Assembly (NCBI GenBank): GCA_002726945.1
Contig: PBTB01000015.1
Span: forward strand, 1 to 34,694
DNA length: 34,694 nt
Direction of reading: 5' to 3'
Source: Deltaproteobacteria bacterium
GTDB taxonomy: Bacteria > SAR324 > NAC60-12
The translations under genes were made by a program, and so were the position numbers. The notes under the pieces are model-generated. The model did no database searches, was not told the origin of the DNA, and saw only the letters and a list, made by a program, of their open reading frames with translations. The first letter of the stretch is position 1; each line of letters begins with the position of its first letter. Of the stretch, positions 1-34,694 are shown one piece after another.

Positions 1-9
1 TTGACTTCA

Positions 10-144
10 TCAAAAATGCCTCAAATCCATTAATTCTTTGAAATCATTAGTGATTTTAAAAACAACCCCAGTTTTTTGCGTAAGTCCTGCTGCAATTAGA
101 TGACAATCAAACATGGAACCCACATTGAGCAGGTGTTGCAATAG
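10..144 (-). pseudogene. PIN-domain protein C-terminal fragment (VapC-like remnant)
   Basis: The minus-strand frame is open from just after a stop at 145-147 to a TGA at 10-12, with an internal ATG at 112-114. It encodes about 44 residues. The peptide reads FDCHLIAAGL, then a short glycine turn, then KITNDFKEL. This resembles the C-terminal strand-helix of PIN-domain ribonucleases, where an Asp precedes a Leu-x-Ala-Ala helix and a T-x-N-x-x-DF motif follows. The N-terminal part with the first acidic residues is missing, and the reading frame dies inside the 31-bp inverted repeat at 129-159. No antitoxin gene is visible. I infer a decayed toxin gene; the match is by motif memory only and the fragment is short. 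Confidence 0.4.
38..62. repeat. AT-rich hairpin repeat, copy 1
   Basis: A 25-base stretch that matches 5319-5341 in the same orientation apart from one inserted base and the run of A at the end. It contains the dyad AAATCA-TTAG-TGATTT. Copy 1 lies inside the PIN-like fragment; copy 2 lies upstream of the flavin oxidoreductase gene. Confidence 0.55.
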
Positions 145-159
145 CTACTGGCTATCGGG
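129..159. repeat. Left copy of a 31-bp inverted repeat
   Basis: The reverse complement of 129-159 matches 7518-7548 at 30 of 31 positions; the one difference is at 141 versus 7536. The similarity stops sharply on both sides. The pair brackets the five-gene oxidoreductase/TPP-enzyme cluster in opposite orientation, about 7.4 kb apart. No transposase or integrase is recognised between the copies. Confidence 0.85.
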
Positions 160-173
160 GTATAAATTAACAC

Positions 174-1820
174 TCAGGAAGTCCTATTCTTGTCCGGTGC
201 CGGCACTATTCCCTCAATTGGAACCATAGTGCTCGCATTAATTTCAATCAGAACAGGTCCACTGATGTTCATTGCTTCGTCCAGTCGATCATCAAATTCC
301 TCCGCATTGTCCGCATACAGTCCTTTGACTCCCATACTTTCTGACAACTTTAAGAAATTCGGGGTATAAAGCTCCGTTTGGTTGATACGTCCTTCAAACC
401 GCCTTGATTGTAAGCCTCGCAGAACCCCATAACCGCCATCATTAAAAACCACAACTACGATGGGCATTTGATATTGTACGGCAGTGGCCAATTCACCTAT
501 GTGGTACATAAAACCGCCATCGCCGTGCATAACAATGGTTTTCACACCTGTTGCAACTGCGACCCCCATACCCAATGGAAGACCTGGGCCAATAGCACCA
601 GATGCAGGAAAGATATAACCTCCTGGTTTGTAAACAGGCAGTAAACCATTACCCCAGTAGTAACCTGGAATGGTGTTATCACGGACAAAATAGGCATCCC
701 TGTCCATATATTTACTCATGGAATTTAGGATGGATTCATGATCCCTGCCAAGCATTTTTACGTTTTTTGCTTTAGCTTCAATTGCTGCCTCCTTTAGTTG
801 TTCACGAAATGGGGAATCCCCTTTTTCAATTCCTGAAGCTTGCAGGCTTGCTAATGTTGATTTTGCATCTCCGACAACACCGACTTTTACCTGGTGATTC
901 AAATTAATATTTCTCGGATCAACATCGATATGCACAATTGGAGGCAAGGAGACCTCAAGCTGACGTCCGGCCACTCCTGCCTGAAAGCGTGTGCCGACTG
1001 CAATCAAGAGGTCTGCATCCTTAAGTGAGGCCTGTAAGGATCCCGTCGAAATTAGCACGGTTCCCAGATGCAAAGGATGGTCATCCCGAAGTGCTCCTTT
1101 GCCATTGGGAGTGGTAATGACAGGTGCCTCAATCTGTTCTGCAAATTCACGCAACATTTCAGAGGCACCTGATATTGCAACTCCACCACCTGCTAAAATA
1201 ACACGTCTTTTCGAATTCCTGATCACCTCAACTGCCTGGGACATGGTTTCTGGACTCGCAATTACCGGACTAGGCAATGAAATTTCCAAAGCAGGAGAAT
1301 CAACGGATGCATATTGCAGATCAATGGGAATCTCAATTGCGCCGGGCTGTGGTCTTGCACTAAAGATATCACTGATCACGGATATTAACTGTCCTTCAAG
1401 TTCTGCAAGATACTTTGGTGATGCAACCCTGCGTGCAACGGATTCCAACATGATCTTCTGATTCTCAGCCTCATGCACGTAGCCTTTACCCTTACCATAG
1501 AAGGTTGTTTCTGCCTGACCCGTGACAACCAATACCCGGGATGAAGCATAGGCGGATTCATAAATCCCCGTGACCGTATTTGTCGTACCAGGACCTGTGC
1601 TACCCAATGAAACACCAAGCCCGCCGGTTGCGCGTGCATATCCATCCGCCATATGTGTTGCGCTCTGTTCGCTGCGCACTGAAAGCATCTCAATGCCCTC
1701 AAGACGCCCGATGGCATCCACAATTGGCATATTGTGAATACTGACCACTCCAAAAACATGACGAACTCCTGCATTTTTCAAAGTTTCAGCAACAATTTCC
1801 GCGCCGGTTATGCTACTCAT
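174..1820 (-). CDS. Thiamine pyrophosphate-dependent enzyme, acetolactate synthase/benzoylformate decarboxylase-like
   Basis: A 548-residue cytosolic member of the TPP-dependent decarboxylase/acetolactate synthase superfamily, with the usual three-domain length. The N-terminal Pyr domain carries the catalytic glutamate in RSEQSATHMADGYA (Glu at about 51), followed by GSTGPGTTN. The middle domain includes GDAKSTLASL. The C-terminal PP domain has the TPP/Mg motif beginning GDGG at about 430 and closing at FNDGGYG. The start at 1820 follows GGAAG on the minus strand. The gene is last in a minus-strand run after the CurA-type oxidoreductase, with a 41-bp gap. No small regulatory IlvN-like subunit is nearby, and the oxidoreductase neighbours suggest a catabolic lyase or decarboxylase rather than branched-chain amino-acid synthesis. 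The substrate cannot be read from the sequence. Confidence 0.9.
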   Translation of the reverse strand: MSSITGAEIVAETLKNAGVRHVFGVVSIHNMPIVDAIGRLEGIEMLSVRSEQSATHMADGYARATGGLGVSLGSTGPGTTNTVTGIYESAYASSRVLVVTGQAETTFYGKGKGYVHEAENQKIMLESVARRVASPKYLAELEGQLISVISDIFSARPQPGAIEIPIDLQYASVDSPALEISLPSPVIASPETMSQAVEVIRNSKRRVILAGGGVAISGASEMLREFAEQIEAPVITTPNGKGALRDDHPLHLGTVLISTGSLQASLKDADLLIAVGTRFQAGVAGRQLEVSLPPIVHIDVDPRNINLNHQVKVGVVGDAKSTLASLQASGIEKGDSPFREQLKEAAIEAKAKNVKMLGRDHESILNSMSKYMDRDAYFVRDNTIPGYYWGNGLLPVYKPGGYIFPASGAIGPGLPLGMGVAVATGVKTIVMHGDGGFMYHIGELATAVQYQMPIVVVVFNDGGYGVLRGLQSRRFEGRINQTELYTPNFLKLSESMGVKGLYADNAEEFDDRLDEAMNISGPVLIEINASTMVPIEGIVPAPDKNRTS

Positions 1821-1861
1821 ACGCTTCCTTTATTATTCATTTGGGGCAGGCAGGCAGGATT

Positions 1862-2902
1862 TCAGGAAGACCTTGTGGGATCGTCTGAAACCCTGACTAC
1901 AAGCTTGCCGAAATTTGCACCCTTGAGCAGACCGATCAAGGCTACAGGCGCTTGTTCCAATCCGTCAACAAAATCTTCCCGGTAACGCAGTTTTCCTTTG
2001 CGAATCCATCCTGCCATTGTCGTGAGCGCCTCTTCTTCCTGATCCGAGAAATCCGAGACAATAAACCCTTTAAAGTTGAGACGTTTGGTGAGGATTTGTC
2101 GCAGCAGCATGTGTATCTGGTTAGGCCCGGAAGGCAACTCAGTTGCATTGGCAATGGCGATCGTTCCACAGACCGGAATTCGAGCAAAATTATTGAAAAA
2201 CGGCAACACCGTCTCAAACACCATTCCGGCAACATTTTCAAAATAAACGTCGATGCCCTCTGGACAGGCAGCTTCCACTTGTTCCGAAAAATTTGCACCC
2301 TTGTGGTTAATACAGGCATCAAAGCCCAACTCATCCGTGACGTATTGGCACTTGTCTGTGCTTCCTGCAATTCCAACCGCACGAGCTCCTTTGATTTTTG
2401 CGATTTGCCCAACGACCGAGCCCACGGCTCCGGAAGCAGCCGCCACAACAACCGTCTCACCTTGCTGCGGTTTACCGATGTTAAGCAGACCCGTGTAGGC
2501 AGTCACGCCCGGCATGCCCAGCACACCCAAGGATGTTGAAATTGGTTTCCACTCTGGATTCACCCTGCGCAGTGCCTGACCCGGTAGAGAAAAATACTCC
2601 TGCCATCCTCCAGGACCCAGAACAAGGTCCGTCTCTGCAAAATCCTGATGGTTTGAGTGTATCACCTCTCCCAGGGTACGCCCCTCCATCACACCTCCAA
2701 TCTCAACTGGTTTGGCATAATTCTTCGCGCTTCCCATGCGGCCACGCATATAGGGATCCAGAGAAAGATAAATTGTGCGGCACAAGACCTGACCTTCACC
2801 CAGAACAGGTGCTTTTGTTTCAACCAGCCTGAAGTCTTCAGGTTTTGGTTCTCCCTGTGGACGGGAATTCAGCAGGATTTGACGGTTCACTAAGACGGAC
2901 AT
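1862..2902 (-). CDS. NADP-dependent medium-chain oxidoreductase, CurA/alkenal reductase type
   Basis: A 346-residue zinc-independent medium-chain dehydrogenase/reductase. The N-terminus (VNRQILL, GEPKPEDF) and the segment LSLDPYMRGRM are hallmarks of the prostaglandin reductase/CurA/YncB group. That group reduces the C=C bond of alpha,beta-unsaturated ketones and aldehydes with NADPH. The Rossmann motif AASGAVGSVVGQ sits in the middle, and GIDVYFENVAG follows. Family proteins normally begin close to the VNRQ block, and AAGGAAG lies just before the ATG at 2902, so I prefer this start to the in-frame ATGs at 2917 and 2914. It lies 58 bp downstream of the alcohol dehydrogenase gene and 41 bp before the TPP enzyme, probably in one transcript. 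The natural substrate is not evident. Confidence 0.88.
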   Translation of the reverse strand: MSVLVNRQILLNSRPQGEPKPEDFRLVETKAPVLGEGQVLCRTIYLSLDPYMRGRMGSAKNYAKPVEIGGVMEGRTLGEVIHSNHQDFAETDLVLGPGGWQEYFSLPGQALRRVNPEWKPISTSLGVLGMPGVTAYTGLLNIGKPQQGETVVVAAASGAVGSVVGQIAKIKGARAVGIAGSTDKCQYVTDELGFDACINHKGANFSEQVEAACPEGIDVYFENVAGMVFETVLPFFNNFARIPVCGTIAIANATELPSGPNQIHMLLRQILTKRLNFKGFIVSDFSDQEEEALTTMAGWIRKGKLRYREDFVDGLEQAPVALIGLLKGANFGKLVVRVSDDPTRSS

Positions 2903-2975
2903 ACTTCCTTTCATCATTGAGGTGAAGAACTGCGGGGAGAGATTTTTAGGTTGTCCCCCCTGCAGCCGGACGGCC

Positions 2976-4082
2976 TTAACCCAAGGTTAAAACCCCACGA
3001 TTGATCTTTCCCGCGAGCATGTCGGCATAGACCTCGTTGATCTCATTGAGAGGAGACTTTCGCGAGATCAACTCATCAAGTCTGAGACGACCTGATTTGT
3101 ACAACTCGATCATTCTTGGAAAATCCCGCTGGCAATTTCCAGTGCCGTAAAAGCACCCCAGAACCCGGGTTTCCTGATGGTGCATGCGAAATGTATCTAT
3201 TGAAACCCTTGCATCGTGAGGCGCCACTCCCACCAGAATCAAAGCTCCGCCCCGTCGCAGTGAGTAAATGGCATTTTCTTGTACAGAGGGATTGCCGGTT
3301 GCATCAAAAGCATGATCGATTCCCCGCCCATCAGTGAGGTCAAGCAATCCCTGCCGGACATCCTCTTTTGCATTAATGGTATGGGTGGCTCCAAACATGC
3401 GGGCACTGTCAAACTTGGACGGAACCGTGTCAATCGCAACGATAATTTCCGCACCACAGAGCGCCGCGCCTTGCAGGATGTTGAGTCCGATGCCCCCACA
3501 ACCGAATACCACGACCGTCTCTCCGGGGCGCACTTGCGCGGTATAAACTGCAGCACCAACTCCAGTCATCACGGCACAACCAACAAGTGAAGCGGCATCA
3601 AGGGATACTTCAGGGTCAAGAGGAATACAGGCCTGCTCTGGAACAACAGCATATTCCGCGAAAGTGGAGTGGGTGGAAAACTGTGTCAGGGGTTTCCCAT
3701 TCAAATGCAATCTGGATTTGCCGTCCATCGCCGTTCCTTTCTCCAGAAAAGGCCGGTAGGTTTCACACATGTTAGGACGATCCCGTTGACAGAAAAAGCA
3801 GGTTCCACATGCAGGGAACCAAGACAACATCACGTGATCACCTGGTGAAAACCGGGTCACTCCCTGACCCAACTCCTCGACCATTCCAGACCCCTCATGT
3901 CCAAGGACTGCGGGAAAAGTTTTGGGGATCTCTCCCATCACTTGATGCCAATCACTGTGGCACGCCCCACTGGCGGCGATTCTGACAAGAACTTCACCCG
4001 GACCTGGATCCTGAATTTCAATATCCTCAATCATAAAGGGTCCGCCCTTCTGGTGAATCACGGCTGCTTTTGCTGTTCTCAT
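2976..4082 (-). CDS. Zinc-dependent alcohol dehydrogenase (class III-like MDR)
   Basis: A 368-residue NAD(P)-dependent alcohol dehydrogenase of the zinc-containing MDR family. The catalytic zinc ligands are visible: Cys41 in GACHSDWH, His62-Glu63 in GHEG, and a Cys in LVGCAVMTG. The structural-zinc lobe is CGTCFFCQRDRPNMC. The coenzyme-binding motif is VVFGCGGIGLN, followed by an acidic residue in VAIDTV. Overall layout resembles the class III/NDMA-dependent or formaldehyde dehydrogenase-like branch. It converts alcohols to aldehydes or the reverse in the cytosol; the specific substrate is unknown. It lies 246 bp downstream of the flavin oxidoreductase gene and 58 bp upstream of the CurA-type gene, all on the minus strand, so a shared redox pathway is likely but inferred. 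Confidence 0.92.
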   Translation of the reverse strand: MRTAKAAVIHQKGGPFMIEDIEIQDPGPGEVLVRIAASGACHSDWHQVMGEIPKTFPAVLGHEGSGMVEELGQGVTRFSPGDHVMLSWFPACGTCFFCQRDRPNMCETYRPFLEKGTAMDGKSRLHLNGKPLTQFSTHSTFAEYAVVPEQACIPLDPEVSLDAASLVGCAVMTGVGAAVYTAQVRPGETVVVFGCGGIGLNILQGAALCGAEIIVAIDTVPSKFDSARMFGATHTINAKEDVRQGLLDLTDGRGIDHAFDATGNPSVQENAIYSLRRGGALILVGVAPHDARVSIDTFRMHHQETRVLGCFYGTGNCQRDFPRMIELYKSGRLRLDELISRKSPLNEINEVYADMLAGKINRGVLTLG

Positions 4083-4328
4083 GATGACTCTCTTTTATTT
4101 GAAGTTTATGAACAGGTTGAGTCTCCCTTGGACGGGAGCCACACCAAGTTGTTAAGAACGATTACAGGCAACCCCGATCTCATGCTATAAAATAACGTGT
4201 CATCAGAGTTATGCACTGGTGGGTTGAATTCAGGAACTGGAGCGTTTCTGACACCTGCATTTTAGAAACATTCAGATTATCCGTCTGTCTGCCTCTTAAA
4301 TGGACCAGAATCCACTCCAGATTGATAA

Positions 4329-5252
4329 TTATGGAAAAACCGCGACGATTTCCTCTTCTACTTGCTGGAAGGCTTCAACATCACCGGTGGGAATAGCGCC
4401 GAACATGATCTCATCGATCCCCTCCGCTATGAATTCACCAATGCGGTCGACCAAATAGTTCCGTGGACCAGCCATCGATCCAGAGCCTAATCTTCGGATG
4501 AATTCTTGCGCCTTTTCCTTGTCATCCGTGATCTGGAGAGGCATCAGCGCGGTGAGCTTGATCTCTCCAGGTTCGCGGCCGACGTCCTCGCAATGCTGCC
4601 TGAGCACATTGACCTTATGACGGAAGACCTCGATTGACATACCCTGGCCTGCCCAACCGTCGAGATTCATGATATCCCCATGCATCGCTAAAGTGCGCAA
4701 AGTACGGCGCTCTCCGGTACCACCCACCATTATGGGGATGTGCGGTTTTTGATAACACCCAGGCGAGAGCGGAGCCTGATCGAGCTTGTAATACTGTCCG
4801 TTGTAGTCCACAGGACCATCAGCTGTAAAGAGCATCCGGATCAGTTCGCAGGCTTCCTGAAAGCGGTCCTGCCGTTCTTTCATGGTCGGGAAATCCCAGC
4901 CATAGGCTTCGTGCTCCCGCCGGAACCAGCCTGCACCGAGCGCTAAGGTAAAACGACCTTCGGAAGCATGATCGAGCGTGGTGGCCATTTTTGCCAGCAG
5001 GGCAGGATTACGGTAGGTGTTACCCAGCACCAGATGGCCGAGTTTGAGTCTTTTTGTCATACCGGCGGCCACCGCGATCAAGGTGTAGCCCTCGAACGCC
5101 GTGAGCGGTTCATCCTCGCGCGGTCCAGGGGGAGGCACAAAGTGATCAGCAAACCAGAGGCTGTTCCAGCGCCCGGCTTCCATGGTTTCAATAGACGTGC
5201 GGATGCCCTTCCACGTTTGCCGGTAACAGTTGACCTGAACTCCAAATTTCAT
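4329..5252 (-). CDS. LLM-class flavin-dependent oxidoreductase (luciferase-like, F420-type)
   Basis: A 307-residue single-domain luciferase-like monooxygenase/F420-dependent reductase (bacterial luciferase TIM barrel). Characteristic blocks are LWFADHF near the N-terminus, LVLGNTYRNPALLAKM, ASEGRFTLALGAGWF followed by REHEAYG, and PIMVGGTGERRTL. The sequence resembles the F420-dependent group, but the cofactor (FMN or F420) cannot be decided here. AGGAAAG lies three bases before the start. It is the first gene of the minus-strand set that continues into the alcohol dehydrogenase, CurA-like and TPP genes, with a 246-bp gap that could hold a separate promoter. The members could act on successive oxidation states of one organic substrate; this is inference. 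Confidence 0.9.
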   Translation of the reverse strand: MKFGVQVNCYRQTWKGIRTSIETMEAGRWNSLWFADHFVPPPGPREDEPLTAFEGYTLIAVAAGMTKRLKLGHLVLGNTYRNPALLAKMATTLDHASEGRFTLALGAGWFRREHEAYGWDFPTMKERQDRFQEACELIRMLFTADGPVDYNGQYYKLDQAPLSPGCYQKPHIPIMVGGTGERRTLRTLAMHGDIMNLDGWAGQGMSIEVFRHKVNVLRQHCEDVGREPGEIKLTALMPLQITDDKEKAQEFIRRLGSGSMAGPRNYLVDRIGEFIAEGIDEIMFGAIPTGDVEAFQQVEEEIVAVFP

Positions 5253-6423
5253 TGTCTTTCCTATCGTTGCAGGGTTGTTGAGTTACTATCTGATGTTACG
5301 CACTCGGATTTTAACTCATTGAAATCATTGTGATTTTAAAATCGATCAAAATTATCACCATCAATAAAATTGATAACTTACAAAGGGGACTACGTAACAT
5401 CAAGTTTTATAATCCACACCACAATTGGAGTCAAGCTGAAATTTCGGTAGTCACCCCTCTTGAGTGTTGGTGCCTGTCCTCAGCAAAATTTACCCTGTCA
5501 AGTGTTGGGATTTTGCAAAGAGACGGCGTTTCCGGTACGTTCCCCCCCGGTTTACAGTTATTGTTCCCGATTTTCAGAGGAACAACACTCAAGCAGGCGG
5601 CTATCCGATCACTTGTTGCCTAATCAACTCATGATCCAGCCTGCGTAGGGCGCCTCAAGACCTTGCCCGCAGTGAGAGCTTTGCAATCACGACCCTGGAG
5701 CACTAGCACAACCCTCCGCGTCAGCAGATCGGGCGCTTCACCCCCAAGACCATTTCGCCCTTCAGGAAAAATCAGGAGGCACGATCACCTCACCCACTGG
5801 TTTATTATCTCATAAAATCAGTAATTTGAAACTTTGATTTTTTTTTGTGTGTAAATGAATAGTATCATGATATTTTTTAATGGTGGTTCACTTGACGTGA
5901 AAGCTCATCATTTCGGTTCAGGCTGTGATTCCTTTTTCCGTGAAGAGCAGTTCAACCCGGCAATTCAAGCCCGTGGTGGTGCGAGATACTCACTCAAGAT
6001 CGTCAGAAACGGCCAGATCCACAGCAGGTTCATTAACGGCATTCTGACTGCGAAACCCGCTACGTCTCAGGATCCATACTTTGACCGTAAAGGTTTGGAG
6101 AGGTGTCTGCCATGACTGCATCGGCAGTCATGGCATGCCAAGCCCCCTCAAGTGTTCTCCAACACAGCGGTGAATTGATGGAAAAAGGACGCACGTCCCG
6201 ACGGTCAGGGAAAACCTGCTCACTGACGGATCAGAACGCAGGAAGGCTGCAAACCCGGGGTGCCGGCAGGTTTTCGCAAGGAACCGGTTCGGTACAACAA
6301 CTGCGGCTATCCTTTATTCTCCATGAAGAACCATGGGCACAATAGTGTGCTGTAGAGGTTCATCGTAGAGTGAAAAAACCAGCGCTCCCTTAGGGAACAA
6401 CCCAAAATCATAAGAATATAACT
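5253..6423. other. Long intergenic region without a supported gene
   Basis: About 1.17 kb separates the divergent flavin oxidoreductase (minus) and aldo/keto reductase (plus) genes. The outer parts are AT-rich (5300-5420 and 5800-5900) and the middle (5450-5800 and 5900-6345) is more balanced. Short open frames exist on the plus strand (5330-5623, 5855-6115, 6103-6345), but none shows a family motif, a good ribosome binding site or convincing codon use. The words TTGAGTGTTG and TCAAGTGTT recur on both strands between 5456 and 6155. It must hold the promoters of both gene sets. It may also contain decayed coding or mobile DNA, but I cannot identify any. Confidence 0.5.
5319..5341. repeat. AT-rich hairpin repeat, copy 2
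   Basis: Direct-repeat partner of 38-62. It keeps the dyad AAATCA-TTG-TGATTT, with the loop one base shorter. It lies 66 bp upstream of the flavin oxidoreductase start, so it could be an operator-like site or a scar of duplicated PIN-like coding sequence. Confidence 0.5.
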
Positions 6424-7449
6424 ATGGAAAAGCGTAAATTTGGCAATACTGACTTGCTCTGCTCACCGGTCGGATTTGGAACATGGGAGATGAGTACCAC
6501 CATGTATGGCAATATAGATACCAATGAAGCATCAAGAGCTGTTGGTATGGCAATCGACAATGGAATCAATCTCTTTGATACTGCAGAAGTTTATGGGCCT
6601 TTTCACTCAGAGATTCTATTGGGCAAGGCCCTTGGGGACAGGCGCAAAGAGGTAATTCTTGTGGATAAGATTGGTTTCAAATACGATGAATCAAGAGCTG
6701 AAAATTCCGAAAAATTTGGTGGTGTCCTCGGACGACATTCAGAATACAACTATCTTATTAAAAGAGCAGAAGGATGCCTTCGTCGTCTTAATACTGACGT
6801 GATTGATCTCATGCTTATTCATTGGCCGGATTTCCATACTGCGTTGGATGAACCAATGCGCGCATTGGAAAAACTTAAGGAGGATGGAAAGATTCGATAT
6901 GGTGGAGTATCCAATTTCAATATTGAGATGATGGATTACTGCTTGAAATATTCAGACATTGTGGCCAATCAGGTTGGATACCATATGTTTGACCAACGGA
7001 TGGAAAAATCCATTCTTCCATACTGCAAAGAGCAAAATATAGGCTTTATGGGTTACGGAACCCTTGGGTTTGGACTGCTCACCGGGGCATTCAATCCAGA
7101 AACCACCTTTGCTGCAAACGACTGGAGAACGTGGAAAAAAGGAGATGCTTTTTGGCTGCCTCTTTTTAAAAAGGAGAATTTTCTGAGAGAATTGAAAGTT
7201 GGGGAAAAACTCGCAGAATTGGCAAAGGATTATGGAAAATCACTTCCACAGTTGGCCATTGCATGGGTGCTTCGAAAGGAGGGTGTTGCTGTTGCACTTG
7301 TGGGAATGAGAAATGAAAATGAGCTGAAACAGAACGTAGCGGCAACAGAATGGCAATTAACAGAGAGTGATTTAAGAAGAATCGATGAAATTTTCAATGA
7401 AGAAGACTGCCCAACTTATTTTGATTACCCCATGGCCCTGAATGACTAG
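6424..7449 (+). CDS. Aldo/keto reductase
   Basis: A 341-residue NADPH-dependent aldo/keto reductase with a TIM-barrel fold, acting in the cytosol on aldehydes or ketones. The catalytic tetrad is visible: Asp in NLFDTAEVYG, Tyr in the same block, Lys in ILVDKIG, and His in LMLIHWPD. The later blocks RYGGVSNF, GFMGYGTLGFGLLTG and the C-terminal VALVGMRN are typical of the AKR family related to YghZ/Tas/general stress protein 69. The start at 6424 has no clear Shine-Dalgarno sequence. Codon choice is AT-rich compared with genes after 9.3 kb, like the rest of the left module. It is the only plus-strand gene inside the inverted-repeat-bracketed segment, and its right end lies 68 bp from the right repeat. 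Confidence 0.93.
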   Translation: MEKRKFGNTDLLCSPVGFGTWEMSTTMYGNIDTNEASRAVGMAIDNGINLFDTAEVYGPFHSEILLGKALGDRRKEVILVDKIGFKYDESRAENSEKFGGVLGRHSEYNYLIKRAEGCLRRLNTDVIDLMLIHWPDFHTALDEPMRALEKLKEDGKIRYGGVSNFNIEMMDYCLKYSDIVANQVGYHMFDQRMEKSILPYCKEQNIGFMGYGTLGFGLLTGAFNPETTFAANDWRTWKKGDAFWLPLFKKENFLRELKVGEKLAELAKDYGKSLPQLAIAWVLRKEGVAVALVGMRNENELKQNVAATEWQLTESDLRRIDEIFNEEDCPTYFDYPMALND

Positions 7450-7517
7450 TGCAGGTGTTACGGTGATTGACCCCTATCAAACAGGACTCATTATTACCTT
7501 TGTAGAGTAGATTGTAT

Positions 7518-7548
7518 CCCGATAGCCAGTAGCTACTGCAACACCTGC
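7518..7548. repeat. Right copy of the 31-bp inverted repeat
   Basis: It matches the reverse complement of 129-159 at 30 of 31 bases. Unlike the left copy, its outer end overlaps the left arm of a perfect hairpin at 7542-7558. Confidence 0.85.
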
Positions 7549-7558
7549 CGCGCAGGTG
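7542..7558. repeat. Perfect 7-bp dyad (CACCTGC-CGC-GCAGGTG)
   Basis: Two 7-base arms separated by three bases, straddling the outer edge of the right inverted repeat. No T-run follows, so it is not a typical intrinsic terminator. It may act as a transcript-end hairpin for the aldo/keto reductase or be a recombination scar. Confidence 0.5.
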
Positions 7559-7878
7559 CGGACGTTGCCTTCATGTTGGTGCTAAGTGGGAGAATGACGT
7601 ACTGATGGTGAACCGGCAAGCGAAACCGCTGTGGCGAGGCGCAGTTCCGCTCATCACGGGGTGTAGCCAGGGAACGCGGCAAGCTTCTCCCTCGGCGTCA
7701 TCCACCCCAGGCATTTTCGGGGTTGCAGGCTCGCAACGCCCCGGAACTGTCTTGGCTTCAAGACCCCGAATCAGCTATTCTCCGGGATCAATCCACCCGT
7801 TGCACTTACGAGTTGAATCCGCCTCCTACATGTGTGGGGATGAACTGCGAGATGAGACAGAACTCAGCGGACAATCAT

Positions 7879-8523
7879 TCAGAAGCCGAAGCCGATCCGG
7901 AAAATTGCAACGCCACCGGCTGCTCCGATACTCGATGTGTCTCCCTCGACCCAGTTTTTTGAGGCTGTGGTTTCAGTCCCGGATACCAGGGTTGCTGTAT
8001 ATGAATCGGATAATTTGCTACCCGTCATAAGCCAATCTGCACCAATGTACATGCCAAAGTCAAAGGTCCACTCATTACCGAGGCCAAAGTTCACCTGAGT
8101 GGCTTCATAGGCAATGTCATAAGTCGTACTGTCCTCGGAGGGCCAGTCTTTCAATTCTATCTTGTACTTTCCATAGCCCAGCAGCCAGTTGAAGGAGTTC
8201 CCGGGATAATAGCGGATATTGACTTCCGAAGTGGATGCAGCCACCGTCTTATAGGTGTAAGTCCACCCTGTACTGTAGCTATAAGAAGAGCTACTGACGA
8301 CTTCAGTCGTATTTGAACCCCCGGCAACTCCGATAGTAATGTTTTTCCCGGGAAATTCGACTTCAATTGGGCTTGAACGCCAATACAAACCATGTAAGGC
8401 AATTGCTTTTGTGCCAAAGCGGATGAACTGGCTGCTGCGGTTGGAGGCGGAATCCGCTGCGTACAGCGGAACGGTGCAGGCACACAATGCCAAGCTGATG
8501 CCAAGCTTTTTTAGGAGTTTCAT
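7879..8523 (-). CDS. Putative outer-membrane beta-barrel protein with signal peptide
   Basis: A 214-residue protein starting MKLLKKLG, with a hydrophobic stretch and a signal peptidase I-like site at PLYAADS. The mature part is rich in Gly, Ser, Thr, Tyr and Trp, has alternating strand-like segments (for example GWTYTYKTV, VNIRYYPG, FDFGMYIGADW), and ends in aromatic IGFGF. A terminal Phe is typical of the BAM-recognised beta-signal. I chose the ATG at 8523 because the signal peptide begins there and GGAAG precedes it closely; an in-frame start at 8553 would add ten non-signal residues. I do not recognise a specific family. Two other genes here (11936-12544 and 22346-23269) have the same small-barrel architecture. 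Function unknown. Confidence 0.7.
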   Translation of the reverse strand: MKLLKKLGISLALCACTVPLYAADSASNRSSQFIRFGTKAIALHGLYWRSSPIEVEFPGKNITIGVAGGSNTTEVVSSSSYSYSTGWTYTYKTVAASTSEVNIRYYPGNSFNWLLGYGKYKIELKDWPSEDSTTYDIAYEATQVNFGLGNEWTFDFGMYIGADWLMTGSKLSDSYTATLVSGTETTASKNWVEGDTSSIGAAGGVAIFRIGFGF

Positions 8524-8835
8524 AGCTTCCGGGTTCGGAACAGGTGGTTTCAAATGCAGATTTCATCTTCAAGTCAAGCCCAAGGGCCGTTGCCTGTGCA
8601 ATGCAAAACCCCTTCCCCAGAGGGTTGGAATCTGTAAAAAAATCAAAATTTCGATTTCTGATGAATTTGATCTAGAATTTTTTTACTAATAATTTCAGTA
8701 ATTTAAGTTTTTTTCTAATGTCAGAAAATAGGTGTAACCGGGGATCATCAGCGTTCTGAGGAGTGCGGCGGTAACTCGCTTGAGATTGTGCGTCCACTCG
8801 AAAATGGCGACGTATGCGGCAAGATTCTTTTTATG
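8524..8835. other. AT-rich non-coding stretch upstream of the beta-barrel gene
   Basis: It contains long T and A runs (8637-8720) and would carry the promoter of the minus-strand beta-barrel gene; on that strand TTGACT occurs about 50 bases before the start, without a clear -10 box. A minus-strand open frame across 8700-8820 ends in a peptide with IFEWTHNLKR, which I could not place in any family. Confidence 0.4.
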
Positions 8836-8886
8836 CCCCCCCCCCCAAAAACCCAACAAACAACACACACCAACAACACACCCCCA
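8836..8886. repeat. 51-nt tract composed only of A and C
   Basis: It starts with eleven consecutive C (8836-8846) and then continues with A and C only, in an irregular CA/CAA pattern, to 8886. A nearly G/T-free stretch goes on to 8900. Such a strand-asymmetric low-complexity run is unlike anything else in the window. It lies between the AT-rich spacer and a decayed hydrolase gene. It may be genuine simple sequence or a sequencing/assembly artefact. Confidence 0.9.
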
Positions 8887-8935
8887 GCCAACAAAAAAAC
8901 GGAAGGGCCGGAGGAAATTTCTCAGTCCTGTCCAT

Positions 8936-9300
8936 GTTCCTTCGATGGTGTTGGAAGTGGACTTCCCGGATTCCGTCCCCATCATCGTCGCGCGTCCATT
9001 CTTTTTTCGAGTGCTTGACGGTGGCGTGCCCCCGTTGGGGGTCGAAGCCCATGTGGTCAACCTCCGGGGGCACGGCGGCAGTGAAGGTGATTGGCAAACT
9101 GCCGGGCTTCCGGAGTGTCAGAGGATGTCACCGTAGCGATTCGCAGGCTGGGTGCGCCCCCAATTCTGATTGGTCATTCGATGGGCGGTATGATCGTGTA
9201 GAACTGGCCCACGCCATGATGGAGAATTCCGACTGGCAGGTGGCCGCCGAGGCCATCCAGCGTTGGCTGAAAAAAACTTCCGGATGCAAGGGAAGGATTG
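8936..9300 (+). pseudogene. Broken alpha/beta hydrolase
   Basis: Pieces of one alpha/beta-hydrolase fold protein are spread over three frames. The first frame gives VEAHVVNLRGHGGSEGDWQ up to about 9117, the conserved strand and RGHG turn before the nucleophile. A shift leads to RRLGAPPILIGHSMGGMIV at about 9148-9213, the nucleophile elbow G-H-S-M-G with the catalytic Ser, which ends in TAG at 9214-9216. The third frame, from about 9199, gives ELAHAMMENSDWQVAAEAI followed by a WLKK end. This is the C-terminal region that normally holds the catalytic His. About 100 or more residues of cap and Asp-bearing loop are missing between the last two pieces. The last piece has lost its stop and runs in frame into the S41 protease gene. 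The gene is clearly dead; the exact 5' limit is uncertain. Confidence 0.75.
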
Positions 9301-9362
9301 AAAGTTCTGTCCGTTCATGGAATATGAATGGTTTCGCAACACGACTCAAATTCGTCCTGCCC

Positions 9363-11384
9363 ATGAGATTCCGCTCCTTCGTTCTCGCCTGCTGTTTGGC
9401 GATCCAGCTTCTGCCCGTGATCGCCCAGGCGGAAAACCGACTCAACAGCGCGGTCCTGCGTGGAATCGTTGAGCGCTTCACCTCCCTCCACTATGCGCAG
9501 AAGCCGCTGGACAATGCCCTCTCCCAGACCATTTTTTCCAACTACCTCCGTCGTCTGGACCCCGGACACTACTACTTCCTGGAATCCGACATTGAGAGCT
9601 TCAAGCGCTACCAGTTGCAGGTGGACGACCTCTTGCGCCGGGGAAATCCGGATTTTGCGCTGGATGTGTTTTCGCGCTTCAAGACCCGGATCTCGGAGCG
9701 GCTGGAGATGCTTGAGGAGATTTTGCAGGAGGAGTTCGATTTCTCCAAGGATGCCCAGTGGCAGCTTGATCGTAAAGAGGCTCCGTATCCGAAAACCACG
9801 GAAGCCGCCCGCGCCACCTGGCGGTTGAAAATGAAGTTCGACCTGCTGAGCCTGACGCTGGGGGGGACTCCGCTGAAGGAGGCGAAGGAGCGCCTGCTCA
9901 AGCGTTTCCGGGGCCAGTGGAAGGACTACTCGCAGTACGATGACGACGATGTACTGTCCGTGTTTCTCAACGCGATGGCCAGAGCCTACGACCCGCATTC
10001 ATCGTACCTCGCGCCGCAAGACCTCAAGAATTTTGACATTTCGATCAAGCTTTCGCTTGAGGGCATTGGTGCCGTGTTGCGCTGGGAGGATGGCTACACC
10101 ATCGTCAACTCCATCGTGCCCGGAGGTGCTGCAGCACGACACGGCAAACTTCAAATGGATGACCGCATCATCGCCGTCGCACAAGCGGACAACGCCTTCG
10201 AGAGCGTCATCGACATGCGCCTCAACGACGTTGTCCAGCTCATCCGGGGCAAGCGTGGCACAACGGTGCGGCTGCAAGTGCTGCGCAAGACCGCAAAGGG
10301 ATTCGACACCTTCAAGTTTCCGATTGTCCGCGACAAGATCGTCCTCAAGGATGGCGAGGCCCGCACCCACGTTTTCACTCCGGAAAACTCTGGCAAGCAC
10401 TACCCGCACACCTACCGGATCGGCGTGATCCGCCTGCCATCGTTCTATGTGGATTTCAACGACCGGCGCAGCAATCCCACCAACTACAAAAGCTCTTCAC
10501 GAGATGTCCGGAAGCACTTGGAGTCGTTTGTTGCGCAGGGCGTGGACGGGATGATTCTGGACCTGCGGAGCAATGGCGGAGGTGGACTGGACGAGGCGAT
10601 CAAGATGGCCGGATTGTTTGTTGGCCGCAAGCCCATTGTCGTAGTCCAGCAGACCGGAGGGCGGCACATCACCGTGCATCGCAGCCGTGAGGATGCCGTG
10701 TACACCGGACCGTTGCTGATCCTGCAAAATCGTTACAGCGCCTCGGCTTCGGAGATTCTTGCCGGGGCGATGCGTGATTATCAACGGGCGTTGCTCGTTG
10801 GCGACACGACCACTTTTGGCAAAGGCACCGTGCAGAACATCGCGCAGCTTCCCGAAGGCTACGGGGCGCTGAAAGTCACCATCGCCCAGTTCTACCGCGT
10901 TTCCGGCGCGTCCACCCAAAATCGTGGGGTGCCGTCCGACATCATCCTGCCCTCGCTCAACAACGTCCGCGAGGTGGGCGAGGCCACCTTGGATCACGCC
11001 CTGCCCTGGCACTCCATCGATTCGGTCTCGTACCGTGCGCTCAGCAACCTCGGCACCTTGGTTCCGGAACTGAGTGCCCGCTCTGGAGAGCGTGTTGACC
11101 GCAGTGAGTTCTTTGCTCAGGTGCGTGAGGATGTGCAGGAGTATCTCGACACCGTGAAGCCCCTCCAGTTCACCAGCATCCGCAGATTGCAGGAGGAGCA
11201 CCAGCGCCGCCGCGCCCAGCGCGAAGAGGAACTCGCTCAGGCCAAAGAGCTGGAGGAGGATTCTGAGGAAGCTCCGGAGGTCGATAAAACCGCCGCCATT
11301 CTCCGGGACGCTTACCTTGAGGAGGGGTTCGCCATTCTTGAAGACTACATCCACCTTCAGCAACACGCTAAAAACAACCCGTGA
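9363..11384 (+). CDS. prc: Tail-specific C-terminal processing peptidase, S41 family (Prc/Tsp-like)
   Basis: A 673-residue periplasmic serine protease, close to the length of E. coli Prc (682). The N-terminus MRFRSFVLACCLA...IAQAEN is a signal peptide. An N-terminal helical region (about 30-230) is followed by a PDZ domain (GIGAVLRWEDGYTIVNSIV, GGAAARHGKLQMDD) and the S41 catalytic core. The core has NRYSASASEILAG with the likely nucleophile Ser461, and FGKGTVQ with the general-base Lys487. The charged C-terminus matches the Prc-specific extension. In known systems Prc trims or degrades periplasmic and lipoprotein substrates such as murein hydrolases. The same frame is open back to 8814 only because the hydrolase remnant has lost its stop. 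An in-frame ATG at 9324 is an alternative start that would also keep the signal peptide. The stop overlaps the next start by 4 bp. Confidence 0.93.
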   Translation: MRFRSFVLACCLAIQLLPVIAQAENRLNSAVLRGIVERFTSLHYAQKPLDNALSQTIFSNYLRRLDPGHYYFLESDIESFKRYQLQVDDLLRRGNPDFALDVFSRFKTRISERLEMLEEILQEEFDFSKDAQWQLDRKEAPYPKTTEAARATWRLKMKFDLLSLTLGGTPLKEAKERLLKRFRGQWKDYSQYDDDDVLSVFLNAMARAYDPHSSYLAPQDLKNFDISIKLSLEGIGAVLRWEDGYTIVNSIVPGGAAARHGKLQMDDRIIAVAQADNAFESVIDMRLNDVVQLIRGKRGTTVRLQVLRKTAKGFDTFKFPIVRDKIVLKDGEARTHVFTPENSGKHYPHTYRIGVIRLPSFYVDFNDRRSNPTNYKSSSRDVRKHLESFVAQGVDGMILDLRSNGGGGLDEAIKMAGLFVGRKPIVVVQQTGGRHITVHRSREDAVYTGPLLILQNRYSASASEILAGAMRDYQRALLVGDTTTFGKGTVQNIAQLPEGYGALKVTIAQFYRVSGASTQNRGVPSDIILPSLNNVREVGEATLDHALPWHSIDSVSYRALSNLGTLVPELSARSGERVDRSEFFAQVREDVQEYLDTVKPLQFTSIRRLQEEHQRRRAQREEELAQAKELEEDSEEAPEVDKTAAILRDAYLEEGFAILEDYIHLQQHAKNNP

Positions 11385-11932
11385 ACGACAGAGCCGCCCT
11401 CAATCCGGACACCTTCCCCGAACCGTCCACGCTCGAAGTTTTGATCTTGCCCCACGACCTCCGGAAGCGAGTCACACAAATCGCCGAGGCGATTTCACAC
11501 GACTACGCCAACGAGGTGGTCTGGCTGGTGGGAGTCCTCAAAGGGGCATTCATGCTCACCTCCGACCTCGCCCGCAATCTCACGATTCCGTGTCAGATTC
11601 ACTTTGTCCAAGCCTCCAGCTACGGTAGTGGGAAGGAGAGTTCCGGACAGGTGCAGCTTGACAACACTCTTGATGTCTCGGGACAGCACGTTGTCCTGAT
11701 CGAGGACATCTACGACACGGGAAACACGTTGAAACGTGTTCTCCGCGACCTCCGGCAACAGAACCCCGCCTCTCTTGAAGTCTGCACCCTGCTTGACAAG
11801 CAGGGTTCGGAGAAGCATCCGGTTGAGGTCAAGTACCTCGGTTTTGAAATCCCCAAGCGTTTCGTGGTCGGCTACGGTCTTGACTACGCGGAGCGCTACC
11901 GGGAACTTCCCTACATCGCCTGCTTGGATTGA
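11381..11932 (+). CDS. hpt: Hypoxanthine phosphoribosyltransferase
   Basis: A 183-residue purine phosphoribosyltransferase that salvages hypoxanthine (and guanine) to IMP/GMP using PRPP. The PRPP-binding signature VVLIEDIYDTGNTL is present. So are the early VVWLVGVLKGAFMLTSDL block and the flexible-loop SSYG motif; the C-terminal FVVGYGLDYAERYRELPYI is diagnostic of bacterial HPRT. Translation starts at GTG 11381, and its GTGA overlaps the protease stop, so the two genes are translationally coupled. It is followed after three bases by a beta-barrel gene, suggesting one transcript with no obvious functional link. Confidence 0.95.
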   Translation: MNDRAALNPDTFPEPSTLEVLILPHDLRKRVTQIAEAISHDYANEVVWLVGVLKGAFMLTSDLARNLTIPCQIHFVQASSYGSGKESSGQVQLDNTLDVSGQHVVLIEDIYDTGNTLKRVLRDLRQQNPASLEVCTLLDKQGSEKHPVEVKYLGFEIPKRFVVGYGLDYAERYRELPYIACLD

Positions 11933-11935
11933 ACC

Positions 11936-12544
11936 ATGGCCAGAAAAATCGGAAACCCTATCTTCGGTACCCTCCTCATCCTGATCACCCTCACGTTCCT
12001 GATGTCCTCCAGCGCGTGGGCGCTCAAGGTCAAACTGCGAATTGATCTCCCGCTCGGCGGCAGCTATTCTATCACAGGGCTGGACAGCTTTGTTCCCCAA
12101 GGAGGATTTGGGTTGGGACTTGGAGTGGTGATCCCCTATGAGCAGGACATCGACATCGAAACCGGCTACGAGTACAAGAACCACAGTTTCACCTCAGCCC
12201 AGAGCTATAAGGGCAAGTACACGTCGCATTTCGTGCAAGTTGGTGCGTCCTATTCCGGCATTGGGATCACGGACTCCTACAAACTCATTTTGAGTGGTAC
12301 AGTGGATCTGCCCTTGGCCGGATCGGCAGAAGTCACCCGGAAAGGCGACGGGTCCAAAACCTCGTCGTCATCCTTTGGCGGGTTGGGTTTTTACGGCACC
12401 GCAGGCGTGACGGATGGACAGATGGATTTTTACACGTTCTACCAGCAACGCTCCGTGAGTTATGGCCTCACGCCTCCTGGAAAAAGCGCTAAACTCAAGT
12501 GGACCACGGCGGCCTACGGTTTGGGTTTCGGTTACACTTTCTAA
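11936..12544 (+). CDS. Putative outer-membrane beta-barrel protein
   Basis: A 202-residue secreted protein. Residues 1-30 form a signal peptide (long hydrophobic core, SSAWALKV cleavage region). The rest is Gly/Ser/Tyr-rich with alternating strand patterns such as GGFGLGLGVVIPY, DIETGYEY and HFVQVGASYSGIGI. It ends in GLGFGYTF, a good C-terminal beta-signal. The predicted size fits an 8-stranded OmpA/OmpW-like barrel, but no named family is recognised. It starts three bases after hpt and ends 9 bases before the dehydrogenase gene, so it belongs to the same plus-strand transcript. Function unknown. Confidence 0.72.
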   Translation: MARKIGNPIFGTLLILITLTFLMSSSAWALKVKLRIDLPLGGSYSITGLDSFVPQGGFGLGLGVVIPYEQDIDIETGYEYKNHSFTSAQSYKGKYTSHFVQVGASYSGIGITDSYKLILSGTVDLPLAGSAEVTRKGDGSKTSSSSFGGLGFYGTAGVTDGQMDFYTFYQQRSVSYGLTPPGKSAKLKWTTAAYGLGFGYTF

Positions 12545-12553
12545 CACCTTTGC

Positions 12554-13573
12554 ATGATCAACGTTCTTGTCAGCAAAACCGAACACGAACGCGACAGGGT
12601 TCTCATTGAGGCGGCGGTGGCCGATGCCTTTTCCCTGCACTGGGTGGATTTCACGGACCCGGAAAACATTCCCCAATCCGTGCTTGCCGAGGCAGATGCC
12701 ATCGTGGGACAGGTGGACCTCACAGACGCTCAGTATGTCCTGGCCCCCAAGCTGAAGCTGGTGCAGATCCTGAAATCGGGCTATGAAATGATTGACATGA
12801 ACCGTGCCCAGCGCCACGGGGTTGCGGTGTCCAACAATGGAGGAGCCAACGCGATCTCTGTTGCCGAACACGTCCTCATGCTCATGCTTTCGCTCTACCG
12901 CCAACTGCTGTTTCACCACAACAGCGTCGTGCAAGGCCCGTGGGAGAACCGCAAGTTGCAAAACCAGGAGCTTTACGGAAAGACACTGGGCATCATCGGG
13001 CTGGGGCACATCGGTCAGGCCTTGGCTGAACGCGCCCAGGCGTTGGGCATGAGCATCCGCTATTTTGACGTGGTGCGCAAGGAGGGCATTGAGCAGGAGC
13101 GCGGCCACCGCTTTCAAATGCTGCCCGATGTGTTTGCGGAATCCGACATTGTTAGCGTGCATGTGCCGTTGACGGACTACTCGCGCAATCTCATCAACCG
13201 CCGCACCCTGAAAATGATGCGTCCGGACGCCCTGCTGATCAACGCGGCTCGGGGCGGAGTTCAGGAGGAAGCGGCACTGCACGAAGCCCTCGCGGGCGGA
13301 TGGATTGCCGGAGCCGGGCTGGATGTTTTCCAAACCGAGCCGCTGCCGTTGTCCTCGCCGCTCTGCGCCCTGCCGAACGTGGTCCTTACACCCCACAGCG
13401 CCCCGGCGATTGAAACCTACTCCCGCGCCGTCCAGCATGCCGTGGGCAATCTCCAGCGCTTGGACCAAGGTGTACCGCTTGTCAACCTCGTGGTGGACCA
13501 TGAGGCTAACACGCGGGCGTTTCTCCAGCACCATCCGGATGCCGATCTTGGCTCACCCACCCCTCGTGTTTGA
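12554..13573 (+). CDS. D-isomer-specific 2-hydroxyacid dehydrogenase family protein
   Basis: A 339-residue NAD(P)-dependent dehydrogenase of the D-2-hydroxyacid family (phosphoglycerate/glyoxylate/hydroxypyruvate reductase type). The Rossmann motif LGIIGLGHIGQ lies at about 145-155. The catalytic Arg is in NAARGGV (about 233), the Glu in GLDVFQTEP (about 264), and the His in LTPHSAP (about 281). It interconverts 2-keto acids and D-2-hydroxy acids; which one cannot be said. It has no C-terminal ACT domain, so it is less likely to be the main SerA. It sits between the beta-barrel gene and a J-domain gene on the same strand. No strong Shine-Dalgarno is visible at 12554. Confidence 0.9.
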   Translation: MINVLVSKTEHERDRVLIEAAVADAFSLHWVDFTDPENIPQSVLAEADAIVGQVDLTDAQYVLAPKLKLVQILKSGYEMIDMNRAQRHGVAVSNNGGANAISVAEHVLMLMLSLYRQLLFHHNSVVQGPWENRKLQNQELYGKTLGIIGLGHIGQALAERAQALGMSIRYFDVVRKEGIEQERGHRFQMLPDVFAESDIVSVHVPLTDYSRNLINRRTLKMMRPDALLINAARGGVQEEAALHEALAGGWIAGAGLDVFQTEPLPLSSPLCALPNVVLTPHSAPAIETYSRAVQHAVGNLQRLDQGVPLVNLVVDHEANTRAFLQHHPDADLGSPTPRV

Positions 13574-13663
13574 GGTTCTTCCGCAGATTGCACAGGGCTT
13601 GCAAAAGTTTAGGAGGCTCCCTGTTCTTGGGGGGTTGCACACGGATGTTGCTCTGCATTTCCA

Positions 13664-14497
13664 ATGAACTTCTACGAAATCCTTGGGGTTCGCCCCAACG
13701 CTTCAGAACGTCAGATTCGGCAGGCGTTTCGACAGGCCGCGCTGCGCTATCATCCGGACACCGCCTTGGGCGGCGGTGATCCGCACCGCTTCCGGCTGAT
13801 CACCGAAGCCTACGGCCAACTCCGCCGACAACCCAAGCCTTCCCGAACGGGCTCATCCGGATTTGCTGAGCCCCCTTCCCAAGCAACGGGCATGGGAGGA
13901 TTCTCCGGGGACGGCATCCCCATGACGCTTCAGGAGTTGATCAACTGCATCGAGTTTTCGGAGAACCGCTACGTCCGCCAAATCGCCATGGAAACGCTCG
14001 CAGCCAAACGCAAGGAGGAGGGTTTGCAGTACCTGCTGGACCGGATGCAGAACTCCAACCCGGAGATGCAGCAGTCCATCATCGGGGCCCTTGGGCAAAG
14101 CGGCCTTCAGGAAGTTGGTCCAGCCTTGATGTCAATGGTGGGTGAACCAACGATTGAGATTTCTGCAGCAGCCATCCGCTCGCTGGAGCGTATCGATAAG
14201 GACAACCGCCAAGTCGTCATTTCCAGGCTCAAAAAGGAAACCCGGAATGTCCGGGAGCGCATGGTCGCACCCCTACACCAGTTGCGGGATTTGGTCTCCG
14301 GAGCGCCTCCGGTGATGGGGCAACTGGGCGAAATTCTGGTGCGCTCCCAGAAGCTTTCGGCAGAGCAGCTTGAAGTCTCTCTCCTGCTTCAGAGGCGCTT
14401 TCCACTGCTGCTCGGGCAAGTCCTGCGGCACTTGGAGTATCTGTCCATCCCGGAAATCCAGTACGCGGTTGCCATGCAGCGCAACCTTCGGTACTGA
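13664..14497 (+). CDS. J-domain protein with HEAT-like repeats and a GspE/MshE N-terminal-like tail
   Basis: A 277-residue protein with an unusual layout. Residues 1-55 are a J domain (NFYEILGV, HPD at 30-32), which would recruit and stimulate a DnaK-type Hsp70. Residues about 85-205 look like helical HEAT-type repeats (VRQIAMETLAAK, MQQSIIGALGQSG, ISAAAIRSLERI). The last 60 residues (LGEILVRSQKLSAEQLE, then LGQVLRHLEYLSIPEIQYA) resemble the two-copy MshEN/T2SSE N-terminal motif found in pilus and type II secretion ATPases, sometimes a c-di-GMP-binding module. There is no Gly/Phe or zinc region, so it is not canonical DnaJ. It ends 8 bp from the convergent uvrB gene with no room for a terminator. 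Its specific partner is unknown. Confidence 0.8.
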   Translation: MNFYEILGVRPNASERQIRQAFRQAALRYHPDTALGGGDPHRFRLITEAYGQLRRQPKPSRTGSSGFAEPPSQATGMGGFSGDGIPMTLQELINCIEFSENRYVRQIAMETLAAKRKEEGLQYLLDRMQNSNPEMQQSIIGALGQSGLQEVGPALMSMVGEPTIEISAAAIRSLERIDKDNRQVVISRLKKETRNVRERMVAPLHQLRDLVSGAPPVMGQLGEILVRSQKLSAEQLEVSLLLQRRFPLLLGQVLRHLEYLSIPEIQYAVAMQRNLRY

Positions 14498-14505
14498 GAA
14501 TTTGC

Positions 14506-16491
14506 TCAGGCGGCTTCGTCACCCTCCAACTGCTTCCGGAGTTCCGTAATCCGGTCTCGTAATTTTGCCGCGAATTCGAACTCCAATTGCTCGGCCGCCT
14601 TGCGCATCGAATTCTCCAACTCGACCAACTCGGTTTCCAACTGCTCTCGCGTCTGATACTCCGCTTCAGGTTCGGCGGCAATGGATTCATCCTCCAGTGC
14701 CACCGATCCCAGCGAGGGGGCGATCTCCCGGAACACCGTGCGTGGCACGATGCCATGCTCGGCGTTGTGCGCAAGCTGCCGGACGCGGCGTTGCTCCGTG
14801 ATGTCAATGGCCTGCCGCATCGAGCCCGTCACGGTGTCGGCGTACATGACGACTTGGCCGTTGGCGTTGCGAGCCGCTCGTCCACAGGTCTGGATCAGTG
14901 AGCGCGTGGAGCGCAGAAAGCCCTCCTTGTCCGCATCGAAAATCCCGACCAGTGACACCTCCGGCAAGTCCAAACCTTCCCGGAGCAGGTTGATTCCGAC
15001 CAGCACATCGAACTGTCCGGCGCGCAGGTCATGTAGAATCTTGGTGCGCTCGATGGCATCGATGTCCGAGTGCATGTAGCGCACACGCACCTCCAAATCT
15101 TCGTAATACTCCGCCAAATCCTCGGCCATTCGCTTCGTCAGAGTGGTGATGAGGATGCGCTCATTGCGGGTCACGCGCACTCGGATTTCGTGGAGCATGT
15201 CATCCACCTGCCCCAGCACAGGACGCACCTCAATCGGTGGGTCCACCAACCCTGTGGGCCGGATCACCAGTTCCACCACGCTGCCCCGTGCTTTTTCGAT
15301 CTCGTACTCCGCCGGAGTGGCCGAGGCATAGACGAGTTGCTGCGCCACCTGCTCAAACTCGTCAAAACGCAACGGGCGGTTGTCCAACGCAGAGGGCAAC
15401 CGGAAGCCATGCTCGACCAGTGTTTCCTTGCGGGAGCGGTCACCGAGGTACATCCCTCGGACTTGCGGAACCGTGACATGGCTCTCGTCAATGACCACGA
15501 GCGCGTTCTTCGGCAGGTAGCTGATCAGGGTCGGCGGGGCGCTTCCGGGTTCCCGGCGCTGGAGGATGCGGCTGTAGTTCTCGATCCCTGAGCAGAATCC
15601 GGTCTCCTCGATCATCTCGATGTCATACTCGGTGCGCTGCTTGAGGCGATGATACTCGACCAACTTGTTTTGCTCATGCAACTCGCGGAGCCGCATTTTC
15701 AACTCCTCGCGGATCATCCGCACGGTTTCCGGAACATGATCGGCTGGGGCCGCATAGTGCGAAGCCGGGTAGATCGCAAAGTGGCGGTAGGCCCGCTGCT
15801 TCTTGCCGGTGAGCGGCTCGTACTGCGTGATCGCCTCAATCTCGTCTCCCCAAAGCTCCATCCGGATGGCCGACTCCGATTCGGCAAGGTGGATGTCAAT
15901 GACATCGCCCCGCACCCGGAAGGTGCCCCGGTGGAAGTCGATGTCGTTGCGCTCGTATCGCATCTCGACCAAGCCAGCCAGCAGTTTCGCACGCTTGATC
16001 TTGTCTCCCACCTTGAGGAAGAGCATCATCTTGCCGTACTCCTCTGGAGAGCCGATGCCGTAGATGCACGACACCGAGGCGACGATGATCACGTCCTCAC
16101 GCTCCAGCAGGGAGCGTGTTGCCGAAAGCCGCAGACGGTCCAGTTCGTCGTTGAGTGCGGTGGTCTTCTCAATGTAGAGATCACGGTGCGGAACGTAGGC
16201 CTCAGGCTGGTAGTAGTCGTAGAAGCTGACGAAATACTCAACCGCGTTTTCCGGAAAGAAGGATTGGAACTCGTTGTAGAGCTGTGCGGCAAGCACCTTG
16301 TTGTGGACCAGCACCAACGTGGGCCGCTGCCAGCGCTGGATGACATTGGCCATCGTGTAGGTCTTCCCGGAGCCGGTGATGCCGAGCAACACCTGATGCC
16401 GATGGTCCTGCTCCAGTCCATTCACCAGCGCCTCGATGGCTTGGGGTTGATCCCCGGTGGGCTGAAACTTGGAGCAGAGTTGGAAAGGCAT
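14506..16491 (-). CDS. uvrB: Excinuclease ABC subunit B
   Basis: A 661-residue UvrB, the damage-verification helicase-like subunit of nucleotide excision repair that works with UvrA and UvrC. The N-terminus [11 protein letters not shown] is typical. Walker A is GITGSGKT at 37-44. The beta-hairpin region [14 protein letters not shown] inserts between DNA strands, and the DEAD-type motif is VIDESH. Helicase motifs V-VI are present ([28 protein letters not shown]). The C-terminal UVR domain ([20 protein letters not shown]), which contacts UvrC, is also complete. It is last of the minus-strand set argH-trx-truA-uvrB, six bases after truA. Nothing suggests damage to the gene. Confidence 0.98.
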
Positions 16492-16497
16492 CGTGGA

Positions 16498-17292
16498 TCA
16501 AGCGTGAAGAACGTCCGGAGGCCATTCAACGAGACCGTCCGGATAGATCGTGCGGAGCATGTAGAGTCCGTGTGGAGGAGCGGTTTTCCCCCCTAAGGTA
16601 CGGTCCCGGTTTTTCAGGATAGCCCCAACCTCCTCCGGGGATAATTTCCCCAAGCCCACGTCCACCAGCGTTCCCGCTAAAATCCGCACCATATGCTGGA
16701 GGAAGGAGTTCGCTTCGGCCTCAATCCACAGTCTGCCGGGCTGAGAGGGATCCAGTTCCACCTGCAACTCCCGGAGTTCCTTGACTGGATTCGGGGAGGC
16801 GCAGCGAACCGAACGGAATGCAGAAAAATCGTGAATGCCAACCAACCGTGTTGCGGCTTCACGCATGGCCGCAACGTCAAGGCTCCGGCGCACCCACCAT
16901 GCGGAATTTGGTCCAAAGGGATCGGCGTAGGGGCAGTTGTGGATCAGGTAGCGGTAGTGCTTGCCAACGGCACTGTGGCGGGCGTGGAATTCCAAAGGCA
17001 TAGGCTGGACGTGCTTGACGACCACATCCTCCGGAAGTTTCGAGTTGAGGGCCCCCCGCCACTTTTCCGCAGAAAAACAGGTGTCGAGTTGGAAACTGGC
17101 GGGATAGTTGAGCGCATGGACTCCTGCGTCAGTGCGACCTGCGCCGTGAACTTTGACGGATTGTCCGGTGAGTTCAAGGAGGGCATGTTCCAGCAGTCCC
17201 TCAATGGTGGGATCGTGAGGCTGGATCTGCCAACCCCGGTAGCAGGTGCCGCTGTAGGCGAGGAGAATCAGCCAGTTCTGGGAGGACGGCAC
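16498..17292 (-). CDS. truA: tRNA pseudouridine(38-40) synthase
   Basis: A 264-residue TruA, which isomerises uridines 38-40 in the tRNA anticodon stem-loop. The catalytic Asp55 is in GAGRTDAGVHA. Other family blocks are LAYSGTCYRGWQIQP, HARHSAVGKHYRYLI, GIHDFSAFRS and NSFLQHMVRILAGTLVDVG near the C-terminus. The start is GTG at 17292, twelve bases after the thioredoxin stop. It ends six bases before uvrB on the same strand, so co-transcription is likely. Confidence 0.97.
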   Translation of the reverse strand: MPSSQNWLILLAYSGTCYRGWQIQPHDPTIEGLLEHALLELTGQSVKVHGAGRTDAGVHALNYPASFQLDTCFSAEKWRGALNSKLPEDVVVKHVQPMPLEFHARHSAVGKHYRYLIHNCPYADPFGPNSAWWVRRSLDVAAMREAATRLVGIHDFSAFRSVRCASPNPVKELRELQVELDPSQPGRLWIEAEANSFLQHMVRILAGTLVDVGLGKLSPEEVGAILKNRDRTLGGKTAPPHGLYMLRTIYPDGLVEWPPDVLHA

Positions 17293-17304
17293 CGCACGGG
17301 GGGA

Positions 17305-17625
17305 TCAGGCGGCTTGCTGGGCCAGCGCCTTGATGCGGCTCGGATCGTTGCCGGTCACGCTGTCCACCTGCTGTCCGTCCTTGAGCAGTACGATGTACGG
17401 AATGCCACGCACCCCAAAGCGCTGGGCCGATTCCATGTTGCTGTCCACGTCTACCTTGCAGACCTTGAGCTTGCCGTCCATTTCCTCGGCGATCTCATCG
17501 AGGGTGGGCGCTAACGCAAGGCATGGACCGCACCACTCCGCCCAGAAGTCCACGAGGGTGTATCCGGACTGGGTTGCTTCATCAAAATTCGCATCTTGCA
17601 GGTGAACCACCTTATCGCTGGCCAT
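17305..17625 (-). CDS. trxA: Thioredoxin
   Basis: A 106-residue single-domain thioredoxin, a cytosolic dithiol reductant for proteins such as ribonucleotide reductase and methionine sulfoxide reductase. The active site is WAEWCGPC, preceded by YTLVDF. The cis-proline loop RGIPYIVLLKDGQ matches the family, and length is normal. There is no signal peptide. It sits between argH (112-bp gap) and truA (12-bp gap) on the minus strand. More than one thioredoxin may exist in the genome, so the trxA symbol is by type, not proven orthology. Confidence 0.95.
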   Translation of the reverse strand: MASDKVVHLQDANFDEATQSGYTLVDFWAEWCGPCLALAPTLDEIAEEMDGKLKVCKVDVDSNMESAQRFGVRGIPYIVLLKDGQQVDSVTGNDPSRIKALAQQAA

Positions 17626-17737
17626 CTTACATCTCCATACGGGTTGGGCCGATCATTCCGGCTTTTGAAAAGCTTAATGTTCCAAAATCCCCAAAACCTC
17701 TCAAGCCGAAACTCACTCACACCCTGTTGCGACTCAT

Positions 17738-19237
17738 TCAAATCCGGTACTCCCGGCACCGCTGCCGGGCCTCGTCAATGTGCTGCTGGAGGACGATTCC
17801 CTCCGCCTGAAACTGCGACAATGCCACTCGAAGCTCGGCCACTTGCTCCCTCACTGAATCGGGAGCCGGACTCCCCGAGTGCTGTCGCTCTGCAATCAGG
17901 GAACTTGGGTTGGCCAAATGCTCAAATTCCTCCAACGAGAGCGTGAGGTCGTGCCCGGATTCCTGTAGCGCCTGCTCCAAGGCCTGATAGGTGATTTCGG
18001 TTTCCGGCGCAGAGAGACGCACTGCTAGGGCCAAAACGTGGTAACACTCCCGGAAGGGCAGGTTGTGGGTGCGGGCCAGGTGATCCGCCCAATCCACGGA
18101 GTTCATAAAACCCACCCTACACTGCTCCTGCATCCGTGCCCGGTTGACGGTCAGTGTCTCAAAGACCCCGCGCAACACCCCCGGAGCTTCCTCGCACTCC
18201 CGCAGGAGATCCATGATCAGGTACTTGGTGGCTTGCGTGTCCCGGTTGTAGCCGCTGAATCCACCCTTCTGGATGCCCATCAGGCTCACCAGATAGCCGT
18301 GGGCCAGCGATGCCTTGGATTTCAGCACTTCCGCAAAATCCGGGTTCTTCTTCTGCGGCATGATCGAGGAACCGGTCACAAACGCCTCGTTAATCGTGAC
18401 CATCCCGGTGTAGGGCAGGCTGAGGATGATGAGATCCTGTGCCATGATGCTGAGGTGGTTCATCAGCATTGCCGCAGCGTGAGCAAGCTGCGCTTCATGT
18501 TCCCAGCGCGAAACGATGCAGTCGAGTGTGTTTGTATCCACACGGTCAAAGGCGAGCAGTTCTGCCGTGAAGTTCCGGTCAATTGGCCACGAGGTGCCAA
18601 AAGACGCGACTGCTCCAAGCGGATTGCGGTTGACCAGTTGCAGCGTGAGCCGCAGGCGCTCCAGATCCCGGACAAGTCCCTGGACATACGCGCAGAGCCA
18701 ATGTCCCCAAGTGGTGATCATCGCGGGCTGGTAGTGCGTGAATCCAGGCATGACCGCATCGGCATAACGCTCGGCTTGTTCCAGCAGAGCCTCGGCCAGT
18801 TGGTGGCAGGAGACGGCCAACTCAAGCCCACGATCCCGGAGCCAGAGCCGAAGGTCGCAGGACGACTGGTCGTTGCGGCTGCGGCCAATGTGCATCCGCC
18901 CTCCAGCATCGGTCCCCTGCGTCTCCGTCACAAACGCCTCAACGTTGATGTGAACGTCCTCCTTTTCCGGATCGAGGAAAAATTTACCGGACTCGTGCAG
19001 CCCTTCCAGTTCCCGGAGTCCGGCAAGCATCCGGGAAAGCTGCTCGTCTGTGATCAAGCCCTGCTGGTGCAGCATGATGCTATGGGCGCGGTTGGTCCAA
19101 AGATCGTAGGGCAGCAATGCCTCGTCGGCCATGGGCAGGGCACGGACGTCGCGTCCCGCACAAAACTGCACGTTCTGCTCGGCGGGCGGACGGCTGAGGT
19201 GGCTTCCCCAAACTTGGGATGGTGAAGGTGTGGTCAT
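17738..19237 (-). CDS. argH: Argininosuccinate lyase
   Basis: A 499-residue argininosuccinate lyase (fumarase/aspartase superfamily), which makes arginine and fumarate in the last step of arginine biosynthesis. The superfamily signature GSSIMPQKKNPD is present with the catalytic Ser of the mobile loop. Also present are MHIGRSRNDQ and PGFTHYQPAMITTWGHWL. The chain is somewhat longer than the usual 460 residues, with extra sequence at the C-terminus (about 30-40 residues, partly helical and charged). The ATG at 19237 is preferred because the upstream in-frame extension to 19363 is not family-like and overlaps the flgB promoter region. It heads the minus-strand set argH-trx-truA-uvrB and diverges from flgB. 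Confidence 0.95.
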   Translation of the reverse strand: MTTPSPSQVWGSHLSRPPAEQNVQFCAGRDVRALPMADEALLPYDLWTNRAHSIMLHQQGLITDEQLSRMLAGLRELEGLHESGKFFLDPEKEDVHINVEAFVTETQGTDAGGRMHIGRSRNDQSSCDLRLWLRDRGLELAVSCHQLAEALLEQAERYADAVMPGFTHYQPAMITTWGHWLCAYVQGLVRDLERLRLTLQLVNRNPLGAVASFGTSWPIDRNFTAELLAFDRVDTNTLDCIVSRWEHEAQLAHAAAMLMNHLSIMAQDLIILSLPYTGMVTINEAFVTGSSIMPQKKNPDFAEVLKSKASLAHGYLVSLMGIQKGGFSGYNRDTQATKYLIMDLLRECEEAPGVLRGVFETLTVNRARMQEQCRVGFMNSVDWADHLARTHNLPFRECYHVLALAVRLSAPETEITYQALEQALQESGHDLTLSLEEFEHLANPSSLIAERQHSGSPAPDSVREQVAELRVALSQFQAEGIVLQQHIDEARQRCREYRI

Positions 19238-19329
19238 GGTTCCAGTTTGTGGATGGTTGGCCTCTGACGCTAGCAGACGGGGGATTGCCTGAAAACTCAA
19301 GAAGATTCGGGAACCCGGACCCTTGGAAT

Positions 19330-19345
19330 TGGCCCTGCGATTGCA
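19330..19345 (+). promoter_or_regulatory. Sigma-54-type promoter for flgB
   Basis: TTGGCCCTGCGATTGCA contains GG at -24 and GC at -12 with the correct 10-bp spacing. It matches TGGCACG-N4-TTGCA with two mismatches in the -24 box. It ends 39 bp before the flgB ATG, a natural distance, and flagellar rod genes are RpoN-dependent in many bacteria. Confidence 0.6.
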
Positions 19346-19384
19346 TGTTTCGGCGACAGGCATTCAACCCTGTCACAAACGACC

Positions 19385-19801
19385 ATGGCCGGACTCTTCA
19401 ACAGCCCTTTCGTCACCCTCGCGCACAAGTCCCTCAATTTCCGGACGCAGCGCCATGACGTGCTTGCCTCCAACATCGCCAACATCGACACTCCCGGATA
19501 CAAAGCTGAGGATTTGGTGTTCGAGAAAGCGTTGAAAAAAGCCCTGCACGCCGACGAACCCGGACTGCTGAAGATCACCAATGCTCGCCACTTGGACGGC
19601 AACCAGACTCCGCCGCTCAACCTCGTGGAGGCTAAGCGTATCAACAGCGCCACACCCTTCGTGAAGTTCAACGGCAACACGGTGGATCTGGACAAGGAGA
19701 TGGCCAAGATGGCCGAAAACCAGATGATGTACACTGCGGCAATCCGGATGCTACAGCATCAGTTCCGCTTGATGAAAACCGCCGTCTCCGAAGGCCGCTA
19801 A
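19385..19801 (+). CDS. flgB: Flagellar basal-body rod protein FlgB
   Basis: A 138-residue proximal rod subunit, exported by the flagellar type III apparatus and assembled in the periplasm. The N-terminal rod-family motif is present: LNFRTQRHDVLASNIANIDTPGYKAEDL. The C-terminal helix (MAKMAENQMMYTAAIRMLQHQF) matches the FlgB family. A putative sigma-54 promoter lies directly upstream. The stop codon TAA shares its last A with the flgC ATG. It starts a short flgB-flgC-X-fliE cluster that then meets a convergent gene, so the rest of the flagellar genes are elsewhere. Confidence 0.95.
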   Translation: MAGLFNSPFVTLAHKSLNFRTQRHDVLASNIANIDTPGYKAEDLVFEKALKKALHADEPGLLKITNARHLDGNQTPPLNLVEAKRINSATPFVKFNGNTVDLDKEMAKMAENQMMYTAAIRMLQHQFRLMKTAVSEGR

Positions 19802-20247
19802 TGAGCTTCCTCTCCGCCCTGACCGTCAGCGTTTCCGGGATGTCCGCCCAGCGTCAGCGGGTGAACACGATCTCGGAAAACATCGCCAACGCCCAGACCA
19901 CCCGGACCCCGCAAGGCGGGCCGTACCGCCGTCGTGAGGTGATCCTGGCCGCCGTTTCCAACGACCGCACTTTTGAGCAGGAACTGCGGGCGCAGGATCG
20001 CTCTCTCAGCACCGCCACGGAAGTGAAGGTCGTTGGTATCGTGCAAGACAACCGCCCTCCCATCCTGCGCTACGAGCCGGGGCATCCGGACGCGAACACT
20101 GAGGGCTATGTGGAAATGCCCAACGTGAAGGTCATGGAGGAGATGGTGAACCTGATGACCGCCTCTCGCTCCTATGAAGCGAATGCAGCGGCGTTCAATG
20201 CCGCCAAGGGCATGGCGCAAGCCGCACTTGATTTGGGACGAGCCTGA
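19801..20247 (+). CDS. flgC: Flagellar basal-body rod protein FlgC
   Basis: A 148-residue proximal rod protein. The N-terminal rod motif is SVSGMSAQRQRVNTISENIANAQTT, with a Pro-rich QGGPYRRREVIL. The C-terminal motif EGYVEMPNVKVMEEMVNLM plus SRSYEANAAAFNAAKGM is diagnostic of FlgC. Its start overlaps the flgB stop by one base, indicating translational coupling. A 100-bp gap with a dyad follows before the next gene. Confidence 0.97.
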   Translation: MSFLSALTVSVSGMSAQRQRVNTISENIANAQTTRTPQGGPYRRREVILAAVSNDRTFEQELRAQDRSLSTATEVKVVGIVQDNRPPILRYEPGHPDANTEGYVEMPNVKVMEEMVNLMTASRSYEANAAAFNAAKGMAQAALDLGRA

Positions 20248-20262
20248 TTTCGTCCTGATTCG

Positions 20263-20282
20263 GAACGGCACAACCGCCGTTC
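20263..20282. repeat. Hairpin between flgC and the next gene (GAACGGC-N6-GCCGTTC)
   Basis: Perfect 7-bp arms with a 6-base loop, 16 bases after the flgC stop. A short T-run comes only 11 bases later, so it would be a weak terminator or an mRNA-stabilising stem separating flgBC from the downstream pair. Confidence 0.5.
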
Positions 20283-20347
20283 ACTGAAACCATTTTTCCG
20301 GAACCTTACATGACGTGAGGTCACAGGTCAACCAGCCAGGAGGCGAA

Positions 20348-20659
20348 ATGAATGACCTGAAGCTGGACCCCCGGTTTGTTGGACTCAAGCCACAAACGGG
20401 AGTCAACCAGCGGATACCAAATGCACACGAGTCGCTTCAGGGCGAACTGTTCGCGAGTACGTTGCACCAGACCATCACAGACATGCACCAACTGACACAG
20501 CAAGCCGAGCTTGCCCGTCAAGCGCTTGCCGCCAGCGATGGTTCCAGCATCACCTCTGAAATGCACCGTGCCGACGAGATGCACCATAAGATGATGGAAG
20601 CACAACACAATTTGGCCCTTCTCTACCAACAGCTTCAGGCCAACCAGCAGAAGAGTTGA
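20348..20659 (+). CDS. Small protein between flgC and fliE, possible rod-associated component
   Basis: A 103-residue protein I do not recognise. The ATG at 20348 follows AGGAGG with good spacing; an upstream in-frame start at 20315 lacks one. It is hydrophilic and helical, rich in Gln, Met and His in the second half (MHRADEMHHKMMEAQHNLALLYQQLQ). It has no signal peptide or transmembrane segment. The C-terminal amphipathic helix resembles in style the rod or inner-rod subunits of type III systems, but this is only a loose similarity. Position between flgC and fliE in the same orientation makes a flagellar rod, export or MS-ring-adaptor role plausible. Sixteen bases separate it from fliE. Confidence 0.65.
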   Translation: MNDLKLDPRFVGLKPQTGVNQRIPNAHESLQGELFASTLHQTITDMHQLTQQAELARQALAASDGSSITSEMHRADEMHHKMMEAQHNLALLYQQLQANQQKS

Positions 20660-20675
20660 CACAAGGAGGTGTGAG

Positions 20676-20969
20676 ATGAAGTTGAACCCGATCAACCCCG
20701 TCCTCCCCGTTTCCCGGCAAGGCGCGGAGCAACGGCAATCCCCGAATGACACCAGCATTGGAGACACGTTCTCCAACCTGCTGGATGCCGTCAACCGCCA
20801 GCAGATCGAGGCGGAAGCCAAGCAGACCGAACTGCTGACGTCCCCGAACAAGGACATCCACGGCACCATGATCGCCTTGGAGAAGGCGGAGATCTCAATG
20901 CGCCTGATGCTCCAAGTGCGTAACAAGCTTGTGGCCGCCTACGAGGAGATCATGCGGATGCAGGTCTGA
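20676..20969 (+). CDS. fliE: Flagellar hook-basal body complex protein FliE
   Basis: A 97-residue FliE, the adaptor between the MS ring and the proximal rod. The C-terminal block is typical: KDIHGTMIALEKAEISMRL, followed by LQVRNKLVAAYEEIMRMQV. The central FSNLLDAVNRQQIEAE is also FliE-like. An almost perfect Shine-Dalgarno AAGGAGGTG lies six bases before the ATG. It ends 23 bp from the convergent coiled-coil gene. Confidence 0.93.
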   Translation: MKLNPINPVLPVSRQGAEQRQSPNDTSIGDTFSNLLDAVNRQQIEAEAKQTELLTSPNKDIHGTMIALEKAEISMRLMLQVRNKLVAAYEEIMRMQV

Positions 20970-20992
20970 TTCCAACCCGCCGCGTTCTTGAT

Positions 20993-22138
20993 CTAGCGGA
21001 TCACTTCCTTCAAATAGCGTTGTTGCCGAGGGGTCAGCTTGACCCCTTCCTGCTGATTGCGACGCTGAATGTCCTCACGAAATTTTGGATTCGCCTGAAA
21101 ATCGTACTCAAATTTCAGCGGTCGAATGCCACGCTCCGACCAGTATCCACGCCCGCCCACATGCTCCCGCTCTCCCCGCATTCTCCGTGATTTCCGTGCA
21201 GACTGCTGGGCCATTTGCCGCAACGCTCCCATGTTCTGAAGCAGTTGGTTGAGGTAGCCCTCGGTCTGCTGTGCCGAGTCCAAAGATTGCTCGCGGTTGC
21301 CTTGCCGCAAGGCCCGTTCGGCGGCATCAGAGGCTTGCTCTCCAGAACGCATCAGTTGCTCGGTGGCCTGCATCATGGAGGTCTGCGACATTCCGGACAG
21401 GCTCTCAAGCTGTGCCTGAAGCTGACGCAGGGCTTCGGTGATCTGCTGCTGGAGGTCTCCGGTCTGTTGGCGCATTTCAGAAGTCATGGGTTGAGCCGGG
21501 GGTACCTGCTGCAACGCCTGTTGCACCTGCCCCTCCGTTTGCTGGGATTGCTGAAGTTGCTGGCGCATCTCCTCCAGTTGACGAAGAAGTTCTTCAGTCT
21601 GCTGTTCCAGATATTGCGAAACCGACTGCTCGAATTCCTGCTGCTGGCGGTTGAAGGCCGAAAGCATTTGGTTGAGCAGTTCCTGGGCTTCCTCAATCCG
21701 TCCGTCCTCCAATAATTTTCTGATGTTTTCCATCAGGTCGGAAAGCGGTTGCGACTGCGGAGCTTGCTGCCTGTCGGATTGGGGCAGGAACTCCGAGAGC
21801 GTTTCCTGCTGGGACAGCATTTCCGAAAGTTGACGCTCAAAGGCTTCCAGCAGTTCCATCACCTGCTGCATCTGCTCAGGACTCCCTCCTTCCTTGAACC
21901 ACTGCATCCACTGCTCAAGTTGCTGGAAATCCTGAAAAGCGTCCTCCCCCTCCAACAGGCTGCGCTCCAACTCCTCCTGCTCCAGCAAGGCCACCAGCCG
22001 TTGACGCATGTGCTGCATCACCGATTGTTCTTTCGCCATCAGGCTGACCTGCTGGGCGGTGGGCGCTTTAGCCCACACGGAGTGGATGATCATCCCACAC
22101 AGTAAGAGGAGCAGAAGGGTTTTACGGAACGTGAGCAT
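20993..22138 (-). CDS. Secreted Gln-rich coiled-coil protein (DUF4175 C-terminal-like)
   Basis: A 381-residue protein with signal peptide MLTFRKTLLLLLLCGMIIHS ending near WAKA. It is then almost entirely charged and Gln-rich helix with coiled-coil heptads (about 25-335), and ends in a short conserved-looking tail (RGYWSERGIRPLKFEYDF, then LTPRQQRYLKEVIR). The helix-rich, low-complexity body with a compact tail recalls the C-terminal half of DUF4175/aProt_lowcomp proteins of alphaproteobacteria, here without their membrane-spanning N-terminal half. I chose the ATG at 22138 because the signal peptide starts there; the open frame reaches back to 22549 without signal features. It is probably periplasmic and may be structural. 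It diverges from a beta-barrel gene, which could be a partner. Function unknown. Confidence 0.7.
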   Translation of the reverse strand: MLTFRKTLLLLLLCGMIIHSVWAKAPTAQQVSLMAKEQSVMQHMRQRLVALLEQEELERSLLEGEDAFQDFQQLEQWMQWFKEGGSPEQMQQVMELLEAFERQLSEMLSQQETLSEFLPQSDRQQAPQSQPLSDLMENIRKLLEDGRIEEAQELLNQMLSAFNRQQQEFEQSVSQYLEQQTEELLRQLEEMRQQLQQSQQTEGQVQQALQQVPPAQPMTSEMRQQTGDLQQQITEALRQLQAQLESLSGMSQTSMMQATEQLMRSGEQASDAAERALRQGNREQSLDSAQQTEGYLNQLLQNMGALRQMAQQSARKSRRMRGEREHVGGRGYWSERGIRPLKFEYDFQANPKFREDIQRRNQQEGVKLTPRQQRYLKEVIR

Positions 22139-22345
22139 CCGTTTATCCGGAAAATACCGCAGGTGTTGGCATTTGAAAAAGCCTTGAGGTGAAGGTTTCA
22201 TCATAGCGGCTTGTGGAGGAAGAACCAAGGTGGGGTGAAGCAAATTGGACTGATCCGGGCAAAACTTTCCCTTGTAACAACTCGCCGCTCGCATTAAAGT
22301 TTGGTAACGTTGCGCGGTGAAAGTCCACTTTTTCAGAGGTTGCTG

Positions 22346-23269
22346 ATGTTCCGGGTCAAACAAGTTGTACTGTGGTTGCCTGCCCTGCTGCTCCTGCACG
22401 GAGCCGTAGCGGAGGTGTATGCGAAAAAATGCTCGCTGAAGACCGTCAAGGCCGCCTTTGACTCGGAAATGAGCGTGAACATGGTCGCCTCGATTTGCCC
22501 GAAGTACAAAGAAACGATCGCCAAGTCCGGTGGAGAGATCTCGGCCCAACCTGCCTCGTCTTCGGCAAGCAAGAGTTCCCAGACGGTTCAGGGCGCCTCA
22601 GCGTCCTCCCGAGCCGTCAAGAACAGTTGCTCGGATCAGGACAAAGCCAACATGGTGTTGGCCGGAGTCAAGCTGGAGGTCATTTGGAAAATGTGTGGCA
22701 AACCCGCGCAAACGGCACAGACAGTTCAAGCCGCCGCCGTTGTTCAACCCACTGCAACGGTTGCCAACGAATCTGCTCCAGAATCAAAACCGAAGCAAAC
22801 CCGATCTCGCCGTTCTCAATCCAAGGAGGAGACTGAAGCCGCCAAGCAGGAGGACAAATCTGAACCTGTGGAGTCCGAATCCGAGCAGTCGGCCTTGGAG
22901 ATGCAGCACACCCTGGGGTTTGGCCTTGGTCTCGGTGCCCAAACGCAATATCTGCTGCCCTATTATTTCTACAATCTTGATGAACAATTGATGGTCGGTG
23001 CCCAGCTTCGCATGATGAAAATGGACGGCAGTTCTGTGACGGCAATCACCGGTTCCGGAGGATATTTGTGGAAATGGAGCGATTTCCGCTTGGGTGGTCA
23101 GGGATATTTGGGCTTCGGAGGTGGAGTGAGTTGGGGCTTTGAGGGCTTGGCGTTTTACGACCTTGTTCCGGGGCTGGACCTCGGGCTGGCCCTGAACCTT
23201 CCTCTGGGCAGCACCAAGGACGTCAGTCACAAGCTCGGATTCACAATGCTCGCCGGCTACAAGTTCTGA
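22346..23269 (+). CDS. Putative outer-membrane beta-barrel protein with Cys-containing N-terminal repeats
   Basis: A 307-residue secreted protein. Residues 1-26 are a signal peptide (VKQVVLWLPALLLLHGAVAEVYA). Two short related helical units follow (KAAFDSEMSVNMVASICPKY and DKANMVLAGVKLEVIWKMCGK), each with one Cys, separated by Ser/Ala/Gln-rich linker. A charged Glu/Lys/Arg-rich hinge (about 145-190) precedes a C-terminal barrel of about 120 residues. The barrel has Gly/Tyr/Trp strands and ends in TMLAGYKF, a beta-signal. AGAGG lies six bases before the ATG at 22346. I see no named family. The helical units could bind peptidoglycan or a periplasmic partner, but that is speculation. Confidence 0.7.
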   Translation: MFRVKQVVLWLPALLLLHGAVAEVYAKKCSLKTVKAAFDSEMSVNMVASICPKYKETIAKSGGEISAQPASSSASKSSQTVQGASASSRAVKNSCSDQDKANMVLAGVKLEVIWKMCGKPAQTAQTVQAAAVVQPTATVANESAPESKPKQTRSRRSQSKEETEAAKQEDKSEPVESESEQSALEMQHTLGFGLGLGAQTQYLLPYYFYNLDEQLMVGAQLRMMKMDGSSVTAITGSGGYLWKWSDFRLGGQGYLGFGGGVSWGFEGLAFYDLVPGLDLGLALNLPLGSTKDVSHKLGFTMLAGYKF

Positions 23270-23290
23270 AAACAATCAGGTCGGCGCAAA

Positions 23291-23554
23291 TCAACCCCTG
23301 CCAGGGAAGGTGGTGTTTTCGGCGGTCGCCTGATTCATCAGGCGGATCAGGCTCGACTGGTTGCGGATTTTGCGGGGGCCGGGCCGCGCTCCAGTGCGAT
23401 TGGTCACGCCACCGTCGAACGGCACCCCCACCAAGGCGATGTCCAGCCCTTCCGGGTCTTCCTGATACGGTGCCCGCAGGAAGGTGGGGATGCCGGTGTA
23501 GCGAGGCCGCACTTGCGGATCGGAAAATTCGGGATACTTGAATTGTCGAGGCAT
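23291..23554 (-). pseudogene. Truncated agmatinase/arginase-family gene (5' fragment)
   Basis: An 87-codon frame that matches only the start of agmatinase/ureohydrolase proteins: YTGIPTFLRAPYQ, ALVGVPFDGGVTNRTGAR, GPRKIRNQSSLIRLMNQAT. Full-length members have about 300-350 residues and place all Mn-binding His/Asp motifs (GGDHS, DAHxD, SxDxDxxDP) later, so this product would lack the active site. Start codon and Shine-Dalgarno (AGGAA) remain intact. Homology stops at about codon 80, then a short unrelated tail and TGA, 21 bp before the end of the convergent beta-barrel gene. The 3' part was probably lost by deletion. Intact family members hydrolyse guanidino compounds to urea, which fits the nearby OHCU decarboxylase in nitrogen catabolism. 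Confidence 0.8.
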
Positions 23555-23672
23555 GGTAATTCCTATTTCCGACTATCGTAATTCATTGAAAATTAGGGAA
23601 AGTTTAACGCTAAACACATAATTGAGACAGGAAGACTTCATTTCAATTCCGTGGCTGGTGGGGAAAAGGGCT

Positions 23673-23978
23673 TCAGACGTTTTCCCAGACGTTGAGCCGG
23701 GCAATCTTTTGGTCAAGGATCATCTCGGTCACTGTGGATTTGAATTTGGCAAAGTGCGGAGTCTGGAGGTGTGCCTGAAAGGCGGCTTCATCATCATAGA
23801 TTTCGTAGAGATTGACGGTGTCCTCGCCATCCTGCGGCACCATCACGTCAAAGCGGCGGCATCCGGGCTCGCCCTGCACCGAGGACGCAGCGTTGCGTTT
23901 CACCGAATCCAGAAATTGCTCTCGCGTCCCGGGCTGGAGTGTGAACTCCACCCAAATCACCAGTCGTGGCTCTGTCAT
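23673..23978 (-). CDS. Antibiotic biosynthesis monooxygenase (ABM)-domain protein
   Basis: A 101-residue ferredoxin-like-fold protein of the ABM/YgiN-LsrG group. It begins LVIWVEFTLQPGTREQFLD, then has the conserved GEPGCRRFDVMVPQD and the block YEIYDDEAAFQAHLQTPHF. Such proteins are small dimeric oxygenases, isomerases or autoinducer-degrading enzymes; function cannot be narrowed down. The start at 23978 gives the family's normal N-terminus; the in-frame ATG at 24023 adds 15 unrelated residues. It lies 88 bp downstream of the enolase-superfamily gene on the minus strand. Confidence 0.87.
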   Translation of the reverse strand: MTEPRLVIWVEFTLQPGTREQFLDSVKRNAASSVQGEPGCRRFDVMVPQDGEDTVNLYEIYDDEAAFQAHLQTPHFAKFKSTVTEMILDQKIARLNVWENV

Positions 23979-24066
23979 ACGATTCCGTTTTTGGGGTTGA
24001 TCAACAGCAAGAGCACCATGCAAGGATGAGAGTCGGCAATCCGGATTGCAAGATCAAGCGGGATTC

Positions 24067-25263
24067 TCAGGATGATTTCGATTCCTGCCGAGTGACGGTG
24101 AACTTGTCCAGCTTGGAGCCGATGACCGTGACACCCAAGCCGGGTCCGGAGGGTACCGCGACCTTGCCTTCCACCAACTTGAAGGGCTGTTCAAGAATGT
24201 CGTCCCGGAGGGGGTTGGGGTTGCGGTCGTACTCGACCACCGGCTCGTTTTGGAGGGCAACGGGCAGGTAGGTGTAAGGCTGCCACGGAGTGGCGGCGAG
24301 TGCATGCAGGGCGGTGGCAAGCGCGATTCCAGAACCCCAAACGTGCGGGATCACAGGCGTGTGGTGTGCGAGTGCCAGCGCCTGAATTTTCAGGAATTCT
24401 GAAAAACCTCCGGCACAGCACAAGTCCGGCTGGGCAATGTCCACGCAGCCTTGTGCGAACAGGTTTCGGAAGCCGTAGCGGGTGTACTCACACTCGCCTC
24501 CTGCGATAGGAATGGCGAGTTTCTGCCGCAGGTGGCGGTAGCCCTCCAAATCCTCCGGAACGATCGGTTCCTCAAACCAGCGCACGTCCAGCCGCTCCAA
24601 CTCGCGTCCGACGCGCAGGGCGTTACTGACGTTGTAGGCGTGGTTGGCATCAGCGAGCAACGTCACATTGGGGCCAATCGCTTCGCGGATCACCTCGATG
24701 CGTCGCACGTCCGCCTCGATGGAGAGCAGACCGAGCTTGATCTTGAGAATCCGGAAGCCATCCTCAACGTAAGAGCGGGCCTCGTCCGCGAGGGCTTGCA
24801 GCGCGTCCTCGCTGACACCAAATGCGTGCTCGCCCCGGTAGTAGCAGCCCGTTGCGTAGGCCGTCACCGACTCCCGGAACGCACCTCCCAGCAGTGTGTG
24901 GACGGGCAGCCCCGTTGCCTGACCGAGCAAATCCCAGCAGGCGATGTCAATGGCGCTGATCGCCTCAAGGTATGGACCCTTCTGTCCAAAATCGCGGATC
25001 ATGCTGTAAAGCCGTTCCCACAACACGGCAGGGTTGCGCGGGTCGGAGCCAAGCACCTGTGAACCCAGCACCGCGTGAATGCACGCCGCCACTGGCTCAG
25101 GAGGGCCGTACTGTCCGCCTTCGCCCCAGCCGACCAAACCCGTGTCCGTTTCCAGTCGCACCAGCAGACTGGTTCGCTCCGGAAACGCGGCTTGGGAGGA
25201 GTAAAAGCGTTCCTTGCCGAGGGGAGTTTTCAGGACATGGGTGATGATTTTCGTGATCTGCAT
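24067..25263 (-). CDS. Mandelate racemase/muconate lactonizing enzyme family protein (enolase superfamily)
   Basis: A 398-residue enolase-superfamily enzyme that abstracts the alpha-proton of a carboxylate and then racemises, cycloisomerises or dehydrates it. The capping domain leads into a barrel with the expected residues: the general-base lysine in ILKIKLGL, metal ligands Asp in LLADANHAY, Glu in RWFEEP and Glu in IAGGECEYTR. A His follows in VIPHVWGSG. The KxK plus His pattern fits the mandelate racemase or sugar-acid dehydratase subgroups. The ATG at 25263 (MQITKII) is the natural start. It lies 78 bp downstream of the OHCU decarboxylase gene. The substrate is not determined by the sequence. 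Confidence 0.92.
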   Translation of the reverse strand: MQITKIITHVLKTPLGKERFYSSQAAFPERTSLLVRLETDTGLVGWGEGGQYGPPEPVAACIHAVLGSQVLGSDPRNPAVLWERLYSMIRDFGQKGPYLEAISAIDIACWDLLGQATGLPVHTLLGGAFRESVTAYATGCYYRGEHAFGVSEDALQALADEARSYVEDGFRILKIKLGLLSIEADVRRIEVIREAIGPNVTLLADANHAYNVSNALRVGRELERLDVRWFEEPIVPEDLEGYRHLRQKLAIPIAGGECEYTRYGFRNLFAQGCVDIAQPDLCCAGGFSEFLKIQALALAHHTPVIPHVWGSGIALATALHALAATPWQPYTYLPVALQNEPVVEYDRNPNPLRDDILEQPFKLVEGKVAVPSGPGLGVTVIGSKLDKFTVTRQESKSS

Positions 25264-25341
25264 GGTGGTTCCGATTGGGGTCCAGGATTGCACAGGGCAC
25301 AAAAGCACCATAACGGCCTGACCCAGGGGATCAAGAGTTCC

Positions 25342-25869
25342 CTATTGAAACGAACCGGAGCGTGCCGTTCCGTTGATGAGTTTATCCAAACGCAGGTGCG
25401 TGATTTTGAGCTGCTCTCCGGCGGCAGTACTGAGTTCGGTGTCGCGGTCAGAGTACAACCGCCGAGTGAGCATGTCCAGCAACTCCGGAGCGCTCTTTCC
25501 GGAGGCACAGACAATATAGATGAAACCGAAGCGCTGCTCGTACCCCGCATTTTTCTCGGCCATCTTCGTCTTGAGACACTCTTCGGCGGACTGCATCCCG
25601 GATTGCTCCTTTGAAGTCCACAAAGCCGTATCCTTTGCCACTTCCGGGAGCTGACTGCCTCCGATACGTGGATGCGCGGCAAAGGCTTCCAGCCAGTCCG
25701 ATTCGATCATTCCCGCCCAAATTTCATCGGCCAACTGCTGTAGCGTTTCCGTATCGGAAAATGGACGTTTCGCCAGCATTTGCATGACCCAGCGCGTGGC
25801 CCCGCAGCACTTCAGCAACTCAGCATGAGCCTCAATTTCTGGGAGGACGTTCAGTTGTTCAAGGAGCAT
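25342..25869 (-). CDS. uraD: 2-oxo-4-hydroxy-4-carboxy-5-ureidoimidazoline (OHCU) decarboxylase
   Basis: A 175-residue OHCU decarboxylase, which converts the urate-derived OHCU to S-allantoin. Diagnostic blocks are AAHPRIGGSQLP (with the catalytic His) and RFGFIYIVCASGKSAPELL; length is normal for UraD. The start at 25869 (MLLEQLNVLPEIEAHAELL) follows GAGAG. The frame is open to 25938, but that would run through the ffh promoter. No urate oxidase, hydroxyisourate hydrolase or allantoinase is nearby, so in this window it is a lone step of purine breakdown, grouped with an enolase-superfamily enzyme and an agmatinase remnant. It diverges from ffh. Confidence 0.93.
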   Translation of the reverse strand: MLLEQLNVLPEIEAHAELLKCCGATRWVMQMLAKRPFSDTETLQQLADEIWAGMIESDWLEAFAAHPRIGGSQLPEVAKDTALWTSKEQSGMQSAEECLKTKMAEKNAGYEQRFGFIYIVCASGKSAPELLDMLTRRLYSDRDTELSTAAGEQLKITHLRLDKLINGTARSGSFQ

Positions 25870-25928
25870 TGCTCTCGTTATGATGGTGCGAATGCTACGA
25901 GCGTGGTTTTCATAGATGTTGAAATCGC

Positions 25929-25958
25929 TTGACAGCATAGGGGTTTCTCCGCTTTAAT
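25929..25958 (+). promoter_or_regulatory. Sigma-70 promoter for the ffh operon
   Basis: Perfect -35 TTGACA at 25929-25934, 18-bp spacer, -10 TTTAAT (5 of 6) at 25953-25958. The predicted transcript start is about 20 bases before the ffh ATG, giving a short leader. The strength suits a translation/secretion operon. Confidence 0.72.
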
Positions 25959-25987
25959 GATTTGTTTGACCTGTTCGCCCGGAGTTC

Positions 25988-27328
25988 ATGTTTGAGACAC
26001 TCTCCAGCAAGCTAACCTCCTCGCTCCGCAAGGTGCGCGGACAGGGGCGGATGACCGAAGAGAACATCCGCGAAACGCTGGGAGAAGTCAAGACGGCACT
26101 GTTGGAGGCAGATGTCAATTTCCGGGTCGTCAAGGCATTCCTGCGAGCCGTGCAGGAGCGGGCCGTGGGCGAGGAAGTCCAGGGCAGCTTGACGCCGGGG
26201 CAGCAGTTCATCAAGATCGTCAATCAGGAACTGGCCGAAATGCTCGGCGGTGAGGGCGGCGAAGTCGCTGAACCTGCGGAGCCGAACCTGATTATGATGC
26301 TGGTGGGCCTGCAAGGCTCCGGAAAAACCTCGACGGTCGGCAAACTCGCCAAGCATTATCAGGCGCAGGGTCGCAAGCCCTACCTGATTCCGGCGGACAT
26401 CTACCGCCCGGCGGCGATCGAACAGCTTCAGGTGTTGGCCCGGACCCTTGAGGTGCCGTGTCACCCGTCCACGACAGATCGTGATCCGGTGGACCTCGCC
26501 CGCGAAGGCGTGGCGGCGGCAAAGGCCGAGGGCGCAGACCTGATCCTCCTGGACACCGCAGGTCGGTTGCAGATTGACGAGGTGCTGATGGAGGAACTGG
26601 CCCGCATCAAGTCGGCCATCACACCACACGAAATCCTCTTCGTCGCTGATGCGATGACAGGGCAGGAGGCGGTCAATGTCGCTCGCGGCTTCAATGACCG
26701 GCTCAACCTCTCCGGGATCGTGCTCACCAAGATGGACGGCGATGCCCGAGGTGGGGCAGCGCTTTCGATCCGGGCGATCACGCAGAAGCCGGTCAAGTTC
26801 GTCACGGTCGGGGAAAAGCTCGATGCCCTGGAGGCGTTCCATCCAGAACGAGTCGCCTCACGCATTCTCGGCATGGGCGACCTGCTCTCACTGATTGAGA
26901 AGGTCGAGACGAACTACAGCGAGAAGGCAGCGTTGCAGGTGCAGCAGAAGCTGCGTCACAACGAGTTCGATCTCGACGATTTCCGGGCCCAGTTGCGCTC
27001 GATGCGCAAGATGGGTTCCGTGAAGGATCTCCTCAGCATGCTGCCGGGGATGGATGCTTCCATGCTCAAGCAGGCGAATCTTGACAATCGCCAGTTCGTT
27101 CGCATCGAGGCGATCATTTCCTCAATGACGCCTCAGGAGCGCCGAAAACCGCAGGTCGTCAACGGCTCGCGGCGGTCACGCATCGCCAAGGGCAGCGGAC
27201 GGCAGGTCAGCGAGATCAACCGGCTGCTCAAGCAGTTTACGCAAATACGCAAGATGATGGTCAAACTCTCCCGTGTCCGGGATCCGGGCCGGGCCATGCG
27301 CGTCATGCAGGACATGATGCAGCACTGA
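25988..27328 (+). CDS. ffh: Signal recognition particle protein Ffh (SRP54)
   Basis: A 446-residue SRP GTPase that binds signal sequences on ribosomes with 4.5S RNA and delivers them to FtsY at the membrane. The N domain (FETLSSKLTSSLRKVRGQGR) precedes the G domain, which has GLQGSGKTSTVGKLA (G1, about 106-115), DTAGRLQID (G3, about 188) and TKMDGDARGGAALS (G4 plus closing loop, about 247). The Met-rich M domain includes MRKMGSVKDLLSMLPGM and the RNA-binding block RRSRIAKGSGRQVSEINRLLKQF. It is complete. It begins the conserved ffh-rpsP-rimM-trmD-rplS-rnhB-yraN order. Confidence 0.98.
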   Translation: MFETLSSKLTSSLRKVRGQGRMTEENIRETLGEVKTALLEADVNFRVVKAFLRAVQERAVGEEVQGSLTPGQQFIKIVNQELAEMLGGEGGEVAEPAEPNLIMMLVGLQGSGKTSTVGKLAKHYQAQGRKPYLIPADIYRPAAIEQLQVLARTLEVPCHPSTTDRDPVDLAREGVAAAKAEGADLILLDTAGRLQIDEVLMEELARIKSAITPHEILFVADAMTGQEAVNVARGFNDRLNLSGIVLTKMDGDARGGAALSIRAITQKPVKFVTVGEKLDALEAFHPERVASRILGMGDLLSLIEKVETNYSEKAALQVQQKLRHNEFDLDDFRAQLRSMRKMGSVKDLLSMLPGMDASMLKQANLDNRQFVRIEAIISSMTPQERRKPQVVNGSRRSRIAKGSGRQVSEINRLLKQFTQIRKMMVKLSRVRDPGRAMRVMQDMMQH

Positions 27329-27361
27329 ACCTGAGAACAACAACGCAGTAGCACACAACAC

Positions 27362-27601
27362 ATGGTCAAAATCCGACTCGCCCGTGGCGGCGCGAAGAAG
27401 CGCCCCTACTACCGCATCGTTGTTGCGGACTCGCACAAGAAACGTGATGGCCGCTTCATCGAGCGCATTGGGTTCTACAACCCGATGGTGCAGGAAAACC
27501 GCTTTGGGATTGACAGCGAACGTGCCAAGCACTGGCTCTCCGTTGGAGCGCAGCCGACCGACCGCGTCCGCAAGTTGATGGAGAAAGCCGAGATCCTGTA
27601 G
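27362..27601 (+). CDS. rpsP: 30S ribosomal protein S16
   Basis: A 79-residue S16, an early-assembling 30S protein that binds the 5' domain of 16S rRNA. The hallmark N-terminus is [20 protein letters not shown], with [16 protein letters not shown] after it. It lies 33 bp after ffh. In many genomes a KH-domain gene (khpA) follows; here rimM comes next directly. Confidence 0.98.
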
Positions 27602-27606
27602 ATCTC

Positions 27607-28158
27607 GTGTCCGGAGCGCCGCGCCACATCCGCAACTACCCCGACCTCACTTGGCTCGGCACCGTCCTCGGTGCCCACGGCATGAACGGGGAGATCAAAG
27701 TGCGGCCTGAAACCGATGACCCGGAATACTATCTGGAAACTCCTGCGTTTTTTGTGGAAACGGCGACGAGCCTGAACCACTTGGACGTGGAGGAAATACA
27801 CCTCCAGAAGGGGCAGTGGCTGGTGGCTTTTGCAGGCGTCACGTCCCGTGTGGAGGCCGAGGCGTTCAAAAACGCGCGACTGCTGCTTCCGGACGAACAG
27901 CTCAAGCCGCTGGCTCCGGGAGAACACTTTCAACACCGGATTCAGGGCTGCCAAGTGGCATCAACCACGGGCGAGCCGTTGGGCACCATCTCCCGTGTGA
28001 TCGAAACAGGGGCCAACGACGTGTATGAGGTGCGGCATGAAGGCCGGGCCTTCCTTGTTCCGGTGGTGCCGCATATCGTCATCAGTGTGGACACGGAGGC
28101 ACAGAAGGTGGTCATCGACCCAATTCCAGGACTCTTGGACGAAGAGTCGGGGAAGTGA
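27607..28158 (+). CDS. rimM: 16S rRNA processing protein RimM
   Basis: A 183-residue RimM, which binds S19 and helps mature the 30S head. The N-terminal domain has LGTVLGAHGMNGEIKVRPETD, and the middle holds LVAFAGVTSRVEAEAF. The C-terminal PRC barrel includes GTISRVIETGANDVYEV and FLVPVVPHIVISVD, ending IDPIPGLLDE. Translation starts at GTG 27607, only five bases after the rpsP stop. It ends four bases before trmD. Confidence 0.96.
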   Translation: MSGAPRHIRNYPDLTWLGTVLGAHGMNGEIKVRPETDDPEYYLETPAFFVETATSLNHLDVEEIHLQKGQWLVAFAGVTSRVEAEAFKNARLLLPDEQLKPLAPGEHFQHRIQGCQVASTTGEPLGTISRVIETGANDVYEVRHEGRAFLVPVVPHIVISVDTEAQKVVIDPIPGLLDEESGK

Positions 28159-28162
28159 GCCG

Positions 28163-28858
28163 ATGCTGCAACTTGACATCCTGACGCTCTTCCCGCAGCT
28201 TTTTGACCCTTTTTTGGAAGCAGGGCTGCTGGGCAAGGCGATCCGGGAACAGCATGTAGCGGTTCACCTCTGCGATTTCCGGGAATACGGACTCGGCAAG
28301 CACAAGCAGGTGGACGATGAACCATATGGAGGCGGACCGGGAATGGTGCTGCGCATTGAGCCAATCTGGCAGATGCTGCACGACCGGGAGAGCCACCATC
28401 GCAACGCGGGCCGGAGTGTCCGGAAACTGCTGCTCACACCACAAGGCCAGCCCTTTCGGCAGGAAACGGCCCACGCATTGAGCCAAGGCGAGGACGTACT
28501 CATCCTCGTTTGCGGGCGCTACGAGGGCTTTGACGAACGCATCCGATCCCTCGTTGACGAGGAAATCTCCGGAGGTGACTTCATCTGCTTCGGCGGGGAA
28601 GTGATTGCCATGATGATGATCGAGGCGGTCACACGGCTGCTGCCCGGAGTTCTGGGCAATGCGGAATCCTCGCAGGAAGAGTCGTTTTCCGCAGCCCGGT
28701 TGGAGCATCCGCAGTACACGCGGCCCCCGCTTTTTGAAGGCATGGCTGTACCGGAGGTGCTGCTTTCCGGGCATCACGGGAGGATTGCAGAATGGCGCCG
28801 CATCCAGGCCCAGGAACGGACCGCGCAGCGGCGTCCGGATTTGTTAAAAACTTCATGA
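28163..28858 (+). CDS. trmD: tRNA (guanine-37-N1) methyltransferase
   Basis: A 231-residue TrmD, a SPOUT-family enzyme that makes m1G37 in tRNAs and prevents +1 frameshifting. The N-terminus [34 protein letters not shown], and the knot region [13 protein letters not shown] and [18 protein letters not shown] are all present. I chose the ATG at 28163 because the family begins there and GGAAG lies seven bases upstream; the frame stays open back to 28025 inside rimM. It ends 13 bp before rplS. Confidence 0.97.
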
Positions 28859-28871
28859 GTTCAGAGGACCA

Positions 28872-29255
28872 ATGGCAACGTTGATGGAAAAGGTGGAGCG
28901 CTCACAGCTCCGCGAAAATCCCCTGCCCGACTTCCGGGTGGGTTGCACCGTGCGGGTGAACTACCGCATCACCGAAGGCAACAAGGAGCGCATTCAGGCT
29001 TACGAAGGCGTGGTTATTGGTATGCACTGCGGGATCAACAACAACAAAGCGACCTTCACGGTTCGCAAGGTTGCGCAAGGGGGACACGGTGTGGAGCGCG
29101 TTTTCCCGCGTCACTCGCCGCGCATCGAAAGCCTTGTTGTGCTGAAGGAAGGCCGGGTGCGCCAGGCCAAGCTCTACTACCTCCGGGAGCGTCATGGCAA
29201 GGCCGCCCGTATCAAAGAGCGACTCAACAGCCGGCTGGCCAACTCTTCAGCTTGA
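28872..29255 (+). CDS. rplS: 50S ribosomal protein L19
   Basis: A 127-residue L19 located at the 30S-50S interface. The block [20 protein letters not shown] is followed by [18 protein letters not shown] and the conserved [17 protein letters not shown]. The tail [19 protein letters not shown] is also typical. AGAGG precedes the ATG. Its last 62 bases are overlapped by rnhB in another frame, which is unusual; the C-terminal residues after RIKERL are variable in the family. Confidence 0.97.
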
Positions 29256-29856
29256 GTCAGCGGCCCAAGCCCAAGGCTTCCGGAACATCGCCGGAGTCGA
29301 TGAGGCTGGGCGTGGCCCGCTCGCTGGTCCGGTGGTGGTCGCTGCCGTGATCTTAGGCCCGGATTGGGACACAAGCCACCCGCTCCAGGATTCCAAACGG
29401 ATTCCGGAAGACGAGCGCGAGCGGCTGTTTCCGATCATCCGCAAGCAGGCGCAGGCGCATCGCATTATCGCCGTCTCGCCCAAGGCGATTGACGAGTCGA
29501 ACATCCTGCGGGCCACGCTGGACGGCATGTCGCGCTCACTCCGGGAGTTGCATACTCCGGCGGACTACGCCTTGGTGGACGGCAATCGTTTTCCGACGAT
29601 GGGGCTTCCGGGAGAAGCGGTGGTGAAGGGGGATTCGCACTCATGCAGCATTGCCGCTGCGTCGATTTTGGCGAAGGTCGCACGGGATCGCATCATGCGG
29701 GTGTACGGACAACGCTATCCGGAATGGGGCTTTGAGCAGCATTTCGGCTACCCGACGCCGAAACACCGCGAGGCGATTCAGCGGCACGGACTCAGCCCGA
29801 TCCACCGCCGCACGTTTCGGTGGAAGCCGCGTCCGGCGCAACTGGATTTACTGTGA
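29194..29856 (+). CDS. rnhB: Ribonuclease HII
   Basis: A 220-residue RNase HII that nicks RNA-DNA hybrids and single ribonucleotides embedded in DNA. The active-site block is [19 protein letters not shown], with LVDGNRFP and the later [21 protein letters not shown]. The four acidic metal ligands are therefore accounted for. The only good start is the ATG at 29194, preceded by GGGAG; it lies inside rplS, giving a 62-bp out-of-frame overlap. Residues before [11 protein letters not shown] are therefore encoded by the rplS end. The TGA overlaps the yraN start (GTGA). Confidence 0.96.
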
Positions 29857-30209
29857 CAAAGGCCCGGCAGAGTCTCGGCGCCTCCGGAGAGCAGGCTGCC
29901 GGCGAACACCTCGTCCAGCAGGGCTTGATCGTGCTGGAGCGGAACTTTCGTTGTCGGCTGGGAGAAATTGACATCATCGCACGGGACGGTGAGCATCTCG
30001 TCTTCTGCGAAGTGAAAACGCGCCGTGAGGGTGGGCTGCATCCGTTCCTGTCCGTCACGCAGCGCAAACAGCGCAAGCTGCGCCAGTTGGGGTTGTACTA
30101 CCTCAGCAGGCATCGTCTGGAACACCTGCAAACGCGTTTTGACGTGATTGCAGTGTATCAGGCACAGGACGGGACGTTCGCCATTGAACACCTGCCCAAC
30201 GCCTTTTGA
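29853..30209 (+). CDS. yraN: YraN/UPF0102 family endonuclease-like protein
   Basis: A 118-residue protein of the UPF0102 family, with a restriction-endonuclease-like fold. The core signature is seen: GEQAAGEHLVQQGLIVLERN, then GEIDIIARDGEHLVFCEVKT, in which E-x-D and E-V-K are the putative PD-(D/E)xK catalytic residues. The GTG at 29853 overlaps the rnhB stop by 4 bp and gives the family's N-terminus; another GTG at 29820 is less likely. The gene nearly always follows rnhB in bacteria with this operon. Cellular role is not settled. Confidence 0.92.
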   Translation: MTKARQSLGASGEQAAGEHLVQQGLIVLERNFRCRLGEIDIIARDGEHLVFCEVKTRREGGLHPFLSVTQRKQRKLRQLGLYYLSRHRLEHLQTRFDVIAVYQAQDGTFAIEHLPNAF

Positions 30210-30260
30210 ACGCCGCTCTGGAAATCCGGGGGGCTCCTCAACCCCAAACGCCTGAACACA

Positions 30261-30545
30261 ATGGCACACCACAAGTCTGCGAAAAAGCGCATCCGCCAGA
30301 CCATCAAGCGCACGGCCCGCAACCGCTCCCTGCGCTCCAGCATGAGAACCGCGATCAAGCAGTACCGCACACTGCTGGAGCAGGGCGATGCGGGAGTTGC
30401 CACGGAAGCCTTTCCCAAGATACAAAAGACCATCGACAAGATGGTGACCAAGGGCATCCTGCACCGCAACACCGCCGCCCGTTACAAGTCCCGGCTCTCG
30501 CAAGCACTGGCGGAACCCAGCGCTCCTGCTGCCGCAACGGCCTGA
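30261..30545 (+). CDS. rpsT: 30S ribosomal protein S20
   Basis: A 94-residue S20, a helical protein that binds 16S rRNA. The N-terminus MAHHKSAKKRIRQTIKRTAR is typical, and KMVTKGILHRNTAARYKSRL matches the C-terminal half. It comes 51 bp after yraN. rpsT is usually found elsewhere in proteobacteria, so this attachment to the ffh-yraN operon is a local arrangement. Confidence 0.96.
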   Translation: MAHHKSAKKRIRQTIKRTARNRSLRSSMRTAIKQYRTLLEQGDAGVATEAFPKIQKTIDKMVTKGILHRNTAARYKSRLSQALAEPSAPAAATA

Positions 30546-30580
30546 GTCTGGAGTATCCGGAGTTGAAAACAAGATTCGGA

Positions 30581-30609
30581 TTGACCTTCTCCAAGCGTTT
30601 TACTAATGT
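30581..30609 (+). promoter_or_regulatory. Possible promoter for sdhC
   Basis: TTGACC at 30581-30586 matches the -35 consensus at five of six bases, but the element 17 bp downstream (TAATGT) is a weak -10. It lies 50 bp before the sdhC start, in the only gap between rpsT and the sdh genes. Confidence 0.3.
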
Positions 30610-30657
30610 TTGGACGGGTGATCAACCCGATCTTATTTGACTCTGAAGGCATACTTG

Positions 30658-31296
30658 ATGGACTCGTCTTTTCTTCACCGCAGGGTTCACAGCATCACCG
30701 GCATCGTTCCGGTTGGGCTTTTCCTCGTTTACCATCTCTATCTCCAGCTCTACCTGCATTCCGGAGCATCGGAGTACAACGAGCGCGTCAACAGCTTCTA
30801 CGACAGCCCGCTCGCGGTCTGGATCCTCATCCTGCTCGTTTACCTCCCGCTGCTCTACCACTCTGTACTGGGCCTGCGTCTGAGTGCGGAGGCCAACGTG
30901 CAACCACAGTATCAGTACTTTGCCCATGCGCTTTACTGGCTTCAGCGTGTCAGCGGCGTGGGGGTGTTTCTCTTCATGCTCGGGCATCTCTGGAACGCCA
31001 AGCTCGTTCCTGCATTGGGGGAAGGAAGTCTCTGCCTCACTGAGTGTGCTAACCAGCACTACGAACATCTGGTTGCTGGCTTTGGTGATCCGGAAACCGG
31101 ACTGGTCACCCAGGCGGTGTACGTCCTTGGAGTGTTCGGTGCGACCTTTCACCTCGCCAACGGCATCAACACCTTTTGCATGACGTGGGGCATCGCCCTC
31201 ACCCCCAAGGGGCAGTTTCGGGTGCGCATCTTCAGCATGCTCGTGTTCCTCCTGCTCACGGCTAGTACCTTCTATGCGCTCAGCGCCCTTTGGTAG
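30658..31296 (+). CDS. sdhC: Succinate dehydrogenase/fumarate reductase cytochrome b subunit (type B)
   Basis: A 212-residue membrane anchor with about five transmembrane helices. It is a single large cytochrome b subunit, as in the type B enzymes of Bacillus, epsilonproteobacteria and many deltaproteobacteria, rather than the two-subunit SdhC/SdhD anchor. Candidate haem-ligand histidines lie in RRVHSITG, LVYHLYL, LLYHSVLG, FMLGHLWN and ATFHLANGINTF. It receives electrons from SdhB and reduces quinone. The ATG at 30658 is eight bases after AAGG; an in-frame TTG at 30637 is possible. Normally sdhA would follow directly; here an extra small gene is inserted. Confidence 0.92.
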   Translation: MDSSFLHRRVHSITGIVPVGLFLVYHLYLQLYLHSGASEYNERVNSFYDSPLAVWILILLVYLPLLYHSVLGLRLSAEANVQPQYQYFAHALYWLQRVSGVGVFLFMLGHLWNAKLVPALGEGSLCLTECANQHYEHLVAGFGDPETGLVTQAVYVLGVFGATFHLANGINTFCMTWGIALTPKGQFRVRIFSMLVFLLLTASTFYALSALW

Positions 31297-31373
31297 TCTG
31301 GAAGAGCAAATTAGTGGTTGCTATTGATTTGAGTGTCGCATGAAAAATGGGCGACCAAGAGGAGGTATCAAGA

Positions 31374-31598
31374 ATGTCGAGTTGCAACTTAAATCAGTTT
31401 GGAGTGAGGCTTGAAATCAAGCTTGATGAGTTCAAGACCAAAATCATCAAATGGGTTGCCGGACTGTTGCTTGTGCAATCTGGTTTGGTGATTGTGGCGC
31501 TGTTTGCGATGTTTTGCATGTTCCTTACCGGGAGCGTAAATTGGGACTCGCACAAAAACGCAAGGGTTATACTGGAGTTGAGAGCGAACGGATCATAG
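31374..31598 (+). CDS. Small membrane-anchored coiled-coil protein (DUF1640/CCDC90-like tail)
   Basis: A 74-residue protein with a strong Shine-Dalgarno (GGAGGT) eight bases before the ATG at 31374. A short amphipathic helix (VRLEIKLDEFKTKIIKWV) runs into one hydrophobic transmembrane helix (GLLLVQSGLVIVALFAMFCM), then a short polar tail. A coiled coil followed by IKWV-x-GLL-x-Q is the pattern of the C-terminal end of DUF1640 (MCUR1/CCDC90-type) proteins, so this may be a shortened member. Base composition is AT-rich compared with both neighbours. It lies between sdhC and sdhA, 10 bp before sdhA. Either it is a recent insertion or a small accessory to complex II. Confidence 0.6.
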   Translation: MSSCNLNQFGVRLEIKLDEFKTKIIKWVAGLLLVQSGLVIVALFAMFCMFLTGSVNWDSHKNARVILELRANGS

Positions 31599-31608
31599 GA
31601 GTGAAAAA

Positions 31609-33573
31609 ATGAGCAAGCAACGAGTGATTATGATCGGCGGAGGGCTGGCCGGGCTGGCCGCAACCATGAAGATTGCGGAACAGGGCACCCCGGTGTTGCT
31701 GGTGTCCTTTCTGCCCGTCAAGCGCTCCCACTCGGTGTGTGCGCAGGGCGGCATCAACGGCGCGGTCAACATCAAGGGCGAGGGCGATTCTCCGGACATC
31801 CACTTCTACGACACCGTGAAGGGTGGTGATTTCTTGGGCAACCAACCGTTGTGCAAGGACATGTGCTATCACGCACCCTTCATTATCTACCTGCTGGATC
31901 GCCTCGGAGTGCCTTTCAACCGCACGGTAGAAGGCAATCTCGATTTCCGTCGCTTCGGCGGCACCTTGCATCACCGTACCGCCTTTTCCGGGGCAACCAC
32001 CGGGCAGCAGTTGCTCTATGCACTAGACGAGCAGGTGCGGCGGTACGAGGTTTCCGGAATGGTGGAAAAGCAGGAGTGGCACGAATACCTCGGTGCCGTC
32101 CTCAATGACGAGGGACGTTGCGTGGGGGCCGTCATCCAGAACCTGCGTACGGGAGAAATCCGGTCGGAGCGCGGCGATGCGGTGGTTCTCGCAACCGGAG
32201 GTCCGGGAGTGGTGTACGGGCGTTCCACCAACTCGGTGGTCTGCACCGGAACTGCCACGACCTCGGCCTACCTGCAAGGAGCCAAGTACGGCAACGGCGA
32301 ATTCATCCAAATCCACCCCTCCGCAATTCCGGGTCGCGACAAACTGCGGCTGATGAGCGAATCCGCCCGTGGCGAAGGCGGGCGTGTCTGGGTGCCACGA
32401 CAAGCTGGAGACAACCGCCCCGCCCGACAGATTCCGGAGGACGAGCGCTATTACTTTCTTGAGGAACGCTACCCGCTCTTTGGCAACCTTGTCCCTCGTG
32501 ATGTGGGCGCCCGAGAAATCTACGACATCTGCGTCAACGAAGGACTCGGTGTCCACGGCGACCTCAAGGTGTACCTCGACCTCACGCACCACTCCCGTGA
32601 ATTTCTTGACCGCCGACTGGGCGGCATCCTCGAAATCTACGAGAAGTTCACCGGAGTCGATCCGAGAGAGGAACCGATGGAGATTTTCCCGGCGGTCCAC
32701 TACTCGATGGGGGGGATCTGGACAGGCTTTGAGCGCACTGTCGAGGGTTTCATCAACCACCTTTCGCCCCGCAACCAGATGACCTCCATCCCCGGACTCT
32801 ACGCCGCCGGGGAGGCCGATTACCAGTACCACGGCGCGAATCGGCTGGGGGCGAACTCGCTGCTGAGTTGTATCTACACCGGGTTGATGATGGGGCCGGG
32901 AGTCGTCAACCACCTCCGGAATCTTCCGGAATCCGCTGAGGATTTACCGCAGAGCGTGTTTGATCAGGCCGTTCGTCAGTGGCAGGAGCGTGTCTCCGGA
33001 ATCCGGAAGATGAGGGGCAATGAGAATCCTTACGCCCTGCATGCTGAACTCGCCAACGAGATGATCTCCAACGTCCTCATTGTCCGGGAGAACAGCAAAC
33101 TGACCTCGACCCTCGAATCCATCGAGGCCATAGAGCAACGCTGGCACAAGGTGAGTTGCGTGGATACCAAAGACTGGACGAATCCGGTGCCGAGCTTCAT
33201 CAACCAACTCTGGAACATGATCCAGCTTTCCAAAGTGATCACCAAGGGGGCACTGCTTCGCGACGAGTTTCGGGGGGCGCACTACAAGCCGGAGTTTGAT
33301 CTCAAGCAGCCGGGCGACTTTAAGCCGGAGAACTACTTGGAGTACGAGGACATGAAGGCCAATGGCGGGGTGAAGGAGGGTTATTTTGCTCCGGAGCACC
33401 TCAGCTACATGGAGCGCTTCGAGGCGAACAACAAGCAGTGGCTCAAGTCCACAATTGCCACCTACCAGTCCAGCGGCGCGGATGGAGGGTACTACTCCAG
33501 CGGAGGGCCGGAAATCACTTACGAACCGGTGGATGCCTCTCTGATTGCCGCGCGTCCCCGCAAGTACGATTGA
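31609..33573 (+). CDS. sdhA: Succinate dehydrogenase/fumarate reductase flavoprotein subunit
   Basis: A 654-residue FAD subunit that oxidises succinate to fumarate (or the reverse). The FAD-binding N-terminus is VIMIGGGLAGLAATMKIAEQ. The covalent FAD attachment site is His41 in HSVCAQGGINGA. The block QIHPSAIPGRDKL and the capping/catalytic part VHYSMGGIWTGFE, with GLYAAGEADYQYHGANRLGA, are complete. AGGAG precedes the ATG. The length and the long C-terminal helical domain fit type B/E-like SdhA. It forms the enzyme with sdhC upstream and sdhB 38 bp downstream. Confidence 0.97.
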   Translation: MSKQRVIMIGGGLAGLAATMKIAEQGTPVLLVSFLPVKRSHSVCAQGGINGAVNIKGEGDSPDIHFYDTVKGGDFLGNQPLCKDMCYHAPFIIYLLDRLGVPFNRTVEGNLDFRRFGGTLHHRTAFSGATTGQQLLYALDEQVRRYEVSGMVEKQEWHEYLGAVLNDEGRCVGAVIQNLRTGEIRSERGDAVVLATGGPGVVYGRSTNSVVCTGTATTSAYLQGAKYGNGEFIQIHPSAIPGRDKLRLMSESARGEGGRVWVPRQAGDNRPARQIPEDERYYFLEERYPLFGNLVPRDVGAREIYDICVNEGLGVHGDLKVYLDLTHHSREFLDRRLGGILEIYEKFTGVDPREEPMEIFPAVHYSMGGIWTGFERTVEGFINHLSPRNQMTSIPGLYAAGEADYQYHGANRLGANSLLSCIYTGLMMGPGVVNHLRNLPESAEDLPQSVFDQAVRQWQERVSGIRKMRGNENPYALHAELANEMISNVLIVRENSKLTSTLESIEAIEQRWHKVSCVDTKDWTNPVPSFINQLWNMIQLSKVITKGALLRDEFRGAHYKPEFDLKQPGDFKPENYLEYEDMKANGGVKEGYFAPEHLSYMERFEANNKQWLKSTIATYQSSGADGGYYSSGGPEITYEPVDASLIAARPRKYD

Positions 33574-33611
33574 CGCTCGACTGCTAACTCTCGCTAAACT
33601 TCAGGAGGTTC

Positions 33612-34358
33612 ATGGACACCATCAGCTTTAGGATCAAGCGACAGGACACCCCGGAGGGAGGTCCGTACTGGGAGGAGTTCGTGATCCCGTACCAGAAGAA
33701 CTCGAATGTCATCTCCTGCTTGATGGACATCCAGAAGAATCCGGTGAACGCCAAGGGCCGGGAGGTGGCTCCGGTGGTGTGGGAGTCGAACTGCCTGGAG
33801 GAGGTTTGCGGCACCTGCACGATGCGTGTCAACGGACAGGTGCGGCAGGCGTGCAGCGCTCTCATCGACCGGCTGGAGCAGCCCATCGTTGTCGAACCAA
33901 TGAGCAAGTTCCCGGTGGTCCGGGATTTGATCGTGGACCGCACCCGAATGTTTGACGCGCTCAAGCAGGTGCAGGCGTGGGTTCCGGTGGATGGTTACTA
34001 CGACCTTGGCCCAGGCGAGCGCATCTCCCCGAACCACCAGCAGATCGCCTACAAGCTCTCGGAGTGCATGACCTGCGGATGTTGCGTGGAAGCCTGCCCG
34101 CAGTATGCAAAGGACGGGGATTTTCTGGGACCAGCCGCAGTCAGTCAGGTTCGGCTCTTCAACATGCACCCGACCGGGAAAAACATCGCCGAGGAGCGCA
34201 TTGACGTCCTCACGCAAAAGGGCGGTATCACCAGTTGCGGCAACGCCCAGAACTGCGTGGAGGTCTGCCCCAAGGGCATCCCGCTCACGGAATCCATCGC
34301 GGAAATGGGACGCCAAGTCTCCCAGCGCTTCTGGAAAACGCTCTTCCGCGCCGCCTGA
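33612..34358 (+). CDS. sdhB: Succinate dehydrogenase/fumarate reductase iron-sulfur subunit
   Basis: A 248-residue iron-sulfur subunit that passes electrons from FAD to the cytochrome b anchor. The plant-type [2Fe-2S] ligands are in SNCLEEVCGTC and RQAC. The two later clusters use CMTCGCCVEACP and CGNAQNCVEVCPKGIP, with NMHPTGK between them. AGGAGG lies five bases before the ATG. It is the last gene of the sdh set; downstream sequence becomes AT-rich. Confidence 0.97.
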   Translation: MDTISFRIKRQDTPEGGPYWEEFVIPYQKNSNVISCLMDIQKNPVNAKGREVAPVVWESNCLEEVCGTCTMRVNGQVRQACSALIDRLEQPIVVEPMSKFPVVRDLIVDRTRMFDALKQVQAWVPVDGYYDLGPGERISPNHQQIAYKLSECMTCGCCVEACPQYAKDGDFLGPAAVSQVRLFNMHPTGKNIAEERIDVLTQKGGITSCGNAQNCVEVCPKGIPLTESIAEMGRQVSQRFWKTLFRAA

Positions 34359-34599
34359 TTTCTTTCTGCCGGGCCTCCTTCCTGAAGGCTTTTCTCTTCC
34401 CAGCCCGAAATACCTTTTCCGAACCGACTCCTCACGGGGGCAAGCCCAACATCAGGCGGCTTGCCTGCTCTGCTCTAAAGGAGTATACTGTCAAATGGTG
34501 CATCCAAGAACAATTGCTCTGGAAATACGCACAAATATTGCATCAGAAAAAGTACGGCTGAGGTCAATTTGCGTTTGAGCAAAAAATATTGGGGATTTT
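34359..34599. other. Region downstream of sdhB, no supported gene
   Basis: Composition drops from GC-rich to AT-rich at about 34470. An inverted pair GGCAAGC/GCTTGCC (34439-34445 and 34459-34465, 13-base loop) could be the transcript-end stem but lacks a T-run. Open frames here are continuations antisense or out of frame from sdhB. Confidence 0.4.
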
Positions 34600-34694
34600 A
34601 TGAAACAAGTGATTTTTATAGTAAAATCCATTAAAAATGGTACACTTTCAATTCCCTGGGCGAAGCCGGGTGGAGCTTTGGTCCGTCTGACTTC
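34600..34694 (+). CDS. Possible start of a gene running off the window
   Basis: An ATG at 34600 with GGGGA five bases upstream opens a frame of 31 codons to the window end. The peptide begins MKQVIFIVKSIKNG and continues to LSIPWAKPGG. It is in AT-rich DNA like the left module. No family is recognisable and it could be chance. Confidence 0.3.
   Translation, partial: MKQVIFIVKSIKNGTLSIPWAKPGGALVRLT

Follow-up and report, generated by a model that had tools for sequence, protein, structure and literature searches.

A CCDC90-like fragment between sdhC and sdhA in a SAR324 genome, probably the relic of an insertion

In DUF1640 or CCDC90-like proteins (PF07798), an A-T-K motif marks the start of the stalk, according to the available part of a published description (PMC4786415). 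The small open reading frame (ORF) described here, located between sdhC and sdhA of a SAR324 bacterium, aligns with the membrane anchor of these proteins and the adjoining end of their coiled-coil stalk, but it has no FDT-type head, no A-T-K and no Pfam match, and it carries an extra ~25 residues after the anchor. A second comparison is mycobacterial SdhF, which, in the accessible sections of its source, is a protein of ~3 kDa occurring mainly in mycobacteria (PMC7447783). Like SdhF, the ORF product is predicted to form a single membrane helix, and the ORF is encoded beside sdhC; however, SdhF is a subunit of complex II, whereas an association of the ORF product with complex II is hypothetical. 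A phmmer search of PDB chains with the ORF returned none at E 10, the chain being very short and that of SdhF not necessarily among those searched. The SdhC/SdhD anchor subunits are similar in that the ORF too is a predicted membrane helix encoded within the sdh operon, but the ORF has no Sdh_cyt match and the operon already possesses a one-gene anchor of the b558 type. In the portions available of the literature on CCDC90/DUF1640, SdhF, SAR324 succinate dehydrogenase and small accessory subunits (including PMC4786415, PMC7519068, and PMC7447783), we recognised no description of such an ORF.

The sdh locus and the signals of the ORF

The stretch analysed (the window) is 34,694 nucleotides long and is contig 25 of a draft genome of 2.6 Mb in 156 contigs, with 89.5% completeness and 4.98% contamination. 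Its gene order, which we take to be rimM-trmD-rplS-rnhB-yraN-rpsT-sdhC-[ORF]-sdhA-sdhB, uses names that upstream of sdhC are assumed from the appearance of the proteins. Between the sdhC stop at 31296 and the sdhA ATG at 31609 lies a gap of 312 bp (31297-31608), whose features are collected with those of the sdh genes in Table 1. SdhC matches the model sdhC_b558_fam at 5.6e-25 with 88.2 bits, below the model cut-off of 96, and is 57-65% identical to the SdhC of SAR324 relatives, in alignments that mostly begin at residue 8, equivalent to 30658. SdhA shares 77-82% identity with 18 full-length SAR324 relatives, and the nearest SdhA proteins among the named genomes, mostly from SAR324 cluster MAGs, are 78-80% identical, which places the genome in the SAR324 phylum. 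The junction leaves both genes intact, since SdhC aligns to its last residue with most relatives and SdhA from its first. Downstream of sdhB, the sequence up to the contig end (34359-34694) has a lower G+C content (0.46) and no recognised gene.

Table 1. Features of the sdh locus, in positions of the window
Feature	Position	Strand	Remarks
sdhC, type-B cytochrome b subunit	30637..31296	+	likely start ATG 30658; Sdh_cyt PF01127 5.1e-14
Leader of the extra stretch	31297..31373	+	AGGAGG 31360-31365; chance-level hairpin 31335-31355 inside
74-aa ORF	31374..31598	+	stalk end ~6-26 and membrane anchor ~27-52 of a CCDC90-like protein, ~22 residues after
TAGGAG	31596..31601	+	ORF stop overlaps sdhA ribosome-binding site; from sequence
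sdhA, flavoprotein subunit, intact	31609..33573	+	NF006392 3.4e-277
sdhB, iron-sulfur subunit, intact	33612..34358	+	NF006391 3e-126

A preliminary description of this DNA had reported a 74-residue frame with a strong ribosome binding site, and both are borne out. The ORF encodes 74 amino acids (31374-31598 including the stop), or 83 from an alternative in-frame ATG at 31347, and AGGAGG sits 8 bases 5′ of its ATG, a pattern (AGGAGG-n4-11-ATG) with 4 occurrences on the + strand of the window. Its stop codon TAG (31596-31598) falls within the TAGGAG that precedes sdhA. When the 312-bp gap was shuffled, a + strand ORF of at least 74 aa appeared in 42 of 3000 cases. The same description had called the stretch AT-rich, which holds against the genes (G+C of 0.44 in the gap vs. 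0.56 in the window) but not against some nearby intergenic DNA, with 0.44 at 30546-30636 and 0.46 after sdhB.

By codon position, the G+C content of the ORF is 0.43/0.33/0.60, which is coding-like. With eight neighbouring frames as its training set, a codon score gave -0.13 for the ORF, against 0.18 to 0.29 for those frames, and -0.28 for the ORF extension, similar to non-coding DNA. With codon usage taken from 26 long frames of the window, of 747 gene segments 74 codons long, 95 score no higher than the ORF, so that the ORF is not unusual and its low eight-frame score is not robust; these 26 frames were taken blindly and may include non-genes, such as 29778-30572 on the - strand. AlphaFold2, run on the single sequence, predicts one helix over residues 4-72 (pLDDT 79.5, pTM 0.40), a model that fits the anchor reading, yet is non-discriminating.

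Homology to the stalk end and anchor of CCDC90-like proteins

Three home-made profiles were built from CCDC90-like relatives, with 4, 22, and 21 rows and the ORF in none of them, and they score the ORF at 33.1, 25.4, and 32.8 bits, compared with 13.2, 15.3, and 20.3 bits for the best shuffles. Each profile was run against 2000+2000 shuffles, of which 1923+1984, 1962+2000, and 1697+1937 were scored and the remainder gave no score. The tail profile aligns residues 7-43 at 32.8 bits, and not one of its 3634 scoring shuffles (4000 made) reaches that value. Taken together, the profile match spans residues ~6-47 of the ORF, corresponding to the final turns of the stalk's coiled coil together with the membrane anchor. 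In the six-row alignment A1, in which the ORF is one row, the anchor has an invariant K-W and an invariant Q. The anchor of the ORF is followed by ~22-25 unrelated residues; the relatives stop within a few residues of theirs.

The family model PF07798 itself does not match the ORF even at E 10. Its cut-off is strict for bacterial members, because relatives in L127, L040, and L003 likewise fall below it. The FDT-type head (FDT...L..AGF...QAE) matches none of the gap's frames, and the A-T-K motif is absent in alignment A1, where the start of the ORF occupies the aligned position. Hence, one feature of the family, a stalk end followed by a membrane anchor, is present in the ORF and three fail, for which reason we call it a fragment homologous to CCDC90-like proteins and not a member. 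The DUF1640-like tail of the preliminary description is thereby retained for the stalk end and anchor (25-33 bits), but not for the head, A-T-K or a Pfam match; by the profile scores, this limited resemblance is real.

Close relatives of the ORF were not detected in 52 genomes of the SAR324 phylum; a protein search turned up only weak similarities in five of the others, at E values of 0.002 to 0.07, and those in G010 and G006 fall in CCDC90-like small proteins. A protein on a viral contig (L127) is 47% identical to the ORF over 43 residues, and a plasmid match, weak at E 0.3 and 39.5% identity over 43 residues, is annotated as CCDC90 family and adjoins phage-type genes; tblastn of the ORF against a phage collection found no match, and a phage origin was rejected, the viral-contig and plasmid matches being insufficient. 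Pfam, NCBIfam, and PHROG offer no convincing family, as Ycf70 (15.2 bits, cut-off 25), the DASS symporter of NCBIfam (17.2 bits, cut-off 198.6) and phrog_17872 (E 0.006) are all sub-threshold.

Junctions in relatives and scattered CCDC90-like genes

Synteny was compared across 39 genomes: besides the window's own, these comprise 23 from its family, all of other genera, and 15 that are more distantly related. An SdhA-like match is present in 38 of the 39. We counted a junction as measurable if SdhA had a complete start and SdhC lay upstream on the same contig, which left out five same-family genomes because of contig breaks (G013, G015), no match (G016) or distant SdhA-like proteins only (G002, G004). 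In all 18 measurable same-family junctions the gap between sdhC and sdhA is 13-69 bp and the ORF is absent, confirming that the 312 bp hold an extra stretch inside the sdh operon, as had been proposed. Among 80 sdhA loci of named genomes, some of which overlap the synteny sample, the gap could be measured in 77 and ranges from -1 to 225 bp, counted to the closest open frame of at least 140 codons on the upstream side, not each a confirmed SdhC; the two widest gaps (225 and 167 bp) contain no frame similar to the ORF. Furthermore, the tail profile searched in six frames against 113 SdhA loci matches the window's own locus only. The preliminary description had suggested synteny in related genomes as a check, and conservation of the ORF beside sdh is not seen in these 18 junctions and 113 loci, none of the junctions being from the same genus. 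From the junction surveys and the tail-profile search, the extra stretch is thus peculiar to this genome within all the DNA compared. In one relative (G001:C332, L026 / L036) the sdhA match is split between residues 1-285 and residues 267-654, either because the gene is broken or because the assembly is wrong there.

CCDC90-like genes occur elsewhere in this genome and phylum. Profile A1 found a second copy in the same genome (G000:C6:8968-9171, - strand; L003 / L162), in which head and stalk share one frame and the anchor end lies in another, so that it is broken or affected by an assembly error. A further headless short copy is found in G014. At E 0.001, PF07798 matches 11 of the 52 phylum genomes, 7 of them above its cut-off, and profile A1 gave 40 matches in 11 of the 52, with none detected in most others. 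Some SAR324 genomes have many copies (L163-L190), with 10 matches in G025 and 9 in G006. By a rough neighbour rule applied to 30 places, the copies are scattered, with varied neighbours and on either strand, and the CCDC90-like small genes of SAR324 are not tied to sdh.

Origin of the ORF

We consider it probable that the ORF is a lineage-specific relic of a CCDC90-like insertion between sdhC and sdhA, most likely with no function in complex II. A relic is to be preferred over a new part of the enzyme because relatives have no ORF at the sdhC-sdhA junction, and we infer an insertion here rather than a loss in all relatives. The preliminary description had left the choice between a subunit and a remnant; the remnant fits better, because the stretch is found in this genome only, its head is missing, a second broken copy exists and the scattered relatives are unlinked to sdh, and the subunit is backed by location and expression signals only. 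The observation is confirmed, and its most likely explanation is an ordinary one: as a relic, it would be an ordinary case in which a small gene of scattered occurrence ended up between two operon genes and decayed there.

Such a history would begin with the C-terminal part of a CCDC90-like gene entering the sdhC-sdhA gap in this SAR324 lineage, with harm to neither sdh gene. The remnant would consist of the stalk end and the anchor, the head having been lost, and its frame would extend through extra sequence to the sdhA ribosome-binding site; the insertion may have been fixed in one lineage because this site was retained or re-formed. The ORF would be transcribed along with sdh and possibly translated to a single-helix membrane peptide. 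Co-transcription is probable because distances are short and a consensus scan found no promoter-like or terminator-like site in the gap, and translation may occur, as AGGAGG is present. Marks of insertion were also sought: no target-site duplication or insertion ends were recognised around the extra stretch, and the missing duplication counts against an insertion. In a search for other copies in the genome, the stretch matches only itself and, at chance level, 22 bases (E 4.9), so a duplicate elsewhere was rejected.

Several observations count against a relic. The frame of the ORF has no interruption, its ribosome-binding site is close to perfect and its end coincides precisely with the sdhA signal, like that of a working operon gene; its G+C by codon position is coding-like, and its codon usage is not unusual by the 26-frame measure. 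The intact frame, the AGGAGG, the stop overlapping the sdhA site and the coding-like G+C, together with one fairly confident predicted helix, would suit a working single-helix membrane protein derived from a CCDC90-like anchor, carried as a passenger of the sdh operon and serving a separate function unconnected with complex II. We regard this as unlikely, since the ORF lacks both the family head and the A-T-K motif, every other measurable same-family junction is without the ORF and none of the 52 phylum genomes has a close match.

Less probable still is an SdhF-like role in complex II as a new accessory subunit, the single membrane helix of the ORF product packing against SdhC. The position of the ORF between sdhC and sdhA and the one helix predicted across its hydrophobic stretch would accord with it, and SdhF, in the part of its description available, offers a precedent, being a subunit with a single helix (PMC7447783). 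However, SdhC, SdhA, and SdhB are complete without the ORF product, relatives with 77-82% SdhA identity do without the ORF, its CCDC90-like relatives are unlinked to sdh, and it matches no solved chain by phmmer at E 10, a weak test for a short chain. In its most specific form, a headless CCDC90-like anchor, taken up into the sdh operon in a single SAR324 genus, would have become a translationally coupled single-helix subunit of complex II and an independent counterpart of SdhF, to which we give slightly less credence again. If the ORF were kept and used, the anchor of an unrelated small-protein family would have been recruited into a core respiratory operon, possibly illustrating a route toward accessory subunits such as SdhF.

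Least probable of all, and very hard to accept, is that the gap is regulatory or spacer DNA with an accidental ORF. In its favour, its G+C equals that of some other intergenic DNA and shuffling can yield a 74-aa ORF, but the CCDC90-like tail profile scores it far above shuffles, a search of 30000-34694 against Rfam gave no match and the gap has no promoter-like or terminator-like site. The 5-bp hairpin noted in the preliminary description (GTCGC...GCGAC) does exist, but it is ordinary and at chance level, at least one such pattern occurring in 47 of 100 shuffled windows, and fold z-scores for its region are -0.67 and -0.09. A frame change in the upstream part of the ORF was rejected, the profile scores of gap frame 1 being about zero; that frame encodes a coil-like peptide adjoining a 17-base repeat whose imperfect copies are 49 bases apart.
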